This document shows, piece after piece, positions 1 through 64,000 of a DNA stretch of 64,000 bases. The notes beneath the pieces are model-generated. The model was not told where the DNA came from, did no database searches, and saw only the letters and a program-made list of their open reading frames with translations. The stretch is from positions 124,001 through 188,000 of the IMG/VR virus record IMGVR_UViG_3300015360_000024; one strand, 5' to 3'. The first letter of the stretch is position 1; each line of letters begins with the position of its first letter. The translations under genes were made by a program, and so were the position numbers. The DNA is from a virus.

Positions 1-69
1 GGCCCCACTGGGCCGCCGATCCAGCCATTCCCTGTCAAAGGGCTTAGCGATGATGTCGAGGGGACCTGA
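1..69 (+). CDS. 3' end of an upstream gene (partial)
   Basis: The first reading frame is open from the window edge and ends in TGA at 67-69, giving a C-terminal tail of 22 residues that is rich in Gly and Pro (GPTGPPIQPF...). Its stop overlaps the ATG of the next gene (TGATG), which is the translational-coupling arrangement used throughout this block. The gene is probably another baseplate or tail component, judged only by position. Nothing else can be said from so short a piece. Confidence 0.6.
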   Translation, partial: GPTGPPIQPFPVKGLSDDVEGT

Positions 70-530
70 TGGCCCTCAACGTCGGACAGCTGCGTAGCCA
101 GATTCAGGGCGTCTTTGACCAGCGCCTGGAGAGCATTCCGCAGATCGCCAGCAAGATCGCCAGGGCGTACCAGGCCTACGCTACGGCTGCCCAGGCTCCT
201 CCTGGCGCCCCGGTAATCCTGAAGGGGTCAGAGAGCCGCCTCCTGGAGGTTGCTCTCTCCAACCTCATGCAGGGCCGTCTGCCGGCGCCACAGGCAGCGC
301 AGGCGCTCGGAAGCGCGATTGCGTCATTCTGGTTGGTGCCTCCTGTCACGACCGGATCTGGCGGGGTCTGCACGGCAGTCGTCCCTCAGGCGGCGGTTGC
401 GAAGATGGCGGCAACCAAGGTATCAGCATCGTCACAGGCTGCGATGTCATTGGCTCAGGCCTTTGATCTGATGACGAGGACCGTAATCGTCACCAACCCT
501 CCGCCGCTTCCTCCAGGACCACTGTTTTAG
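69..530 (+). CDS. Uncharacterised protein in baseplate cluster
   Basis: A 153-residue protein, ATG start overlapping the previous stop. The N-terminal 40 residues look helical, the middle is Ala/Gln rich and the C-terminus ends in a Pro-rich tail (NPPPLPPGPLF). No signal peptide or membrane segment is visible. It lies directly before gp25-like and J-like baseplate genes in the same transcription unit, so a role in tail or baseplate assembly is likely by context. I do not recognise the family. Confidence 0.75.
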   Translation: MALNVGQLRSQIQGVFDQRLESIPQIASKIARAYQAYATAAQAPPGAPVILKGSESRLLEVALSNLMQGRLPAPQAAQALGSAIASFWLVPPVTTGSGGVCTAVVPQAAVAKMAATKVSASSQAAMSLAQAFDLMTRTVIVTNPPPLPPGPLF

Positions 531-532
531 CC

Positions 533-916
533 ATGGCGAATTCACGGATCAGATCCTTCGCGTTTCCATTTCGGAAGGGGGAACTTGCGTTCCCGAAGTC
601 CGCTACGGACACGGACGCGATCAAGGCGTCCGTGATACAGATCGTCACCACGCAACGTGGCGAGAGGGTTATGCGACCGGATTTCGGGTGCAACGCGTTC
701 TCGTATGTGTTCGAGAATAATGGCCAGGAATTTAGAGTGAACGCAGAACGCGAGATTCGCCAGGCCCTATCCAAGTGGGAACGCAGGATCCGAGTGGACA
801 CAGTAGAAATCACGTCCGACGATATCACTGAGCCAGGCCAGATCCTGATCGACATTTCGTACACGATTCTGTCCACCGGAGAAGTTGCGACCACGACGGT
901 GGCTGGAGGGGTCTAA
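533..916 (+). CDS. gp25-like baseplate wedge protein
   Basis: A 127-residue protein with the layout of the GPW/gp25 family: an N-terminal strand region (FAFPFRKGE), a helix, then the family signature TTQRGERVMRPDFGC at about residues 39-53, followed by helix and strands. In T4 (gp25) and P2 (gpW) this small protein sits at the inner baseplate and helps start sheath contraction; the usual length is 110-135 residues. The stop overlaps the next ATG (TAATG), and the next gene is the J-like wedge protein, the expected partner. This is one of the best-supported calls and shows that the phage has a contractile tail. Confidence 0.92.
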   Translation: MANSRIRSFAFPFRKGELAFPKSATDTDAIKASVIQIVTTQRGERVMRPDFGCNAFSYVFENNGQEFRVNAEREIRQALSKWERRIRVDTVEITSDDITEPGQILIDISYTILSTGEVATTTVAGGV

Positions 917-3081
917 TGGCAACGAATACGCTTACACGAGTACGCTATGCAGGCCTCGATTTCGATACGCACGAGGATGAGATCCTTGCGCGACTTCAGG
1001 TCAAGTTCGCGTCGGTGTTCAACGACTTTGCGGTCTCGTCGCTCGGGATCATGCTGGTCGACATCTTCTCGTTTGGCCTGGATACCCTGTCGTTTTATCT
1101 GGATCGTCGGGCCACTGACAATTTCATGGTTACGACGCGGACGAGGTCGTCTGCTGCAAGGCTCGCGAGACAGCTCGGTTATCGTCCTGGTCCTGCCAGC
1201 GCGTCGAGCGTTGACATTGATGTGTCGCTTGGCGCCGTTTATCCATTCGCGGTGACGGTTCCTATCGGATTTCAGTTCAACGGTCCAAATGGGTTGATCT
1301 TTGAAGCACAAGAGTCGCTGGCGTTCTCGCCAGGAGATCTAACCGTCAAGACGCTCACAGCCTCGGAAGGTGAGACGTTGACCGCCGTGTTCTTCTCGAA
1401 CGCAGAGGCCAACCAGGTTTACGATGTCGGCAACGTTCCGTCTGGTAAATTCATCGTTGGCAAGGGTACGGCCGGACAATCCAGAACTCTCGTTGAGGTT
1501 GACGGCAATAACTGGGTAGAGCAGGAATTCCTCCAGTTCGGAGACACCGAGCAGTTCGAGATGGGGTACGTCGACGCTCCTCCGACTGTCCGGTTCGGTG
1601 ACGGCATTGCCGGATCGATTCCTGATAACGGCGCCGAAGTCAAGGTTACATACTTCGCTTCGACTGGCGTCAACGGTGCTGCGACGGCCGGCACGATCAC
1701 TAAGGCAACTCGTCCGCTAGTCATTAGCTTCCAGCAGATCTCCCTAGTCATCAACAATCAAGAGGGGACCAGCGGTGGCTCGGATCCAGAGTCGCTGTCC
1801 AGCATTAAGGCGAACGCGCCGGCTGTCTTCAAGAGCCGGAACGTCAACGTCACCCTGGAGGACTACGAGGCGAGGTCTCAGTCGTTCGTGGATCCTGTTT
1901 TCGGCGCGATTGCAGTTGCTAGGGCAATCAATGTTCGTGGGGCGTCGGATGATGCATTCCTGTCGTCGCTGTTGACGACGATTAATACACAGTCCGGTAG
2001 CTATGCACCAACGGTGGATGCTGCGGTTACGGCAATCCTCGCAAGCCTGGCGCTGATCGATACGTCGGTGACCGATGCCCAAACCGACGATGCGACGCTT
2101 CAATCTAGCATTGCGACGGTTGCCAGCGAGGAAGTCAACGCCAGAACTGCTACTGAGGCAAACCGCACTGCTGCGGGCGTAGCTCAGGCGAATTCGGCGT
2201 CGGTGTCTGCTGATCTTTCTTCGCTGACTGCGGCTATTAACGCGTACACGGTTGCTGGGTCTACGCAGATTACGACGACGGATAAGAACATCCTTCTTAA
2301 CCTCATCAACGCGGCTACGGCCAAGAATAACGAGGTCAGTAGCCAGGCGTCGACGGTCCTATCGAATGTCACCACGGCGACGACTGCCCTTGATGCCATC
2401 AATGCCCAGGCAGATGTGGCCGAAGCTCGTCGTGCCGCGATTCGAGTCGACGTGGATGCTATTGCTGTTCAGAGCACGGCGGTGGATACGAGCACGAACG
2501 ATCTGTCGACCGACGTGACAGCCATCGAGAACACCATAACCACATTGACCGACGAGGTTGCGACGCACGTTGATTCGTTCCTGTCTAACGAATGCAAATC
2601 GAACCTGATCGAGGTTCCCGTTCTGACGTTGGATTCCGAGGGTTTCTATGTGGTGCCAACCAACGGTCTTCAGAAGAGCCTCCAAGCGTATCTGGACGGC
2701 GCCAAGGAAGTTACCCAGGTAGTGAAGGTGACTGGCGTGAGTTCACTCCTGGTCGCGGCTGACATCAGCGTGCTCGTTGGCGTGCTGACGGGCTACAACG
2801 AGGCCACGGTTCGCTCTCAGGTTGAGGCTGCGATCTTGAATGTCCTGCGCAAGCGTGCGTTTGGAAACAAGTTGAGGTTGTCGGAGTTGTACGCGCCGGT
2901 TGCTCCAGAGTTAGACAACGTGCCGATCGAGGGCGTTGAGTACGTCAACATCGAGATCACTGGGCCGATCGATCACCTAGACGTCGACGGTGGCCTCGCG
3001 GTGTCTGAGTACGAAGTGGTAACCCGAGGGACGATCGCGGTGACGTCCGAGGTGGTCAACAAGTCGCTCGTTGGCCAGTAG
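916..3081 (+). CDS. Baseplate J-like / gp6-like wedge protein
   Basis: A 721-residue protein. The N-terminal ~330 residues (LDFDTHEDEILARLQVKF, then LVDIFSFGLDTLSFYLDRRA) fit the Baseplate J/gp6 family, which forms the wedge dimers of contractile tails. The C-terminal ~165 residues (from NECKSNLIEVP, about residue 555) resemble the family's C-terminal part. Between them, about residues 351-550, lies a long Ala/Thr/Ser-rich, nearly all-helical segment with heptad character that is not part of the ordinary J core. A weak spacer and a TAATG overlap couple it to the gp25-like gene. The family assignment is strong; the function of the insertion is unknown. Confidence 0.88.
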   Translation: MATNTLTRVRYAGLDFDTHEDEILARLQVKFASVFNDFAVSSLGIMLVDIFSFGLDTLSFYLDRRATDNFMVTTRTRSSAARLARQLGYRPGPASASSVDIDVSLGAVYPFAVTVPIGFQFNGPNGLIFEAQESLAFSPGDLTVKTLTASEGETLTAVFFSNAEANQVYDVGNVPSGKFIVGKGTAGQSRTLVEVDGNNWVEQEFLQFGDTEQFEMGYVDAPPTVRFGDGIAGSIPDNGAEVKVTYFASTGVNGAATAGTITKATRPLVISFQQISLVINNQEGTSGGSDPESLSSIKANAPAVFKSRNVNVTLEDYEARSQSFVDPVFGAIAVARAINVRGASDDAFLSSLLTTINTQSGSYAPTVDAAVTAILASLALIDTSVTDAQTDDATLQSSIATVASEEVNARTATEANRTAAGVAQANSASVSADLSSLTAAINAYTVAGSTQITTTDKNILLNLINAATAKNNEVSSQASTVLSNVTTATTALDAINAQADVAEARRAAIRVDVDAIAVQSTAVDTSTNDLSTDVTAIENTITTLTDEVATHVDSFLSNECKSNLIEVPVLTLDSEGFYVVPTNGLQKSLQAYLDGAKEVTQVVKVTGVSSLLVAADISVLVGVLTGYNEATVRSQVEAAILNVLRKRAFGNKLRLSELYAPVAPELDNVPIEGVEYVNIEITGPIDHLDVDGGLAVSEYEVVTRGTIAVTSEVVNKSLVGQ

Positions 3082-3090
3082 GAGTCAAAT

Positions 3091-3510
3091 ATGTCGATCT
3101 CTGGAGTTAGCTCAAACATTACAAAGAGTTCAAACTCGATCGACCTATACCAGGGCGAGTCGAAGGATCTGGATCTCCTTATCGTTCAGGAGGTCAGGGA
3201 CGTTAACGGCGTGCTCGTGGAGCAGCCAGTGGATCTGGCAGGGTCAACGATCTACCTCTCGGTTCGCAAGAAGGCGAACAGCCCAGAGCTGCTCATCAGC
3301 AAGGATTCGACGAATATCTTAGCCATTGAGATTGTCGCTCCGACGGCATCTGGCATGGCGATTATTCACCTACTTCCAGCGGACACGAAGAACCTCGCAG
3401 CTGGTGACTACGTGTTCGACATCTGGATCGTGCTCAGCAGCGGAAAAAATGCGCCTGTGGTAGAGATATCGGAATTCATTGTGAAGGAAGCTGTCACCAA
3501 GCTTCCGTAA
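3091..3510 (+). CDS. BppU-like baseplate/fibre adaptor protein
   Basis: A 139-residue all-beta protein preceded by a good ribosome site (TAGGAG, 6 bases before ATG). The run LYQGESKDLDLLIV, then VDLAGSTIYLSVRKK, then LPADTKNLAAGDYVFDIWIV follows the pattern of BppU N-terminal-type domains: one strand with a polar ligand loop, a middle strand pair, and a late 'GxYxFDI' strand. Such domains attach receptor-binding fibres to baseplates. It lies between the J-like protein and the fibre genes, which fits an adaptor role. The similarity is at the level of pattern, not a close match. Confidence 0.6.
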   Translation: MSISGVSSNITKSSNSIDLYQGESKDLDLLIVQEVRDVNGVLVEQPVDLAGSTIYLSVRKKANSPELLISKDSTNILAIEIVAPTASGMAIIHLLPADTKNLAAGDYVFDIWIVLSSGKNAPVVEISEFIVKEAVTKLP

Positions 3511-3539
3511 CCAGCGGTGAAAATACTTGCGCAGATACC

Positions 3540-4391
3540 ATGTCCAAACAACTATTCGACAAGGTCGCCGAATCGATCACCAAGGATCACCCGTCGTTCA
3601 AGATCCGGTACAAGAACGAAAGCAGCCTCATGCGGTTCTTGGCCGTTTTGGCCTATCCGTTCAATGAGACCTTCGCGGACGGCTACATTACGACGCTTGG
3701 ATCGACGGTCTACTTCCCGAGCAGGGAGGATGTCGAGCAGAGCTACACGCACAGCGCCGACACGCTAGCCCACGAAGGCGTTCACATCTTCGACGCCCAG
3801 CGGCATGGTCTCTGGTTCACGCTCAGCTATGCGTTGAACCAGCTTGCGCTCCTGCCGTTGCTGGTGGCCTTTGCGATCCTGGGCAGCTGGGTTCCGGTTG
3901 CTGCCCTCGTTGGTGGCGGGACCATTGCCTATGTCTCGCTGTGGCTGATGATGAAGCTGACGGCCAGTAGGAATGTGCGTCGCTGGACGTTCTTCGTTTT
4001 GGCCGGCCTTGCCGGGCTTTCGTACCTTGGTTTGTCCGTTTGGTTGACGCACTGGTGGGCGATTCTTGGAGTTGCCGTCTTTGTGCCTCTGCTGCCTGTA
4101 TCTTCTTTGCTGAGGGCGGAGTGGGAGTATCGCGGATACGCTATGGGGTTCGCGATCCAGTATTGGCGATTTGGTTCCATCACGGATTCGATGATCGAGC
4201 AGAGGGTTGGCACCTTCACGGGGCCCGACTACTTCTTCATGGACAGGAACGCGGACCGGGTTCGCGACAAACTGAAGGATATCCGCGCGAGCGTTATCGA
4301 CGGGACGATTTTGCTCGGGGCTCTGGCTAGGCCGTATCAGCGGACGCTGGACGTGTTGAAAGAACTCGGGTTGGTCAAAGGAGCGGCTTGA
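3540..4391 (+). CDS. Membrane protein with HExxH zinc-peptidase motif
   Basis: A 283-residue protein. An HEGVH motif at residues 78-82 in the context DTLAHEGVHIFDAQ matches zincin active sites (HExxH, with Glu79 as general base). A plausible third ligand is Glu194 or Glu196 in RAEWEYRGYAM. Between them are about four hydrophobic segments (roughly residues 92-115, 115-136, 146-166 and 170-190), so the protein should be membrane embedded, with the metal site at the membrane face. It sits within baseplate and fibre genes with no clear SD. It could be a virion protease, a membrane-penetration factor or a phage-membrane enzyme. The motif is seen directly; activity is inferred. Confidence 0.65.
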   Translation: MSKQLFDKVAESITKDHPSFKIRYKNESSLMRFLAVLAYPFNETFADGYITTLGSTVYFPSREDVEQSYTHSADTLAHEGVHIFDAQRHGLWFTLSYALNQLALLPLLVAFAILGSWVPVAALVGGGTIAYVSLWLMMKLTASRNVRRWTFFVLAGLAGLSYLGLSVWLTHWWAILGVAVFVPLLPVSSLLRAEWEYRGYAMGFAIQYWRFGSITDSMIEQRVGTFTGPDYFFMDRNADRVRDKLKDIRASVIDGTILLGALARPYQRTLDVLKELGLVKGAA

Positions 4392-5576
4392 GTGCCTAAC
4401 ACCGAGCAGATGTTGTGGCCGTACCCGAACAAGGATTCAGATCCTTGGTTCGAGGCATTCGAGACCATGGTTGCGTCCATGGACGCCTCTGGCTATGCGT
4501 CCAGGGAAGATCGCAACATCATTTTCGGAGGTGGCGGGGACGTTACATGGGACGCCGGTACCGGGACGCTGACGTGGGCTGATCCCATCGTCGCGTACTC
4601 GATGATTTCAGGTTTCAAGCTGTCGATCCCGGCTGGATTTCTCATCGTTCCAGATAATCAGGTTATCTACATCAACCTGACTAGGCATCCACAGACGAAT
4701 GCTTCGCTGGCTGTGACGACGGCAAGCACAGTTCCGAACACGGATGCAGCCATGGTTTTGGCGGTGCGTGTCGGTACGACAATCTACTGGCGCTGGGGCT
4801 CCAAGATTGAAACCGGCGAGACACTGAACCTATTCGGCGTTCCGGGTTCTGGTGCTGCTTCTGATATCTACGAGCGAGCGGCGACGTTTGGTGTGCCAAT
4901 CGGCAGCCTGACAGACGAGGCAACGCTGGGCCGGGTCGTCGTTCAGGGATCGCTCATCGGCGTCTCCGCTGAAATCACGCTGCCCGTTACAGCAGGCACG
5001 GTCGACGTCAACGTCAAGGTCAACGGCGTTGTTAAGTTGACGGTTCAGCTGTCGACCTCTGACCCGACACTGAAACAAACGTCGGTGGCTCCTGGCGTTC
5101 ATCCGATTGGATCGGCCGACCAGGTCTCCATCGAAGTTATTGCCGTTGGGCACAATAACGCCAGCGTGCTTCAGTCTGGCTTGACGGTGAACGCTGTTCT
5201 GGCGGCTGGTATTGCGTTGCCGCCAGCCGGAATTCCTGACGCCTCTGATTTCACCAGGGGGCTTACTGAGCTTTCGGTTGCCCCAGTCTTGGCAACCGAG
5301 CCGATTGCCGTAGGTGACAATGATCCAAGGATTACAGAGAACAGGCGGATACTCAGGACCATCGTTCAGCCGACCGACGGAAGCGATTTTATCGTCACGA
5401 TCTCTCCGGCGATGTCCACGATCAATTATATCGTCACGCATACACTCGCAACGGTCACAGGGCACGTGACTGTTAATGTGCCGTTGGTAGGTCGCCTGAC
5501 GACTCAATTCAATGTGAAGACCAGTACAGCCTTGTTGAACGGCGAGAGCATCTTCTTCAGGGTGGAGGCGCTCTAG
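4392..5576 (+). CDS. Tail fibre/adhesin protein, paralogue A
   Basis: A 394-residue protein starting at GTG directly after the previous TGA. Residues 1-150 are closely related to the protein encoded at 10819-11691: both have MLWPYPNKDSDPWF near the N-terminus, a DASGYA.REDRNI segment and a strand-rich repeat ending in NTD.AM.LAVR. The shared part is probably the virion-attachment domain, and the differing C-terminal part (residues 150-394, beta-rich) the variable tip. It is followed by a large fibre gene after one base. No enzymatic motif was found. Confidence 0.7.
   Translation: MPNTEQMLWPYPNKDSDPWFEAFETMVASMDASGYASREDRNIIFGGGGDVTWDAGTGTLTWADPIVAYSMISGFKLSIPAGFLIVPDNQVIYINLTRHPQTNASLAVTTASTVPNTDAAMVLAVRVGTTIYWRWGSKIETGETLNLFGVPGSGAASDIYERAATFGVPIGSLTDEATLGRVVVQGSLIGVSAEITLPVTAGTVDVNVKVNGVVKLTVQLSTSDPTLKQTSVAPGVHPIGSADQVSIEVIAVGHNNASVLQSGLTVNAVLAAGIALPPAGIPDASDFTRGLTELSVAPVLATEPIAVGDNDPRITENRRILRTIVQPTDGSDFIVTISPAMSTINYIVTHTLATVTGHVTVNVPLVGRLTTQFNVKTSTALLNGESIFFRVEAL
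4408..4450 (+). repeat. 43-base direct repeat, copy 1
   Basis: This stretch is identical base for base to 10835-10877. It encodes the shared MLWPYPNKDSDPW segment of two adhesin paralogues. Synonymous sites are also identical, unlike the rest of the two genes, which suggests recent recombination or gene conversion. Confidence 0.85.
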
Positions 5577-5577
5577 T

Positions 5578-8500
5578 ATGTCATTGCCGATTAAGAGTTA
5601 CGCTCTTGAAGTTGTCAGCGGAGGCGCTGCGAACCCGTTGGTTGTCTCAGGAACGACAGATCCGACGTTGGGACTGTCCAAGCCGGAAGGGTCGATCTAT
5701 CTGCGTTACGTCGTGGCCAGCGGCCAGGCGTTTATCAAGTTTGGGCCAGCCAGTACGGACTGGGTTGTGCTTGCCACGGGCGGCGGCGGCATTGGTAGCT
5801 CTCTTGATGATGCGTACGATTTCAGTGGCGCAGGTCTCGGTCGAACGATTACCGCAGACTCTGGTGCGCTGCAGATTGACGCGTTCACAACGAACACACA
5901 GGCTGCGCTTACAATCAACCGGCAGCCAGGCGGGGTTGCGGCTGCCGTTGGCGTTGATTTAGTTCTCAGCGGTAACTTGAATTCGAGCGGTGTGGGCATT
6001 CAGATCACCGACGCTGGATCCGGCACCAGCATCAAGGTTACGAAGTCGAATGCTGGGTCTGTGTATTTCGCAGACCTGACAAACGCAGGCGCTAAGGCGC
6101 TAGAGGTTGTGGTCACGGCTGCGCCGACGTCGGTCTCGCCGGTATCCATCGTTGCCAATACGACCGGCACAACGGCCGCACTACTGTCGGTTTCGAAGAT
6201 CCCAGGCGCCACGACGGCTGGTAATGCGATCTCTGTCTCGATGGGCGCCAACACGACAGGCGCTGGCATTGTTTCGACGAATGCAGGTCCAGGAGCGGCA
6301 GTTTCTGCGATTAACTCGTCGTCGACCTCTGGCGCGATGTCGATTCAGAATACGAACGTATCCGGCCCCGTCGACTTCTATGCGATTGACAGTGCCGGCA
6401 CCGCTCAGATGTCGTGGGGCGTCGGTAATGCAAGCTATTCAGACACCGCGCGTGTTGGCAGGGGTTACGTCTGGCGGAATGCCGGGAAAGATTTTGTCTT
6501 TGCTCGTACCAACGTTGTTGATGCGATCCTGAAGGCTGACGGCAAGCTTGGAATTGGAACGTCCACGACGCTAACCGCGCAGCTGGAAGTCAACGGCGCG
6601 ACGCCAGATGTCTTCATTAATGGATCGACGAGTTCTTTTTTGCGCTACCCGGCGCTTGGCGTGGCTGCGCCGACTTTTACGACGCGCAGCGTGGGTACTA
6701 AGATCGTCCTGTACCCAGCGGTCGCAGGAGCATCGGCCGATTATGCGCTTGGCATTGAGGGTAGCACGCTGTGGCATTCGGTCCCGACTGCAACCAGCTC
6801 AAACCATCACAGATGGTACTGCGGCATCACCGAGCGCATGAACTTGCGTGGCGACGGCGTTCTGAGCATCACGCAGTCGCTGGCGGATCCGGCTGACGGC
6901 AGCGGTATCATCACGCTGAAGAACACGCTGAGCACTAGCATGGCGCAGATTTCCTGGCAGAACCACACAAGCACATTCCAGGCGGCACTGGGACGCGCAA
7001 ACACCGCCTCTCAGGGTCAACTTTATTGGTACTTCGATAGCCCGACCAGTGCAGGACTTCTGTTTAGCGGCCCTGGCGGGACGAATATGAACATCTTCGC
7101 CGGAGTGGCGAACGGTGCCGGTTTCCAGATGCACAGTGGCAGCGCTGTGGTTGTCAGTGACGCGAACACCGGCCGTATGCGCTACGTCACGGCGGGTCAG
7201 AAGTTTCAGTTCTCGTTGAACGGCGGCGCCTACGTTGACGTCCCGGTTGCCGCAGCAGCGTTTACGACCAGCTCAGTTTTGTTCGCGAACGCCTCTGGGC
7301 AGATCGCTCAGGACAACGCCACATTCAGATGGGTTGACGCGACGAATAACTTGCAGGTTGGCACGAGCGCCGTCACGAACAACTTCACGGGATTCCCCCT
7401 TACGGTTTCGGTGTCGTCGACCGACATCGTTACGTACATGTGGAACACCAACGCGGCTGGATTTAGCGCGATGGGCGTTCTGGATAACGCCCTTGCGTTC
7501 AAGGCCAACTGGGGCTACGGCAACGCGAGCACTCCGGCGCCGTTTGCGAACAAGGCATTTTTCCAGACCAGTGGCTGTGACTTCGTGCTCGTCGACTCAG
7601 CGAGCACATACAAGTTCTTCTTCGGCATGGCCAATAACTCGACGGTCATGCAGATGGCCAACGGGTCTAGCGGCGCTGTCAGCGAGGCCAGCACTGGAAG
7701 GATTCGCTACAACACCACTGGTCAGAAGTTCCAGGTTTCAGCAAATGGCGCCGCCTACGTTGATCTCGCAACTGGCGGCGGGACCGGCATGGCGATCGGT
7801 AACGCGATCACCAGCGCGACGGCTGGTTCTGTTCTGTTTGCTGGCGCAGCTGGAATTCTCCAACAGGACAACGCGAACTTCTTCTGGGATGACACCAACA
7901 ACCGGCTAGGTATCGGAACGGCTACTCCATCGGCGACGCTGCATGTGAAGGATACCGAAGTCTTCACCACAGCTGTTCGGCTTGAGCATACTGCGACGTC
8001 TGGAATCTCTGGCGCCGATCTAATCGACTCAGCAGCCGCCTATAAGGGTTCAATTGGCTACGCTGGTTCTACGACGACTATCACGCATATACAGAGCAAG
8101 ATCTTCATTCATTCGGCTGGTCCAGATGTTGTTATTACGAATGCTACGAATGCAGCATTCACATTCGGGATGACAGCTTCATCGATCGCGTTGCAGATGC
8201 AGAACGGCAGCGGTGCAGCGATTGGCGCCGCCAGCACGGGTAAGCTGATCTACAATACAACTGGTCAAAAATTCCAGGTTAGCGTCAACGGATCGTCGTA
8301 TGTAGATCTATCCCCTGGTGTCGAGCGCCTATCTGCCGATGGTGCAGCCGATCCGGTTATTCAGACCACGTTTGTCTCAGGCGCAGGAACCGATCTGACG
8401 CTTGCCAACGGTGCGGTCGACGGGTTCATAAAGAACTTCGTTGTAACCAGCGGCACTGGAACAATTACCCCGACAAACCTGGCGGATGGAAATGTTCTCA

Positions 8501-8598
8501 CTTATTCGGCGGCTCCTGCGAATGTTAGTTTCGTTTGGGATGCGACTGGTGCGACGTGGCACGTCTACGGCAACCCCTACAACATGGTTACCACCTGA
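5578..8598 (+). CDS. Large modular tail fibre protein
   Basis: A 1006-residue protein, rich in Gly, Ala, Ser and Thr and nearly all beta. It contains three copies of a module with TG(R/K)..Y.T.GQKFQ.S.NG..Y, near residues 530, 705 and 886, and two LGIGT elements (about residues 324 and 776), one followed by P.ATLHVK. The GIGT..P...LHV pattern is common in phage fibre proteins and sometimes precedes intramolecular chaperones, but no chaperone domain is seen here. It probably forms a trimeric shaft. It is coupled to the adhesin gene upstream and to another adhesin downstream (8-base gap). Confidence 0.75.
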   Translation: MSLPIKSYALEVVSGGAANPLVVSGTTDPTLGLSKPEGSIYLRYVVASGQAFIKFGPASTDWVVLATGGGGIGSSLDDAYDFSGAGLGRTITADSGALQIDAFTTNTQAALTINRQPGGVAAAVGVDLVLSGNLNSSGVGIQITDAGSGTSIKVTKSNAGSVYFADLTNAGAKALEVVVTAAPTSVSPVSIVANTTGTTAALLSVSKIPGATTAGNAISVSMGANTTGAGIVSTNAGPGAAVSAINSSSTSGAMSIQNTNVSGPVDFYAIDSAGTAQMSWGVGNASYSDTARVGRGYVWRNAGKDFVFARTNVVDAILKADGKLGIGTSTTLTAQLEVNGATPDVFINGSTSSFLRYPALGVAAPTFTTRSVGTKIVLYPAVAGASADYALGIEGSTLWHSVPTATSSNHHRWYCGITERMNLRGDGVLSITQSLADPADGSGIITLKNTLSTSMAQISWQNHTSTFQAALGRANTASQGQLYWYFDSPTSAGLLFSGPGGTNMNIFAGVANGAGFQMHSGSAVVVSDANTGRMRYVTAGQKFQFSLNGGAYVDVPVAAAAFTTSSVLFANASGQIAQDNATFRWVDATNNLQVGTSAVTNNFTGFPLTVSVSSTDIVTYMWNTNAAGFSAMGVLDNALAFKANWGYGNASTPAPFANKAFFQTSGCDFVLVDSASTYKFFFGMANNSTVMQMANGSSGAVSEASTGRIRYNTTGQKFQVSANGAAYVDLATGGGTGMAIGNAITSATAGSVLFAGAAGILQQDNANFFWDDTNNRLGIGTATPSATLHVKDTEVFTTAVRLEHTATSGISGADLIDSAAAYKGSIGYAGSTTTITHIQSKIFIHSAGPDVVITNATNAAFTFGMTASSIALQMQNGSGAAIGAASTGKLIYNTTGQKFQVSVNGSSYVDLSPGVERLSADGAADPVIQTTFVSGAGTDLTLANGAVDGFIKNFVVTSGTGTITPTNLADGNVLTYSAAPANVSFVWDATGATWHVYGNPYNMVTT

Positions 8599-8605
8599 GG
8601 GTGAT

Positions 8606-9934
8606 ATGACGCGCATCATTCCATTGACTGAGACGACGGACCCGGCTGCGGTAGCCGACCAGGCCGTTCTTTATTCGAAAGACGTGGCTGGCGTAACACA
8701 ACTCTTTGTACGACTTAGTGACGGTACTATCGTACAGATTAGCGGTGTAGGCGGGACTGCGTCACCTATTGTAGTTTGGACTGCCGCGAAGACGTGGGCG
8801 CAGGTCTATACTGAGATCACGTCGTTCAGCTCAAAGTGTGTCGTGCTCATTGAACCGAGCGGCGCCAATCGCAACATCACGACGGGAACCTACGACATCA
8901 ACGGCGTGCGGTTTATCGGCATGCCGCAGCTGACCGCAGCCACGGTTGGATATGGCGCGGTTAAGGTTGTGGTCGATGCGGCCGTCACGTTCTCACAGGA
9001 CGGAACCACTCTCTTTGCGGTGATTTCAAGCCAGGATGTGTTCTGGTATTTCAATAGTGCCGTCCAGCCTGTGCAGCTAGACAAGATTCGCATCCGTCTT
9101 GACGGCGGCAAGATGCATGCAGACGCAGGTTCTGTGTTTACAAACATCACAGAGGCGCGCATCTGCCTGACAGGCGGAGCACATCTTCAGGGATACAGCA
9201 ATGCGACGGATGCACTGATCCAGTTAAGTGATGCTGCCACGTGCGTGATCGAATCCTATACAGGACATGTCATGCAGGACATCGTCAATACGCCAAAAAC
9301 CGCGTTTAGTACAACCGTTGAACTGTGGACTGACCCCGCTAGCGTGGTGTACACGTCCGGCAGTGGAGGTTGGTTTCGATCTGCCAACACCACGCCTACC
9401 TATAAGAGTTTCTGGGGCGGAAGTTCCACCCCTGGCGCTGATGCGAATTCTCTTGCGAAGGTGTCGGCCAACGGCACATTCCATAAACCATATGTAGACA
9501 ACAGCGGTAACTGGGGCAACATCGTCGACCCCCTCACCCTTAACAACGTCGTAGTTAATACGATGTTGACCAGTTATGGCATCACGCTGCTCGGGGCAGA
9601 GCTACAACTGAACTCACAAGCGGATGTTGCTTCGCCTGGTACCAAGCCAATCGATGATTACGCGCTTTCGTACACTGGATCAATTTTTATCATGCAGAAC
9701 ACCACTGCAGGAGGCACAACGATTAACAGTCTCGCCACGATTGGCAGTGGGTTGACGTTGTTCATGTTAATGAACGTTGGGTCGTCAGGAACCCTGACGC
9801 TAAAACACGAGACGGGAACGACACCGTCTTATCGTTTCTCGCTCGCAGGTGCGGTAGATCGTGTTCTTGCAGTCGGCGAAGGTGTTTGGGTTCTGCGAGA
9901 TTTTGTGCGAAATCGCTGGCGGCTAGTTGGTTGA
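8606..9934 (+). CDS. Tail fibre/appendage protein
   Basis: I place the start at ATG 8606, eight bases after the previous stop and just after GAGGGTGAT, giving 442 residues beginning MTRIIPLTETTDP. A longer in-frame start would overlap the previous gene by over 100 bases. The N-terminus (AVLYSKDVAGVTQLFVRLSDG) resembles N-terminal domains of phage tail appendages. The middle holds repeating short strands with Gly and Asn turns, which could be a right-handed beta-helix. No catalytic motif is apparent. It is placed among fibre genes. Confidence 0.7.
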   Translation: MTRIIPLTETTDPAAVADQAVLYSKDVAGVTQLFVRLSDGTIVQISGVGGTASPIVVWTAAKTWAQVYTEITSFSSKCVVLIEPSGANRNITTGTYDINGVRFIGMPQLTAATVGYGAVKVVVDAAVTFSQDGTTLFAVISSQDVFWYFNSAVQPVQLDKIRIRLDGGKMHADAGSVFTNITEARICLTGGAHLQGYSNATDALIQLSDAATCVIESYTGHVMQDIVNTPKTAFSTTVELWTDPASVVYTSGSGGWFRSANTTPTYKSFWGGSSTPGADANSLAKVSANGTFHKPYVDNSGNWGNIVDPLTLNNVVVNTMLTSYGITLLGAELQLNSQADVASPGTKPIDDYALSYTGSIFIMQNTTAGGTTINSLATIGSGLTLFMLMNVGSSGTLTLKHETGTTPSYRFSLAGAVDRVLAVGEGVWVLRDFVRNRWRLVG

Positions 9935-9966
9935 TGCGATTTATTGCCTTTCATAAGTAGGATTTC

Positions 9967-10800
9967 ATGAAGACCGCGCATCAGATCACGCCAAACCCGC
10001 AGCAAAATCAGGACGTATCTAACAAGCAATACGTTGATGCTACGGCTGCGGGTGATGCGGCAGTAGTCTTTGATGACGCCGTTCCAGCAAACCAGCTAAA
10101 TATTAGGTCTGATCGCGGAAGTAATCAGAGTCCGATAAACAACGCGCAGTCGCAGATTACAAACTTTGGATCACAGGACGGCCTCGTTGATCCTGCGGCC
10201 GTTGGCGCCACCGCCAAGGGAGCCGTGATTGGCGGTGGTGACGACAACACGGCCTCAGGTCTCTACTCAACGGTGCCCGGTGGCGCTGGGAACAAGGCGA
10301 CTGGGCAGTATGCGTTCGCGGCAGGGCTTCGCGCACTGGCGAATAAGAGCGGACAGATTGCCACCGCAGGCGGTGCCTTTAATGTCGCTGGCGACGCGCA
10401 GACCGGATGGATGGTCGTTCGTATTGGAACGCCAGGTGTTGGTGCTGGCGAGTCGATGGAACTCGGCGCAGGTAACTCGTCAGACCAGTACATCCTATTG
10501 GATGACGACAAGGCATACACGATCGTCGTCTCCGCAGTCGCTCGTGGTCTCGTGAGCGGAAATCCGTGCATGCAGAGCTTCAGGCAGACGTTCGCCGTTC
10601 GACGTGAGTCTGGAACGTCAATTATTGCTGCCTCTGGCGTACTGGAGCAGATGGGCGACGCGGCAGCGAACTCATGGACTTTGGTGGCATCTATCGGTGC
10701 CGGACCAGATCGATTCAGCCTGACCGTAAACACTGGGATTACGACGAGTTCAGTCCGAGTTGTCGCCAAAGTTGAGCTGACTGAAGTGCAGAACCCCTGA
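9967..10800 (+). CDS. Adhesin-like protein with YadA-head-type repeats
   Basis: A 277-residue protein. Residues ~75-125 carry short repeats around Gly-Ala-Ser (AVIGGGDDNTASG, TVPGGAGNKATG, YAFAAGLRALANKSG), which match the left-handed beta-roll head repeats of trimeric autotransporter adhesins. The N-terminus has the NKQYVDA element common in trimeric tail fibres. The last 130 residues form a separate beta-rich domain with DDDKAYTIVVSA. A TAGGA ribosome site precedes the ATG; a weak promoter-like pair (TTGATG at 9931, TAAGTA at 9954) also lies there. The role is probably host surface binding. Confidence 0.7.
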   Translation: MKTAHQITPNPQQNQDVSNKQYVDATAAGDAAVVFDDAVPANQLNIRSDRGSNQSPINNAQSQITNFGSQDGLVDPAAVGATAKGAVIGGGDDNTASGLYSTVPGGAGNKATGQYAFAAGLRALANKSGQIATAGGAFNVAGDAQTGWMVVRIGTPGVGAGESMELGAGNSSDQYILLDDDKAYTIVVSAVARGLVSGNPCMQSFRQTFAVRRESGTSIIAASGVLEQMGDAAANSWTLVASIGAGPDRFSLTVNTGITTSSVRVVAKVELTEVQNP

Positions 10801-10818
10801 TAGTCTGAGCTAGAGATC

Positions 10819-11691
10819 ATGACCAGCACGAACAAGATGTTGTGGCCGTACCCGAACAAGGATTCAGATCCTTGGTTTGCCGGGTTCGAGTCGATGACCG
10901 GAGCGATGGATGCTTCCGGCTACGCGGCGCGCGAAGACCGCAATATCCTGATCTCTGGCGGTGGGACGGTGTCGTTTGTTGCTTCGACCGGGCTGCTGAC
11001 CTGGTCGGCGGCGATCGTCCTCATGTCTCCGATCTCAGGGTACAAGCTGACGCTGCCAGCCGGATCGGCTGTTCTGGTGGACGGTGCGAGCCTGTATGTA
11101 AACGTTGTTAGGGCACCAACAGGCAACTCTTCACTGGCGTCGTTCGTATCCGCTCAGGTTCCAAACACCGATAGCGCGATGTTGTTGGCGGTTCGAAACG
11201 GGGCTGCTGTCTACTTTCGAAACGGATCCGAGGTTGGGGACGGACAGTCGAAAACGCTCTTTAGCTCCGGAGGTCTGCAGACCGGATCGTCTCTCATCTC
11301 GATTGTTAAGATGGCGACGCGTGAGAGCCACGGCTCGGATACAGCTCTCGTTTGCGGTGGTGATGCCTTAGATCCGGTTGCGTTCGATATCCCTGGCTTT
11401 ACAAAGACCATGGTATTTCGAGCAGTTGCTGCAAACGGCGATATTGGACTTAGCACCACCGTCAAGTTGTACAATCTAACGGACAGCGATCTGATCGCGA
11501 CGCTGACCTTTACTTCGACTTCCCCAACCAAGATGGATGCTGTCCTTACCCAGGGAACTGGCGTCGGACAGATCGATCCAGGGTACAAGATCTACGAAAT
11601 AAGAATCGCACTCGGCGCCCCGTCCGGAGGGCCAACGGAGACTGTCGAGCTGTACGCAGCTGAAATAATCATCACCAATACAGCTACTTAG
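10819..11691 (+). CDS. Tail fibre/adhesin protein, paralogue B
   Basis: A 290-residue paralogue of the protein at 4392-5576; the first ~150 residues align without large gaps (MLWPYPNKDSDPWFAGF, DASGYAAREDRNI, PNTDSAMLLAVRNG). The C-terminal 130 residues differ and form a compact beta-sandwich-like domain (TVKLYNLTDSDLIATLTF). Conserved base plus variable tip is the usual pattern for receptor-binding variants. About 100 bases without a gene follow, in which GGACGC and GCGTCC could pair at long range. Confidence 0.7.
   Translation: MTSTNKMLWPYPNKDSDPWFAGFESMTGAMDASGYAAREDRNILISGGGTVSFVASTGLLTWSAAIVLMSPISGYKLTLPAGSAVLVDGASLYVNVVRAPTGNSSLASFVSAQVPNTDSAMLLAVRNGAAVYFRNGSEVGDGQSKTLFSSGGLQTGSSLISIVKMATRESHGSDTALVCGGDALDPVAFDIPGFTKTMVFRAVAANGDIGLSTTVKLYNLTDSDLIATLTFTSTSPTKMDAVLTQGTGVGQIDPGYKIYEIRIALGAPSGGPTETVELYAAEIIITNTAT
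10835..10877 (+). repeat. 43-base direct repeat, copy 2
   Basis: The second copy of the identical stretch at 4408-4450, again near the start of an adhesin gene. The two copies are 6.4 kb apart, so homologous recombination between them would delete the large fibre genes in between or exchange adhesin tips. Confidence 0.85.
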
Positions 11692-11790
11692 CGGACGCCG
11701 CTTAGTTTCGCAACGTATTCCATGGTTCGGGATATCCTGATCGTAACCGAAATGAGCGTCCACTCCGATAAAGAGACAGGTTGGTGACCA

Positions 11791-12273
11791 GTGCCACCGC
11801 CTGGACGCACGCTCGTTCGTTATGAGCAGCTCAGACGAACTGAGCCAGTTGGAGTCGAGCCTCTAGATGATGGCAAGCTCGCTAAGGGTAGGTATTTCTT
11901 GGCAGATTGTCTCATGACGGACGTGATTGGTCATTGCGTTTATGTTACAGGGGCCGCCGTTCTTGGATTTCCGCAGGTCACCAGGACCGACATCAAGACA
12001 ATCGGCCTTGTGAAGCCTGCGCTCGGGATCATCGTTGAGAAGTCAGCGGTTACTCGCTGCCTGGTGATGACGTTCGGCGAGGCGGAGGTGTCTCCGGCGA
12101 TCCTAATTCCAGGCCAGCCTTACTGGGTTGGCGATGACGGAAAGATTACCGACGTATTGCCGGTGCCAGATCCAGGAGGCAAGATTGCTTGCCAGATTAT
12201 CGGTTCGGCCATTGATGTAGGACGGCTACTGATCAACCCAGAGCGACGCCCAACAATCAGAACAGATCCGTGA
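11791..12273 (+). CDS. Uncharacterised virion-type protein
   Basis: A 160-residue protein with a GTG start. It is beta-rich, with DDGKLAKGRYFLAD near residue 27 and PGQPYWVGDDGKITD near residue 105; these resemble the KLAKGR and AGDPFYL elements in the last third of the protein at 12747-13988. The two may share a small capsid/tail decoration-type beta domain. No enzymatic motif was seen. Confidence 0.65.
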   Translation: MPPPGRTLVRYEQLRRTEPVGVEPLDDGKLAKGRYFLADCLMTDVIGHCVYVTGAAVLGFPQVTRTDIKTIGLVKPALGIIVEKSAVTRCLVMTFGEAEVSPAILIPGQPYWVGDDGKITDVLPVPDPGGKIACQIIGSAIDVGRLLINPERRPTIRTDP

Positions 12274-12290
12274 TAGTAGAGGAGCCGTAG

Positions 12291-12728
12291 ATGCCGCCGC
12301 GTAAAAAGATGAACGGCACCGAGCCCAAAAAGAATGGGACGGTACCAGATGCAACAAAGCATGTTGATGATGATGGCTTCCTTTGCCTGAAGGGTGACCT
12401 GTTTTGGCGATGGCGTGCTCTCGACGCTGAGCTAAGAGCGGCCATCGCTGAGATGGAATCAGCGCAGCAGCAGATCCAAGTTGAGATAGCCAAGCAACCA
12501 GAACTGTCGGCGCTCCTTCAGAGGAAGGCCGCGCTTGCTGGTACTATTTCTACGGCCAAGACCGAACTACTAACGGTGCAGGGAGAGATCGAGAACGCCC
12601 TTGGTATCTCTCTCAAAGAGCATGCGTTTGACGACAAAACCGGGCGACTCTATAATCTAACAGCTGAGGGCTCTCAAGGAGATCCAATGAAGCCGAAATC
12701 TCGTAGGCAGAAATCGGCATCAGTATAA
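12291..12728 (+). CDS. Small coiled-coil protein
   Basis: A 145-residue protein with a good SD (GAGGAG) before ATG. A basic N-terminus (PPRKKMNGTEPKKNG) leads to a helical region at about residues 40-110 with heptad-like spacing (LDAELRAAIAEMESAQQQIQ), then a basic Ser-rich tail. It is encoded between two virion-type genes. It could be a tail assembly helper or a minor virion protein; the family is not recognised. Confidence 0.65.
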   Translation: MPPRKKMNGTEPKKNGTVPDATKHVDDDGFLCLKGDLFWRWRALDAELRAAIAEMESAQQQIQVEIAKQPELSALLQRKAALAGTISTAKTELLTVQGEIENALGISLKEHAFDDKTGRLYNLTAEGSQGDPMKPKSRRQKSASV

Positions 12729-12746
12729 CCTCAGGGGAGAATTACC

Positions 12747-13988
12747 ATGGCACTGCGTAAGTTTCTATTTCAGAACCAGACCGAAGGATTCCACGAGGAG
12801 TTCTCAGCCGGTGATTCTCTCAATATGGTTGGCAGCAAGATCGAGAACCTTCTCGATCCTACTGGACCGCAGGATGCTGCAACCAAGTTCTACGTCGATA
12901 GCGTTGCGACTGGACTCGATCTGAAGGCATCGTCGCGCGTATCGCCGACCGCCGACTTCAGCACGTACACCAGCGCAGGTTCCGGCGTCGGCAAGACACT
13001 GACGGCGCCGACTGCCTCGGCCACACACAACACGCAGGACGGCGTTCTGCTCGTTGTTGGCAACCGTGTTCTCGTCACGACGGCCGGCGGTAACACCACG
13101 ACCCCGGACCTGGATAACGGTATCTATACGGTCTTCTCGCTCGGAAACGGCGCAGGCACCAGTTTCGTGCTGACCCGTGCTACCGACGCAGATCAAAACG
13201 CCGAGGTCACAGCTGGTCTATTCACCTTCGTCACTGAAGGCACTGCGAACGCAGATACCGGCTGGGTGCTGGTTACGAATGATCCGATCACTGTCGATAC
13301 GACTGCACTGCAGTTCACGCAGTTCAGTTCAACGAATGCGTATACGTTTGATCAGGGTCTCTCGAACACGGGCGGATCGATCAAAGTCGAACTGGATACG
13401 GCAGCGGACGCCCAGGGCGCTGGTGCTGGTGGCGGTAGCTCGGGCCTTGAGTTCGACGTCAATACAGCCGCTGGCAAGGTCCGCGTTGCTGTGTCGACTA
13501 CCGGCAGTATTAATCGCCTGGCCGACGGTATTGGTCTGGAGTTGGATCCGACCGCCAACACGGCAGGCAATAACTTCTCGCTGTCCTCGACGGCAACTGG
13601 TCTCAAGGTGCTGCGTGCGCCGAAGACCGAAGAGAATTACATCGCCAACGAGGCGTTCGCTGTTGGCGATCCAGTTGCGTGGGCGGCAGGCGTCAATGAC
13701 AAGCTTGCCAAGGGTCGTGCTGATACCGACGCGAAGAGCCGCATTGTCGGCATCGCGCGTACGGCATCTACCGCACTCAACGATACGGCTGCAATCGTGT
13801 CTGAGGGCGTTGCAACCGGCACGCTGACTGGCGCAACGGCCGGCGATCCGTTCTACCTGCAGGCTACCGGCGGCGTCGGAACGTTTGCCTCGATCACTTC
13901 AGGCAAGCGCGTCGTTCGTCTTGGCTTTGCCAAGAACGCGACCGATCTGTTCGTCGACATCATGGATCTCGGCAAGAAGGCGGCGTAA
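12747..13988 (+). CDS. Tail fibre/virion surface protein
   Basis: A 413-residue protein preceded by GGGGAG. The N-terminus has TGPQDAATKFYVDSVATGLD, the linker found in trimeric fibres. It is followed by a widespread phage fibre domain at about residues 55-195, recognised by DGVLL.VGNRVLV, DNGIYTV, RATDADQNAEVTAGLFTF and ADTGWVLVTNDPITVD. The C-terminal part (from ~295) is a smaller beta domain with AVGDPVAWA and GDPFYLQATGG. The domain type is known from many phage tails; the exact receptor is unknown. Confidence 0.75.
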   Translation: MALRKFLFQNQTEGFHEEFSAGDSLNMVGSKIENLLDPTGPQDAATKFYVDSVATGLDLKASSRVSPTADFSTYTSAGSGVGKTLTAPTASATHNTQDGVLLVVGNRVLVTTAGGNTTTPDLDNGIYTVFSLGNGAGTSFVLTRATDADQNAEVTAGLFTFVTEGTANADTGWVLVTNDPITVDTTALQFTQFSSTNAYTFDQGLSNTGGSIKVELDTAADAQGAGAGGGSSGLEFDVNTAAGKVRVAVSTTGSINRLADGIGLELDPTANTAGNNFSLSSTATGLKVLRAPKTEENYIANEAFAVGDPVAWAAGVNDKLAKGRADTDAKSRIVGIARTASTALNDTAAIVSEGVATGTLTGATAGDPFYLQATGGVGTFASITSGKRVVRLGFAKNATDLFVDIMDLGKKAA

Positions 13989-13990
13989 TC

Positions 13991-14200
13991 GTGCCTTCTG
14001 TTCCTCGCAGGGGCCGCTTGCTGGATAAAACCAAGTTCGCCACTCAGCGTGGCGGCATGACCCAGCAGGAGTTGGCCGATGAGGCTGATATTCCACTCTC
14101 CTGCGTCGTTAAGGCTGAGCGTCTAGGTCGGCGAACGAATCAGACGGTTATCTCCAAGCTCGTTGAAGCGCTTGGCTGCGCAGAGAATCAGATCGTCTAA
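13991..14200 (+). CDS. Small XRE/Cro-type helix-turn-helix protein
   Basis: A 69-residue protein with a GTG start two bases after the previous stop. Residues ~22-62 (GGMTQQELADEADIPLSCVV.AERLGRR..QTVISKLVEALGC) are a typical Cro/CI-family helix-turn-helix, with the recognition helix near SCVVKAE. It is encoded in the middle of structural genes, where a DNA-binding regulator is not expected. It may act in late-gene control or DNA binding during assembly. The fold is well supported, the role is not. Confidence 0.75.
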   Translation: MPSVPRRGRLLDKTKFATQRGGMTQQELADEADIPLSCVVKAERLGRRTNQTVISKLVEALGCAENQIV

Positions 14201-14208
14201 GGAACTAA

Positions 14209-14760
14209 GTGGCTGTCGGACCCGATCGCGTCCAGGTTATCAAGCGAGAGTCTGCAGCCCTGGGCGGGGATGCAGCCGAGGACGTTGATTACCTGGAGCC
14301 AATCAGCGCCCAGGAAGACGCGATCGAGGCGGCCGGCATTTACATGCAGGACGCCTCGAATCGCGATGAGGCCGTGTGGATCGAGCGCAATGGCTCGAAC
14401 ATGCGGTTCTTCGACGTTGCCAACCCGGGCGGATATTCACTGACACAGCTCGCCACTGGCGGCGCTGGCATCACGTACAACGAATTCCTCCTCGATAACG
14501 AGCCCACAGCTGAGACTGGCGCGACCGACTGCACCTATACGCCCACGTACACCGGCATCAAGGTCACGAAGGAGGAGTGGAAGAGGAACGATACGACGCT
14601 CGTCAAGAGCATCGACTACACGTACACTGGGATCTCGGTGACCTCAGAAGTACGGAAGGTGTTCGCGGCCGACGGGACTACCATTGTGGCCCAGGTGACG
14701 TGGACGCATTCATACACGGGGATCAATCTGACGGGCTCGACTATGGTAAGAAACGTGTGA
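14209..14760 (+). CDS. Virion-type protein with YTGI repeats
   Basis: A 183-residue protein with GTG start. The first ~90 residues are acidic and then describe a particle-type domain (WIERNGSNMRFFDVANPGGYSL). The C-terminal third contains three copies of a ~30-residue beta repeat marked by (T)YTGI.VT / SYTGINLTG. It is tightly packed with the helix-turn-helix gene before and the 566-residue protein after. Probably a structural or decoration protein. Confidence 0.65.
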   Translation: MAVGPDRVQVIKRESAALGGDAAEDVDYLEPISAQEDAIEAAGIYMQDASNRDEAVWIERNGSNMRFFDVANPGGYSLTQLATGGAGITYNEFLLDNEPTAETGATDCTYTPTYTGIKVTKEEWKRNDTTLVKSIDYTYTGISVTSEVRKVFAADGTTIVAQVTWTHSYTGINLTGSTMVRNV

Positions 14761-14761
14761 G

Positions 14762-16462
14762 ATGGGCGTAGTCGTCAACCCAGTGATCTCCATCCTGTAC
14801 GACGCAAACGGCGTCGCGATGGCCGTTCAGGTTGGTGCTGCGATTCCTGGCAGCACTCCAGCTATTATGGTTGCCGGCAGTGACGGCACCAACGCGCGCT
14901 ACATGCGGGTGGCGGCCGATGGCACCGTCCGTATAGATCCGACCGGGACCACGACTCAGCCAATATCAGCCGCATCGCTTCCGCTGCCAGCTGGCGCTGC
15001 TACGGCTGCCCTGCAGACACAGCCTGGCGTCGATATTGGTGACGTTACTGTCAACAACGGCACTGCTGGTGCGGCCGTCAATATTCAAGATGGCGGCAAC
15101 TCGATCACTGTCGATGCGACCTCGTGGCCGCTTCCAACTGGAGCCGCTACAGAGGCGACGCTTCTGACGATGCTCACGTTGGCTGGTTTTCAGGCGAGGA
15201 TAAATACCCTCGGCCAGAAGAACATGGCCAACTCGACGCCGTTCGTGATCGCTTCCGACCAGACGGTCATCCCGATCTCTGACAATTCTGGATCACTGAC
15301 CGTTGATGCGACCTCTTGGCCGCTTCCGACAGGCGCAGCGACTTCAGCGCTTCAGACCACAGGCAACACCAGCCTCAACAACATCGATACCAAGATGCCC
15401 GCGCAGGGCCAGGCGACGATGTCCGCGAGCACGCCGGTCGTCATCGCAAGCAACCAGAGCGCGGTTGCTTCGAAGAACGCTGCCGCATCACAAGACGATG
15501 GGCATTCGGCGTCTATCGGAGCGACAGCCGATGCCGACACGGCGCTCACGGTCATCGGACGGCTCAAGCAGATCATCACACGCCTCGCGGGAGGTCTGCC
15601 GGCCGCATTGGTCGGAGGTCGGCTCAATCAGAACATGGGTTCGTGGTTCGGCTCGACGGTGCCAACCGTCGGCCAGAAGGTGATGGCGCAGTCGATCCCG
15701 GTCTGCATGCCGACCGATCAGACGGCGGTGCTGGTCACGTTCACCGGCACGCGTACGGGTGCGGTTGGGTCGATCGTTTCTCTTGGTGGCTCCACGGCCG
15801 GCATACTCCAGACCATGCGGGCGACCGCTTATACCGAGCAAGGGTCGCAAGCACAGCGTTCATTCAAGTCGAACAACGTCAACGACACGTCTGCGGGCAC
15901 TGGCGCTCGCACGGTCAAGTTCATCTACTACAGCAACACGGGTGCCGGACCGTTCACCGAGACGGTGACGCTCAACGGCACCACGGCGGTCGCCACGGTC
16001 GCCACGGACATTCGCTTCATCGAATCCATGGAGGTGGTCACTTCTGGATCCGGTGGTGCGAACGCTGGAACGATCACGATGTCCGTCAACAACGCGGGCG
16101 GTGGTGGAACCATCGGTTCTATCGGCGTCAGCAGTATCGTCACAGGCCTCGGGGACAACAAGACGTTGTGGGCGCACCACTATGTTGCTGTGGGTGTCAT
16201 TGCGAGCTTGTCCACCTTGATCGTCGGAGCGCAGTCCAGCGGCTCTGGTACTTCAGCTCGATTTTTCGTCAAGGCACAGTCCGTGCTGACAGCCAACGCA
16301 ACAGAGACACTCGTCGGTGACGTTCTGCTTGTGCAGGGCGCATTCTCGCGCCTCTTCAACTTCTACGTGAAGGTCACAGGGTTCTCACGTCTCACTGTGT
16401 ATGCAGTTCCATCCAACAACAACGCAACGCTCTCCGCAGCGTTTGACTACTCGGAGACCTAG
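14762..16462 (+). CDS. Repeat-containing virion structural protein
   Basis: A 566-residue protein, Gly/Ala/Thr rich. Residues ~75-245 contain repeats built from LP.G.AT.A.L, VDATSWPLPTGAAT and STP.VIAS(D/N)Q, a pattern seen in many phage virion proteins, where it probably forms an extended stalk. The C-terminal ~240 residues form a beta domain that begins about VTFTGTRTGAVGSIVSLGG. No catalytic motif. The next gene starts three bases after the stop. Confidence 0.7.
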   Translation: MGVVVNPVISILYDANGVAMAVQVGAAIPGSTPAIMVAGSDGTNARYMRVAADGTVRIDPTGTTTQPISAASLPLPAGAATAALQTQPGVDIGDVTVNNGTAGAAVNIQDGGNSITVDATSWPLPTGAATEATLLTMLTLAGFQARINTLGQKNMANSTPFVIASDQTVIPISDNSGSLTVDATSWPLPTGAATSALQTTGNTSLNNIDTKMPAQGQATMSASTPVVIASNQSAVASKNAAASQDDGHSASIGATADADTALTVIGRLKQIITRLAGGLPAALVGGRLNQNMGSWFGSTVPTVGQKVMAQSIPVCMPTDQTAVLVTFTGTRTGAVGSIVSLGGSTAGILQTMRATAYTEQGSQAQRSFKSNNVNDTSAGTGARTVKFIYYSNTGAGPFTETVTLNGTTAVATVATDIRFIESMEVVTSGSGGANAGTITMSVNNAGGGGTIGSIGVSSIVTGLGDNKTLWAHHYVAVGVIASLSTLIVGAQSSGSGTSARFFVKAQSVLTANATETLVGDVLLVQGAFSRLFNFYVKVTGFSRLTVYAVPSNNNATLSAAFDYSET

Positions 16463-16464
16463 AC

Positions 16465-16755
16465 GTGATCAGCTTCGGCAACCTTCCACAACGCTCCGGT
16501 GACTGGACGTACTTCAAACCGTTCATCGCGTCCAAGACACTCAAGGTCCAGTACGAGGACGACGGCTTCGTGTACCTGATTTACGGATATGACGGTCCGG
16601 AGGTTCTCGTGTGTACGATCTGGAGGAGCATCGTCCCTCCGTCGGTCGTCAATGGCGGCTACAGCCAGGCGCAGAACGACACTGACAAAGCAGACTTCGA
16701 GACCAACTACAAACCGACAGCGAACGGCTGGATTCAGGGCGCGTCCAAGACGTAG
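16465..16755 (+). CDS. Small virion-type protein ending at in-frame amber codon
   Basis: A 96-residue protein with a GTG start, beginning MISFGNLPQRSGDWTYFKPF. The segment GGYSQAQNDTDKADFETNYK resembles N-terminal parts of longer phage virion proteins that I know only by pattern. It ends with TAG at 16753-16755, and the same frame stays open without a break into the next gene, so the two may be halves of one protein. Confidence 0.65.
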   Translation: MISFGNLPQRSGDWTYFKPFIASKTLKVQYEDDGFVYLIYGYDGPEVLVCTIWRSIVPPSVVNGGYSQAQNDTDKADFETNYKPTANGWIQGASKT

Positions 16756-16806
16756 CTAAAGACCTACGTCGTCGAAGTTGCGCTCGCGGGCGCCAACGCC
16801 AAGGAC

Positions 16807-17244
16807 ATGCTTTCGATCTTCAATCCCGCAGCATCGGGAAAGATCGTCAAGCTTCGTGAAGCCTGGGCAACGGTTCCATCTTCTTCTGGCGCTATGGTCA
16901 TCATTCCGTTCGAGATTCGACACGCGACTGCCATTACAACCGGAACTGTCGTCAACGAGAAATCGTTGGACATAGGAGATGCCAACAGTGCTGTAGCTGT
17001 TGTGCGTCAGGCTCCGACAGGGATTACCGATCATGCGATACCTGTGTGGTGGACATGGGTTGAGCAAATCAACACGGTGCAGGGATCTACCAACGCGCAT
17101 AGTGAAACACTGAGCGACAGTTCATCAATCTCAGAGATAAAACCGTTGACCTTACGTGAGGGGAACGGCGCGTACCTGCGACAAATCGCTACGAACACGA
17201 GTACATTCCGTATGGGCTTTCTGTTCACAGAGGAGATTCCGTGA
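16807..17244 (+). CDS. Virion-type protein, possibly translated by readthrough
   Basis: The first ATG gives 145 residues (MLSIFNPAASGKIVKLREAW). However, the preceding 17 codons (16756-16806: LKTYVVEVALAGANAKD) look like the natural first strand of the same domain, and they are separated from the 96-residue gene only by an in-frame TAG. No NTG start codon exists between the TAG and the ATG, and the AAGG before the ATG is only two bases away, too close for a normal SD. Readthrough, an unusual start, or a recent nonsense mutation are all possible. The remainder is a beta domain ending in FRMGFLFTEE. Confidence 0.65.
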   Translation: MLSIFNPAASGKIVKLREAWATVPSSSGAMVIIPFEIRHATAITTGTVVNEKSLDIGDANSAVAVVRQAPTGITDHAIPVWWTWVEQINTVQGSTNAHSETLSDSSSISEIKPLTLREGNGAYLRQIATNTSTFRMGFLFTEEIP

Positions 17245-17438
17245 GTCTTGAATTCTTTCCACTGGTAACCGAGGTCTCTGAGAACACGGCCGTTACGGAA
17301 CGCATGCAGGTCTATCGCGCCAAGATTCTTGGCGGGTGGCTCGTGCTAGTAACAAGCCAGGTCGCTGGATATCAGCATGAAAAATTAACGTTTGTGCCCG
17401 ACGCTGATCACACCTGGAATGGAGAATCGCTGCCATGA
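17241..17438 (+). CDS. Small uncharacterised protein
   Basis: A 65-residue protein with GTG start overlapping the previous TGA; its stop overlaps the ATG of the lipase gene. It is beta-rich (RMQVYRAKILGGWLVLV) and has no recognisable motif. Coupling to both neighbours suggests co-translation. Confidence 0.6.
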   Translation: MSLEFFPLVTEVSENTAVTERMQVYRAKILGGWLVLVTSQVAGYQHEKLTFVPDADHTWNGESLP

Positions 17439-18349
17439 AGAAGATGTTTTTGATCGCCCTTGTTTGCTTCGTTGCTGGGTGTGAAGACACCGCAACGCCC
17501 AACCTCGTCTCAGTTGCTGAGGCCAGTATGACCACGTGTCAGACGTGTACGAATGTAACGCCGGCCCAGCCAGCAATCCTCGTGCATGGACGCAACGATA
17601 CGTCGGCTCGGTGGAATACCCTGGTAACTAACTGGGCAGCCAAGGGATACACCGAGAACACCAACCTGTTCCGGATCAACATGGCTGCATACTGCACGAG
17701 CAACTCGTTCTGCGCGATGTTGCCCGCCCCTGACGGAACGGGCGCGACGTACGTTAACGAGAGTTACGCCAACTGCCTAAAGCGGTACATCGACGAGAAG
17801 GTGCCATGTGTAACCGACGGCGCCGGTGGTGTTAACTGTCCCGCAGTTGATATCGTAACGCACAGTCAGGGCGGCGTGGTCGCGCGCTACTACACCCGCT
17901 TCCTCGCAGGCACGCGGCAGGTCAACGACCTTGTCGTGATGGCAGCGCCGATCGGCAACGGCATCACGAACTGCACGCTCGCAGGAGCATGTCCGGGCGT
18001 CAATCCAGAGGACTGTCCTGATAGCGCTTTCGCGCGCAAGCTCAACGGCGTTGCACCGCAAGGCGATGGGACAAACGACGAGACCCCGGGCGGACACGCA
18101 ACGGGGCCGATTCACTATTCGGCCACGCTGTCGACAGGAGACAAGACCGTCGTGCCGTGGTGTACGGCCTACTTCATCTCGAACCCGCAAACCCAACAGG
18201 GTGATGATCTGAGCTGCTCGGGTGCAGGCAACTACACGCTCGATCCCGACGCAGATAGCTGCAAGCTATCAAGCGTGATGCACCTGGTAATTCCAACGAA
18301 CACCACTGCGATCAACGATGCGTACTGCAAGTTGAACAATCCAGAGTGA
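17435..18349 (+). CDS. Predicted lipoprotein lipase (alpha/beta hydrolase)
   Basis: A 304-residue protein. Residues 1-15 form a type II signal peptide (MKKMFLIALVCFVAGC) with lipobox VAGC and Cys16 as the lipidated residue. An oxyanion-type motif ILVHGRND lies near residue 51, and the nucleophile elbow THSQGGVVARYY places Ser144 in the active site. Many Cys residues (for example CQTCTN, CTLAGACPG) suggest disulfides, fitting periplasmic or exported location. The pattern matches class-2-type lipases or related acylhydrolases. An exported lipid-anchored lipase between phage structural genes is unusual; it might alter the host surface or assist lysis. Confidence 0.78.
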   Translation: MKKMFLIALVCFVAGCEDTATPNLVSVAEASMTTCQTCTNVTPAQPAILVHGRNDTSARWNTLVTNWAAKGYTENTNLFRINMAAYCTSNSFCAMLPAPDGTGATYVNESYANCLKRYIDEKVPCVTDGAGGVNCPAVDIVTHSQGGVVARYYTRFLAGTRQVNDLVVMAAPIGNGITNCTLAGACPGVNPEDCPDSAFARKLNGVAPQGDGTNDETPGGHATGPIHYSATLSTGDKTVVPWCTAYFISNPQTQQGDDLSCSGAGNYTLDPDADSCKLSSVMHLVIPTNTTAINDAYCKLNNPE

Positions 18350-18380
18350 TTCACGGCTACGATGTTCTGATGGCTGAGCG

Positions 18381-21044
18381 GTGATTCGAGTAACGATCAA
18401 AAATACAGGCAGCGTGCAGATCGTGCCTGGTGGGCATCCCGCGCTGCCTCCTCCGTTTCACCTGGTCGCATTGTGGCCGGGTGAAATGGAGGAGTCGATC
18501 TGCACTATGGAACAGGTGCAGGCTGAGTGGCCTCATAATTCAGGTTTTAAGGTGCTGGATCTGTTGAGGCAGCTGGTTCAGCAGAGTGTGATTCGAGTTG
18601 ACATTCGTCCATATCAGGAGAATTCTCCGGCGGTTCCTGCAATAGCACGGGCAAGCGAGATCCTGACGCCTCCGCCGCCGGCACCTCCTAAGCCAGAGAC
18701 CGTCGCTCAGGTGTTTAGAATGGCACCGCCCACCGTTGAAGATGACCCAGATGAAGACGAGGACGAGCCCATGAGCAACAAGGACGACCTGCCTGATTTC
18801 GTTGATCCGCTCTATAACGCGCCGACGACCAAGAAGGCTAAACCTGCGCCTGTTGAGGAGGTTGTGCCAGCAAGGCCCGCTCCCGTACAGAGTCCCACTG
18901 CAATCGACATCCCAGACCCAACTGTGGCTGCGTATCGTGGCAAGAAGAAGGAATCCAGGAAGGACGCCTTCGACTCTGCAGTGCAGATGGCGTTCGTGGG
19001 CGCTGGCCAGGGAGGCGGTCGGATTGCCCAGTCGTTCTACGACATGGGCTACAGGCGCGTCTGCGCGGTCAACACGACCCAGCAGGACTTGTCGTCGCTG
19101 ACTATCGCCGACCAGCTTGTTATCGGCAGGAACCGTGGCGGCGCCGGCAAGGACCCGGAACAGGGCAAGCTTGCTGCCAAGGAGTCGTACGAGGAGATCA
19201 TGGACCTCCTTAACCGCTCATGGGGTGAAGGCGTCGAGCAGATGTTCGTCTGCGTCGGAGCTGGTGGCGGAAGCGGTACTGGCAGCTGGCCGGTCCTCGT
19301 CAAGGCGATGCGCGAGTTTGGTGAGAGCACAAACATCGAGAAGCCCATCGAGAAGCACCTCGGCATCATCATGACGATGCCCAAGCGGTCCGAGGGCTCA
19401 CGGGTTCAGCAGAACGCGCTGACGGCACTCAAGCAGGCTGTCGAGCTGGTTGAGGAGAAGAAGATCAGCACGCTTGTCATTGTCGACAACGCGAAGATCC
19501 ACGACCTGTACCCCGGTCTGCCGGTGAAGCAGTTCTGGACGGTGGCCAATCAGAACTTTGCTGCCATCCTGCATACATTCAACATCCTCGCGGCCAAGGA
19601 TTCGCAGTACAACTGCGTTGACGCAGATACTGAAGCATTGACCAAACGCGGCTGGGTCAGAGGGTTTGATCTTGATCCACGAGACGTGCTTCTGACTAAG
19701 AATGCAGAGACCGGCGAACTTGAGTGGCAGGCTCTGACGGATCTCAAGCTCTGGCCAGATTACGAAGGGCCACTCGTAGAGTTGAAAAATAGAACGTTCA
19801 GTGCCGTGACGACGCCAGACCATCGCTGGTTAGTAACCGAGTCCTATGGTGGCGAAGACGTTTGCAAGCTGACCAGCGAGTTGTCGTTGACCGGCCACGA
19901 TCGTATTCATCGGTCTGGCACTTATCGTGGTCCAGATACCTCTATATGGACCGATGATTTCGTTGAGTTGATGGGGTGGTTTTTGACGGATGGAACTTGT
20001 ACCGTTACGCCTGAGTGCGAGGTCAAGAAGCAAAAGAACAGAACGTATGCAGGGCCTCGTGTAAGTGTTCAGATCTATCAAAGTGAGAGGGCTAACCCAG
20101 GGAAGGTTTCCCGTATAGATTCGCTATTACAGCGAATTGGGTGCCAGGCCCACAGGGGATTTTACGACAGAGATCAGCGTGTAACATGGCGACTTGACCG
20201 ATCTACGTCAGAGATTTTGAACGCTCTGTTCCCAGAGAAGGTTCTAACTCCTGAGGTTGCAGCCCAGCTGACAGCGTCACAGGCGAAGAGACTTCTTGAA
20301 TCTATGATGCTTGGAGACGGTAATCTTGCTGGGACTGATGAGCGACAGCAGGTATTTACTTCTGGCTCCGAAGCCGGGATTGAGGCATTTCAAATGCTCT
20401 GCACTTTATGTGGATTTGCCAGCACTTCGCGATGGCGTGATATGTCTGGATACACGCCTGTGTCTGACAAGATGCCAAACATTCCAAAGATGAGCGGCGT
20501 TTGGGCTTCGACCATTCTTCGGAGGCCGACCGTACAGCTTCAGAAGGAACATAAGAGAGAGTTCAACGCAAAACAGGGCGTCTGGTGCCCTGTTGTTCCC
20601 AATACGTACTTCGTGGCACGCCGTGAAGGAACGGTTTACGTTACTGGCAACACGTTCGACCGGGCTGACTATCGGTCGGTGCTCCGCAACGGCATTATGA
20701 TCTTCGGCATGACACGAGTCGAGGAGTGGGTGAACAAGGAAGACGTCTCGGTGGCCATCCGCCAGAACCTCGCCGGGTCACTTCTGGCTGATGGGTTCGA
20801 TCTCAGCAAGGCGAACATGGCTGGCGCAATCGTCGTGGCTCACGACAATGTGCTTGAAGAGGTGCCAATGGAGAACATCGACTACGCCTTCCATAGCCTC
20901 GGACGCGCGCTTGGCAACGATGGGATCACGCTCCACAGCGGCATCTACGAATGGAACAAGCCGGGCATGATGGTTTTCACAATCGTCTCCGGCCTTCAGC
21001 CGCCGCAGTCGAGATTTGACGAGCTGGAGAAGCTCTCAACCTGA
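18381..21044 (+). CDS. FtsZ/tubulin-like GTPase interrupted by an intein
   Basis: An 887-residue precursor (GTG start). Residues 1-75 form a small domain, followed by a Pro/acidic linker (~90-190). The tubulin/FtsZ GTPase begins near 203 (MAFVGAGQGGGRIAQSFYD, nucleotide-binding strand and loop) and carries the tubulin signature GAGGGSGTGS at 293-302. The catalytic T7 loop reads YN/TFDRADYRSVL and is split by the intein after Asn411; Asp760 and Asp763 would be the catalytic acidic residues. After splicing, the mature protein would have 541 residues. Family members polymerise head to tail and hydrolyse GTP when the T7 loop of one subunit meets the next. Here the role may be phage DNA or capsid positioning. 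The gene follows structural genes. Confidence 0.9.
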   Translation: MIRVTIKNTGSVQIVPGGHPALPPPFHLVALWPGEMEESICTMEQVQAEWPHNSGFKVLDLLRQLVQQSVIRVDIRPYQENSPAVPAIARASEILTPPPPAPPKPETVAQVFRMAPPTVEDDPDEDEDEPMSNKDDLPDFVDPLYNAPTTKKAKPAPVEEVVPARPAPVQSPTAIDIPDPTVAAYRGKKKESRKDAFDSAVQMAFVGAGQGGGRIAQSFYDMGYRRVCAVNTTQQDLSSLTIADQLVIGRNRGGAGKDPEQGKLAAKESYEEIMDLLNRSWGEGVEQMFVCVGAGGGSGTGSWPVLVKAMREFGESTNIEKPIEKHLGIIMTMPKRSEGSRVQQNALTALKQAVELVEEKKISTLVIVDNAKIHDLYPGLPVKQFWTVANQNFAAILHTFNILAAKDSQYNCVDADTEALTKRGWVRGFDLDPRDVLLTKNAETGELEWQALTDLKLWPDYEGPLVELKNRTFSAVTTPDHRWLVTESYGGEDVCKLTSELSLTGHDRIHRSGTYRGPDTSIWTDDFVELMGWFLTDGTCTVTPECEVKKQKNRTYAGPRVSVQIYQSERANPGKVSRIDSLLQRIGCQAHRGFYDRDQRVTWRLDRSTSEILNALFPEKVLTPEVAAQLTASQAKRLLESMMLGDGNLAGTDERQQVFTSGSEAGIEAFQMLCTLCGFASTSRWRDMSGYTPVSDKMPNIPKMSGVWASTILRRPTVQLQKEHKREFNAKQGVWCPVVPNTYFVARREGTVYVTGNTFDRADYRSVLRNGIMIFGMTRVEEWVNKEDVSVAIRQNLAGSLLADGFDLSKANMAGAIVVAHDNVLEEVPMENIDYAFHSLGRALGNDGITLHSGIYEWNKPGMMVFTIVSGLQPPQSRFDELEKLST
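19614..20651 (+). mobile_element. LAGLIDADG intein inserted in the T7 loop
   Basis: This 346-residue in-frame insertion (residues 412-757) begins with Cys in CVDADTEALTKRGWV (block A) and has the TxxH element TTPDH near 478-481 (block B). It contains two LAGLIDADG motifs (ELMGWFLTDGT near 530 and RLLESMMLGDGN near 640) and ends with a block F/G region FVARREGTVYVTGN, with terminal Asn and +1 Thr in the C-extein. The penultimate residue is Gly instead of the usual His, a known minor variant. The element should self-splice and may home. The flanking host sequence joins into an uninterrupted T7 loop. Confidence 0.9.
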
Positions 21045-21048
21045 AGCT

Positions 21049-21276
21049 ATGCCGAAGCCATGGATCGAGAAGCTGTCCGGCCCGGTCAATGGCGTCAATC
21101 TAACCTTCGAGACGCCGCAGAATTTCGTTCCAGGCAGCGTGAAGGTATTCGTGAACGGGATCGTTCTCGTGGCGGACATGGATGACGGTTGGACAGAGCT
21201 TGGGACCAAGAAGGTGGTCATGAAGATCGCGCCGATTCCAGGCGACGTGCTTCAGGCTTACTATCTGACGGTTTAG
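21049..21276 (+). CDS. Small beta-domain virion-type protein
   Basis: I take ATG 21049, five bases after the previous stop (75 residues). The sequence PVNGVNLTFETPQNFVPGSV, VFVNGIVL, then DDGWTE and PGDVLQAYYL is a common phage beta-domain pattern. It aligns with the N-terminal ~75 residues of the next gene, so the two are likely a tandem duplication, one with an extra C-terminal tail. A virion or tail-associated function is inferred. Confidence 0.65.
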   Translation: MPKPWIEKLSGPVNGVNLTFETPQNFVPGSVKVFVNGIVLVADMDDGWTELGTKKVVMKIAPIPGDVLQAYYLTV

Positions 21277-21336
21277 TCGGATCTTACCTCCAGTTGCACA
21301 TATCGATCCGGTTAGGGTAGAAGTGTACCTGGGCGC

Positions 21337-21798
21337 ATGCCGAGTCCAAGATTTGAAGTTCCGTCCGGAACTGTGGATGGTTCCAACACAGTCTTCACTG
21401 TGTCGATGCCGTATTCGGCTGGAACTACTGCCGTTTTCAGAAACGGTTTGCTCCAAGAGAAGAGCCTGGACGATGGCTGGCTTGAGACGAGTCCAAACCT
21501 AGGCATTGTGACGTTAAAGATCGCGCCGAGTGCCTTTGGATACCCAGATGTCATTCAGATCTTCTTCCTGGACCAGTCACCATCTCCTGCTCCGCTTCCA
21601 GAGTCACTGGTCTTCAAGCTCAAGGGCATCATCCGAGCGCAGCCATCCATGAGGGGCTCGCTGGATATCCAGCAACGGATGACTGCTCACATGGAAGCCA
21701 ACAAGCCGCTCGTAGGACATCTGGAGGAACGCAAGGACTTGCGCGGCTCCATCAAGGCGCAGCCGAAAATGAAGGCCTTCATCAAGGAGTGTGTCTAG
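21337..21798 (+). CDS. Beta-domain virion-type protein with helical tail
   Basis: A 153-residue protein. Residues 1-85 are a paralogue of the preceding 75-residue protein (GTVDGSNTVFTVSMPYSAGTT, VFRNGLLQEKSLDDGW). Residues 95-153 form a basic tail with short repeats (IRAQPSMRGSL, IKAQPKMKAF). The 60 bases before it contain TTGCAC and TAGAAG, a weak promoter-like pair. The free-standing homing endonuclease gene starts one base after its stop. Confidence 0.65.
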   Translation: MPSPRFEVPSGTVDGSNTVFTVSMPYSAGTTAVFRNGLLQEKSLDDGWLETSPNLGIVTLKIAPSAFGYPDVIQIFFLDQSPSPAPLPESLVFKLKGIIRAQPSMRGSLDIQQRMTAHMEANKPLVGHLEERKDLRGSIKAQPKMKAFIKECV

Positions 21799-22629
21799 GT
21801 GCCTGCAGTCTCCCAGGAAGAGGCTGTGCGTTTTCGCCTGATGTACGACGCTCGTATGTCGATGAAGCAGATCAGCGAACAAACCGGGCGTGGTCTGGAA
21901 ACCATCTGGCGTCACCTCAGGGCGTCTGGAGCGACTCGAACGCTGGAAGCTGGTTGGGCGATGGCGATGGATGAAGGTCGCGTCCCGGCCCCTCCGGTGA
22001 ACCGTAGACATACATTCGACCAGCGCTTTTTCGAGGTCGTAGACTCCTCGGAGAAGGCGTGGGTTCTCGGGTTGATGTTCGGCGACGGTAACGTTCGTTC
22101 TAGTGGCCGTGTGTTGCTGGCGTGTGGCAAGGACAAGGATGTCGCTCGCAAGGTCGCGGATCTGTTTTCTTACAGCGGTCCGCTGGTCTTTAAGTCGAGC
22201 TGTTGGATGCTGGAGGTTGGCTCTGTTGCGATGGTAAGGGATCTTGCCGCACTTGGTGTGGTTCCAGCTAAGACGTATACGATGAAGTTCCCATCGCTAC
22301 CTGACGGTCTGTTGCCGCATTTCGTGCGCGGCCTCTGGGAGAGCGACGGAACCATGTCGCGCTTGAAGACTGGCGGCCTGTATATGAAATATGTCAGCGC
22401 CAGCAGATGCTTTGTGGTTTCACTGCGCGACTTGCTTATCGACACGGTTAATGTGGTGGCCAAGGTTCAAGACCCGAGAGGACTTGATAGGCGTGGCGTT
22501 CCAGATCGCACATCTGTCATATCGTATGGCTCATCAAGTGCTGAGCGGTTGAGCGAGTGGGTGTACGGTTCATCTACTAAGCAGATGCGTTGTGATAGAA
22601 AATGGCACATTCATCGAGGTGATGTATGA
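21799..22629 (+). CDS. Free-standing LAGLIDADG homing endonuclease with HTH
   Basis: A 276-residue protein (GTG start). The N-terminus (~15-45, MSMKQISEQTGRGLETIWRHL) is a helix-turn-helix of the transposase/resolvase type. Two LAGLIDADG motifs follow: EKAWVLGLMFGDGN near 85-98 and LPHFVRGLWESDGT near 172-185, each with the acidic residue that binds the catalytic metal. A single protein with two motifs acts as a monomer. The stop overlaps the start of the next tail gene (ATGA). It was probably inserted between two virion genes and would cut alleles lacking it; it lies 1.1 kb from the intein. Confidence 0.85.
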   Translation: MPAVSQEEAVRFRLMYDARMSMKQISEQTGRGLETIWRHLRASGATRTLEAGWAMAMDEGRVPAPPVNRRHTFDQRFFEVVDSSEKAWVLGLMFGDGNVRSSGRVLLACGKDKDVARKVADLFSYSGPLVFKSSCWMLEVGSVAMVRDLAALGVVPAKTYTMKFPSLPDGLLPHFVRGLWESDGTMSRLKTGGLYMKYVSASRCFVVSLRDLLIDTVNVVAKVQDPRGLDRRGVPDRTSVISYGSSSAERLSEWVYGSSTKQMRCDRKWHIHRGDV

Positions 22630-25600
22630 GCCCGGGCTTTGGCGAAGGACCGTTTGGCAGTGGCTCATTCGGAGAGTGGCCGTGGTCGCTGTTCACGCTC
22701 ATTGGCGGCATCCCGGCCGTGTACAGGGAGCAGGACGATCTCGCTGGCGCTGGGACTCTAAGGGCCCTTCTTGAGGGTCTGGTTCCTTCGCTGGATGGAC
22801 TTAGACAGAAGATCCGTGACTACGACGATCTTCGTGACCCACTACGCGCTCCGATTGATACGGACTTCTCGGTCTCTCTGCTCATCATTAGGACCGATAA
22901 TCAGGGCGACGGCACATCGATCGTGTTCTTGAGCGAGGGCCCCGACGGCGATAAATTCAAGGGAATCCGGCCAGGAATGGTGCTGATCGACCTGACTGGG
23001 TTCAGGTTCACGATCAGTAAGGTGAACAGCTCTGCGCTTCCGGTGGACGTGGACGATCCTCCGATCGACCCAGAGACCGGAGAGCTGACAGGTCGCCACA
23101 TAGTCGTCGACAACATCGGTCAGTCCAGCACGGAGTTGGTCCCATTCTCATCGTCGGTACTCATCACGAACGAGAATCCAGCCCCAGTCGGGGCTACTGG
23201 AACGATTCAGGCTGTTGCGTTTGCGTCACTGATCGATGGTCAAACCTTTACGCTTAACGACGCTGTTCATCCAGTGGTCGTCTTCGAGTTCGATACGGTC
23301 CCGGATGGCGTAACTCCTGGTCGGATTGCGGTCGACGTCAGTGGATTAACAACAGACGTTGAAGTTGCCAATGCGATGGTTGAGGCCATCAATGCCGCGC
23401 CTAATCTAAATCTAACCGCGTCCAACGGCGGCGGCACCCTGTCACTGGTGACGATTGTCAATTTTGGCGCTGGCCTCAAGGGTAACTCGCCCACGACAAC
23501 ATGGTCAGAGACCGTTATTGACGCAGGGTTTGTTATTGCGCAGCCGAGTGGTGGTTCGGCTGGAGCGTTCCCACTGGATACCATCGTGTTGGGCTACGCA
23601 GGGCATGACGACGGCGTTTCGCTTCCGCCGTACGTGTTCAACACGGTTGGTTCGTACGTTGGCGGGCTCGATATCGCCCCGAATAGGGTGACGATTACCT
23701 GGAACGAAAGCGGCATTCTAAAGACTGGGTTCTTCACTGGAGAAGGACTTCCTGGTGGAGATCTCGCAGATACGAGCACGCTTAATCGGTCGTCGTCCGG
23801 TCCTGCCCTCGCAGCTGGTCAGATCAAGCTCTATAACGATAGCGGAGCCGTGATCGACGCCGATTCGATCAATATTACCTACACCAAGATTCCGTTCATC
23901 CAGGCTGAGGATTCTGAGATTCGGGCGCAGAATATCCTCGCGTTCCTGTCCGGCGATTACGGCATCAAGCTTGATCGCAACGACCCGGAGTTCCTCCAGA
24001 GGTCGTACGTCAATAACTCGTTCAAGATTTGGGACATCAAGGGAACCGAACTTGGTTATGACGTGCTCGGTCAGTACGCCGGTTATTTTGTTAGCGCGAA
24101 GCCGCTGTATGCGATTAGTGCGGCGGTCGCAGCGAGCTTGCCTCCTGAATACGTATTTGAGTTCCCCGAAGGGGATCCGTCGGTCGGTAGTATCGTTGCC
24201 ATCGCGCCAGGTGACATTGTAGAAGGCGAGACGTTTACGCTGGATGACGGCGTGAGCGCACCCGTGACGTTCGAGTTTGACGTTCCGCCCGATGGCGTTT
24301 TTGGCGCCAATATCGTTGTCGATATCAGCGCGGCAGTTACAGCCTTGGATGTCGCAAATGCAATGGTGGCGGCGATTAATGGAGCCGTTGGCCTTGATCT
24401 GACTGCGACGAATGGCGGCAGCACGCTGACCACGGTGACGATCACGAACGCCGAGAACGGCGCGTTCGGCAACGTCACGACGTGGACGGATTCGGTTGCC
24501 GATGTCGGTTTCGTTATTGCGCAACCAGTTGGCGGCGTGGACAGCGATCTATTCACGACGATCAATCCTGGTCGTGGCCTCTTTGACGAGATCGCCATGG
24601 ATGCGATTCCACTCGACCTACTCTGCTCAGACGTCACATACCCTCAAACCGTGCAAGTTGTTACCGCGACGACCGTCGAGCAACTTCAGCTGGAAGGCAG
24701 CAACAAGCGCTCGCGCGTCACCGTCACGACGGCCGCCATGTATCAGTCGTTCGCCACGGATGGCGTGTTCACGGATTTCAATGGACAGAATTTTGACGTT
24801 CTAAGCTACGAGCGGATCAACGCGACTACCTACACGTTCGAGGTGTCGGCGTTCTTGCTTCCAGTCGTTGGCGTCGGCTCGATGACGTGGAACGTGTTCG
24901 CGTTCACTGCGCCAAACACGGTGACGATTGTCGGTCTCGGAACTGATGTTGTTGATCTCGGCGTTCAGTATGTTGGGTATACCGGGCGCAGGTATCGGAT
25001 CACGAAGACATTTATAGATCCGGTGCTCGCTGGCGTCGGCAACTGGACGTTCATTGATAGTGATGGAGTAGCTTCGTACATCGAGTCATTCGAGTTGGTG
25101 ACGGGGACGACGTACCAGTTTGAGATCATCAGCGCGACAGCTCCGGCAACCGGCCCAGCGAATATTTTTTATCACTGCGAGATTGTTACGTCGTGCGACT
25201 TCTGTAGGGCTAGTTCAATTCTGATCAAGATCAGCCCGAGCGCCATTCTTAGCTTCCCCGAAGCTCTAGAGGGCGACGCCCTGAGCCGTCTTGTGATCAG
25301 ACTCCAGCAGATGATCCCTGGTCATGTCAGGATCGCGGCGTTTATTTACGATCCTGGTCCTGCGGTTGCCTCATGGGGGCCGATCGTCGCGTCCGTGACT
25401 GACAGCGTCGTTGAGAGTAGCTCTGAGGATGCGCTATACACGGCTGTCTACGACGAGGATGAGTATCCCGCCGACGAACTTCCAACGGACGGAGCCCCGA
25501 TTACAGCCTCTTCTGAGGTCACCATCACGAACGAGAACGTGTTGGAGGAGTACCTTGTTGAGGAGGATCCGCTTATTGCTGGAACATGGCTAGCCGGCGG

Positions 25601-26063
25601 CCAGTGGCAGGTTACGGAGTATCGCTCGTCGACTTCGTTCCGCTCGTTCAACTACGGCGCCGATGACGTCGGGATGGTCACTCCTCCAAACTATGACAAT
25701 GGAGCGATCTCCACGGGCACCCTGACATCTCCGACGGTCAATATTCCGGCTGCGACCACTGTACTTCTGAAGTTTAGGCACTTTGGACAGATGCGGGCAG
25801 GCGGCGCGAACGACGTTGTGAGCGTCCTCGTCGTTGACGAGACTGGTCCGTCGACGGTTCAGACGATTACAAAGACAGATCTCGGCCTGTTTGGATCTGG
25901 TACCAACGGCGGATTCACGTCATTCAGCGTTCCGATCGGCCCTGCTGTCATCGGAAACGGCAACTTCCACTTAGAATTCGTCTTTAATTCGGTTACAACC
26001 ACGCTGGGTCAGCTGGGCGAAGGCTGGTACATCGATGACGTCGAGATCCAGGTCATCCCGTAG
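22626..26063 (+). CDS. Large tail/baseplate protein with duplicated beta module
   Basis: An 1145-residue protein. The N-terminus is Gly/Phe rich (MSPGFGEGPFGSGSFG), then IPAVYREQDD..AGTLRALLEGLVPSLDGLRQKI, a feature of tail proteins that connect baseplate and fibres. Two copies of a ~115-residue module occur at about 191-310 and 520-640 (G.TFTL.D.V..PV.FEFD, VANAMV.AINA, GFVIAQP.GG). The C-terminus (~1000-1145) is a jelly-roll-like domain with LGEGWYIDDVEIQ. A short helix element LSRLVIRLQQMIPGHVR near 890 suggests an interaction site. Probably a baseplate or tail-fibre connector. Confidence 0.7.
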   Translation: MSPGFGEGPFGSGSFGEWPWSLFTLIGGIPAVYREQDDLAGAGTLRALLEGLVPSLDGLRQKIRDYDDLRDPLRAPIDTDFSVSLLIIRTDNQGDGTSIVFLSEGPDGDKFKGIRPGMVLIDLTGFRFTISKVNSSALPVDVDDPPIDPETGELTGRHIVVDNIGQSSTELVPFSSSVLITNENPAPVGATGTIQAVAFASLIDGQTFTLNDAVHPVVVFEFDTVPDGVTPGRIAVDVSGLTTDVEVANAMVEAINAAPNLNLTASNGGGTLSLVTIVNFGAGLKGNSPTTTWSETVIDAGFVIAQPSGGSAGAFPLDTIVLGYAGHDDGVSLPPYVFNTVGSYVGGLDIAPNRVTITWNESGILKTGFFTGEGLPGGDLADTSTLNRSSSGPALAAGQIKLYNDSGAVIDADSINITYTKIPFIQAEDSEIRAQNILAFLSGDYGIKLDRNDPEFLQRSYVNNSFKIWDIKGTELGYDVLGQYAGYFVSAKPLYAISAAVAASLPPEYVFEFPEGDPSVGSIVAIAPGDIVEGETFTLDDGVSAPVTFEFDVPPDGVFGANIVVDISAAVTALDVANAMVAAINGAVGLDLTATNGGSTLTTVTITNAENGAFGNVTTWTDSVADVGFVIAQPVGGVDSDLFTTINPGRGLFDEIAMDAIPLDLLCSDVTYPQTVQVVTATTVEQLQLEGSNKRSRVTVTTAAMYQSFATDGVFTDFNGQNFDVLSYERINATTYTFEVSAFLLPVVGVGSMTWNVFAFTAPNTVTIVGLGTDVVDLGVQYVGYTGRRYRITKTFIDPVLAGVGNWTFIDSDGVASYIESFELVTGTTYQFEIISATAPATGPANIFYHCEIVTSCDFCRASSILIKISPSAILSFPEALEGDALSRLVIRLQQMIPGHVRIAAFIYDPGPAVASWGPIVASVTDSVVESSSEDALYTAVYDEDEYPADELPTDGAPITASSEVTITNENVLEEYLVEEDPLIAGTWLAGGQWQVTEYRSSTSFRSFNYGADDVGMVTPPNYDNGAISTGTLTSPTVNIPAATTVLLKFRHFGQMRAGGANDVVSVLVVDETGPSTVQTITKTDLGLFGSGTNGGFTSFSVPIGPAVIGNGNFHLEFVFNSVTTTLGQLGEGWYIDDVEIQVIP

Positions 26064-26072
26064 GAGAATGCA

Positions 26073-26528
26073 ATGCCTCAGGTCGTATCAGCAGTAGTCA
26101 CCACCGCATGGCGGACGAAGCTTGCCCGGATCTACGCCGGCCTGGACGCGTTCTCGTTGCCGCTGTCGTTTCAGATTGGTGAGGGCGGCTGGACTAATCC
26201 AGGCGGCGGCAAGGAGCCGATTCCTCCAAGCATTGCGCTGACAGCGCTGACGGCTTCTGGGTACCCGTCTGGCAGTCAGTACATCTTCACGAAGGCCCTG
26301 ACCGGCGGAGATCTGACGTTTACCTCTCCAACGCGGCTTGAGATCAGATGTTTCGTTGCATCTTCCGAGGCGAACGACGACGGGTTCGGTGCCCCGCCCG
26401 AGTTCTTTGAGCTTGGAATCTTCAGCCAACCAGCAGGCGGTGGGACCTTGCTCGTCTACTCAACGTTTCCGATCGAGATCAAGACGTCCAGCAAGGCCCT
26501 TGAGCACGTAATCTTCGTGGACTTCTAA
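26073..26528 (+). CDS. Tail/baseplate-associated protein
   Basis: A 151-residue protein with a strong SD (TAGGAG). The C-terminal sequence PPEFFELGIFSQP...LLVYSTFPIEIKTSSKALEH fits a pattern found in tail-fibre attachment proteins: a 'FFELG(I/L)F' strand and a 'K(T/S)..K.L.H' element. It lies between the large connector protein and the first of three paralogous fibres, consistent with a joint. No catalytic motif. Confidence 0.65.
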   Translation: MPQVVSAVVTTAWRTKLARIYAGLDAFSLPLSFQIGEGGWTNPGGGKEPIPPSIALTALTASGYPSGSQYIFTKALTGGDLTFTSPTRLEIRCFVASSEANDDGFGAPPEFFELGIFSQPAGGGTLLVYSTFPIEIKTSSKALEHVIFVDF

Positions 26529-26532
26529 GCAC

Positions 26533-28464
26533 ATGCCGCCAATCACGCTGAGCCCGATCTCCAACGCCACCGTAAAGGTGCGATGGAAGGAGCCGTACGC
26601 CTCGGAAGGCCTAAACCGCAAGATGGCGGTCGTGGTTCCGGCTGGTGTGTATCGCGGCCTGAAGCTTGGGGTGAGCGCCAGCAATCTATCTGTCGATTTG
26701 CTCCCTGACGCAGTCGGGGATCACGTCGCCGTTCAGGAGAGTTCCGACGGATTCCAGACGACGTATGTGGATGACACGTCTGGTACGATCACCCTGCCGC
26801 TGACGGGGTTCGCCACCAACGACGTGGTTGTGATCTGCCTGGTTATTGGTTACGCGGTCGGCGCTACAACGACGGCTGAGTTCCGTGGTTATGTGCTGGC
26901 TGACTACGATGCGCTATCGGATGCAGCCAAGAGCGACCTGGTGGTGCTCGGAACGGTTCTTCGTCCAGCAGCCGGCATTATTCCGGCGGTCAACATCACG
27001 CACGATCGTCGGACCTTGCCGTTTCTTCGTCGCACCGATGAAGCCACGCCATGGAACCCGCTGGTTCGTAACGGCGGGTTCGAGCTTGGCGCTACGAATG
27101 CGACCAATGCCGGCGCATCGCCATTCTGGACTACGTACGCCTCGAACGCGAACTTCACGATTCGTCCGGTGACGACCGAGTCTCACTCGGGCGCCAAGAG
27201 CCTGGAGATGACTGCGTCGGGTGCTGGCGCGGTGACGGCTACGATCTGGCAAGACCTGTTCATACCAGTGACGCCTGGCCGCTTCATGATGGGTCGCTTG
27301 TTCAAGAAGGTAATCCAGACAGCGACGCTATCGAGCGGCAGGATTCGGTTCACGTTCGGAGATCAGGACGGCATCAACGACGTCAACGAAGATCTGCTAT
27401 TCGATGTGTCTGCTATTGATGGATCATTCGAAGAGTTCTCTGGGATCATTAAAGTCCCTACGACTGCGCGCGTGCTCAAGGGTGTGTTCATTGTCATCGC
27501 TGGCACATATGCTGGCACCGGCCCGTGTATCCGAATTGACGATGCCCAGGCTTGGATGCAGGTTGATGCAGCCAACTGGATGGATGTCCTCGATGCTCGC
27601 GCTGGCGAGGGTGCGTTCGGAAGGCTGCTCCTTGGTACTGCGAATAGCTTTTCGACTAGTGGCGCGAAGCTGTCGAACCCCGGAAACCTTGTTGAGGTAG
27701 AGCGATCTGACTCAAACCTCCTGGTCCTCCCTCCGGCTATCTCGATTCCGGCTCGCGCTTCAGTGAGCCTCAAGTACACGTTGGTCTTTCAGAGCCTGCC
27801 GCCGGGAAATCCTGGTTATAGAAAGTACGTGTCCCGGGTTGGGCACTTGCTCGAAGTCGTGAACGCATCCTACGACTCGACGACGGATACATGGACGAAG
27901 GATGTCGCTGGCGTCAACGCGCTCAGAAGCGAAGTGGCGGCTAGCGGAGTCCTTGTTTACGAACGTATTTCTGATGTTGCCTGGTTGGATTCCGCCTGGG
28001 CTGCTCAGTACACCGTTGGAACGTCGCCTCTATTCACGCAGTCGATCAGGCACGGCGACCGCCCGCTTCAGCTGGGGTCGAACTGGTTTCAGTACGATAC
28101 GACCTCAGGTGGAGAAGATTTCGTTTTCAGGGATGGTGGCTTCATCCAGATCATGGCCGCGACGACGATTTGGATCGAGCTGCCGTTGATAGTTGGCGAT
28201 AGAGTGAAGTCGTTCACGATTCAGGTCAGCGGAAACGGTGCGTCTGATATCTCTGCGATTAGGTTTCAGCGTGCCGGTCTAGGCAGCACGTTAGCTGAGC
28301 TGACGACGGCGCTTAACAATCCTGGCGCCGGTTGGGCCAGCTATCCGTTCGCGCTGCCAGGTGGCGAGACATTGCTGGCTAATGAATCGTTCGTGATCGA
28401 GTTTGTCATCACTGGGACGATGCAGCTTGCAACTACAACGGTGATCTATGATCACCCAGTCTGA
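26533..28464 (+). CDS. Tail fibre family protein, copy 1 of 3
   Basis: A 643-residue protein. The N-terminal ~185 residues are shared with the proteins at 28477-30978 and 31255-33852 (WKEPYASEGLNRKM, G(V/I)YRGL.L, then a beta domain ending in HDRRTLP). This would be the attachment domain. Residues ~195-355 resemble a carbohydrate-binding jelly roll (LVRNGGFELGATNATNAG... through IRIDDAQAWMQ). The rest is a variable beta-rich C-terminus. Probably a receptor-binding fibre for a polysaccharide or glycan. Confidence 0.72.
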   Translation: MPPITLSPISNATVKVRWKEPYASEGLNRKMAVVVPAGVYRGLKLGVSASNLSVDLLPDAVGDHVAVQESSDGFQTTYVDDTSGTITLPLTGFATNDVVVICLVIGYAVGATTTAEFRGYVLADYDALSDAAKSDLVVLGTVLRPAAGIIPAVNITHDRRTLPFLRRTDEATPWNPLVRNGGFELGATNATNAGASPFWTTYASNANFTIRPVTTESHSGAKSLEMTASGAGAVTATIWQDLFIPVTPGRFMMGRLFKKVIQTATLSSGRIRFTFGDQDGINDVNEDLLFDVSAIDGSFEEFSGIIKVPTTARVLKGVFIVIAGTYAGTGPCIRIDDAQAWMQVDAANWMDVLDARAGEGAFGRLLLGTANSFSTSGAKLSNPGNLVEVERSDSNLLVLPPAISIPARASVSLKYTLVFQSLPPGNPGYRKYVSRVGHLLEVVNASYDSTTDTWTKDVAGVNALRSEVAASGVLVYERISDVAWLDSAWAAQYTVGTSPLFTQSIRHGDRPLQLGSNWFQYDTTSGGEDFVFRDGGFIQIMAATTIWIELPLIVGDRVKSFTIQVSGNGASDISAIRFQRAGLGSTLAELTTALNNPGAGWASYPFALPGGETLLANESFVIEFVITGTMQLATTTVIYDHPV

Positions 28465-28476
28465 TGGAGATAGAAA

Positions 28477-30978
28477 ATGCCCCCGGTAACCATCTCGGCG
28501 ATTGTTGATCTCTCGAAGGTCAAGATGAAGTGGAAGGAGACGTATGTCTCCGAGGGGCTTAACCGCAAGGTGATCCCTGCGATGCCGAAGGGTATCTACA
28601 GCGGCCTCAGGCTGATTCAGAACATCTCGTCACCACGTCAGGTTGAGGTGTCTGCTGCGCCTGACGTAACGCATGCTGCTGTCCACCAGAGCGCGACTGG
28701 ATACTCCACGACATATCACGACGTTGCTGGTGTTTCTACGATACTTGATCTGAGCAACGCGGCGCTAAACAACCAGGAGACGGTCATCGCGCTGTCGATC
28801 ACCTATGTGATCGGTGCTGATACGACGGCTAGCTGGATTGCCTATCCGATTGCTGATTGGAACGCGCTGACCGACGCGCAGAGGGCTGAGCGGATCGTCC
28901 TTGGGACGGTAAGCGTTCCAGCTCCGGCCACGAACATTACGACAGCGATGATCACTCCGAATCGTCGCACGGCGGCTTGGGAGAGTGAGTCGCCTGGCTC
29001 GGTGCCATGGTCTCCAATCGTTAAGAATCCAAGCTTCGAACATGGTGGTACAGGTTCCAGCGGCTCCGGTCAGTATCTGATCTCTGACTGGCGCAATCGG
29101 GTCGACTTGGACGTCAACGGGCGCTTTGAGTTAGGCGTGGCCACTGTTCGTTCTGGTGCCAAAAGCTTGGCCTTCAACAAGACAATTGTTGGAGCGAGTA
29201 CTGGAAAGATCGAGCAGTACCAAGAGGTTCCCGTTACCCCTGGGCAGCTGGTTCGCGTGACGGGTTGGATTAGGCAGCTCATCGCCCCGACGGGCGGGTC
29301 ATATACATTCAACGTCTACTGGGGCGATCTGGACAGCCTTGCCTCGGGGAGTCTTACCATCACCGCATCGGCGGCTGGCCTTGACGCCGCATTCCGTAAG
29401 GTTGAGTCGACGTTCAAGGTGCCGGCGGGTAAATTCGTTATCAAGACGGTCACGATCGAAGTTGTCGGTGTGACGTCTGCATCAACCGGCGTTGCCGCCG
29501 TCTTCGATGATTTTCAGGTGTTTATTGAGACCGGCTCACCGCTTACGCGGCAGGCAGCTCTCGCAAACAGCTTGCGCCAGCAAATGGTAAGCGCGCTGTT
29601 CTTCGAGGATCCTTCAACATACGCAGCCAATGGACAGCTATCAGCTCTTCTGCGTTACGACAAGTCGACGCCAGTCGGCGAAGGGTCTCTCATCGGTCAG
29701 CGCAAAGACCTCGCAGACAATTCGGCGCAGCCAGCGCTCTCATGGATGGGGCGTATCATCGACCTCGGCAAGTTCATGTTGTTCGGCTCCGCCGAGTCAA
29801 ACCAGCCTCGCATCGAGGGACCGTTTTCATCGAATGAGCCGTTCACCCTAATGTTTGAGACCAGACGCGAAGGACCAGCTGGCAAGGGGCTGCGCTTGTA
29901 CGCTGGGTATCTGTTCGGTGGCTCCACGGAACCTGGCTTCTTCTTGACGGTTAACGCAAAGCATGACGGGACGAACTGGACGAGGGACGTTAACGGCGAA
30001 GGTTCGTCTGGTGTGTATATTGACGCTGACGAGAATCGCGGCAATATTGTATCCAGCAATGGTGCACCGTGTTTGACGACTTATGTTCACAGGGCAGCTG
30101 ATCCTAATACATGGACCACATGGCAGGAGGCCGTTTCCCTTATGGGGCTAAACGATCCAGAGGGAGGATCTGCTCTCCAGACGTCACAGATCTTGATCCC
30201 TCGCTATTTTGATCAGACCAAGCCTGTTATTGTCATTAGCGGTGCGCCGGAGCCTAGAGGCCCTGTTCTACAGGGAGATGGGGATTCTATTCTGGTCGGC
30301 GGAATCGACCACGCTGGAATTTATTTCTACCCGGATTCCAGAGTGGTTCACGAGGACTTCGATGACTCGACGCTCGGCTACTACCTGCGCCAAGACATTG
30401 TTAATGTTGGCAGCACGACCCTCAGTCCAGCTAACAGCAGGGCTACGCTAGTCACAAACGCAGCCAGCGGTAGCATCAGCGTATTTCGTCCAAACGTCGC
30501 CTATCAGAACTGGGGTTCCAATGGCGGGCTGTTCAGGCTAGGTTTCCGCGCCAGGATTGCCATCGGCGGTATCACCAATACCGAGCAGTACATTGGGTAC
30601 TGGTGCCCTGGCCAGGGCAACCCGGACAACAACGCCGCATTGGCTATGGCGTTCAAGATTGTGAACGGTGTCGTGTCAGTGATTGCCGATGGTGGTGCGG
30701 CGACAGCTTCTACCGGAGTCACAGTTGGCGTCGGTCAAATTCGCTGGTTCACCCTGGTCTTCGATCCGACCAACGGAGTGGTCCAGTGGCATATAACGGG
30801 CTCTGGTGGAACCATTGCCAGTGGTATGGTCGGCGGGACTTATGGGACTCTCGCAGCCTCCGCAGAGGCCGGTGATCCAAACTATCCATTTATCGGTGTG
30901 AAGACGACAACTGCGGCAACGTCTTCGATTACGGCTGACTGTTTGACCGCCTGGATGGGCGACAGAGAGGGAATGTAA
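28477..30978 (+). CDS. Tail fibre family protein, copy 2 of 3
   Basis: An 833-residue paralogue of the preceding protein with the same N-terminal domain (MKWKETYVSEGLNRKV, GIYSGLRL) and a carbohydrate-binding-like domain starting at IVKNPSFEHGG. The C-terminal part includes a lectin-type domain (LGFRARIAIGG..., WFTLVFDPTNGVVQWHITG) with the strands of a concanavalin-like sandwich. It is preceded by GGAGA. Three similar fibres would broaden or switch host range. Confidence 0.72.
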   Translation: MPPVTISAIVDLSKVKMKWKETYVSEGLNRKVIPAMPKGIYSGLRLIQNISSPRQVEVSAAPDVTHAAVHQSATGYSTTYHDVAGVSTILDLSNAALNNQETVIALSITYVIGADTTASWIAYPIADWNALTDAQRAERIVLGTVSVPAPATNITTAMITPNRRTAAWESESPGSVPWSPIVKNPSFEHGGTGSSGSGQYLISDWRNRVDLDVNGRFELGVATVRSGAKSLAFNKTIVGASTGKIEQYQEVPVTPGQLVRVTGWIRQLIAPTGGSYTFNVYWGDLDSLASGSLTITASAAGLDAAFRKVESTFKVPAGKFVIKTVTIEVVGVTSASTGVAAVFDDFQVFIETGSPLTRQAALANSLRQQMVSALFFEDPSTYAANGQLSALLRYDKSTPVGEGSLIGQRKDLADNSAQPALSWMGRIIDLGKFMLFGSAESNQPRIEGPFSSNEPFTLMFETRREGPAGKGLRLYAGYLFGGSTEPGFFLTVNAKHDGTNWTRDVNGEGSSGVYIDADENRGNIVSSNGAPCLTTYVHRAADPNTWTTWQEAVSLMGLNDPEGGSALQTSQILIPRYFDQTKPVIVISGAPEPRGPVLQGDGDSILVGGIDHAGIYFYPDSRVVHEDFDDSTLGYYLRQDIVNVGSTTLSPANSRATLVTNAASGSISVFRPNVAYQNWGSNGGLFRLGFRARIAIGGITNTEQYIGYWCPGQGNPDNNAALAMAFKIVNGVVSVIADGGAATASTGVTVGVGQIRWFTLVFDPTNGVVQWHITGSGGTIASGMVGGTYGTLAASAEAGDPNYPFIGVKTTTAATSSITADCLTAWMGDREGM

Positions 30979-31245
30979 ATGATGGAGAACAAGATGAACG
31001 AGAAGACGATTAACAACATCCCGGTTTCCGAGGAGACCTTCAACAAGATGATCCTTCTGCAGGAGAGGTCTCGGCGGATCAATGCTGAGGCTGCTATCCT
31101 TCAGCGCGAGAAGGTCGATACCGAGGCAGCGGTTGCTGCGCTCATGGCCGAGATCGAAAAGAGCGCTCCTACCAAGGAGGGTAACGGCCTGGCACAGCAG
31201 ATTTCTGCTGTCGCTCCGGCTGCGCAGCAGACCCCGACCGCATAG
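30979..31245 (+). CDS. Small coiled-coil protein between fibre genes
   Basis: An 88-residue, highly charged helical protein (EETFNKMILLQERSRRINAEA) with Ala/Gln/Pro-rich C-terminus. It starts directly at the previous stop with GAGGGA seven bases before ATG. Its position between two fibre paralogues suggests a fibre assembly chaperone or adaptor, but no family is recognised. Confidence 0.6.
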   Translation: MMENKMNEKTINNIPVSEETFNKMILLQERSRRINAEAAILQREKVDTEAAVAALMAEIEKSAPTKEGNGLAQQISAVAPAAQQTPTA

Positions 31246-31254
31246 GTGATTTGA

Positions 31255-33852
31255 ATGCCCACGGACATCCTCGCGCTGCCATCGAGCAGCCTCAACACGA
31301 AGTGGAAGGAGCCGTATGCCTCGGCGAGCCTCAACCGGAGGTCCGTTGGCATCACTGCGCCGGGAATCTATCGTGGTTTGAGATTGCAGCCGGATCCGTC
31401 CCTGGGCGACAGGACAATTCAGGTCGAGGCTGACCCGGATAAGCTTGATCACGTAGCCGTTTACGAGAACGACAGCGGATTCTCGGTGACGTATCGGGAC
31501 AGCACGTCAGGTGACATCATCCTGTCGCTGGCTGGATACGCCAGCGTTAATGTCGTCGTTTGTATTTTCGTGGACTATCAGACCGGCGTCTCCACGACTG
31601 GCGCCTTTCGGATCTTCACGGAGGCCGAGTTCAGCGCACTGCCTTTGGCTGTCAGTAACGCGTTGGTGATCATTGGGACTGTGACGGTTCCGGTGTCCGG
31701 TGCCATCTCGGCATCGAATATATCGCTCCTGCGTCGCACGCTTGCGTCATCGAATCTGTCACGCGGAACGATCCCCAACGCTCCGTTGGTTCGTAATCCT
31801 GGGTTCGAGTCCGGCGAGACCAATGCGACATACGCCAAATCGAGCTTGTTCTGGGACAAGTCGATGACGGTCGGCACGGGAACATGGAAGACCAGTACGG
31901 CGCAGGTCTCGACGGGCATGAAGTCCATCGAGATGAACGTGACAGCTGGACCTGTTACTGGAGAGATTTCTCAGCAGGTTGGTGTCGAGACGGCGGAGGG
32001 TGAGCTGTTCTTGATTGCCGTTACGATCAAGCAGCTGAAGACGATCTCCTCTGGAAGTTTGGTCTTCTTTTTGGAGTGGTCTGACGTCAACGACGCCTTG
32101 CTGACCACGACAACCATTGGCCTCGACGGTGGCGGAATCGACTCGTCGTTTAGGACGGTGGAGACAATCATTCCGGCACCGGCTGGTGCGTCTTCGTTGC
32201 GTTCTGTTGGTATTCGGGCAACGGGCTTCAGCCCGGCAAGCACTGGGATTTTTGGGTACGTAGATAACGTCGATGTATTCGTTGAGCCGAGAGATCCACG
32301 GTACCCGTACGCATTCGACCAAACGTTCCGTAGAGCGGTGGCCGCGACTGCTGTTTCGCTTCTGGACAGGACGGGGAATTTCGCAAGTCAGATCGCGTCC
32401 CTTCGGTTTGATCCAACAACACCGTCAGGCGAAGGTCGCGCGCTATTTGAGCCAGGCAATCCGGCTAATATTCCACCAGCGCTTGCAGTGCTTGGTAGGC
32501 TGTACAAGCTCGGATCTAGTCTCCTTGGGACTGAGGCGAATGCGCTGAAGCCGCGCGTCAGCGCCGACGTGAGCGTTGCGGTTGGTACCGAGTACACGCT
32601 CATGTGGGAGTCGGTTCGCGACGGGGAGTCTCCTGGTGGCTACACCCAGGCGGTTGCTCGTATCTATGGCGCTCCGGCTGGGCAGTGGACGCTAACAGTG
32701 AATGCTGCGTTCGACGGGACCAACTGGATCAAGGATGTCAACGGTCAAGTTGCGTACAGGACGACATTAGCGCGAGATCAATTCGTCATCTCTACCCAGA
32801 TCGGAGGCACCAACACGTGGCTCGATGCGGCTTGGGTGAAGGTGTCGGAGGCGCTTCCTGGGGCGGTCAATCTGCTGCTTGGTACAGGTTCGAACCAGTT
32901 CGTGTTCACACCGACGCAGCTCACGCACGATGCAGATATCGTCCCAGCAATCACTGGCACGTTTAGCGTTGGTTCTGCGGCCGTACAGCTCGACAAGATG
33001 TGGACGCGGCGCATTGGGCTTGGAGCCGATGGGACTGGCGCGGCTCCAGCGAACACCCCGCTTGGTCGATCACTGTCGATCATCGGAAGTCATGCTCCGT
33101 ATCAGGGCGAGTACATCAGCAAGCGGTTCGGGATATGGGGCCGTAAGGGCCTGCGTTTTGTCGATGACTTCTTCAGCGAGACGACGGTTCCCGATGGATG
33201 GAACTCTGGCTCGATTGGTGCCGGCGCCTCGATTGTTCGTGATGGATCAATACCTCATACCCTCAACGCTGTTCATACCGGAGCTGCGAATGGGACAGCG
33301 TATATCTATACGGCCAACAGCTTTCGTTTGACGGATGGCTTCGTGGCTCGTTGGAGATTGGTATGGAACAACGGCGGCACGATTGGAACTACTGGAGCTG
33401 TTGGGTTTGGTGATCCGATCGGCGGTACGAACGGCATGTCGTTTCATGCCATCGTTGACAACGTAACCTCTGGTGGTCCGTACTTCGGGACTGGATTCCG
33501 TTATGGCGGGACGCTCGATGCGACATTCAAACAGCCGGCGGGCGGAACGTTGATTGATATCGACGCCGTTACTGGATCCGGAGAAGGCGCATTCGGCAGT
33601 AACACGCTAATGCGTTGGTACACTCTCGCCGTTGTTAGTGGTGTGGCCTATTGGGAGGTCTACACGACCGAGCCAGACGGCGAGATCAATGACGACAGCT
33701 TCCTGACCGCGATCGGAAATACTGGGGCCATCACGGTTCCGTCGGGCCTCTATCCGTTTTACGTGAGCGCTCCTGGTGTCAGCGGCCTTGGCGGAACCAC
33801 AATGAAACTGGATTACTTCGAAGTGATCACCGGAGGTCGCGATGGCGGTTAA
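31255..33852 (+). CDS. Tail fibre family protein, copy 3 of 3
   Basis: An 865-residue paralogue: shared N-terminus (LNTKWKEPYASASLNRRSVG, GIYRGLRLQ), a carbohydrate-binding-like domain (LVRNPGFESGETNATYA...) and a C-terminal lectin-like sandwich (WYTLAVVSGVAYWEVYT, KLDYFEVITGG). The first and third copies share NAT elements in the sugar-binding domain. Its 3' end overlaps the start of the nucleotidyltransferase-like gene by 11 bases. Confidence 0.72.
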   Translation: MPTDILALPSSSLNTKWKEPYASASLNRRSVGITAPGIYRGLRLQPDPSLGDRTIQVEADPDKLDHVAVYENDSGFSVTYRDSTSGDIILSLAGYASVNVVVCIFVDYQTGVSTTGAFRIFTEAEFSALPLAVSNALVIIGTVTVPVSGAISASNISLLRRTLASSNLSRGTIPNAPLVRNPGFESGETNATYAKSSLFWDKSMTVGTGTWKTSTAQVSTGMKSIEMNVTAGPVTGEISQQVGVETAEGELFLIAVTIKQLKTISSGSLVFFLEWSDVNDALLTTTTIGLDGGGIDSSFRTVETIIPAPAGASSLRSVGIRATGFSPASTGIFGYVDNVDVFVEPRDPRYPYAFDQTFRRAVAATAVSLLDRTGNFASQIASLRFDPTTPSGEGRALFEPGNPANIPPALAVLGRLYKLGSSLLGTEANALKPRVSADVSVAVGTEYTLMWESVRDGESPGGYTQAVARIYGAPAGQWTLTVNAAFDGTNWIKDVNGQVAYRTTLARDQFVISTQIGGTNTWLDAAWVKVSEALPGAVNLLLGTGSNQFVFTPTQLTHDADIVPAITGTFSVGSAAVQLDKMWTRRIGLGADGTGAAPANTPLGRSLSIIGSHAPYQGEYISKRFGIWGRKGLRFVDDFFSETTVPDGWNSGSIGAGASIVRDGSIPHTLNAVHTGAANGTAYIYTANSFRLTDGFVARWRLVWNNGGTIGTTGAVGFGDPIGGTNGMSFHAIVDNVTSGGPYFGTGFRYGGTLDATFKQPAGGTLIDIDAVTGSGEGAFGSNTLMRWYTLAVVSGVAYWEVYTTEPDGEINDDSFLTAIGNTGAITVPSGLYPFYVSAPGVSGLGGTTMKLDYFEVITGGRDGG

Positions 33853-34387
33853 TTTTCCTCCGCTTACTCCAGAGGAGCGCACGGTTGTAATCGATTGGAT
33901 CAACGAGCGAGTGATCCCCTGGCCTGATGTCTGGGCCTTGCTTGATCGGGCTATCGAGCACTTCGGCTTCCGTACAGGACCGCCGGAGATGCGTGAGTAC
34001 GCGGAGAGTCTTCCGATTCAAATTGTCGGAGTCAACGGTGGTCTTTCTTGGAAGACCGAGCCGTCCTATGCCGATATTGATCTCGCTGTTGTATTGGACC
34101 GCGATTTCAATAAGGGGGATCTGGCCTTCCTGACCTGGGTTGGCAAGCAGCGGATCTCGGCAGAGGAAATCGTCATGCAGACTTCGCGCTGTACGATTCC
34201 AGGCATCGAGCTGGAGATCGATGGGGTTTGGCGACGCATCGATGTTCTGCGACCCATGAAGGAGCATGGTGGCCGACTATGGGTGTGTCCTGGGACGTGT
34301 CGTCACTGTAGTAGGTTGTTTTACGACGCCAATTTCGTTCTCGTAGGCGGTGTTATCACGCACGAATCCTGCCTCACAGGAGTCTGA
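33842..34387 (+). CDS. Nucleotidyltransferase-fold protein with zinc-type Cys cluster
   Basis: A 181-residue protein. GVNGGLSWKTEPSYADIDLAVVLD at about residues 60-83 follows the G(G/S)xS...DxDL pattern of the polymerase-beta nucleotidyltransferase superfamily, and VWRRIDVLRP near 135-145 could supply the third acidic residue. The C-terminus has CPGTCRHCSRLFYD and HESC, a likely zinc site. The substrate is unknown. It lies at the end of the fibre cluster and could modify a sugar, nucleotide or protein on virion components. The fold call is moderate. Confidence 0.5.
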   Translation: MAVNFPPLTPEERTVVIDWINERVIPWPDVWALLDRAIEHFGFRTGPPEMREYAESLPIQIVGVNGGLSWKTEPSYADIDLAVVLDRDFNKGDLAFLTWVGKQRISAEEIVMQTSRCTIPGIELEIDGVWRRIDVLRPMKEHGGRLWVCPGTCRHCSRLFYDANFVLVGGVITHESCLTGV

Positions 34388-34422
34388 TTGCGTCGCGCAC
34401 ATCATCGTGCGAAGCTTCCGCC

Positions 34423-34764
34423 GTGACCAAGCGTCTGCCAACGCAACGTGATCGGTCCGCCGGAAGAGCGGTTTCCCAGGGGGACGGAACCCCAAGGGAC
34501 GAGATCGATGAAATTACCGATCGACTGGAGATGCTTGAGGCTAATCCTCTGCCAACGCCGCCTCCGATGTCACCCCGAGATCTTAGTATGGTGATGGCCT
34601 CCTTTGAGGCTAAACTATGCGAGCTGAACAAGTCCCTGACCAAAGAAACCAGGGCAAACCGAATCACCCTTCGCAACTTCACTACCGAGTGTGAAAAGAC
34701 GAAGGAATCGGTGGAAGATCTCAACACGGAGCTGAATCTTGTCATCAGGAGAGAAGTCGGATAG
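34423..34764 (+). CDS. Coiled-coil protein, first of a coupled pair
   Basis: A 113-residue protein with GTG start. The N-terminus is basic and disordered; residues 28-113 form a charged helix with heptad repeats (ITDRLEMLEAN, LCELNKSLTKETRANR). The next gene begins inside its 3' end. Possibly part of a membrane- or tail-associated complex together with that gene; no family recognised. Confidence 0.6.
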   Translation: MTKRLPTQRDRSAGRAVSQGDGTPRDEIDEITDRLEMLEANPLPTPPPMSPRDLSMVMASFEAKLCELNKSLTKETRANRITLRNFTTECEKTKESVEDLNTELNLVIRREVG

Positions 34765-35293
34765 CTACGTCACTGCAGTTGCGACCCAACTGTTTCAGAC
34801 GCAGGCGCTTATCCAGACGCTGCTGACCGAGATTAGAGAGAACTCAACCGAACAGGCTGCGCTCAATGCGGAGCTAAAGAATCTCCGTCTAAACGTCAAC
34901 ACTCTGTCGAATATCATCCGGGGCGGCGACGGGAACACGAAGCCACTCGTCCTCGAAGTGGAGATGATGAAGCACGCCGATATTCACCTCGACAAGAGGA
35001 TTACGGCGGTGGTTGAAGACATCGAAGACCAGATTCTTTCCTTGGCAAAGAACCTGGCTGAGTCAGTTGCTCGCGCTGAAGGCAAGATTGAGGCAGCCGA
35101 TAAGTCACGGCGTGACTGGGAGGCCGCCAAGCTTGCAGCTGATACGGCGACCAATAATGCAAAGCTTGCAGCTGATACGGCGATCAGCAATGACCTGCGT
35201 CTGGATAGCCGAACTCGGTTTGCGACTAAGGCCTCAATTGTTATCGCGATCATCTCCATGATAGGAACGATCTTGGCGCTTGCTCTCAAGTAG
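34739..35293 (+). CDS. Coiled-coil protein with C-terminal membrane anchor
   Basis: A 184-residue protein starting at TTG 34739, eight bases after a GGAG. Residues ~15-150 are helical with long coiled-coil character; residues ~162-182 (ASIVIAIISMIGTILALAL) form a single C-terminal transmembrane segment. An 11-residue repeat (AKLAADTA) is present in tandem. Tail-anchored coiled coils in phages can be holin-associated or injection proteins. Overlap with the preceding coiled-coil gene suggests that the two work together. Function not known. Confidence 0.6.
   Translation: MSSGEKSDSYVTAVATQLFQTQALIQTLLTEIRENSTEQAALNAELKNLRLNVNTLSNIIRGGDGNTKPLVLEVEMMKHADIHLDKRITAVVEDIEDQILSLAKNLAESVARAEGKIEAADKSRRDWEAAKLAADTATNNAKLAADTAISNDLRLDSRTRFATKASIVIAIISMIGTILALALK
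35129..35183 (+). repeat. Short tandem direct repeat inside a coiled-coil gene
   Basis: The 22-base unit AAGCTTGCAGCTGATACGGC-GA occurs at 35129-35150 and again at 35162-35183, a 33-base period that adds one 11-residue coiled-coil unit. The copies are identical, so the expansion is recent or slippage-prone. Confidence 0.8.
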
Positions 35294-35305
35294 ACAGACA
35301 CACCA

Positions 35306-35341
35306 CGCACTTTGCTCCGCGTTCGGTCGGAAGTGCGATTT
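35306..35341 (+). terminator. Possible terminator hairpin
   Basis: CGCACTT at 35306-35312 can pair with AAGTGCG at 35331-35337, with an inner CCG/CGG pair, and ATTTT follows. The U-run is short and the loop large, so this is a weak terminator at best. The ~119-base gap to the next gene otherwise shows no gene. Confidence 0.35.
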
Positions 35342-35412
35342 TGGGGTAGCGCAGCCGGCCTGAAACGAGCGTCTATCTAGTGTATAGGTAGCGTTGTAAG
35401 AGGAGAATCACC

Positions 35413-35808
35413 ATGGGCGTTCGCGTCACCTTTGAAGTTCTTGTACAGATTTCGGAGAATACCCAAGAACTCAAGGAGCTTGGAAAGAGCCCTCCTTGGA
35501 AGGGAACGTCGGATCTACTGGACGACGGTGGGACATGGCGGCAGAGGATTGTTGCCGGTGCCGTCAACGTACCCGTAGATCTGAATGGTCTAGCCAATGG
35601 ACGCCTGCTTGCCATCAAGACCAACCAGACCATCACGTTCAGGAAGAACCTGATTGGCGGCGAGCCTTGGACGATTCGCCCAATGGGCACAGGAGCCCTG
35701 GATGGTGTGTTTTTGGCGACAACAGACGGAATTACGTCGCTCTTCTTTTCTAACGCCGGATCCCTTGATGCCGAAGTGACCATCTCCATAGGTGGAATGG
35801 TCGTCTAG
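35413..35808 (+). CDS. Small virion-type protein
   Basis: A 131-residue beta-rich protein with a strong ribosome site (AGAGGAGAA). It includes DDGGTWRQRIVAGAVNVPVDL and ends in VTISIGGMVV. The pattern suggests a decoration or fibre-tip protein, but I do not recognise it. The ~94 bases after it hold short inverted repeats (GGGCC/GGCCC near 35868) and no gene. Confidence 0.65.
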   Translation: MGVRVTFEVLVQISENTQELKELGKSPPWKGTSDLLDDGGTWRQRIVAGAVNVPVDLNGLANGRLLAIKTNQTITFRKNLIGGEPWTIRPMGTGALDGVFLATTDGITSLFFSNAGSLDAEVTISIGGMVV

Positions 35809-35902
35809 ATCTCGGTTGCTTGCGTAAACCAAGGCAAAAGGTTAGCTTTCGCTGAGTTCGAACCCGGGCCGTTGGCCCAAGACAGAAAATCTGGAGAAGA
35901 CC

Positions 35903-36190
35903 ATGCTTACTTTGAACCTGACCAACACCTCGGGCGTCGCGATCGTTGCCGGCGACGGCGTCCTCCCCAAGATGTTCAGCTGGATGTCGATCGCGATTGC
36001 CGGCAATGCGAATGCCGTCATTCAGGTCGGTGACCTGACCAAGGAAGACCAGCCGAGCGCCGGCTTTACGGTTGGCGAGATGCTGCAGTCGCTCAAGCAG
36101 CGCGGCAAGATCACGTACAACGTCACCGACGTCGGCGACAGCGAAGACACGGGCAGCGTTGCTGACCACGTCGTCGCAACCGCTGTCTAA
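35903..36190 (+). CDS. 95-residue protein resembling the tubulin-like protein's N-domain
   Basis: A 95-residue protein with SD CTGGAGAAG. It starts MLTLNLTNTSGVAIVAGDG and later has SAGFTVGEMLQSLKQRGKITYNV. These align with MIRVTIKNTGSVQIVPGGH and SGFKVLDLLRQLVQQSVIRVDI at the N-terminus of the FtsZ-like protein (18381). Standing alone between a good SD and a strong hairpin, it looks like an efficiently expressed small protein, possibly a virion component. The relationship is by eye and moderate. Confidence 0.65.
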   Translation: MLTLNLTNTSGVAIVAGDGVLPKMFSWMSIAIAGNANAVIQVGDLTKEDQPSAGFTVGEMLQSLKQRGKITYNVTDVGDSEDTGSVADHVVATAV

Positions 36191-36201
36191 GTGGTCGACT
36201 A

Positions 36202-36236
36202 AATAGGGCTTCTAGGCTTGACCTAGAAGGCCTATT
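36202..36236 (+). terminator. Strong hairpin, probable terminator
   Basis: A 15-base stem with one mismatch (AATAGGGCTTCTAGG pairs with CCTAGAAGGCCTATT) around a 5-base loop (CTTGA) directly after the 95-residue gene. No U-run follows, so it may be a factor-dependent stop, an mRNA-stabilising 3' end or a processing site. Confidence 0.6.
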
Positions 36237-36270
36237 CCTGCGAATCTTCGATCACTGAAGAGGTGGATCG

Positions 36271-36597
36271 GTGTCTTCTGACTACCTAAAGGAATACCGG
36301 AGGTTAACCATACCTCTCATGCAGCAGCTATCCGAGGCAATGCCTGGTGGTAGCGCGCCTGGCGTTCCTGGGTACACAGGTGGGCAGGCAGATCTTACGC
36401 CTCTAAAGAACAAGGCTCGCGAGGCCGTCGAGGCGTTGAACGATGCCCAGAAGGCAGCTGACTCGGGTCGAACTGAGGACACACTCGACGCTCTTCGTAG
36501 GGCTCGTGCTGTCATCGATGCTGCACTGGGCGGTAGTCTCGGCGCTCATGGCGCTGCGATAGCGCCAACCGGCGGTCCTGGGTATGGACGGTACTGA
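36271..36597 (+). CDS. Small helical protein
   Basis: A 108-residue protein with GTG start after AGAGGTGG. A helical centre (LKNKAREAVEALNDAQKAADSG) is flanked by Gly/Pro-rich ends. Its stop overlaps the next ATG (TGATG). Resembles small internal or assembly proteins of large phages only in general character; no family recognised. Confidence 0.6.
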   Translation: MSSDYLKEYRRLTIPLMQQLSEAMPGGSAPGVPGYTGGQADLTPLKNKAREAVEALNDAQKAADSGRTEDTLDALRRARAVIDAALGGSLGAHGAAIAPTGGPGYGRY

Positions 36598-37022
36598 TGA
36601 ATGCCGTGGCGATAAACCGTCAGTTGGTTGAGCCTCATCGGCGTCCAGAACCGCTCAGTGAGAACGACCACATCCTGACCATCAGGCCGTGCGTCGTCCG
36701 ACGAGGTCGGCTCTTTCCTGATGGTGATGCACAGGATCTCAACATCAGGGAAGCGGTCGACCTTCTTGCACCGAGCAAGAGGCACCTGGCGAGGACCAAC
36801 GTACTTCGGGCCAAGACAGGCCAGTACATTGGGGTCAAGTCAGATTCGTCGAACTTTGTCATTGTAAATCCTACAAGTGACGGCGATATTCGCTGGCTCT
36901 TGAAGAAGTATCCAGATCTACAATTCCAGATCCGTGATGTATATCTGGTGGAGTCGGTCGTCATCCGAAGAAACGCTATTGACCTTCCGTCGGACGGCGA
37001 AGGTAACGGAGATCGCACATGA
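36597..37022 (+). CDS. Uncharacterised protein
   Basis: A 141-residue protein, overlapping both neighbours by a few bases. The sequence (LTIRPCVVRRGRLFPDG, QYIGVKSDSSNFVIVNP) suggests a compact alpha/beta domain. No catalytic motif, no signal peptide. It is in an operon with the basic Cys-rich protein downstream. Confidence 0.6.
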   Translation: MNAVAINRQLVEPHRRPEPLSENDHILTIRPCVVRRGRLFPDGDAQDLNIREAVDLLAPSKRHLARTNVLRAKTGQYIGVKSDSSNFVIVNPTSDGDIRWLLKKYPDLQFQIRDVYLVESVVIRRNAIDLPSDGEGNGDRT

Positions 37023-37741
37023 GCAAAGCTTCAGACCTGCTTGAGGAAATGAAGGGGATCTTCGGAGGTACGTTTGGTCGCACGACCAGCCCGACGTTGA
37101 TCTCGGAAGCTCAACGTCCAATGCCGTCGCAGAACCGCTCCGACAAGGGGCTGGTCAAGGGCAAGAAGGGCGGATTTGTTCCGTCTGGCCGTGGCGACAA
37201 GTCGAAGAGCGGTTCAACGATCACCGCGAAGAAGGTCATGAAGGCTGCTGCTCGTGCTGCGAAGGACGATCCGAAGCACAAGGAGAAGCAGGCCGACGAC
37301 GAGAAGCGCTTCCAGGGTGTCATGAAGGACATCCGTGGCGAGATGGACAAGTCCCACCAGAAGTCGCTCGCCAAGAAGGCTGTGCCGTCTACCGGCGGTG
37401 GTGGTGATAGCGCTCCATCCGACAAGAAGGGAAGCCAGGCAAGCAGCGCTTCCAAGTCTGGTCGTCGTCACTTCCCGTTCAAGCGCAACGCTAACCTTGG
37501 CCCTGGGCCTCGTGGAGAACACCACGACGAGACCAAGTGCTGGAAGTGCAAGTGCGGAAACGTCTATAGCGACGGCTGCAATTGCGTCGCTTCCGGCAAC
37601 GGCGAGAACTGCCCTGACAAGGGCACGACCAAGAAGATCAGCTACAAGAAGGAATACAAGCGTAGCTACAACAACGAGTACCACGCTTGGAGAGCCAGGC
37701 AGGGTGGCGCCGTTACTCAGCGTCTCGGTTCCACCAGGTAA
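37019..37741 (+). CDS. Basic, low-complexity protein with a Cys cluster
   Basis: A 240-residue, Lys/Ser-rich protein. Residues 30-160 look disordered and strongly basic, consistent with nucleic-acid binding or an internal head protein. Near the C-terminus, CWKCKCGN, DGCNCV and NCPD make a dense Cys cluster that probably binds zinc. The last 40 residues are basic and aromatic (YKKEYKRSYNNEYHAW). Function unknown. Confidence 0.6.
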   Translation: MSKASDLLEEMKGIFGGTFGRTTSPTLISEAQRPMPSQNRSDKGLVKGKKGGFVPSGRGDKSKSGSTITAKKVMKAAARAAKDDPKHKEKQADDEKRFQGVMKDIRGEMDKSHQKSLAKKAVPSTGGGGDSAPSDKKGSQASSASKSGRRHFPFKRNANLGPGPRGEHHDETKCWKCKCGNVYSDGCNCVASGNGENCPDKGTTKKISYKKEYKRSYNNEYHAWRARQGGAVTQRLGSTR

Positions 37742-37758
37742 CTTTCAGCGAGGAATTT

Positions 37759-37956
37759 ATGGACATTTCCAAGGTAAACGATCTTCTCGGCCAGGTTCGC
37801 GTCAAGTTGGAGTCGCTCGATCCCAACAACGAGGGCATTGAGGTCATCGGCAACAAGAGCGGCGGAAGCGTCAGTACGGCCAACGGCAAGATGGCCAACC
37901 TGATCGCGAAGCTCGCGCGCAAGCCCAAGGTGACTGGTACCAACAAGCGCAAGTAG
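37759..37956 (+). CDS. Small basic protein
   Basis: I choose ATG 37759, five bases after GAGGAA, giving 65 residues (MDISKVNDLLGQVRVKLESL ...). The tail is Lys-rich (KPKVTGTNKRK). The upstream in-frame extension would lie within the previous gene. No known family. Confidence 0.6.
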   Translation: MDISKVNDLLGQVRVKLESLDPNNEGIEVIGNKSGGSVSTANGKMANLIAKLARKPKVTGTNKRK

Positions 37957-37958
37957 TC

Positions 37959-38912
37959 ATGATTCACTTCTCGCCGACCGTCGATCACGTCGCCAAGAAG
38001 ATTGCCCGGCTCCCTGGAGTTGAGGCGTCTTTTATTGGTCGTGACGGCGCAATCGACGTGGTGCTTGAAAAGGCACACGATCGACCGCTACGCGAGCACG
38101 CAATCCAGATTGGGATGCGTGCGATGGTTCCAGTTCGGGTGTTCTACAGGATGCCTGACGGAAACATCGTTGGCGAAGCGAAGGCCGGCCAGAAGATCGA
38201 AGCCATCGAGGACTTCTACACCAACATTCACGTTGCTGGTTTCGCCGGCAGCGAGCCGTCCGCTCCGCCTGAGAAGATCGCAGGCGATGCGCAGGGCGAC
38301 CAGAAGGTTGGGTCCGAGAAGGACACCAGGGACGACGCTGGACAACTGAAGCTCGCCAGGATTCGTTCTACGTCTCGTGGTCGAGAAGTGGTTGGCTGGC
38401 GTTACGGCACCAAGGCATTGCGCTCCGGCGACAAGGTCAAGTTCAAGGAGGCATGCGTGCTTCAGTGGACGGCTGGCCGTACTGTCAAGGTTCCCGTTGG
38501 GATGACTGGCAAAGTGTCGAAGGTCGCCTCAAAGAGTCCGATGGCCTACCTGTCCATGGGTGGGCACGACGGTATTGAGCTGCCGATACATGCGATAGGT
38601 CACGTCTACGACGTGATGGTTGATCCCGCATTGGAGTCGAAGGCGACAACGGTGACCTCGCGACAGGCTGGCCTGCCAACGCAGATCGCCAAGCTAGTGT
38701 CGACCATTGGATTTGGTCGTCCTCATCATGAGCCGTCAGAGACGCCAAACAACGGCCCAAACTTCAAGGGCAAGGAAAAGATCCCGACGGAGGCTACCGA
38801 CGACATGCTCGTCCCGAAGTCCGCTAAGAAGACGCCTGGCGGCAAGGACGATGACCGTACGATCCACACATCGACTGGTGAGCCACCGAGGGTGCTCCTA
38901 GCTCGGAAGTAG
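37959..38912 (+). CDS. Uncharacterised two-part protein
   Basis: A 317-residue protein. Residues 1-90 form a compact alpha/beta unit (MIHFSPTVDHVAKKIARLP); residues 125-235 contain a barrel-like region (LRSGDKVKFKEACVLQW, VPVGMTGKVSKV), reminiscent of small SH3/KOW-type barrels; the last 70 residues are a disordered basic tail. This might bind RNA or DNA. No close family is recognised. Confidence 0.55.
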   Translation: MIHFSPTVDHVAKKIARLPGVEASFIGRDGAIDVVLEKAHDRPLREHAIQIGMRAMVPVRVFYRMPDGNIVGEAKAGQKIEAIEDFYTNIHVAGFAGSEPSAPPEKIAGDAQGDQKVGSEKDTRDDAGQLKLARIRSTSRGREVVGWRYGTKALRSGDKVKFKEACVLQWTAGRTVKVPVGMTGKVSKVASKSPMAYLSMGGHDGIELPIHAIGHVYDVMVDPALESKATTVTSRQAGLPTQIAKLVSTIGFGRPHHEPSETPNNGPNFKGKEKIPTEATDDMLVPKSAKKTPGGKDDDRTIHTSTGEPPRVLLARK

Positions 38913-38949
38913 TGCGCCCTCGCCAGCGTTGATCTATCCTGTTGTGTAG

Positions 38950-39690
38950 ATGAGCGCATTTACCACCATAGCCAGGGCATTCAGAGGCGGTCTCGCCCAG
39001 AAGCCTGCACGCGCGTATCTAATCCCGCTCGATGGGTTCAAGGGCGACGAGCCGAGGCTTAACTGGCTTCGCTCGTTTCAATATTTTCCAGCGACCATTG
39101 CCGATCACCAGGGTACGAACTATCAGACCAAGGTGATTCCGGGTCTGAGTCATCCGCTTTATCAGTGGACGTCTGGCCAAGAGAGAACTATCTCCTTCGA
39201 GGCAATCTTCACTCGTGATCGGACCTATACAGAAGCTGAAAAGAAGTCCATCGCGGACGGGTCGAAGGCGTTTTACGCAAGCTCAATCGCCTCGAACAAT
39301 GACTTCAGAAACGTCGACATTCCAAGTGCGGTTGCATGGCTTCGGTCGCACTTGCTTCCAGAGTACAGCTCCAATGGCAGAGGAACATTTTCATCGACCC
39401 CTCAGCGTCCTCATCCTCCAGCCAAGCTGATCCTTGGAATGCCAGGGGTGAGATTGAATTGGGGCGTTCCAGATCTTCCCCCAGATGAGATGTACGTCAT
39501 CATGAAGGGTTGCGAAGTGGCATACGATGGATTTTTCCATGACGGAACGCCGCGTATGGCAAAGGTCGCTTTGGTGTTTGGCGAGATCATCCAGATTGGC
39601 GGGAAGATCAAGGTTCAGGACGGAGGCACCAAGCGTAGACTTGGCGCATCTGCTTACAATCTGAGCACGCAACGAGGGAAGGGCGGCTGA
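38950..39690 (+). CDS. Baseplate/tail-tube-associated protein (LysM-adaptor type)
   Basis: A 246-residue protein. The run FQYFPATIADHQGTNYQ, then HPLYQWTSGQERTISFEAIFTRD near residues 38-98 follows the pattern of contractile-injection-system tube-cap/baseplate proteins (strand, 'P.G..HP..QWTSG.ERT.SF...F'). The ending with FGEI.QIGGKI is consistent with a further beta domain. It lacks an SD; TATCCT lies nine bases before the ATG. Assigned with moderate confidence to the inner baseplate or tail end. Confidence 0.6.
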   Translation: MSAFTTIARAFRGGLAQKPARAYLIPLDGFKGDEPRLNWLRSFQYFPATIADHQGTNYQTKVIPGLSHPLYQWTSGQERTISFEAIFTRDRTYTEAEKKSIADGSKAFYASSIASNNDFRNVDIPSAVAWLRSHLLPEYSSNGRGTFSSTPQRPHPPAKLILGMPGVRLNWGVPDLPPDEMYVIMKGCEVAYDGFFHDGTPRMAKVALVFGEIIQIGGKIKVQDGGTKRRLGASAYNLSTQRGKGG

Positions 39691-39692
39691 TT

Positions 39693-39947
39693 GTGGCGGC
39701 CCCCAAGAAAGCCTTCGGCAAGGGTAGGTCGCCAACGCGATTCTCGTTCACGTACGAGGATTTTGCCCATGCCATGGGTTGCTCGATCGAAGCAGCTCGC
39801 AAGCATGCCCAGCGTGGCAACTACAATCCGAAGGACTTGATGTCGATCTTGGAGTTCGTCCAGGTGAAGCTCTCCAAGGAGAGCGGGGACAGCCTTCAGA
39901 CGCTCGTAGAGAAGGCTCGCGACGTTGTTCAGGGCAACGAGGAGTAG
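39693..39947 (+). CDS. Small HTH-like protein
   Basis: An 84-residue protein with GTG start. FTYEDFAHAMGCSIEAARKHAQRG at about residues 18-41 looks like a helix-turn-helix with recognition helix SIEAARKHAQR, followed by a helix (NPKDLMSILEFVQVKL). It may bind DNA or serve as a small terminase-like or replication accessory protein. It is followed by two small zinc-ribbon proteins. Confidence 0.55.
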   Translation: MAAPKKAFGKGRSPTRFSFTYEDFAHAMGCSIEAARKHAQRGNYNPKDLMSILEFVQVKLSKESGDSLQTLVEKARDVVQGNEE

Positions 39948-39950
39948 GTT

Positions 39951-40205
39951 GTGGCCTGGGTTTGTCCTCGCTGTGAGAAGCGAATCTTCGCGCCGAGAGA
40001 GGCTGCGATCCGATTCGTTTTTCATTGGAAGTATACGAAATCTAACGAAGAACTGACGATGGATCTGAAGAATCTCAGGGACATCAGGGACGGCTATGTG
40101 GTGACCCACCTCCACTGTCCTGATCCAGAAAAACCTGGATTCAAAGAACGGATCAAGGCAATGCTCAAGATGCCTGACCATCGAGAGCATCCACTGCTAT
40201 TCTAG
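39951..40205 (+). CDS. Small zinc-ribbon protein
   Basis: An 84-residue protein with GTG start. CPRCEKR near the N-terminus and HLHC near residue 53 could form a Cys/His metal site, separated by a helical segment (TMDLKNLRDIRDG). Family unknown; a nucleic-acid or protein-binding adaptor is possible. Confidence 0.55.
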   Translation: MAWVCPRCEKRIFAPREAAIRFVFHWKYTKSNEELTMDLKNLRDIRDGYVVTHLHCPDPEKPGFKERIKAMLKMPDHREHPLLF

Positions 40206-40212
40206 GAACACC

Positions 40213-40398
40213 ATGAGCGATTTCACTTGCCCCAGCTGCACCGCGAAGATTCAGAATGCCCGATCTGTCGGCTGCCCGGCGTGCGGCTTTGGGAAGCCAC
40301 ACGATCACAAGCACGAGCAGATCAAGCAGCCGACGACAAAACCGACCGTCGAGGCCCCTCCAGGCTTTAACGGGGACTACCTCACCGAGACTCGTTGA
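40213..40398 (+). CDS. Small zinc-ribbon protein
   Basis: A 61-residue protein. CPSCTAK and CPACGFG make a classical four-Cys zinc ribbon at residues ~5-24. The remainder is a short disordered tail ending in GFNGDYLTETR. It is the second of two adjacent zinc ribbons, before the helicase gene. Confidence 0.6.
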   Translation: MSDFTCPSCTAKIQNARSVGCPACGFGKPHDHKHEQIKQPTTKPTVEAPPGFNGDYLTETR

Positions 40399-40423
40399 CG
40401 ATTGGGCGGTTCGCTCCTAGGGT
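40395..40423 (+). promoter_or_regulatory. Sigma70-like promoter of the helicase gene
   Basis: TTGACG at 40395-40400 and TAGGGT at 40418-40423 are separated by 17 bases. The start of transcription would be near 40430, leaving a short leader that carries the GAGGA ribosome site six bases before the helicase ATG. Confidence 0.55.
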
Positions 40424-40447
40424 CGTCCTCCTTGTCGAGGATCCCCT

Positions 40448-41704
40448 ATGGCCACGCCACCTGATATCAACTGGAACCAGCAGCAGCGTGACGCGATCGA
40501 TCGGCTTCGTGGCTGGTCAGACAAGTCCGAGGCTGGCCTCCAAGTCGCGTTGACCGGAGCCGCCGGTACCGGCAAGACGACAGTCTTGTCTGCGGTGAAG
40601 CCATTCCTTGATGGAAAGGGCGTTGCCTGGACAGCGATGACCGGCAAGGCGGCCCTGCGCATGCGGGATGCTGCTGGCATCGAGGCGAGGACCCTGCACT
40701 CAATCCTCTACAAAAGGCCGTCCAAGGGAAGAAACAACAAGCTGTATTTCAACAGCTTGAAGGAGCCTGACTGCAAATACCTCATCATCGACGAGGCTTC
40801 GATGATGACGCCAAAGATCTACAACGATCTCCAGGCCTGGGCGGCTCAAGGCGTCAGGATCCTGTACGTAGGCGACGGGTACCAGCTGCCGCCCGTGCTC
40901 GACTACAAAGAGGTCAAGGAGTACGGCGAGGACTTCTCGATCTTCTGCAAGGTCGATGGTCCAGCGCTCAGCCAGGTCATGCGCAGCGGCGACGACATCA
41001 TCAAGGTCGCCACCCAGCTTCGTGAGGAGAACGAGGTCCCGAAGAAGAACATAGGCGAGTCCTACAGGATCTGCCGGTCGGCGACGCCTGGCATGGACGC
41101 AATCGAATCCTGGCTCAAGGACAACGACGACCACATTCTCATCACGTGGCGCAACAAGCTGCGGATGGCAGCTAACCGGCTCGTGCGGAAGCGCCTCGGA
41201 TACGAGGGGGTGATCCCCAATAAGACCGAGCCAGTGATGCTCTGCAAGAACGGCGAGACGGACTCTGGGCCGATCTTGAATGGCGAGATTCACTACGCCG
41301 AGGAGTTTAGGGAGGGCGCCCACTTCGGCAAAGAAGTGAAGTGCATGAACTTCTACACGGACTTGGGGTTGAACATCTTCGCCAACACCCAAGGACGGGA
41401 CGAGCCGATGGACGGCGGATTCCCGAACGTGAAGGACTGGAAGGAGTACATGCACCATTTCAAGGTGAGTCGTCTCCCAGATCCAATCCCACTTACCTAC
41501 GGATACGTCAGCACGGCCCATAAGGCCCAGGGCAGTGAGTACCGCAGGGTCAGCATCTTCCTGGCCGCTGAGGATCTTCAGAACGAGCACTTCCGCAAGG
41601 ACACCGTCCTGCCGAACGGACAGACAATGCCCTTTGCTACTCGTTGGCTCTATACCAGTTTGACGCGTGCGCGCCAACAAGTCAGTTTGATTCTAGGATC
41701 TTAG
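40448..41704 (+). CDS. SF1B DNA helicase, Dda/RecD type
   Basis: A 418-residue protein with the motif order of SF1B helicases: Walker A GAAGTGKT at 37-44, motif Ia near MTGKAALRM, motif II DEAS at 115-118, motif III GDGYQLPPV at 142-150, and motifs V/VI GYVSTAHKAQGSEY near 352 and YTSLTRARQQV near 402. The 5'-3' helicase Dda of T4 (about 440 residues) is a close comparison. It probably acts in phage replication or recombination, displacing proteins and initiating forks. A promoter and a SD precede it. Its 3' end overlaps the opposite-strand HNH gene by 23 bases. Confidence 0.93.
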   Translation: MATPPDINWNQQQRDAIDRLRGWSDKSEAGLQVALTGAAGTGKTTVLSAVKPFLDGKGVAWTAMTGKAALRMRDAAGIEARTLHSILYKRPSKGRNNKLYFNSLKEPDCKYLIIDEASMMTPKIYNDLQAWAAQGVRILYVGDGYQLPPVLDYKEVKEYGEDFSIFCKVDGPALSQVMRSGDDIIKVATQLREENEVPKKNIGESYRICRSATPGMDAIESWLKDNDDHILITWRNKLRMAANRLVRKRLGYEGVIPNKTEPVMLCKNGETDSGPILNGEIHYAEEFREGAHFGKEVKCMNFYTDLGLNIFANTQGRDEPMDGGFPNVKDWKEYMHHFKVSRLPDPIPLTYGYVSTAHKAQGSEYRRVSIFLAAEDLQNEHFRKDTVLPNGQTMPFATRWLYTSLTRARQQVSLILGS

Positions 41705-42341
41705 CTCTGTATTTCCCCCGCCCGGCTTTGTCGATTCGACCCTGGTGGAAGAGTGAAATCAATGCCTGGTTGCACCAGAGCTTATTCTTGCCAGCTGATT
41801 GTTCTCGACCCTGAAAGTCATTCGCTTGGAATGTTTTGACCGGGTTAGAATTGATTTCTTCTAGGATCCAAAGAAAAGGATCTTTTGTTGGTGCTGTTTT
41901 ATTCTCGCCACGTGATGCCGTCCTGATTCTGTGACAACAGGCGCAGACGACCTCGCACTTAGCGATCTCTTCCTTAATCAATTCGAGCTTATATGCTCCA
42001 GACACGTAGCTTGAGATGCTCTTGATCTTGTCACCGCGCACGTGATCGAAATCCATGGCGACAGGTGGCCATTTCTTCCCGCAGTCGGCACACGGAACAT
42101 CCTTGGCTGAGTTGATGTAGTCCTTAGCGATCTTTCGACGCGATTCCTGGTCAAGGTCTCGCTTAGGCCTGGTTCGCTTGTTGTACTCAACCCGATACGC
42201 CTTCATCTTCTCGGCGTTGTCCGTGTAGTACTTATTGCGGCAGTTCCAGCACTCTCCGCGACGACCGATGCTGCCATCACGTTGACGGAAAGTTGCGAAA
42301 CGGTTTCGCGGGGTTTCGTTTCCGCACTTCTTACATATCAT
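41682..42341 (-). CDS. HNH endonuclease, free-standing
   Basis: A 219-residue minus-strand protein. An N-terminal zinc ribbon (C3, C6, C31, C34) precedes the HNH domain: CADCGKKW near 84-91, the catalytic core DFDH at 97-100 and VVCACCHRIRT near 131-141. The rest resembles a DNA-contact domain (NPVKTFQANDFQG). It is oriented against the surrounding genes and overlaps the helicase 3' end, the usual arrangement of an invading homing gene. It may cut and spread in related phages. Confidence 0.85.
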   Translation of the reverse strand: MICKKCGNETPRNRFATFRQRDGSIGRRGECWNCRNKYYTDNAEKMKAYRVEYNKRTRPKRDLDQESRRKIAKDYINSAKDVPCADCGKKWPPVAMDFDHVRGDKIKSISSYVSGAYKLELIKEEIAKCEVVCACCHRIRTASRGENKTAPTKDPFLWILEEINSNPVKTFQANDFQGREQSAGKNKLWCNQALISLFHQGRIDKAGRGKYRAKILESN

Positions 42342-42428
42342 TGGTTATATAGATAACACGATTTTGGTATAGCCAACAGGATCCCGTTTATTTTCGGTAG
42401 GTAGCGGTAAAAAATCGAATGTTGTAGT

Positions 42429-42698
42429 GTGGCCCCGGTGGGAGCGCTCCTACAACTATGCGAGTCCGTTCGGGACGCAATCGAAGACGACGGCTGGAAG
42501 GGATGCTTCCAGAAGTCCGTCTTTGCGTATCATCAGAAGACTGGCCTGCCCATTCCAGGGCTATGGGCTGCGGTCGAGGCTGTCGTGAGCGGACAGACTC
42601 CTGGTAAGGTTCTCAAGCGCCTCCAGAAAAGCTGGGGCGGATCTCCTGAGGATTGGGTCCGATGGTTTACCATCGCTAAGCAAAGGCCAGACTGCTGA
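42429..42698 (+). CDS. Small uncharacterised protein
   Basis: An 89-residue protein with GTG start, Trp-rich and helical (LLQLCESVRDAIEDDGWKG, SWGGSPEDWVRWF). The 87 bases before it, between divergent genes, are AT-rich and contain an imperfect inverted repeat TGGTTATA/TATAGCCA, possibly a regulatory site for both directions. Confidence 0.55.
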   Translation: MAPVGALLQLCESVRDAIEDDGWKGCFQKSVFAYHQKTGLPIPGLWAAVEAVVSGQTPGKVLKRLQKSWGGSPEDWVRWFTIAKQRPDC

Positions 42699-42973
42699 TG
42701 AAAGAAATCCTTTTAATACTCGGCGGCGTTGGGGCTACAGGTCTCGTCCTCTTCCTCATGAAGATGTTTGGCGGGAAGAAGGGTGAAACCGTTGCAGCAC
42801 CCGATACAGCCAAATCCGCAGCTGCCCTGGAGACTGCAGCTGAGCTGCTGGGTCGGCGCGCTATGGTTGAAGCTAAGGCTGACGCTGATAAAGCGCGCGT
42901 TGAGGAAAAATTGGCGATCGAAGACCCGGCCAAAAGAGTAGAAGCTCTGGCTGAAGAACTGAAGGATCTCTAA
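42698..42973 (+). CDS. Small membrane protein with charged helical tail
   Basis: A 91-residue protein overlapping the previous stop (TGATG). Residues ~4-22 (ILLILGGVGATGLVLFLMK) are one transmembrane segment, followed by a long charged helix rich in Ala, Glu, Lys. A single N-terminal anchor with an amphipathic helix fits small holin-like or virion membrane proteins, but the evidence is thin. Confidence 0.55.
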   Translation: MKEILLILGGVGATGLVLFLMKMFGGKKGETVAAPDTAKSAAALETAAELLGRRAMVEAKADADKARVEEKLAIEDPAKRVEALAEELKDL

Positions 42974-42975
42974 CC

Positions 42976-44427
42976 ATGTCAGCTGGAATTCAACACCTCC
43001 TCAAGGGCGGACGCGAGTCGAACCGCATCGGCGAGTCCCGCGTCGACAAGATTGAGACCGACAGGCTCAATTCGATCGTCGAGCGCATTTCCGGGGTGAA
43101 TCCAAGCAAGCTTGCCGCCTTGGTCACCAAGGAAGAGGTCCAGACGTTTCCGGGAGCACGTGTTGCCACTTCTCCGGTTGAGAAACAGGCAGCCGGTCCC
43201 GGGCCTCGTCTTGGATCCAGTCTGCCGTGGGGCGGTGAGTCCGGCGGTAACGCTACCGTTGACCAGCTCTCCAAGCAGGTCCAGATGCTCGAACAGCGTC
43301 TCGCCAAGTATGAAGTCTTTAACGGGAATGACAATGATGTCGTCTCGACTACGACCACCCCAGCAGGCAAGCTGAACCGTGGCGCGGATTCGTCCGCGTA
43401 TGGTAGTGGTGCGATCCGCAAGAAGAATGCGAAGAGCAAAGATCCTGTGGACGGCAAGCCCGACAAGCAAACGGAGCCCAATATGGCTGGAGAACGCGTC
43501 AATATCCTCGGAATTTCAATGAACGAGTGGAGGTCCATGGCTGGACTCTCGGCACCCGTTCTTCCGGTCCTCAAGGCGCCAGCCGTCGTTGAATCCTATG
43601 AGGACGAAGACGAGATCGAGGAGGATGACTCGACGCACGCCAGTAAGGCGAATCTCGATGCGTCGACTCGCGCTAGCGTAAAGCGCATGCAGGACAAGGC
43701 ACCTCTTTATTCGAAGTTTCCACCCCCCACGAAGGGCGGAAGTGGAACGCGAGTGTCACCAAGTGAGGTGACGAGGGGGCATCTGAATCAGAAGGCCTTT
43801 GAGGGTTCAGAGCAAGATCTGTGGGCTGAGTTCCTCTCTCACTACGACATGACGCCTGCTGAGTTCGCTGAGTTCGTCGAGGCTGCGGATGACGCAGGTG
43901 ACGAAGAAGCTCTCTTGGCGGTTATGGAACTTGAGGATGAGTTCATTGAGGCGATCGGCGCCGAAACGGACGCCCCGATCGAGGAGGACGTCGACCAGCT
44001 CTGGTCGCAGTGGCTTGAAGCCCGTGACCTTTCCGTCGACATGTTCAACGCTCTTGTTGACGCCGTAGAGACCGAGGAGGACGTCGCGACCTTGGAGTCT
44101 CTCCAGGCGATGTTCGAGGCGGAGATCGCAGGACAGCGTATTGCTGGCTCATCTCCTGCGCCTGGTGACAAGGAACTGAATGTTCCCGGCAAGGCGCCAC
44201 AGAAGCTTCAAAGCCTGGCCCATGGTCAGGTCAAGCCGTCCCGCAAGGGCAATTTCTCGCTTCCTGCCTCTATGAGGGCGAAGATGGGTCTGCCCAAGGA
44301 AGAGGACGAGGATTTCTTCGAGTGTGACTCGGATGAATCCGGTGGTCCCGACATGAAGCACCCAGGCTGGGCTAAGGCGATGTCGAAGTTAAAAAAGGGT
44401 AGCAAGAAGTCTGGGAGGAAGTCGTGA
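42976..44427 (+). CDS. Acidic modular protein, repeat family member 1
   Basis: A 483-residue protein. Residues 1-168 are basic/mixed with a coiled-coil stretch (VDQLSKQVQMLEQRLAKYE). From ~170 a second part begins with MAGERVNILGISMNEWRSMAGL, then acidic linkers, then two copies of a ~46-residue helical module (281-327: LWAEFLSHYDMTPAEFAEF; 340-385: LWSQWLEARDLSVDMFNAL). The tail is basic. The second part is paralogous to the next protein. The module may bind a partner protein or DNA; its function is not known. Confidence 0.6.
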   Translation: MSAGIQHLLKGGRESNRIGESRVDKIETDRLNSIVERISGVNPSKLAALVTKEEVQTFPGARVATSPVEKQAAGPGPRLGSSLPWGGESGGNATVDQLSKQVQMLEQRLAKYEVFNGNDNDVVSTTTTPAGKLNRGADSSAYGSGAIRKKNAKSKDPVDGKPDKQTEPNMAGERVNILGISMNEWRSMAGLSAPVLPVLKAPAVVESYEDEDEIEEDDSTHASKANLDASTRASVKRMQDKAPLYSKFPPPTKGGSGTRVSPSEVTRGHLNQKAFEGSEQDLWAEFLSHYDMTPAEFAEFVEAADDAGDEEALLAVMELEDEFIEAIGAETDAPIEEDVDQLWSQWLEARDLSVDMFNALVDAVETEEDVATLESLQAMFEAEIAGQRIAGSSPAPGDKELNVPGKAPQKLQSLAHGQVKPSRKGNFSLPASMRAKMGLPKEEDEDFFECDSDESGGPDMKHPGWAKAMSKLKKGSKKSGRKS

Positions 44428-45977
44428 AGAAGAACATTCTCGGAATGAACATGACGGAGTGGAAGCACCTCTCCGGCCTCGCAGATCCGTACAAGCTTGC
44501 GCTCGCTGAGGCCGGCGTCGACGCTGGCGTTCCTCCAGTCGTTGAGTCCAAGGCTGAAGTTGCCGAGGACGACGATGACTCCGGCGTCCCCAGGGAGATC
44601 CAGGTCGCCCAAGCGGCTGCCGGCAAGAAGCAGCGCCTTGATAGTATCAAGCGTGCTGCGCGGAATCTCCGTGGCAAGACCAGGAACGCGATCGACAAGG
44701 CAGCGAACACGCCTGCCAAGGATCGCCACCAGGACTATCTGACCCGCATGAAGGCAAAGTCAGTTGCCAAGGCGGAGGATATTGAGGGTATCGACCCAGA
44801 TATTCTCTGGGCGGTCTACCTCGAAGATATCGGCAGCAGCCCGGAGGAGTTCTGTAAGCTTCTCGATCTGGCGATCGAGAGTGATGACGAAGATCTGGCC
44901 ATCGAGCTGATCGCGATCGAGGATCAACTTGACGAGATTCTTGGTGCCATCGGCGCAGGTGTAGCCAAGGTCGGTTCGGCCGTTGGCAAGGGCGCCATGG
45001 CAGTAGGTAAGACCGTCGCCAAGGGAGCCATGGCGGTCGGCAAGGGTGTCGTGAAGGGCGCCGAGGCTGCCGGTGGTGCTCTTAAGCAAGGATTCAAGGC
45101 TGGAATGGGCGGAGGATCGCCTGCCGCTGGTGGCGCAGCCCCCGCTGCTGCAGCACCGCCAGCCGGAGAGCCTCCAGCTGCTACGCAGTCGGCTCCAGCT
45201 GCCCCTGCTACTGCGGCAACGGCCGCTGCGCCTGCTGCTGCACCTACTGGATCTGCCGGCGCGCAAACCGCTGGCAACGCAAACGGCGGCCCTGCCGCTG
45301 CGGCTGGTGGTGCTCCTGGTGCGGCCAAGGAGCCGAAGAAGATTGGCCTCCTCGGCACGCTCGGACGTGGCATCGGCAAGGTTGCCAAGGGTGTTGCCGG
45401 TATGGGCGCGGCTACCGCTGGCATCGCCGGCAAGGTTGCGTCTGGCGTAGGCCAGGTCGCCCAGGGAGCTAAGGCTGGCTACAAGGAAGACGTCGAAGCG
45501 TGGGAAGAGTTCGTCTCGGAGGAGTTTGGTGTCACCGCCGAGCAGTACGTCGAGATGTTCGACAAGGCTATTGCTGAGGACGATCATGACATCCTCGGAA
45601 ACGCCCACCAGATCGACGAGATCTTCGCTTCGTGGCGAGCCAAGAAGGCCGCTGCCGCTCAGGATCAGCAGGCGAGGGTGAAGGCCGGCTATCAGGCTGC
45701 CAAGGCAGTCATCGCAAAGCACGGCGTTGACCAGGTGAAGGCGGCGAGCCTTCGCGGCAAGGCCGTCGATGTTCCGAAGCCCAAGGTAGCAGCCGGCGGC
45801 GGTGGCACCAGCATTCACGCCAAGAAGGCGGAGAGCGTCGAGGACATCGCCAACCAGATCATGGAGTCAACGGCGCGCGAGCCTCGCGTAAAGCCGTCGA
45901 CTCTGAAGGATCTGATGAGTGACCAGCTCCGGTTCTCGGGCTACACCGACGAACACATCGCTCGCAAGAGGGGCTAA
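44424..45977 (+). CDS. Acidic modular protein, repeat family member 2
   Basis: A 517-residue protein starting with GTG that overlaps the previous TGA. It begins MKKNILGMNMTEWKHLSGLADP, shared with the neighbour, and carries two module copies at 126-173 (LWAVYLEDIGSSPEEFCKLLD) and 358-404 (AWEEFVSEEFGVTAEQYVEM). Between them are Gly/Lys repeats (VGKGAMAVGKTVAKGAM) and an Ala/Pro-rich linker of about 90 residues. The C-terminus is helical. A tandem duplication with a divergent linker is likely. Possible internal head or scaffold role. Confidence 0.6.
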   Translation: MKKNILGMNMTEWKHLSGLADPYKLALAEAGVDAGVPPVVESKAEVAEDDDDSGVPREIQVAQAAAGKKQRLDSIKRAARNLRGKTRNAIDKAANTPAKDRHQDYLTRMKAKSVAKAEDIEGIDPDILWAVYLEDIGSSPEEFCKLLDLAIESDDEDLAIELIAIEDQLDEILGAIGAGVAKVGSAVGKGAMAVGKTVAKGAMAVGKGVVKGAEAAGGALKQGFKAGMGGGSPAAGGAAPAAAAPPAGEPPAATQSAPAAPATAATAAAPAAAPTGSAGAQTAGNANGGPAAAAGGAPGAAKEPKKIGLLGTLGRGIGKVAKGVAGMGAATAGIAGKVASGVGQVAQGAKAGYKEDVEAWEEFVSEEFGVTAEQYVEMFDKAIAEDDHDILGNAHQIDEIFASWRAKKAAAAQDQQARVKAGYQAAKAVIAKHGVDQVKAASLRGKAVDVPKPKVAAGGGGTSIHAKKAESVEDIANQIMESTAREPRVKPSTLKDLMSDQLRFSGYTDEHIARKRG

Positions 45978-45980
45978 CCC

Positions 45981-46220
45981 ATGTTCCGCAAGCTCGTTGA
46001 AGAGATCAGACTGGAAGCGCGCTCGAAGGCGCAGCAGTACCACGGCATGATGGCGCAGCATCCTGATAAGGGAATTCGCGGCGCAGCAGCGACTTCTGCC
46101 GGAAAGCAGAGCGCTGCCGGATTGGTTTCGAAGGCTAATGATCGCAAGAACCAGCTTGCCCCGCAGCTCATCAAGGCATTCCGCGCCGACAACAAGATAG
46201 GAAAGGCGATTCGCAAGTGA
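45981..46220 (+). CDS. Small basic protein
   Basis: A 79-residue, strongly basic, helical protein (MFRKLVEEIRLEARSKAQQY). Its stop overlaps the GTG of the lipoprotein gene. It could bind nucleic acid or serve in packaging; no family recognised. Confidence 0.55.
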   Translation: MFRKLVEEIRLEARSKAQQYHGMMAQHPDKGIRGAAATSAGKQSAAGLVSKANDRKNQLAPQLIKAFRADNKIGKAIRK

Positions 46221-46687
46221 AGGCCGTAGCCATCATCATGTTGTTCGCAATCGGCTGTAGCGCATCTACGCCGGTTCTGCAGTATCCGAATCTCAGCGAC
46301 AAGCAGCGCGTTGAGGACAAGAAGCTGCCAGACAGGCCTGATGCGATTGCTATCGCGCCTGAGAACGACTGGGTGAAGGCAGTGAAGGCCGGCGACGTCG
46401 CCGACAAGCCCGGAGTGCTCTTGTCTCCAGACAAGGCCGCACGCGCCAAGAAGTGGCAGGACGGGTACAACAGCCTTCGGGACCTGTATGACCTGGACCG
46501 TCAAGTCTGGCAGCAGCATCGAATCGTCTATGAAGAGAGAACTTCACAGGCGAACGCAGAGATTAAGCGTCTCTCGCCATCGTGGTGGGATGAGAACAAA
46601 GCAACCATCGGATGGGTCGGCGGGTTCGTTATGGGCGCCGCGTGTTCGGTGGCCATCGTGTACGCGCTCGACAACGTACAGAACTAG
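46217..46687 (+). CDS. Lipoprotein with C-terminal TM (u-spanin candidate)
   Basis: A 156-residue protein (GTG start). The N-terminus MKAVAIIMLFAIGCS is a lipoprotein signal with Cys14 in the lipobox (AIGC). Residues ~131-151 (IGWVGGFVMGAACSVAIVYAL) are a single transmembrane segment at the C-terminus. A lipid anchor in the outer membrane plus a C-terminal inner-membrane segment is the topology of unimolecular spanins (T1 gp11), which fuse the two membranes at lysis. The ~115-residue linker is helical and charged. No lysozyme or holin is beside it, so the call remains tentative. Confidence 0.5.
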   Translation: MKAVAIIMLFAIGCSASTPVLQYPNLSDKQRVEDKKLPDRPDAIAIAPENDWVKAVKAGDVADKPGVLLSPDKAARAKKWQDGYNSLRDLYDLDRQVWQQHRIVYEERTSQANAEIKRLSPSWWDENKATIGWVGGFVMGAACSVAIVYALDNVQN

Positions 46688-46696
46688 GAGAACGTC

Positions 46697-47620
46697 ATGC
46701 TCAAGCCCCGCTACGGAAACGTGTCTGAGTCGGTCTCGGACTTCAATCGCATGCTTGATGGCATGAACAAGACCCAGCCTCTTGAGAGGACGTTCGCGGA
46801 CGACCTCTCTGAGATGTTCAACGTCGAGCAGCAGCTCGTTCAGCTGGAGCAGCAGATCGAGCACGTCACCAAGGTGATTACTGATTCGTCTGTTCAGGTC
46901 AGCGAAGAGGACGCGAACAACATCTCCAAGATGCACACCCACGCTGCCAACATGTACGGCCAGGCCGCCAACAAGGCGAAGCACCGCATCGAAGCGGCTC
47001 AGCGCGTCGGCAACCGCACGATGATGGCGAAGATGCAGGAAGTGCATGATCGCCTCCGCCAGATGTCGAATGACCACGCACAGAAGGCCAAGACTCGCAT
47101 CGAGAACAAGATCATCTCCGAGTCGGTTCAGTCCAGGACGTCTGACGCGATGCGGAAGATGCGGGTACTTGCCGGCATCGATGGAACTGGTCCGTTGATG
47201 CCTCGCGACCCAGGCGTGTTCGGCACGACTCGCTTCAACGAGGGCTACGACTCAATGATGACGCCGTTTGCCGTCCGACCTTCCGCGAAGGGCGCTCATG
47301 ACCATGTTGTTGTGAAGGAAAAGGATCCGGGCGAGGCAGTTCGACTCAAGAAGTCGATCGACTTCGTTAGTGGGCGCAAGACCAGGAATGAGGCCCGCGA
47401 TAAGGATGTCGAGGAGGGCAGATCCAAAGATCAGCAGATCAAGGGTCAGGAAGCGATGATGAAGCGCAGCTTCCCCAAGAGGCATGCGCAGTGGTCAGCG
47501 GACAGGGACGCGATCATCGCTGGCAGCGGGAAGATTGACGACGGCGAGCGGGCAGTGCCGAGGTTCTTGAACCAGAGAGCTGGCAAGGCGAAGGACACCC
47601 CCGAGAACGATAAGAAGTAG
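46697..47620 (+). CDS. Charged helical protein (possible internal virion protein)
   Basis: A 307-residue protein with good SD (AACTAGGAGAAC). Residues 25-140 form a long coiled coil (MFNVEQQLVQLEQQIEHVTK); the remainder is basic and probably disordered, with KGAHDHVVVKEKDPGEAV and a Lys-rich C-terminus. It ends a long block; a strong terminator follows. Its character is like a structural or DNA-packaging accessory protein, without family evidence. Confidence 0.55.
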   Translation: MLKPRYGNVSESVSDFNRMLDGMNKTQPLERTFADDLSEMFNVEQQLVQLEQQIEHVTKVITDSSVQVSEEDANNISKMHTHAANMYGQAANKAKHRIEAAQRVGNRTMMAKMQEVHDRLRQMSNDHAQKAKTRIENKIISESVQSRTSDAMRKMRVLAGIDGTGPLMPRDPGVFGTTRFNEGYDSMMTPFAVRPSAKGAHDHVVVKEKDPGEAVRLKKSIDFVSGRKTRNEARDKDVEEGRSKDQQIKGQEAMMKRSFPKRHAQWSADRDAIIAGSGKIDDGERAVPRFLNQRAGKAKDTPENDKK

Positions 47621-47654
47621 ATCGTCGTCACATCTCTCCAGAGAGTTGACATTC

Positions 47655-47691
47655 CATCAGTCACCTTGCAAAAGGTGACTGATGTTTTTTT
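47655..47691 (+). terminator. Strong intrinsic terminator
   Basis: CATCAGTCACCTT pairs perfectly with AAGGTGACTGATG around a GCAA loop (a GNRA-type tetraloop), followed by seven T's ending at 47691. It closes the long late block and precedes the short, separately promoted units to the right. Confidence 0.92.
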
Positions 47692-47709
47692 CGGCTAAGG
47701 AGAAGCTGA

Positions 47710-48027
47710 ATGCTGACGAGTAAGAAGATCCCGCGTCGGAAGAAGCCGTGGGAGAAGGATCTTCCGAATGCCCCAAGTAAGGGCACGGTCATACGGTCGA
47801 TCGTTCTCGATCACATCCTCTGGTACGAGATGAGGCTGGTGCCGCAGATACACCAGTTCGTAGTCGAGGACTACGGCGTGATCACGTGCAGGTCCGTATA
47901 CCGACATATCAAAGCGTTGGTAGACGATGGCGTGATCAAGAAGGTCCACGACGACAGCGAGGATACGTTCGGTTACGTACGTGCGAATCGCCCGCGCTGG
48001 GATCGCACCGAGCAAGTCTACGCGTAA
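47710..48027 (+). CDS. Winged-helix DNA-binding protein
   Basis: A 105-residue protein with SD TAAGGAGAAG. IRSIVLDHILWYEMRLVPQIHQF, then VITCRSVYRHIKALVDDGVIKK at about residues 55-77, fits a winged helix: recognition helix ITCRSVYRHIKAL followed by the wing HDDSEDTFGYVR. The first gene after the terminator, it may be a transcription regulator of the early region. Confidence 0.65.
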   Translation: MLTSKKIPRRKKPWEKDLPNAPSKGTVIRSIVLDHILWYEMRLVPQIHQFVVEDYGVITCRSVYRHIKALVDDGVIKKVHDDSEDTFGYVRANRPRWDRTEQVYA

Positions 48028-48056
48028 TTGACAATAGCTCGCTGCGCGGCGAGTCT
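48028..48056 (+). promoter_or_regulatory. Promoter with TTGACA 31 bases before ATG
   Basis: TTGACA at 48028-48033, 17-base spacer, hexamer GAGTCT, then eight bases to the ATG at 48065. Transcription should start at or next to the ATG. The -10 is poor, but the spacing is identical at three other genes here. Confidence 0.6.
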
Positions 48057-48064
48057 CCGCCGCG

Positions 48065-48586
48065 ATGAGTGAAGATCCAAAGAACAATCTGGCTATCCTT
48101 GACGATCTCAACATCGAGAAGATCTTCACAGCTCCCATCGGTTCCCTAACCGACGAACAGGCGGCAGGCGCATGGGCGACGATCGATCTCCTCGAAAAGG
48201 TCATCGAGGAACGAAAGAAGAACCTACGGGAACACCTACTGGTCCGAGCGAACGAGACCGGGAAGAAGAAGGAGAACGGCTCCTACGAGGTGGAGATGGG
48301 CCCGGTGACGGTGATCAGCGAGAGACGCACGGCGAAGCTACCGGACGAGGACGTCGTGAAGGCTTGCTTGAAGGAAGCGGGCCTGGAGTACGAGGACGCG
48401 TTCACGGCACAGATGGTGTGGACGATGGACGGGTCGAAGGTCGACTTCCTGGTTCAAGGCGGGAAGCTGCCGGCCGAGAAGATCGAAGCTTCCAAGAAGG
48501 TGACGTTCGCGCTCAAGGTGAAGCTGGACAAGGCGCTCAAGAGCCAGCTAGAGGGCGTCAAGAAGCGACTGACGAGCGTGGGATAG
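48065..48586 (+). CDS. Uncharacterised early-type protein
   Basis: A 173-residue protein beginning at the predicted transcription start, without any SD. The centre is a Lys/Glu-rich helix (TIDLLEKVIEERKKNLREHL), the rest alpha/beta (YEVEMGPVTVISERRTAKLP). No catalytic motif. Leaderless expression from its own promoter suggests early expression. Family not recognised. Confidence 0.65.
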   Translation: MSEDPKNNLAILDDLNIEKIFTAPIGSLTDEQAAGAWATIDLLEKVIEERKKNLREHLLVRANETGKKKENGSYEVEMGPVTVISERRTAKLPDEDVVKACLKEAGLEYEDAFTAQMVWTMDGSKVDFLVQGGKLPAEKIEASKKVTFALKVKLDKALKSQLEGVKKRLTSVG

Positions 48587-48630
48587 TCTTCTACTCCTGT
48601 CAGGCGAAGGACGGCGGTCAGCTCGGAGTC

Positions 48631-48783
48631 ATGCCGATCCCGCGCAAGCGCTTGCGTGTATGGATCGAGAACCGCTACAGGGACGGCACTCGGATGTCGA
48701 TGGAATCGATCGAGATCGATCGATCGGAAGTGCTAAGGCTGATACATTGCCTGGCCGATCTGCTTGATGAGAAGGATAGATGA
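48631..48783 (+). CDS. Small uncharacterised protein
   Basis: A 50-residue protein from ATG 48631, with GGAG four bases upstream (MPIPRKRLRVWIENRYRDGT...). The codons before it back to the previous stop stay open in frame and look protein-like, so a non-ATG start earlier is possible. The last part (VLRLIHCLADLLDEKDR) is an amphipathic helix. It shares an operon with the next gene. Confidence 0.5.
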   Translation: MPIPRKRLRVWIENRYRDGTRMSMESIEIDRSEVLRLIHCLADLLDEKDR

Positions 48784-48784
48784 A

Positions 48785-49159
48785 ATGGTAAAAAAGGAAC
48801 CGAAGAAAAAGGCCAAGGCAAAGGTCTCTAATGGGGCCAAGGTCTCGAACGGTAGCAATGGAGTACATGCTCCTGTTCCTGTTCAGCCTCCTCCTGCGCC
48901 GCCATCATTCAGAGCCATTAAGTGGGAGATGGAAGAAGAGGTTCGCGAGTTCAGGGAGCGCATGGTTGCCAAGTACTCAAACTTCCATGGCCACGATCTT
49001 CGCAAAGACCTCTCCTGGTACATGGAGCAGATGGGGATCGGAATTCACAGTGATATAGAGCGAGCCAAGCGTGATGAGCGCAATAGGCTGATCGCTGCGA
49101 ATCAGACCGCCGAGAAGCTCGCTGCTGAAACTCAAAAGCTCGACGGCGAGAAGAAATAG
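48785..49159 (+). CDS. Lys-rich small protein
   Basis: A 124-residue protein from ATG 48785, seven bases after AAGGA. The N-terminus is basic and low-complexity (MVKKEPKKKAKAKVSNG) with a repeated KVSNG, followed by a Pro-rich linker and a charged helix (EMEEEVREFRERMVAKY). Possible nucleic-acid-binding tail. Upstream of the Ro60 leader region. Confidence 0.6.
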   Translation: MVKKEPKKKAKAKVSNGAKVSNGSNGVHAPVPVQPPPAPPSFRAIKWEMEEEVREFRERMVAKYSNFHGHDLRKDLSWYMEQMGIGIHSDIERAKRDERNRLIAANQTAEKLAAETQKLDGEKK

Positions 49160-49173
49160 TCGCAATTTCCTGC

Positions 49174-49201
49174 TTGACTATTTCGCCACCATCCGTAAAG
49201 T
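49174..49201 (+). promoter_or_regulatory. Promoter for the Ro60 leader/ncRNA
   Basis: TTGACT at 49174-49179 and TAAAGT at 49196-49201 with a 16-base spacer. The predicted transcript would begin near 49208, just before the first arm of the long structured RNA described next. Confidence 0.5.
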
Positions 49202-49204
49202 CAC

Positions 49205-49395
49205 TTCCCAAGCGAGCCGAAGTTAGAAGGTTACCAAACCACGAGAAAAACCATGCAGGGGGACCTGCATGACCCTAAACAAAAGACAGGGCCATCCAAA
49301 CACGTGTGGGGATACACGTGACTCGCCGTAAAAAGCGAGACATCCAAACCTCCTTCTGACATCCCGCTTCCCGGAACTTGTTCGCTAAATTTTTT
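49205..49395 (+). ncRNA. Candidate Y RNA-like RNA upstream of Ro60
   Basis: In this ~190-base stretch the ends pair: AGCGA (49211-49215) with TCGCT (49382-49386), and TTAGAAGG (49223-49230) with CCTTCTGA (49352-49359), with unpaired bases between the two helices. Inside are three hairpins: CATGCAGG/CCTGCATG (49252-49271) and CACGTGTG/TACACGTG (49301-49320), both closed by GGGA loops (GNRA type), and CTCGC/GCGAG (49322-49339). CATCCAAAC occurs twice (49293, 49341). A run of six T's (49390-49395) follows the closing helix. No coding frame is present. Y RNAs of bacteria are usually encoded next to the Ro60 gene and have a long-range stem bound by Ro60; the position and shape fit, but no tRNA-like arm is recognised. 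Confidence 0.55.
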
Positions 49396-49427
49396 CAGCA
49401 ATAGTCGCGGCAAACGACAAACGCTTT

Positions 49428-49467
49428 CGGGCCCATAACGGGCCCGTCCTTGTCCGAGGGATCGGAC
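49428..49467 (+). promoter_or_regulatory. Ro60 leader hairpins
   Basis: Two adjacent hairpins lie between the candidate ncRNA and the ribosome site: CGGGCCC/GGGCCCG around ATAAC (49428-49446) and GTCCGA/TCGGAC around GGGA (49452-49467). The second has the same GGGA loop as two hairpins in the ncRNA candidate, and GUCCGA is also a motif in animal Y RNA stems. They may be a Ro60 autoregulatory site or part of the same RNA. Confidence 0.45.
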
Positions 49468-49485
49468 CGAAAAGGAAGCAGCCAG

Positions 49486-51123
49486 ATGACGACCCATTAC
49501 TCAGATCACGTCAACGAGAAGAAGACCCCGCAGAACCAGAAGGCCAAGGCCGGACAGGTTCTCAACCAGGCCGGTGGTTTCGTGTTCGCTGTGGACCAGT
49601 GGGTCCAGCTGGACCGATTCCTGATCCTCGGCACCGAGGGTGGCACCTACTACGCCTCCGAGAAGGAGTCGACGGTCAAGGCCGCCGCATGTGTGGAGAA
49701 GTGCATCGCCACGGACGGTCTAAAGACTGTTGCTCGCGTCCTTGAGATCAGCGACGGTGGCCGTGCGCCCAAGAACGATCCGGCACTGCTGGTTCTGGCG
49801 ATGTGCGCCAAGAAGGGCGACGACGCCACCAAGGCCGCAGCTCGCGCCGCGCTGCCGAAGGTCGCGCGTATCGGCACGCACCTGTTCACGCTCGCTCAGA
49901 ACATCGAGGCGTTCGGTGGCTGGGGTCGTTCGACCAAGCGTGCGTTCGCGGACTGGTACCAGACGAAGACCCTGTCCTCGGCTGCGTTCCAGGCTGTGAA
50001 GTACCAGTCGCGTAACGGCTGGTCGCACCGGGACATCCTGCGTCTAGCGCACCCGAAGCCGAAGGACGATGGCTTCAAGGCGCTCTTCAAGTGGATCACC
50101 AAGGGTGAGCTGGAGGATGTCGCCATCGAAGGCCTGGAGATCGTCAAGGCGTTCGAGGTCGCGAAGAAGACCAAGGACAAGAAGGAAATCGTTGCGCTGA
50201 TCAAGGCTCACGGCCTGCAGCGTGAAATGATTCCGACCGAGTTCCTGTCGGAGCCGGACGTCTGGGAGGCAATGCTTCCGTCGATGGGCGTCACTGCACT
50301 CGTGCGCAACCTGGCGAACATGACGCGTATCGGGCTTCTGAAGCCGATGTCGTCTGCAACCAAGTCCGTTATCGCCTCGCTGGAGGACGCGGAGAAGCTG
50401 CAGAAGGCGCGTCTGCACCCGATCGCTGTTCTGTCGGCCCTGCTGACGTACAAGTCGGGCGGCGGTGGTCTGTACTCGAAGTCCCAGCACACCTGGACTC
50501 CGCTGACCTCCATCGTCGACGCACTCGATGCAGCGTTCTATAAGACCTTCAAGGCGGTCGAGCCAGCTGGTAAGCGCACGCTTCTGGCTCTCGACGTCTC
50601 GGGCTCGATGGACGGCGGCGTCATCGCGGGCGTGCAGGGTCTAACCCCGCGTATGGGTTCCTGCGCCATGTCACTCATCACGGCGGCGACCGAGAAGGAC
50701 CACCACTTCATCGGCTTCACGTCGGGTAGCGGTGGCTGGGGCCGGCCGAAGAGCGGCAGCGACGACGGCATCACGCAGATCGACATCTCGCCGAAGATGC
50801 GTCTGGACCAGGTTGTTCAGAAGGTCAGCGCCCTCCCCATGGGAGGCACGGACTGCGCTGCGCCGATGGTCTGGGCTCAGAAGCACAAGATCGAGGTCGA
50901 CACCTTCTGCGTCTACACGGACAGTGAGACGTGGGCTGGCACCATCCAGCCGTTCCAGGCACTGAAGGAGTACCGCCAGAAGATGGGCATCGGCGCAAAG
51001 CTGGTGGTCATCGGAATGACCTCTACGGAGTTCACGATCGCTGACCCGAGCGACGCAGGTATGATGGACGTCGTTGGATTCGACACGGCAGCCCCGGGTC
51101 TGATCAACGACTTCTCTCGGTAA
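49486..51123 (+). CDS. rsr: Ro60 (TROVE + VWA) RNA-binding protein
   Basis: A 545-residue protein from ATG 49486 with SD AAGGAA. Residues ~1-340 are a helical-repeat TROVE region (TPQNQKAKAGQVLNQAGGFVFAVDQW, GGWGRSTKRAFADWY, YQSRNGWSHRDILRLAHPK), the family that binds Y RNAs and misfolded RNAs. Residues ~360-545 are a VWA domain with a complete MIDAS: DVSGS at 370-374, Thr455 in GGTDC, and Asp479 in YTDSETW. The length matches animal and bacterial Ro60. It is followed by a strong terminator, so it is likely transcribed alone with its leader. Bacterial homologues help RNA processing and decay under stress. Confidence 0.93.
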   Translation: MTTHYSDHVNEKKTPQNQKAKAGQVLNQAGGFVFAVDQWVQLDRFLILGTEGGTYYASEKESTVKAAACVEKCIATDGLKTVARVLEISDGGRAPKNDPALLVLAMCAKKGDDATKAAARAALPKVARIGTHLFTLAQNIEAFGGWGRSTKRAFADWYQTKTLSSAAFQAVKYQSRNGWSHRDILRLAHPKPKDDGFKALFKWITKGELEDVAIEGLEIVKAFEVAKKTKDKKEIVALIKAHGLQREMIPTEFLSEPDVWEAMLPSMGVTALVRNLANMTRIGLLKPMSSATKSVIASLEDAEKLQKARLHPIAVLSALLTYKSGGGGLYSKSQHTWTPLTSIVDALDAAFYKTFKAVEPAGKRTLLALDVSGSMDGGVIAGVQGLTPRMGSCAMSLITAATEKDHHFIGFTSGSGGWGRPKSGSDDGITQIDISPKMRLDQVVQKVSALPMGGTDCAAPMVWAQKHKIEVDTFCVYTDSETWAGTIQPFQALKEYRQKMGIGAKLVVIGMTSTEFTIADPSDAGMMDVVGFDTAAPGLINDFSR

Positions 51124-51147
51124 GTTGTAGAGCCCTCCCTAGGGGCG

Positions 51148-51186
51148 GCCCGGTCAGGATGTTCCTGACCGGGCTGTTTGTTTTTT
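51148..51186 (+). terminator. Strong intrinsic terminator after Ro60
   Basis: GCCCGGTCAGG pairs perfectly with CCTGACCGGGC around ATGTT (51148-51174), followed by TGTTTGTTTTTT. It ends the Ro60 transcription unit. Confidence 0.92.
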
Positions 51187-51196
51187 GAGGTAACCC

Positions 51197-51550
51197 GTGC
51201 CCACTTTGGCCTGCTATCTCCTGCGCGAAGACGGCCAGTGGTACGAGCTGGGCAACCATCCGCATTGGCGCACGACATTCGCCGTGTTTCCGGGTGAGGC
51301 CGACGGTTCGGTGATGCTAGGGCCGGATGATGTCCCGCTGCTTGCTCTTCGCTTGGAAGGGTACGGCTACGAGAGCGCAGTGCTGGAGCGCTTGGCGGCC
51401 GATATTATTCGTTGGGCGAACGAGGGGAAGAGTCCTCGGGCGACGTGGATTGACCAAGCCATGGGCAAGTTCAGGTTCATGACCGAACTATGCGCCGAGG
51501 TCCCCGTCGATGGATTGCCGTCGCCGATCACAGGTCGCTTTCAGCCGTGA
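51197..51550 (+). CDS. Uncharacterised small protein
   Basis: A 117-residue protein with GTG start immediately after the terminator, with TGAGGTAAC as ribosome site. Mixed alpha/beta (CYLLREDGQWYELGNHPHW, YESAVLERLAADIIRWAN). No recognised motif; it may be translated from readthrough past the terminator because no promoter is obvious. Confidence 0.6.
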   Translation: MPTLACYLLREDGQWYELGNHPHWRTTFAVFPGEADGSVMLGPDDVPLLALRLEGYGYESAVLERLAADIIRWANEGKSPRATWIDQAMGKFRFMTELCAEVPVDGLPSPITGRFQP

Positions 51551-51558
51551 TCTGGCCC

Positions 51559-51567
51559 TGGTAAGAT
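51559..51567 (+). promoter_or_regulatory. Extended -10 promoter of the nuclease gene
   Basis: TGGTAAGAT (TG-n-TAAGAT) is an extended -10 element with six bases to the ATG at 51574. No good -35 is seen. It would again give a nearly leaderless mRNA. Confidence 0.45.
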
Positions 51568-51573
51568 GGCGGC

Positions 51574-51996
51574 ATGGTCAAAGATATTCCAGACCTTGAT
51601 ACGCCGTACGTCTATAACGCGATCCTGGTAAGGATTCTGGACGGCGATACGGCCAGGCTCAAACTGTGGCGGCCGTTCAAGGCGGAATGGGATTTCGGCT
51701 TCTATATCAAAGAGGAAATCCACAGCGTCCGCAGCATCGAGATGAACTGCCGAATGCTTGGCATCAACACGCCAGAGATCCATGGCGTCTCTAAGGAGAT
51801 TCAAACCAAGGGTCAGGCTGCAGCGGCGGAGCTGACGAGACTGTTGGGTTTGGGTGAGATCCGAGCGAGGACAGCCAAGCCAGACAAATACGGCCGGTGG
51901 TTGGCGGATCTATGGGTTACGGATAGCGACGGTAACGTAACCCACGTGAATTCATGGCTTGTTGAGCATGGGTTCGCAATCTCTTACATGGAGTGA
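51574..51996 (+). CDS. Staphylococcal-nuclease-like (SNase) protein
   Basis: A 140-residue protein. AILVRILDGDTARLKL at residues 16-31 with Asp23 and Asp25, then CRMLGINTPEIHG with the Arg/Glu region, KGQAAAAELTRLLG, and DKYGRWLADLWV are the ordered elements of thermonuclease-type domains. It lacks a signal peptide, so it would act inside the cell, on host or invading DNA or on RNA. The family is clear; the target is not. Confidence 0.82.
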   Translation: MVKDIPDLDTPYVYNAILVRILDGDTARLKLWRPFKAEWDFGFYIKEEIHSVRSIEMNCRMLGINTPEIHGVSKEIQTKGQAAAAELTRLLGLGEIRARTAKPDKYGRWLADLWVTDSDGNVTHVNSWLVEHGFAISYME

Positions 51997-52337
51997 TTGC
52001 TGATATGGTGCGATCCATGATGATCGCAATCTGGCCTCTGGTTATTTGTGTTGTTGGCGCTCTTGTCTATGCATTGACGGAAGGTAATCCGTCAGAGCTT
52101 GGTCGCATCACGTATGGCGTCGGGTTGCTGTGGTTGACCTTTTCATTGATCGGCCATGCGCTCAAGCTTGACAGTATGGCCCTCGCCGTCTGGCCACTCG
52201 TTATTGCTGTTGTTGGGGCGCTCGTCTTTGCGCTGTCTGGACACACCAAGATGAAGGAGATGGGGCGTATCGCGTTTATGGTCGGCATGATCTGGCTGGT
52301 TTATAGCCTCGTCGGCAAGACCATGACGATGGGCTAG
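51993..52337 (+). CDS. Membrane protein made of two duplicated two-TM units
   Basis: A 114-residue protein with GTG start overlapping the nuclease stop. It contains two copies of a ~45-residue unit: IWPLVICVVGALVYAL..ELGRITYGVGLLWLTFSLIG and VWPLVIAVVGALVFAL..EMGRIAFMVGMIWLVYSLVG. Each unit has two transmembrane segments, so four in total. The single unit is common as a small phage protein of unknown role. Candidate for a holin, superinfection-exclusion or ion-channel-like function. Confidence 0.7.
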   Translation: MIADMVRSMMIAIWPLVICVVGALVYALTEGNPSELGRITYGVGLLWLTFSLIGHALKLDSMALAVWPLVIAVVGALVFALSGHTKMKEMGRIAFMVGMIWLVYSLVGKTMTMG

Positions 52338-52343
52338 GATCCG

Positions 52344-52372
52344 TTGACAATGGGGCTTCCGTCGGGCTTCAT
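52344..52372 (+). promoter_or_regulatory. Promoter with TTGACA 31 bases before ATG
   Basis: TTGACA at 52344-52349, 17 bases, hexamer CTTCAT, eight bases, then ATG 52381. The -10 is poor, the -35 perfect and the geometry identical to 48028 and 57108. Confidence 0.6.
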
Positions 52373-52380
52373 CCGCGCCC

Positions 52381-52743
52381 ATGGAAACCGATTACCTGAT
52401 CTCCGAGCTGATTAACGAGTCGTACAAGACCGCCGTCGAGAAGGGCTGGTGGGAGAGCAACGCCGAACGCGAGGTCGGCACCGCCTTGATGTTGATGGTC
52501 ACCGAACTGGCCGAGGCAATGGAGGAGCACCGAAGCGGGCGTAGCCTGGACGAGATCTGGCATCAGCCAGAAGGTCATCCGAAGGTTGGCAAGCCGGAGG
52601 GTGTTCCGGTCGAGCTTGCCGACGTGATCATCCGCATCTGCGATCTCGCTGGGCACCACAAGATCCCACTGAACCGTGCCCTACGCGAGAAGCTCGCCTA
52701 CAACAAGACCCGTTCATACCGGCACGGTGGCAAGAAAGCCTGA
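52381..52743 (+). CDS. MazG-like nucleotide pyrophosphohydrolase
   Basis: A 120-residue protein with the acidic metal-binding pattern of all-alpha NTP pyrophosphohydrolases: VTELAEAMEEHRSG near 40-53 (ExxE) and PVELADVIIRICDLAG near 77-92 (ExxD), with a basic C-terminus. MazG-like enzymes in phages hydrolyse dNTPs or (p)ppGpp-type nucleotides to favour phage metabolism. Length and motif order fit; substrate not known. Confidence 0.78.
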   Translation: METDYLISELINESYKTAVEKGWWESNAEREVGTALMLMVTELAEAMEEHRSGRSLDEIWHQPEGHPKVGKPEGVPVELADVIIRICDLAGHHKIPLNRALREKLAYNKTRSYRHGGKKA

Positions 52744-52765
52744 TTAGGGCTGGATTTTTCCGCCA

Positions 52766-52774
52766 TGGTAGTAT
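52766..52774 (+). promoter_or_regulatory. Extended -10 promoter
   Basis: TGGTAGTAT is an extended -10 element (TG-n-TAGTAT), nine bases before the ATG at 52784, and similar to TGGTAAGAT at 51559. It would give a leaderless or nearly leaderless mRNA. Confidence 0.45.
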
Positions 52775-52783
52775 CGCGCGCAT

Positions 52784-53017
52784 ATGGCCAGTGGATCCAA
52801 ATCCAAGCGCATCAGCGAGGCTCAGGCGGAGTTAAACCGCCTGGCGCTCGTTGATATCGGCAAGCGACTTGCCGAGCTTGAGAAGAAGTTCTGGGATCTT
52901 GAGCGCGAGGCCGAGGATTTGAAGTACTTCAGCCAGAACACGCTGGATACAGCCAAACGCCTGCAGGTCATCGTTGCGAAAATAGTTGCGAATATGAAGG
53001 TCAAGAAGAAGACATGA
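52784..53017 (+). CDS. Small coiled-coil protein
   Basis: A 77-residue, charged helical protein (LVDIGKRLAELEKKFWDLEREA...). No ribosome site; the promoter is nine bases upstream. Its stop overlaps the next ATG. Function unknown. Confidence 0.6.
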   Translation: MASGSKSKRISEAQAELNRLALVDIGKRLAELEKKFWDLEREAEDLKYFSQNTLDTAKRLQVIVAKIVANMKVKKKT

Positions 53018-53448
53018 CCAAGACTTCTGATTTGGACGATGAGAACACGTCCGGCCGGCAGTGCGCCGCGAGCGTGGAGTACAAAGATCGTCAGGGCGCT
53101 TGCCAGCGCGAGGGCAAGCATCCTGATCCAGATGGTGTTCGTTGGTGGTGCGGGTTGCACACGCCAGATCGGAAACCGAAGGTCAGGCTGGCGCCACCCG
53201 AGAGCGGCAGCGCCTCAAACGTTGATCGCGACGTATTGCTTGGGATGCGGAACCCAGATGCTGACGAGATGTTGGAAGCGCTCGAACAGGCATGGGCTGC
53301 ACTGGGAGAGATCTCCAATATTCGCGACGTTGGATGGCCGACTAACACACCGGCCGAGAAGTATAAAATCATGATGGCCCACATGGCTGATCGAGCCAAA
53401 GAGGTCCACACAGCACTGAGCGACAAAATCGCTCGGTTCAGGTCTTGA
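53014..53448 (+). CDS. Small protein with Cys/His pairs
   Basis: A 144-residue protein. CAASVEYKDRQGACQREGKH and RWWCGLH suggest a small metal-binding domain near residues 17-49; the C-terminal half is helical (EMLEALEQAWAALGEIS). Coupled to the coiled-coil gene; function unknown. Confidence 0.6.
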   Translation: MTKTSDLDDENTSGRQCAASVEYKDRQGACQREGKHPDPDGVRWWCGLHTPDRKPKVRLAPPESGSASNVDRDVLLGMRNPDADEMLEALEQAWAALGEISNIRDVGWPTNTPAEKYKIMMAHMADRAKEVHTALSDKIARFRS

Positions 53449-53473
53449 CGGCATCCACAGGTAGAAGTATTCT
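53445..53473 (+). promoter_or_regulatory. Sigma70-like promoter of the VWA gene
   Basis: TTGACG at 53445-53450 and TATTCT at 53468-53473, spaced by 17 bases: the best consensus promoter in the window. It overlaps the previous stop codon and drives a long leader of about 215 bases. Confidence 0.72.
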
Positions 53474-53694
53474 CCGTCGTGAAAGTCGCGCCCCTGTGGG
53501 GTTTTGGACCTTCGAGCTAGCCTCGCCGCGCCTGTAAGGGTTTTGGGCTCTGCTAGACGGACATCGTCACAGGTCGAGGTTTTGAAGAGCCGTCCAGCTC
53601 TTGCGCCACGATCGTCACAATGAATTCGTCGCAGAGACAGCGCGCCACATGTTGTGGTGGCAGCGGCGTGTTCGCAAAAAGGAACAACAAGGCT
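53474..53694 (+). promoter_or_regulatory. Long structured leader of the VWA gene
   Basis: The ~220 bases before the VWA gene hold CCCC/GGGG (53491-53501), AAGAGC/GCTCTT (53585-53602), three GGTTTTG elements spaced ~38-40 bases, and ATCGTCACA twice. A short frame beginning GTG 53479 (MKVAPLWGFGPSS, then stop) lies at the 5' end. No larger gene is present. The layout suggests attenuation or protein autoregulation. Confidence 0.45.
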
Positions 53695-55203
53695 ATGAAG
53701 ATCACAACTCAGTTCACCTACAACAAGGTGGACTTCAGCAAAGAGAACGAAATCCACGCGGTTATCACGCTCAAGGCACCGAAGATCGAGTGGGAAAAGA
53801 AGCGTCAGCCAATCTGCGTCATTCCAGTGATCGACGTCAGCTCATCGATGGCTGGCGACAAGATCGAGTACGCGAAGCAGACCATCCTCAAGCTCATCGA
53901 CCACCTGGCGCCAGGTGACTACTGTGGGCTCGTGGCGTTCGACTTGAACGTGCATCCGATCGCTGAGCCGCGCGAGCTGTCGCAGGGCAATCGCGAGCAG
54001 CTCAAGGCGAAGGTCGGGCAGCTGCGTCATAACGGGTCCACCAACTTCTCTGGCGGTATGCGTCAGGCATTGGAGTGGATCAATAAGGTCGACGTTGGCA
54101 GCGGCATGACGCTCCGTGTGATCATGCTAACTGACGGGCAGGCGAATCAAGGCGAGGCGACGAAGCGCGAGCAGCTGATCCCGCTATGCAAGAACCTCCT
54201 GGGCAAGGCGTCGTTGAGCGCGTTCGGCTACGGCACGGACTGCGACCAGGAACTCCTGGCTGACCTCGCGAAGGAAGCCAAGGGAAACTACGCATTCATC
54301 CGAAACCCGGACGATGCGCTCACGGCGTTCGCCAAGGAGCTTGGCGGCTTGCTGTCCAGGTACGCACAGGACATCGTCATCGACGTGGCCCCGCACAATG
54401 GGCACACAATTGAGGAAGTCCTCAGTGACGTCGATGCGACCGAGGATGGCAAGAAGGTCTTGGTGAAGATCCCAGAACTTCTGTCCGAGGAGGAGCGGCA
54501 TATCGTCCTCAAGATCAAGACCTCTGTACAGAGCAAGGCGCTCCCCCGAGAGCTGAACGTTCTGGACATCAAGGTCGAATACGATCAGGTCGGCGACGGG
54601 AACAAGAAGCACGAGATGCAGGAGTTCAAGGGCAAGCTCTCCTTCGTTAAGTCGGATGACGCGCAGAAGGAACCGACCAAGGAAGTCATGGCGATCGTCG
54701 GTATCGCGATGACGGTGCAGGCGCAGATCAAGGCAGAGGAGCTGGCCAAGCAGGGCAACTTCGTCGGTGCCAGTGCAGCGCTGGTTTCGAATGCTGTGCA
54801 TCTGGATTCGTTTCAGTTGCACGACCATGCCGGGATGTCGCGTGGTCTGTCGGCCAAGTACGACAGCCACACTAACTACTCATCGAGTAGTGGTTATCGT
54901 GACGTCATGAAAAAGGGGCTGACGCGCAGCTCGGGAACCTCCGACGGTGAAGCCGTCCAGGTACTCGCGTCAGTCGGCTTGACGTCGTCGAATGCAGCAA
55001 TGGATCAGCAGGTTCAGAACTTCACAGCTGGTGTGGCTGGCGCTCCGCAGGGGAACGATCTGGTCAGCCTTCATGGAAGCATTTCGATCCCTGGAGTTCC
55101 GCTGTCTCCTCCAACGCCTGCGCCGGCTGGCGTGAGCCTCAAGGAGGAGCCGAAGACTAGCGCGAAGTCGCCCGTCTCGAAGAGCAAGTCAAAGCGCTGG
55201 TAA
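53695..55203 (+). CDS. VWA-domain protein
   Basis: I choose ATG 53695 (502 residues) because MKITTQFTYNKVDF begins the first strand of the fold; an in-frame ATG 75 bases upstream would add a Cys-rich segment unlike the family. Residues ~37-200 are a VWA domain with MIDAS: DVSSS from Asp47, Thr116 in NGSTNFSGG, Asp147 in TDGQANQ. It is followed by a beta domain (~200-330) and a helical C-terminal region with a low-complexity tail. VWA proteins bind partner proteins through a metal ion. A second VWA gene beside Ro60 and an AAA+ gene (57528) suggest a complex. Confidence 0.85.
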   Translation: MKITTQFTYNKVDFSKENEIHAVITLKAPKIEWEKKRQPICVIPVIDVSSSMAGDKIEYAKQTILKLIDHLAPGDYCGLVAFDLNVHPIAEPRELSQGNREQLKAKVGQLRHNGSTNFSGGMRQALEWINKVDVGSGMTLRVIMLTDGQANQGEATKREQLIPLCKNLLGKASLSAFGYGTDCDQELLADLAKEAKGNYAFIRNPDDALTAFAKELGGLLSRYAQDIVIDVAPHNGHTIEEVLSDVDATEDGKKVLVKIPELLSEEERHIVLKIKTSVQSKALPRELNVLDIKVEYDQVGDGNKKHEMQEFKGKLSFVKSDDAQKEPTKEVMAIVGIAMTVQAQIKAEELAKQGNFVGASAALVSNAVHLDSFQLHDHAGMSRGLSAKYDSHTNYSSSSGYRDVMKKGLTRSSGTSDGEAVQVLASVGLTSSNAAMDQQVQNFTAGVAGAPQGNDLVSLHGSISIPGVPLSPPTPAPAGVSLKEEPKTSAKSPVSKSKSKRW

Positions 55204-55232
55204 GTCGGGTTCACTGAACCCCATTGCCAATA

Positions 55233-55280
55233 CCCCCGGCATGTGTTGTAACGCACCACATGCCGGGGGATTTGTTTTTT
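55233..55280 (+). terminator. Strong intrinsic terminator after the VWA gene
   Basis: CCCCCGGCATGTG pairs perfectly with CACATGCCGGGGG around an 11-base loop (55233-55269), followed by ATTTGTTTTTT. Confidence 0.92.
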
Positions 55281-55283
55281 CTA

Positions 55284-55610
55284 TTGACCAGGGAGCATGC
55301 GATCCTTGGCTCGTTCGACACGATCTCAGAAGCACGCGCGAGGCTGCATGCAATGCATTCAGCTCAGTACGTAGCCAGACTGGATGGTGTTGTGCTCGCG
55401 TATATGTCACGCGAGGGCCAGTCGTGGAGGGCTATCCATAAGGTCTCCCCTGAGACCAAAAAAGCACTGGCCGTGTACGCGGACATTAGCCCTGACGTAG
55501 AGCCTGAGGCGGCTGACGATATCGAAGAGGTCTACGAGTTGCCGGTCAGACGTGCTGTTCTGTATCCGCCGGCAGAGCCCGACCTTACAGAAGCTGCATT
55601 TGATCTGTGA
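55284..55610 (+). CDS. Small uncharacterised protein
   Basis: The frame is open upstream into the terminator; I favour TTG 55284 because everything before it is terminator sequence (108 residues, MTREHAILGSFDTISEARAR). It has alpha/beta character and an acidic C-terminus. The start remains uncertain; ATG 55350 is another option. Its 3' end overlaps the minus-strand methyltransferase gene by 26 bases. Confidence 0.55.
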   Translation: MTREHAILGSFDTISEARARLHAMHSAQYVARLDGVVLAYMSREGQSWRAIHKVSPETKKALAVYADISPDVEPEAADDIEEVYELPVRRAVLYPPAEPDLTEAAFDL

Positions 55611-56244
55611 CGCGAAAATCAAGCGGCTTATACGCCTTGCGGACGGCGAGTGGCGTGTTGTCGAGCAGCTCGATGGTTCCCTTGGAGCGCTTGCGTTGCT
55701 CCGGCTGCAACCAGAGAAACCACGCGTACTCGATGCTGTCGGTGCCCTCGCCGTCGAAGCTCGGACGCTCCGGAATGACATAGATGTCCGGCATGAACTC
55801 CTTGAAGAACGGCGTGCGCTCGGAGCTGCCGACGTAGTTTAGGCGTAGCAGCATCGCGACGTAATCGGCCAGCTCCAGGCTCTTACGGATGATCGGCATC
55901 GCGAGCGAGAACGGTGGGTTCGTGATGATGACGTCGAACTGGGTCGGGCTTCCAGGTGAAGGCGTTTCCCAGGCGATGAAGTCGCTGATCGTGACCTGGT
56001 TCGCCATCTTTCTGAGACCCGGTTCTGTCTCGGATCTGATCTCGTTGGCGTGCCAGTAGATCGGGCTCTTGTGGATGTCGTTGACGCCCTGGATGATGTC
56101 ACCGTTTCCCGCGCACGGCTCCAGCCAGGTACCCTTCGGCAACTGGGCGCGTTCGATGAACCGATGCACGCACCAGCCGGGCGTTGGGTAATACTCGCTG
56201 ACGCTGATTGCGTCGTCCTTCTTCTTCCGGCCCTTGGAACTCAT
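55585..56244 (-). CDS. Adenine-specific DNA methyltransferase-like protein
   Basis: A 219-residue protein with EYYPTPGW near 17-24, motif I LEPCAGNGDI at 41-50 for S-adenosylmethionine, and motif IV NPPF at 110-113, the catalytic element of amino-methyltransferases. The motif order (I before IV) and length fit small phage adenine methyltransferases that protect DNA from restriction. No target-recognition domain is obvious. It is on the opposite strand to its neighbours, forming a small inverted island with the two features to its right. Confidence 0.83.
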   Translation of the reverse strand: MSSKGRKKKDDAISVSEYYPTPGWCVHRFIERAQLPKGTWLEPCAGNGDIIQGVNDIHKSPIYWHANEIRSETEPGLRKMANQVTISDFIAWETPSPGSPTQFDVIITNPPFSLAMPIIRKSLELADYVAMLLRLNYVGSSERTPFFKEFMPDIYVIPERPSFDGEGTDSIEYAWFLWLQPEQRKRSKGTIELLDNTPLAVRKAYKPLDFRVTDQMQLL

Positions 56245-56292
56245 GGCATGGAAGTATCTCGAAGGATCCTGATTGTCTAGATGCGGCTGCCG

Positions 56293-56373
56293 TCAGGGCG
56301 TTGACGGGCGCCGGTCCAGAAGCTTACTGAGTCCCCTGCGGTCAATCTCGAACCAGTTCTTGGAGTCGGTCAT
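56293..56373 (-). pseudogene. Short remnant resembling the start of an rIIA-like ATPase
   Basis: A 26-codon frame (MTDSKNWFEIDRRGLSKLLD..) ending in TGA between the HNH gene and the methyltransferase. From memory, the pattern '(D/S)K.NWFE.D..GL.KLL.R' is the N-terminus of phage HSP90/GHKL-type ATPases such as rIIA-like proteins, which continue for hundreds of residues. Here the sequence breaks off. It may be a stump left by insertion of the neighbouring genes, or a small coding gene. Low confidence. Confidence 0.35.
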
Positions 56374-56449
56374 GCCCTTACTACATTCGGACTTGTCGTT
56401 TTTTTCATGAAAGAAATCGAAACTTGAATTGTAGATAGGACATCCGCAC

Positions 56450-57058
56450 TTAGCGGAATCTGTCAGCGACCAACTGGCAGAACGCCACGAATTCGTCGTG
56501 GGTCATGTCGTTCTTCATGCGATTAACTTGGACGGTAACCCAGCGGAAATTTGGCAGTTCGTCCCGTCCTCCTCTGGAGCTTGGCGTTTGGTGATCAAGT
56601 CCAGTATTCGCACCCGGGATTAGATCCTTATGTGAGTACCAGCATTTTCCGTTTTGATTTTCGAATGATTCTACTAGAGCTTCCGTTTGATCGAAGTTGC
56701 CGAAGATTTTCATAGATATATTTCTGAACCAACACGCCGTGCAGAACCTTGCGCAGGTTGCCCGCTCACTGCACCAGACGCATTGTCCGGACCGCCTTCT
56801 TTTTGCGTAGAGAGCTTTGGTCGCTTCGGTGACGATCTGTTTGTGAAAATCACAAAGTCGACCAGATTTAATTTTGGTCGGGCACTGCGTACACACACCA
56901 CGATCTTTACGTTTTCGTCGGCTGCTTTTATTGCGAGCTGACTGAAGCGTTCGGCACGCCGTACACCATTTCCGTGGCAGTGCATCTCTAACCCCGCCGC
57001 AATGCGGGCAGAGTTCGTTAGCTAGGCGTTGATGATATAGAGCCCTCGGAACGGCCAT
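56450..57058 (-). CDS. HNH endonuclease with several zinc ribbons
   Basis: A 202-residue protein. Three Cys/His clusters (C17/C20/C32/C35; C56/C59/C69/H72; C93/C96 and C102-C109) lead to an HNH domain: LDHQTPSSRGG near 154-164, Asn170 and VNRMKND near 178-184. The gene is minus-strand and somewhat richer in A/T than its neighbours, typical for an incoming homing gene. It lies next to the short remnant above, which it or the methyltransferase may have disrupted. Confidence 0.82.
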   Translation of the reverse strand: MAVPRALYHQRLANELCPHCGGVRDALPRKWCTACRTLQSARNKSSRRKRKDRGVCTQCPTKIKSGRLCDFHKQIVTEATKALYAKRRRSGQCVWCSERATCARFCTACWFRNISMKIFGNFDQTEALVESFENQNGKCWYSHKDLIPGANTGLDHQTPSSRGGRDELPNFRWVTVQVNRMKNDMTHDEFVAFCQLVADRFR

Positions 57059-57107
57059 GTTCTCACGGTAACATTGAAGCAGATCCGAACAAAGCAGATC
57101 TTTACGG

Positions 57108-57136
57108 TTGACAATGAGATAGACGACTCGTAGCGT
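57108..57136 (+). promoter_or_regulatory. Promoter with TTGACA 31 bases before ATG
   Basis: TTGACA at 57108-57113, 17 bases, hexamer TAGCGT, eight bases, then ATG 57145. The best -10 among the four exact matches. No SD precedes the gene. Confidence 0.65.
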
Positions 57137-57144
57137 GCGCGGCG

Positions 57145-57531
57145 ATGGGTGACACCGAGCCGTACGAAGTATCTGTGCCCAAGTACGTCAGCGTGGAAGA
57201 TCTGCGGAAGATGCTCGGAAACGAGCACTTCGCCACCACGATGATGGCGTGTTGGAAGATCTACGACCACAAAGGCAACGACTACACTCGCGGCAAGGGC
57301 GACCTAGACCGCACCGACAACTTCAAGCAAGCCGCTGAGAACAATGGGGTAACGCCGTTTCAGGCATGGGGCGTGTATTTTTACAAACACGTCTCGGCCG
57401 TGTGGCGATTCCTGAAAGATGGCAAGGTCGAGTCCGAGCCGATCGACGGCAGACTCCACGACGTCATCAATTACTCGATCTTGCTTCTGCTGCTCGTTAG
57501 GGAAATGCGAGCGACCAAGGACTCAAAATGA
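57145..57531 (+). CDS. NTP-pyrophosphohydrolase-like small protein
   Basis: A 128-residue, mostly helical protein. HKGNDYTRGKGDLDRTDNFKQAA at about 42-64, then GVYFYKHVSAVWRFLK and ESEPIDGRLHDVINYSILLLLL near 97-118 fit a common phage family related to all-alpha nucleotide pyrophosphohydrolases (helices with E/D at RLHDVINY). Expected to bind a nucleotide; the substrate is unknown. It starts leaderless and is coupled to the AAA+ gene. Confidence 0.65.
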   Translation: MGDTEPYEVSVPKYVSVEDLRKMLGNEHFATTMMACWKIYDHKGNDYTRGKGDLDRTDNFKQAAENNGVTPFQAWGVYFYKHVSAVWRFLKDGKVESEPIDGRLHDVINYSILLLLLVREMRATKDSK

Positions 57532-58754
57532 GCACGACAAGAACACCATGGTGGACCGGCATTTCTGATCTTCCAGCTCCACCGAAAGGTGGCGGCGCGC
57601 TCCAGGACTGGGCAGAGAGACGGCTTGAGCAGATCGCCGTCGAGCAGGGCATCTCAATGTTCCAGGGAAGTACCGGAGGGCACGTCAGGGACATCAACCA
57701 GATCGTGAAAAACATCGAGGCCTTCAGACCGACGGCCAAGTTGGTGTTTGGCAGACTCTCCACCAAGGAGAAGTCTCCACCGACAACATTCTGGGCCTGG
57801 GAGGACGGTGCGATGGAGATATCCGTTCACAAGTCCGATGGTGATTCGACCGGACAGGTCAGCGTCTGGATGATGTGCGCGGAACAGGACGTGATCCAGA
57901 AGATCATCGACATGATCTCCAACAACCTGGTCCCGATGCGGGAACGGTCTAGGGGTCGTGTCTACGTCATTGGTCGCGGCATGATGGGCTACGACTTCTA
58001 TAGCCTCGGTGTCGCGTCGGTTCCGCTGGAGCGAGGGAACTATGCTGGCGAGGTTCTCAAGGCGTACGACGACGCCGTGGTGGACATGAATACGATCGCA
58101 CCGAAGGGTCGCCTGACCATTTTCGACGGTCCGCCTGGCACCGGCAAGACGTTCCTGGTTCGCGCTCTGATTGACGCGATCAAGGATGCGATCTTCGTGT
58201 TCGTCCAGCCCGGCATGGTCGACTTCCTGGCGAGCCCGGAATTGATTCCGATGCTCATCCAGAAGAAGAGTTCGAACTACGTCGACGGGCCGATCGTCTT
58301 CATCCTCGAAGACGCCGACAATATTCTCACCCCACGAGGCAAGGACAACCTAAGCCTCATCAGCACGCTGTTGAACATGACGTCCGGCATCCTCGGCTCG
58401 ATGCTCGACATCCGAGCAATTGCCACGACGAACAGCCCAAAGAAGGACATTGATCCAGCGTTGATGCGACCGGGCCGGCTCTCGTCTCATGTGACCGTCA
58501 ATGGTCTGGACAAGGCAAAGGCGAGGGAGATCTACAAGCGGCTCACCGGCAAGTCCGTCGTGGACGGATCAATGCTCGGAACCGATGGCATTTCGTTGGC
58601 CGAGGTCTATCGATTGGCGCGAGAAAATGGCTGGGAGCCGCCGAAGGATACCGGCAAGAAGTCGTCTTTTGCCTCCTTTGAGGGTGTCTCCGCACCCGCA
58701 TCGCTCTCTGAGAGCGTCGCGATTTACCCAGGAAAAGAGCGGTCGTACCTGTGA
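57528..58754 (+). CDS. AAA+ ATPase
   Basis: A 408-residue protein. The N-terminal ~190 residues are a separate alpha/beta domain; the AAA+ module has Walker A GPPGTGKT at 201-208, Walker B FILEDAD (Glu261-Asp262), sensor 1 ATTNS near 299-303 and an arginine-finger region MRPGRL near 318. A helical C-terminus follows. Such ATPases unfold or remodel proteins. Its closeness to two VWA genes recalls MoxR/RavA-VWA partnerships, though no direct coupling is seen. Confidence 0.88.
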   Translation: MSTTRTPWWTGISDLPAPPKGGGALQDWAERRLEQIAVEQGISMFQGSTGGHVRDINQIVKNIEAFRPTAKLVFGRLSTKEKSPPTTFWAWEDGAMEISVHKSDGDSTGQVSVWMMCAEQDVIQKIIDMISNNLVPMRERSRGRVYVIGRGMMGYDFYSLGVASVPLERGNYAGEVLKAYDDAVVDMNTIAPKGRLTIFDGPPGTGKTFLVRALIDAIKDAIFVFVQPGMVDFLASPELIPMLIQKKSSNYVDGPIVFILEDADNILTPRGKDNLSLISTLLNMTSGILGSMLDIRAIATTNSPKKDIDPALMRPGRLSSHVTVNGLDKAKAREIYKRLTGKSVVDGSMLGTDGISLAEVYRLARENGWEPPKDTGKKSSFASFEGVSAPASLSESVAIYPGKERSYL

Positions 58755-59068
58755 TGCTTGACGCGGCCTCAGATCTAGCTGTACGACGTGCTCCAAAGAG
58801 CGAGTACGACATGAGTGATTGCAAGCTAGTTACGTGGCATGGACTTTCGGTTGATGGCCTTCACAAGGTGTTCCCGGACGTTGTTTTTCTTGGAGGCATG
58901 GACGTCGAATTCGATGCCCTGGAGATGGCGATCTATCGCTACAAGGACGCAGTCGGCAACTCCGCGTTCGCATTCGATAAGGGAAACGGCCTGGCATCCC
59001 ATGGGTCACAGATCCTAACCAGCCAGATGGTTAGCACTCTGAGGCAAATGGGCGCCCAGGTCAGTTAA
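58754..59068 (+). CDS. Small uncharacterised protein
   Basis: A 104-residue protein from ATG 58754 overlapping the AAA+ stop; an alternative ATG lies at 58811. The core (LVTWHGLSVDGLHKVFPDVVFLG, DALEMAIYRYKDAVGN) is mixed alpha/beta. No motif recognised. Confidence 0.6.
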   Translation: MLDAASDLAVRRAPKSEYDMSDCKLVTWHGLSVDGLHKVFPDVVFLGGMDVEFDALEMAIYRYKDAVGNSAFAFDKGNGLASHGSQILTSQMVSTLRQMGAQVS

Positions 59069-59076
59069 AAGGAAAT

Positions 59077-59352
59077 ATGGGTTCTCAGAACAGAGGCATT
59101 CGGACGTTCCATTTTCAGCGGGACGAGGACGCGTCCGGTGTCAGCGGCACGGGTGTCGTCGCCGAGGGCGCAATCTTCTCGAACACGAAGATCGTCCTCA
59201 GTTGGCTGACGGTCCATAAGTCAATGGCCATCTACGATTCGCTGGCTGAGATGCTGGCGATCCACGGTCACGACGGACGAACGAGGTTGGTCTGGGACGA
59301 CGAGGTTCCAGTCGTGAAACAGGCCAGAAAGACAGTTCTGGACGAGACCTGA
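59077..59352 (+). CDS. Small uncharacterised protein
   Basis: A 91-residue protein with AAAGGAAAT as ribosome site. TFHFQRDEDASGVSGTGVVAEG and KIVLSWLTVHKSMAIYDSLAEM resemble small phage proteins that read like single beta-sheet plus helix domains. Function unknown. Confidence 0.6.
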   Translation: MGSQNRGIRTFHFQRDEDASGVSGTGVVAEGAIFSNTKIVLSWLTVHKSMAIYDSLAEMLAIHGHDGRTRLVWDDEVPVVKQARKTVLDET

Positions 59353-59365
59353 TATAAGGGTCTCC

Positions 59366-59572
59366 ATGTTCACTTCGCTCATCGGATCACTGCGCGAGGC
59401 TCTCGACGAAGAAGCCAAGAAGCTGATGCCGTTCAGTATGTCGGCCCAGAAGATCCGAGACGCCAATGAGCGCCTGAAAAAGCTTCGCCGTGACGGTGGC
59501 TACTCAGAAAAGCCGGACGTAAACACCAAGAAGAAGGTGCTTATGCGGTTTGGATCCTCCAGCGGCCAGTGA
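59366..59572 (+). CDS. Small basic helical protein
   Basis: A 68-residue protein (LREALDEEAKKLMPFSM, ERLKKLRRDGGYSEKP) with an amphipathic helix and basic tail. It lies in the early-type block between the AAA+ gene and the next promoter. No family recognised. Confidence 0.55.
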   Translation: MFTSLIGSLREALDEEAKKLMPFSMSAQKIRDANERLKKLRRDGGYSEKPDVNTKKKVLMRFGSSSGQ

Positions 59573-59598
59573 TCTACAGCTGGAAGTATATCTGTTCG

Positions 59599-59627
59599 TT
59601 GCAGATCCCGTGATGAATTGATAAGTT
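59599..59627 (+). promoter_or_regulatory. Promoter candidate, near-leaderless
   Basis: TTGCAG at 59599-59604, 17 bases, TAAGTT at 59622-59627, then seven bases to ATG 59635. Close to the leaderless geometry seen at 57108, with a good -10. Confidence 0.5.
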
Positions 59628-59634
59628 CGACGCG

Positions 59635-60234
59635 ATGAAGGATGGCGTGCCCATGCATATGTTCGAAGATCTCCTACGGCAACTGCACGAGGTAAACGCC
59701 CATCTAAGCGAAGCTGCACCTCCGCCGTTGAAGGCTGCAGATCGGGCAAAGGAAGGCATGAAACCTCTGCCAGGCCCGGCCCTGAAGGGTCGGACTGGTG
59801 CGACACCGCCTCCAATTCCCAAGGCTAAGCCGAAGGAAGTAAAGCCGCTTGCTCAGTTCGGCAAGAAGGCGATCGTCCAGGCGCCAATGCCCAAGGGTGA
59901 CAAGAGCCTCGGTATCAAGCGCGGCTTCTCTATGCACACCGCCTCAGGTTCCACGGGAAGCCCAGAGGCGAAGCAGGCACTCAGATGGGCCAAGGACAAG
60001 GTTCAGGCTCGTGCGGCCAAGGGCGAGTCCTTGAGCGCTGCAGTCGGCGAGATTAGGAGCCTGTTTGGCGAGACATCAAACGCGCAGTATGCAGGCTCGC
60101 GGATCTCCAACCAGCCCGTTATTCGGAAGCCGAGGAAGCTGATCCTTCGTCCGAAGCCGTTGGTTGCCGCAGGCTCCAAGCTCAAGTCCGGTACGTCGCC
60201 TGGCGGTATGGCTGGTCCAGGTTCTGGGATGTGA
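59635..60234 (+). CDS. Basic low-complexity protein
   Basis: A 199-residue protein, Lys/Pro/Ala-rich. After a short helix (MFEDLLRQLHEVNAHL) comes a disordered region (PPPIPKAKPKEVKP) and a central helical part (SPEAKQALRWAKDKVQARAAKG). Very basic C-terminus (RKPRKLILRPKPL). Possibly nucleic-acid binding or virion-internal. Family not known. Confidence 0.55.
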   Translation: MKDGVPMHMFEDLLRQLHEVNAHLSEAAPPPLKAADRAKEGMKPLPGPALKGRTGATPPPIPKAKPKEVKPLAQFGKKAIVQAPMPKGDKSLGIKRGFSMHTASGSTGSPEAKQALRWAKDKVQARAAKGESLSAAVGEIRSLFGETSNAQYAGSRISNQPVIRKPRKLILRPKPLVAAGSKLKSGTSPGGMAGPGSGM

Positions 60235-60285
60235 TTTGTCACCCTTTCTGTGCGGCAGTTAAGCCGCTTGGAAAGTGAGGCAGCG

Positions 60286-60552
60286 ATGAAGAGAACATTG
60301 AGCAAGGGAATGACGGTTAAGGTGGTCAACGAGGTCGGCAAGACTTTCGATGGCCTTGTCACGAACAACTGGGGCAACACGGAAGTCGAGGACGGTAAGG
60401 CCGGCCCGACGATTAACGTGCTCTATGTGTCCGATGACGATTCCAAGACCGACCCGTACGGTAACCAGATCGAGCGCCTGTCGTCGTGCAGCCACAAGCT
60501 GAACTCGCATGCGCCTGGCCGGTACTGGTACTTCCCCGACGAGACGTTCTAG
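60286..60552 (+). CDS. Small beta-barrel-like protein
   Basis: I place the start at ATG 60286 (88 residues), five bases after GAGG. A GTG 36 bases upstream would add residues unlike the rest. The core (MTVKVVNEVGKTFDGLVTNNW, PTINVLYVSDDDSKTDPYGN) resembles small barrels. It is followed by ~97 bases without a gene, in which GGAAGC/GCTTCC could pair. Confidence 0.6.
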   Translation: MKRTLSKGMTVKVVNEVGKTFDGLVTNNWGNTEVEDGKAGPTINVLYVSDDDSKTDPYGNQIERLSSCSHKLNSHAPGRYWYFPDETF

Positions 60553-60649
60553 TCTGAGCTGGAAGCGGCGCCGATGAGGGGCCGTAAAGCTTCCGTACTG
60601 CTTCACTGTCGCACAGAGAGGGTGACGCCTATTTGATGGGGAGATGATG

Positions 60650-61126
60650 ATGGCCGACGATGACGTGAAGAAACACCTACCCCAGTGGGCGAGACGGCTG
60701 ATTGTCATCGTCTCCATTGTTGGCCCGCTGGCCGGCGTAGCCGTTACGCTGACGTCGGCGTACTACGACATCAAATCGAAGGCGCGCGACGCAACCAGTA
60801 AGACCGAGGCGAGCTACGACACGCTGGCCCCGGCGATGAAGGAGTTACAGGAACTCCTCATAAAGACGCAGGACGCCGTCGACGCTCAGGATAAGGAGAT
60901 CACACTCCTGAAGGCTGACCGTGTCGACAAAGAGAAGCGCATTCTTCGCCTTGAGGCCTACATCGACATCCTCGGCCGCAAGCCAAACCTGCCTGACGCT
61001 CCGCCCGAGGTGCTTCCGGCTCCGCCTGTTGTCGTCTCCGGGTTGCGCAAGTTCCACCCGCCGGCAAAGCCGATTCCGTCAGACGTAGCCGGCGCTCAGC
61101 AGCTCCAGGAGATGTCGCCGCCTTAG
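60650..61126 (+). CDS. Membrane-anchored coiled-coil protein
   Basis: Of three consecutive ATGs I choose 60650, six bases after GGGGAG (158 residues). Residues ~13-35 (RLIVIVSIVGPLAGVAVTLTSAYY) are an N-terminal transmembrane segment, followed by a coiled coil (TLAPAMKELQELLIKTQDAVD) and a Pro-rich tail. N-terminal anchor plus periplasmic coiled coil fits an i-spanin-like or tail/membrane factor. Its stop overlaps the opposing RlaP gene by four bases. Confidence 0.58.
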   Translation: MADDDVKKHLPQWARRLIVIVSIVGPLAGVAVTLTSAYYDIKSKARDATSKTEASYDTLAPAMKELQELLIKTQDAVDAQDKEITLLKADRVDKEKRILRLEAYIDILGRKPNLPDAPPEVLPAPPVVVSGLRKFHPPAKPIPSDVAGAQQLQEMSPP

Positions 61127-62208
61127 TCGGCGTTACTGGCGATGTAAACGCAGAGCCGGTCGAGCGCTTCGCGGTCAGGGGACTTCGGCAGGCTGCTCTC
61201 CGCATAGAGCTTCTCCATCTTCTTGTCCTGATCCTCGGCCCACGAGATGAGCTTCTCGTAGCTCCAGGCGCCGTTGCGGATCTCCAGCAGCTCCTTGGCG
61301 TCAGGGCGCTTTACGAGCACGCCTTGGCCGCTCAGGATCTCCTCACACATCCTCAGGAGACGTACCAGGTGCATGCCGTGCTTCGTGTCGTAGCCGTGCT
61401 GGCGCTCCAGGTCTGCCCGAGCGACGTTTCGGGTCTTGAGCCAGCCCTGGTACTTGTCCCACTCGCTCTTTGCGGTGCGGTAGGCGCGCTCGCGACGCAA
61501 CAGCTCCAGGAAGTTGTCGTCATAGCCGATATTACGGGCGGCCAGCTCCCACTCGAAGGTCTTGCTGACCCCGATCTCTGCCAGGTAGGCCGCGACCTGG
61601 TTCGATAGATTGATCTTGTCGGACTCGTCGAGCGCATCGAGCGCCAGATCCCAGGACTCCATCTTCTTCTTGATGTACTCCTCGGCAGCTCCAAGCTGGT
61701 CCTTGGGGATCAGCTTGGTCTCAGGAAGCTCGAAGGAGGCCCTGGTGGGCGCTTCGGCCGGCGGGCTGAACAGCCAGCGATGGTGTGTATTGATGCGCTT
61801 GAGCTGACTCAAGGCGTATCCAGCGAAGGTGAAGCGAGCCTTCTTGGACAGGAACTGATCCCGGTGCTCCACGAGTCCCTGGCCGGCCGCTCCGATGTGA
61901 AGGACGTCGGTTGGATCTGTGTGCAGCAGCTCGATGATGTTCGGGTTGCAGTCGGCGGCGAGCTTGAAGAACTTCCGCAGCTCGAACAGCGTGATGTCTA
62001 CCTTGTTGCTCTGGTACTGCTCGAAGTTTTGGTTGAACCCAAGCCGGAACTCGGTGGGCGCCACGACGATCCCGCGAAAGTCCTCGTCGCTGGTTGGCGT
62101 GTTGGTGCCGTAGGCATGAGAGCCGCCACGACACAGGAATGCCACGCGGTTCGGCATCCACTTGGGGTAATCGCCAACGCGGTCGAGGATTTCTGCGAGA
62201 GTCGTCAT
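61123..62208 (-). CDS. RlaP-type nucleotidyltransferase (RNA-repair family)
   Basis: A 361-residue protein from ATG 62208. Residues 27-43 (CRGGSHAYGTNTPTSDEDF) carry the GS...DxD catalytic element of the polymerase-beta superfamily, and LFELRKFFKLAADCNPNIIELL near 75-97 is the extended helix of the predicted nucleotidyltransferase family (RlaP/COG3541). These proteins are encoded with RNA-repair genes in bacteria and phages. The partner is the P-loop kinase immediately upstream on the same strand (8-base gap). Target RNA unknown. The DNA upstream of 62208 would give an extension without family support, so the shorter start is preferred. Confidence 0.83.
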   Translation of the reverse strand: MTTLAEILDRVGDYPKWMPNRVAFLCRGGSHAYGTNTPTSDEDFRGIVVAPTEFRLGFNQNFEQYQSNKVDITLFELRKFFKLAADCNPNIIELLHTDPTDVLHIGAAGQGLVEHRDQFLSKKARFTFAGYALSQLKRINTHHRWLFSPPAEAPTRASFELPETKLIPKDQLGAAEEYIKKKMESWDLALDALDESDKINLSNQVAAYLAEIGVSKTFEWELAARNIGYDDNFLELLRRERAYRTAKSEWDKYQGWLKTRNVARADLERQHGYDTKHGMHLVRLLRMCEEILSGQGVLVKRPDAKELLEIRNGAWSYEKLISWAEDQDKKMEKLYAESSLPKSPDREALDRLCVYIASNAD

Positions 62209-62216
62209 TGTAGTTT

Positions 62217-62678
62217 CTACCTGCTGCCGATCATGTAGTCGTGCTTCCACCAGGGCGGGATGAGCTTCGTGTGCTCGGTGAGACGCTGGTGCATGTCGAT
62301 GCACGCCTTGAGCGGCGTGCCGTGGGTATTGCGGGCATGCGCCGTGACGGGGTCGTAGAGGAAAGTCACAATCCGGACGTTGTGCCCATAGACCAGGCCG
62401 ACCTGAGCGTACGGGCCGAATTCCGAGAGCGTCGTGTTTGTGTTATCAACGATAACCGTCGCGTTGACGAATTTATCGCCAGGCGCCCGACACAGCTCCA
62501 CGAATCCACGCAGGCACTCGGCGTGCGCATCGCCAAGCTTCATGTGATCGAAACGGTAGACGCCATCGGCGTCCATGAAGAACGTGTCCGCCGAGAAAAT
62601 GACGGCGTCTGGGTGGTTGCTCTTGGCCCAGGTGGACTTGCCAGCCCCTGAACCGCCTCTTGTGATGATGATGTTCAT
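62217..62678 (-). CDS. P-loop kinase, polynucleotide-kinase-like
   Basis: A 153-residue protein with Walker A RGGSGAGKST at 7-16. FSADTFFMDADG near residues 28-39 and VIVDNTNTTLSE, then RIVTFLYDPVTAHARNTHG with Arg in the lid, match the small 5'-kinase/AAA-kinase family that includes T4 PNK N-terminal-like and N4BP2-type proteins. With RlaP next to it, a role in sealing or marking broken RNA ends is plausible. No phosphatase domain is present. Confidence 0.78.
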   Translation of the reverse strand: MNIIITRGGSGAGKSTWAKSNHPDAVIFSADTFFMDADGVYRFDHMKLGDAHAECLRGFVELCRAPGDKFVNATVIVDNTNTTLSEFGPYAQVGLVYGHNVRIVTFLYDPVTAHARNTHGTPLKACIDMHQRLTEHTKLIPPWWKHDYMIGSR

Positions 62679-62718
62679 TGTGTTTGATAGACGCGTGCAG
62701 GTCGTCGCTTCTGACAGC

Positions 62719-62961
62719 TCAGAACGTCTTGTCCTGCATTTTCTTGATGGCAGCCTTGAGCTGCTTGAGTCGCGCGGTCCTCATCGCCTCCGCCTTGGTG
62801 ACGGCCTCCTCGCGGGTCTTTGTCCACTCGCGAGTAAAGAGGTTGCGACCCATTGGGGTCTTTCCCTTGGCGTAGATGTGGAGTTCGCCGCGATTGACGA
62901 TTTCGGCGTTCATCTCGAAAAGGCCCTGCGTCAAGGCGTACTTCGTAACCCAGACCTTCAT
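62719..62961 (-). CDS. Small basic protein
   Basis: An 80-residue protein with AGAGGGA before ATG. MKVWVTKYALTQGLFEMNAEI then a Lys-rich helix (EEAVTKAEAMRTARLKQLKAA). Resembles small phage DNA- or RNA-binding proteins in charge only. Confidence 0.6.
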   Translation of the reverse strand: MKVWVTKYALTQGLFEMNAEIVNRGELHIYAKGKTPMGRNLFTREWTKTREEAVTKAEAMRTARLKQLKAAIKKMQDKTF

Positions 62962-62996
62962 GTTCCCTCTAGCTACAGGCGAGGCGCCCGAATCTT

Positions 62997-63182
62997 TCAG
63001 CCTTCTTCGATTTTTGCGGTCGGGGCAGCTGAAACGGCCACCTCGGTGCGGATAACCTCAGGCTCCGCCGGGGCAGGCTCTGCTGCCGGTGCGGGTTCGG
63101 CCGGAGTGGGTTCTATTGCCGGGGTGGGCTCGGATATGGGGGTTGGAGTGATTGGGGCGGTGATCGGATCTGGTTCGTTCAT
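62997..63182 (-). CDS. Pro/Ala/Glu repeat protein
   Basis: A 61-residue protein from ATG 63182; a promoter with the fixed geometry is exactly eight bases upstream of this ATG, which supports this start over a GTG six bases earlier. Nearly all residues are Pro, Ala, Glu, Thr (TPAIEPTPAEPAPAAEP), so an extended rod or a disordered linker is expected. It has no fold of its own; possibly a small acidic decoy or linker protein. Confidence 0.55.
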   Translation of the reverse strand: MNEPDPITAPITPTPISEPTPAIEPTPAEPAPAAEPAPAEPEVIRTEVAVSAAPTAKIEEG

Positions 63183-63190
63183 GGCCACAC

Positions 63191-63219
63191 ACGGGACACC
63201 CAGGCCGCCATAATGTCAA
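63191..63219 (-). promoter_or_regulatory. Promoter with TTGACA 31 bases before ATG (minus strand)
   Basis: On the minus strand TTGACA (63219-63214), 17 bases, TCCCGT (63196-63191), eight bases, then ATG 63182. Same geometry as three plus-strand promoters. Confidence 0.6.
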
Positions 63220-63231
63220 CGAGATGCGTGG

Positions 63232-63429
63232 TTAGTCACATTCCCCATGGGTGATCATCGCCTTCACCAGGGCATGGTGGGTGATCGACATCTTGAGCTT
63301 CTTCTCGAAGTGCTCGATCACCTTCTGCGAAGACAGCTTCTTGTTATCGGACCAGTACTTGACGAGGGCCTTCTGCTCCTTGGCAGTAAGGCTTCGCGTC
63401 ATCGTCTTTACGAGCTGGCGGGTGACCAT
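63232..63429 (-). CDS. Small basic HTH-like protein
   Basis: A 65-residue protein (TRSLTAKEQKALVKYWSDNKKL, KVIEHFEKKLKMSITHHALVKAM) with two helices and a turn resembling a helix-turn-helix. Encoded directly after IF-3 on the same strand. It is not ribosomal protein L35, which normally follows infC in bacteria. Confidence 0.6.
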   Translation of the reverse strand: MVTRQLVKTMTRSLTAKEQKALVKYWSDNKKLSSQKVIEHFEKKLKMSITHHALVKAMITHGECD

Positions 63430-63460
63430 GCTCTGCCTACAGGCGAGCCGGCCAACGCTT

Positions 63461-64000
63461 TCACTTCGGTGCCATTGTCATGGTCATCGTCTTGCCCTCG
63501 TATCGGGCTACGGTGATCAGCTTGGCGATATCCATCAGCTCTTTCGCCACCCGGTCGAGGACGAGCCTGCCGACCTCTGGGTGGGCGTTCTCGCGGCCCT
63601 TGAAGCGAACCTCGAACTGGACCTTGTGACCTTCTTCGATGAACCCGCGCGAGTTCTTGATTTTGAAGGCCATGTCGTGCTCGTCCGTCTTGGGACGGAA
63701 GCGGATCTGTTTCAGTTCAGCCTGGAACGAGTTGCGCTTCTGTTCGTTCGCCTTCTTCGCTGCCTCGAACTTGAACTTCCCGAAGTCGACGATCTTGCAC
63801 ACTGGAGGCTGTGCAGTCGGCGAGATCTCAACGAGGTCAAGGTCAAGCTCCTGCGCCTGTGCCAACGCTTCGCTGGTTGGAATCACACCAAGCTGCGTTC
63901 CGTCGTCCATGATCACGCGGACTGGCGACACACGGATGCGGTGATTGATTCGGGGTCCATCGTTTCGTGGACGACTGCGGTCTCCTCTGCTCTGGAACGG
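63461..64000 (-). CDS. infC: Translation initiation factor IF-3 (5' partial)
   Basis: The frame runs off the window edge with at least 179 residues. A GTG at 63931 is not the true start, because upstream codons continue as GDRSRPRNDGPRINHRIR, the conserved beginning of IF-3. The sequence SPTAQPPVCKIVDFGKFKFE (N-domain end and linker helix), then LKQIRFRPKTDEHDMAFKIK and the C-domain (VQFEVRFKGRENAHPEVGR, MAPK at the end) match full-length IF-3. The basic N-terminal extension resembles those of some proteobacterial IF-3s. A phage-borne copy could bias initiation towards phage mRNAs, including leaderless ones. Confidence 0.95.
   Translation of the reverse strand, partial: PFQSRGDRSRPRNDGPRINHRIRVSPVRVIMDDGTQLGVIPTSEALAQAQELDLDLVEISPTAQPPVCKIVDFGKFKFEAAKKANEQKRNSFQAELKQIRFRPKTDEHDMAFKIKNSRGFIEEGHKVQFEVRFKGRENAHPEVGRLVLDRVAKELMDIAKLITVARYEGKTMTMTMAPK

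What the first reader, a model, noticed from the sequence alone, without database searches (positions are those of the whole stretch)
18381..21044. Intein inserted exactly in the catalytic T7 loop of a phage FtsZ/tubulin-like GTPase
The tubulin signature GAGGGSGTGS and the N-terminal nucleotide loop are visible, and a 346-residue LAGLIDADG intein interrupts the sequence at YN/TFDRAD, the loop that triggers GTP hydrolysis in the next subunit. The unspliced protein cannot complete a GTPase contact, so splicing could act as a switch for filament formation. Inteins prefer conserved sites, but this position in a tubulin-family protein is not one I know.
Basis: partly seen in the sequence, partly recalled or inferred. 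Interest (0 to 1): 0.9.

Follow-up and report, generated by a model that had tools for sequence, protein, structure and literature searches.

The report
Self-splicing insert in phage tubulin's T7 loop
A large tailed phage carries a tubulin/FtsZ-like filament protein whose gene is interrupted, exactly in the loop that would switch on GTP hydrolysis in the next subunit, by a mobile self-splicing protein element (intein); related phages carry the same gene with the site empty, so it looks like a homing parasite in a host protein not previously reported to carry one rather than a proven on/off switch.

Summary
ORF 18381-21044 (887 aa) is a tubulin/FtsZ-superfamily GTPase (Pfam Tubulin, 60 bits over a cut-off of 33) interrupted by a 346-aa LAGLIDADG intein (19614-20651), between Asn411 and Thr758 of YN|TFDRAD, at the T7 loop. 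The proof is allelic: five viral contigs encode the same protein uninterrupted, and two others carry a 70-75% identical intein at the identical codon. Pfam and NCBIfam find no Hint domain, but the element aligns end to end (1-346) with inserts in phage DNA polymerase, TerL, portal and methylase proteins, and its predicted fold matches intein/homing-endonuclease crystal structures. In trees the tubulin inteins form one clade among PolA inteins of phages. The element has a class 1 front end (Cys1, TxxH), the complete class 3 Trp-Cys-Thr triplet, and Gly instead of His before the terminal Asn, so its splicing route is open. The 'switch' reading is not supported: an 87%-identical allele does without the intein, its distribution is patchy, and the endonuclease motifs look intact. 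Best reading: a homing intein that entered a new host protein, probably from PolA. No earlier tubulin/FtsZ intein was found in the literature held here. New member of a known kind.

The parts
18381..21044 (+). Precursor ORF: phage tubulin/FtsZ-like GTPase with intein, 887 aa
18381..18623 (+). N-terminal ~80-residue add-on domain, present only in window, L005 and L006; similar to the stand-alone 95-aa gene at 35903-36190
18771..18773 (+). Met131, internal ATG at the place where unextended relatives start; possible alternative start (GAGG 8 nt upstream)
   Evidence: start use is inference
18999..19031 (+). N-terminal nucleotide loop GAGQGGGRIAQ (T1-like)
   Evidence: nearly invariant in A1
19257..19289 (+). 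Tubulin signature GAGGGSGTGSW (T4-like)
19518..19613 (+). Central helix (H7-like) running into the first half of the T7 loop, ending in SQYN
   Evidence: sequence alignment to FtsZ; this part of the predicted model is poor
19614..20651 (+). Intein, 346 aa: Cys1 to Gly345-Asn346, followed by +1 Thr758
19614..19655 (+). Intein block A (CVDADTEALTKRGW) with Cys1
19809..19829 (+). Intein block B (TTPDHRW): Thr67, His70 (B:10), Trp72 (B:12)
   Evidence: definitions from PMC5222942
19965..19994 (+). First LAGLIDADG motif (ELMGWFLTDG)
20295..20321 (+). Second LAGLIDADG motif (LESMMLGDG)
20580..20651 (+). Intein blocks F and G: VW-Cys325(F:4)-PVV to Thr344(G:5)-Gly345-Asn346
20652..20669 (+). Second half of T7 loop TFDRAD (C-extein start, +1 Thr), with the two acidic residues

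Best explanation
A homing intein has invaded a phage tubulin. The gene makes an 887-aa precursor. The intein folds and cuts itself out, most likely starting with Cys1 (class 1 chemistry), with block-F Cys325 as an alternative or helper nucleophile, then +1 Thr and Asn346 cyclisation. This gives a 541-aa FtsZ-like GTPase (411 aa if translation starts at Met131) with an intact T7 loop, plus a free 346-aa LAGLIDADG endonuclease. The endonuclease is expected to cut intein-free tubulin alleles at the TACAAC|AC site, and repair copies the intein in. The tubulin intein descends from the intein family of phage PolA genes, entered this site once, and has since spread and been lost patchily. Shown by computation: the architecture, exact site, empty and filled alleles, monophyly, intact catalytic residues. 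Inferred: that it splices, that the endonuclease cuts, and the source and direction of transfer.
For: Same-codon insertion in the window, L005 and L007, and uninterrupted alleles L002, L003, L004, L006, L009. End-to-end 1-346 similarity to inserts in PolA, TerL, portal and methylase proteins of phages. Cys1, TxxH, Asn346 and +1 Ser/Thr conserved in the close family; both LAGLIDADG acids kept; L027 is a 223-aa relative without most of the endonuclease. Fold match to TliVMA intein, PI-PfuI, PI-SceI and I-DmoI. Tubulin inteins form one clade (100/100) among PolA inteins, with Asn at -1 and Thr/Ser at +1 mostly shared. Window intein GC3 0.51 against 0.77-0.80 for the exteins. Extein tree joins window+L005+L006 (100/99), but the intein tree joins L005+L007 (92/92; AU p 0.057 against window+L005).
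Against: [quoted passage not shown] everything is sequence. No Hint profile fires. The direction PolA to tubulin depends on rooting, and inner branches there are weak. Only three intein-bearing alleles are known, so horizontal spread against vertical inheritance with loss is not settled (AU p 0.057).
Confidence: 0.87

Rival explanations
1. Regulatory switch: splicing is conditional (for example redox-sensitive through Cys325), so active tubulin appears only at a chosen stage of infection because the precursor's T7 loop is blocked.
For: The insertion is in the loop that supplies catalytic residues to the next subunit (T7 role: PMC5414002). Splicing of a class 3 intein with a block-F Cys is reversibly inhibited by oxidation (PMC6195587), and this intein has that Cys.
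Against: L006 (87% identical tubulin core) and four other alleles lack the intein. Homing explains the site. A penultimate-Gly phage intein (RDF) splices well and is slowed when given the canonical His (PMC5050341). No sensor element was seen.
Confidence: 0.06
2. Decaying, splicing-defective intein: the tubulin of this phage is inactive.
For: Penultimate His replaced by Gly; some inteins are pseudogenes (PMC3196547).
Against: The penultimate Gly is shared by all aligned relatives except L030, which has Leu, so it is a family trait and not local decay. All nucleophiles are kept, there is no frameshift or stop, and the exteins are conserved at T7 in three independent alleles.
Confidence: 0.05
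3. True class 3 mechanism: Cys325 (F:4), not Cys1, starts splicing. (A rival only on the chemistry; compatible with the homing-intein reading.)
For: Full Trp72-Cys325-Thr344 triplet; spacing Cys(F:4) to Asn is 21, as in Mch/Mle DnaB inteins (Cys124 to Asn145); +1 Thr.
Against: Cys1 is invariant in all 12 close relatives, and the B block is TxxH (class 1) instead of the DxxH seen in class 3 DnaBi1. Cys at F:4 also occurs in class 1 inteins (PMC3196547).
Confidence: 0.3
4. Assembly or annotation artefact (chimera of two genes).
For: Metagenomic contig.
Against: Same junctions in three different contigs from different samples, 70-75% identical inteins, open frames throughout.
Confidence: 0.01

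Closest known systems
Inteins of phage family A DNA polymerases (L018-L022, L024-L026, L057-L072; MT121960 more distantly)
   Same: End-to-end homologous (43-51% identity for the viral-contig copies), same catalytic residues incl. Cys1, WCT and penultimate Gly, usually Asn at -1 and Thr/Ser at +1, LAGLIDADG
   Different: Host protein and insertion site: PolA N|TPVQGTA motif instead of the tubulin T7 loop; tubulin inteins form their own clade
Mycobacteriophage/Gordonia phage inteins (TerL, portal, methylase, RDF, TOPRIM), many surveyed by Kelley et al. 2016, PMC5050341
   Same: Same broad family (about 23-31% identity over the full length), penultimate Gly, active-site insertion habit
   Different: The published mycobacteriophage host list has no tubulin/FtsZ protein; methylase, RDF and TOPRIM members lack Trp at B:12
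Class 3 inteins (Mch/Mle/Msm DnaB)
   Same: WCT triplet, His B:10, spacing of blocks F and G, +1 Ser/Thr
   Different: Class 3 as described lacks an N-terminal nucleophile and often TxxH; this one has Cys1 and TxxH, and Gly instead of penultimate His
FtsZ / TubZ / CetZ / PhuZ
   Same: Nucleotide loops and the T7 acids; best PDB matches M. jannaschii FtsZ, H. volcanii CetZ2, B. cereus TubZ
   Different: Far under the FtsZ equivalog cut-off; PhuZ profile only 14.6 bits; T7 loop apparently one residue longer; N-terminal linker and extra domain

Membership tests
Tubulin/FtsZ superfamily | GTPase domain profile over curated cut-off | tested here: met
   PF00091 60 bits vs 33; PF22453 28 vs 26
Tubulin/FtsZ superfamily | GGGTGTG-type signature and T7 acidic residues | tested here: met
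   GAGGGSGTGSW 293-303; TFDRAD 758-763, D and AD invariant in all alleles
FtsZ (equivalog) | TIGR00065 cut-off 295.2 bits | tested here: not met
   99.5 bits
PhuZ | Clear match to the phage PhuZ profile | tested here: not met
   phrog_4733 E 0.026, 14.6 bits; also no RNA polymerase beta (PF00562) in the record
Intein | In-frame insertion, empty-site alleles exist | tested here: met
Intein | Nucleophile at 1, B-block His, terminal Asn, +1 Cys/Ser/Thr | tested here: met
   Cys1, His70, Asn346, Thr+1
Intein | Hint-fold profile match (Pfam/NCBIfam) | tested here: not met
   No hit to a Hint/intein model at E<1; fold search and homologues support it instead
Intein | Autocatalytic splicing | not testable with these tools
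   needs expression
LAGLIDADG homing endonuclease | Two motifs with catalytic acids; matching fold | tested here: met
   LTDG Asp126, LGDG Asp235; I-DmoI and PI-SceI matches
LAGLIDADG homing endonuclease | Cuts the intein-free site | not testable with these tools
   needs a cleavage assay
Class 3 intein | WCT triplet at B:12, F:4, G:5 | tested here: met
   Trp72, Cys325, Thr344, invariant in 12 relatives
Class 3 intein | Absence of an N-terminal nucleophile | tested here: not met
   Cys1 present and invariant in the close family; whether it is needed is not testable here

The most novel reading that the evidence does not exclude
Splicing of this intein is conditional in the infected cell and has been co-opted so that the phage tubulin gains its T7 loop, and hence filament GTPase activity, only at a given moment: a post-translational assembly switch for a cytoskeletal polymer.
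Probability: 0.06. Interest if true: 0.88.

Novelty: new member of a known kind. Interest (0 to 1): 0.5.

Why it matters
It adds a cytoskeletal GTPase to the proteins found carrying inteins, at the position where one subunit activates the next, and shows an intein lineage apparently moving between PolA and an unrelated enzyme while keeping the local N|T junction. The natural set of filled and empty alleles lets one test homing and ask what a blocked T7 loop does to a tubulin. [quoted passage not shown]

Tried and rejected
Pfam, NCBIfam and PDB sequence searches for the intein were negative; the only sub-threshold hits were chance-like (AcrF31). Scans of GTDB genome contigs with the tubulin and the intein alignments found no relative, so a cellular source was not found at that sensitivity. 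AlphaFold of the intein-free L006 tubulin was poor outside the N-terminal GTPase half (pLDDT 47, five-sequence alignment), so T7 placement rests on sequence alignment. dS was saturated, so no timing of transfer from synonymous sites. L049 matched the GGGxGTGSW DNA pattern but its reading frame is not a recognisable tubulin. PF03237 terminase, PF00562 RNA polymerase and PolA were not found in the virus record; the record may be incomplete, so absence is not proof. Assembly artefact was rejected because three contigs share the junctions.

Full report
What is there. The ORF 18381-21044 starts with GTG and encodes 887 residues. Residues 412-757 (nt 19614-20651, 346 aa) begin with Cys and end with Gly-Asn, and are followed by Thr. 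Removing them joins SQYN to TFDRAD and leaves 541 residues. The window is bases 124001-188000 of a 193,958-base virus record. Its baseplate-wedge gene matches those of T4-like and marine myoviruses, so it is most likely a contractile-tailed phage, without close isolates.

The host protein. The joined exteins match Pfam Tubulin (60 bits, cut-off 33) and TubZ-like_C (28 bits, cut-off 26). The FtsZ equivalog profile gives 99.5 bits, well under its 295-bit cut-off, and PhuZ gives only a trace. The best solved relatives are archaeal and bacterial FtsZ, CetZ2 and TubZ. It is therefore a separate phage branch of the superfamily, nearer FtsZ than PhuZ in these searches. The nucleotide loops (GAGQGGGR, GGAGKDPEQG, GAGGGSGTGS) and the acids of the T7 loop are kept in the alleles. 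HMMER aligns YN-TFDRAD with FtsZ IN-VDFAD with one extra residue. T7 is the loop through which one FtsZ subunit gives catalytic residues to the next (PMC5414002).

The insertion is real. Viral contigs hold uninterrupted alleles (L002, L003, L004, L006, L009: YNTFD[RK]AD) and two more filled ones (L005, L007) at the same codon, 75% and 70% identical to this intein. L006 and L005 are each 87% identical to the window's tubulin core, yet only L005 has the intein.

It is an intein although no Hint profile fires. tblastn against phage genomes aligns it from residue 1 to residue 346 with inserts in DNA polymerase, large terminase, portal, methylase, primase, RDF and nucleotidyltransferase proteins. 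The model (pLDDT 74) has TliVMA intein, PI-PfuI, PI-SceI and I-DmoI as best PDB matches. Both LAGLIDADG motifs keep their acids, and relative L027 is a short version lacking most of the endonuclease.

Chemistry. Cys1, Thr67 and His70 (TxxH), Trp72 (B:12), Cys325 (F:4), Thr344 (G:5), Gly345, Asn346 and +1 Ser/Thr are shared by the close family. Trp-Cys-Thr at these block positions is the class 3 signature, with the same Cys-to-Asn spacing of 21 as the Mch and Mle DnaB inteins. But class 3 inteins as described lack the first nucleophile, and DnaBi1 has DxxH rather than TxxH, while class 1 inteins with Cys at F:4 exist. I take class 1 splicing as more likely and class 3 as the main alternative; mutation of Cys1 and Cys325 would decide. 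A penultimate Gly does not imply failure: the mycobacteriophage RDF intein has Gly there, and putting His in slowed it (PMC5050341).

Origin and movement. Most close relatives outside tubulin lie in family A polymerases at N|TPVQGTA or N|SPIQGTA (identified by eye from the PolA motif, not by a profile). The three tubulin inteins form one clade (100/100) among them, so one entry into this site is the simplest reading; direction from PolA is inference from rooting. Extein and intein trees differ (window+L005+L006 at 100/99; L005+L007 at 92/92), which hints at transfer between tubulin alleles, but forcing window+L005 together is only just not rejected (AU p 0.057). dN tells the same story: intein 0.22-0.25 for all three pairs, extein 0.10 for window/L005 and 0.22-0.24 for the others. 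Intein GC3 is lower than extein GC3 in all three.

Function. The simplest account is a homing parasite that removes itself and leaves a working tubulin. A switch is possible in principle, since class 3 DnaBi1 splicing is inhibited by oxidation, but nothing here requires it, and intein-free close relatives argue against a needed role. What the tubulin does in the phage is unknown. In the window, L005 and L006 it lies beside the same downstream genes in what looks like a structural region; in the other alleles the neighbours differ. No multi-subunit RNA polymerase beta gene was found, so no link to the phiKZ-type nucleus phages is claimed.

Literature. Searches for intein with FtsZ, tubulin, tubulin-like, and intein surveys turned up no intein in this superfamily. 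This covers open-access papers only and mostly titles and abstracts, so 'first' is not proven. The Tori and Perler 2011 paper on class 3 inteins was not held.

Noticed in passing
G000:C1 minus strand 191041-188189 (locus L089), outside the window: Snf2-type helicase (951 aa) with a second intein (348 aa, 190594-189551) inside the Walker A motif GLGK|T. It starts with Gln instead of Cys and has GPDHLW, VCIKV and LTHN|T, i.e. a canonical class 3 signature, so this phage seems to hold two different inteins.
   Followed up: partly
21799-22629: Free-standing LAGLIDADG endonuclease gene (276 aa) between two genes whose homologues are directly adjacent in L005 and L006, so an insertion with empty sites known, 0.75 kb downstream of the tubulin gene.
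   Followed up: partly
18381-18770 and 35903-36190: The first ~80 residues of the tubulin ORF resemble a stand-alone 95-aa gene at 35903-36190 (E 1.5e-4 directly, about 1e-8 against L005/L006). The fusion is found only in window, L005 and L006, and an internal ATG (18771) remains, so two isoforms are possible.
   Followed up: partly
L027:4001-4669: 223-aa member of the same intein family that has lost most of the endonuclease; the same ORF appears to hold a second intein-like segment soon after (TPVPMQEIMF|CLDQDTNLSTCDN).
   Followed up: no
49450-51123: Ro/TROVE-like RNA-binding protein, about 50% identical to those of Gordonia and Mycobacterium phages.
   Followed up: no
L007 and L059/L068: The sample behind L007 (IMG 3300017963) also holds phage contigs with related inteins in PolA, so donor and recipient lineages may co-occur.
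   Followed up: no
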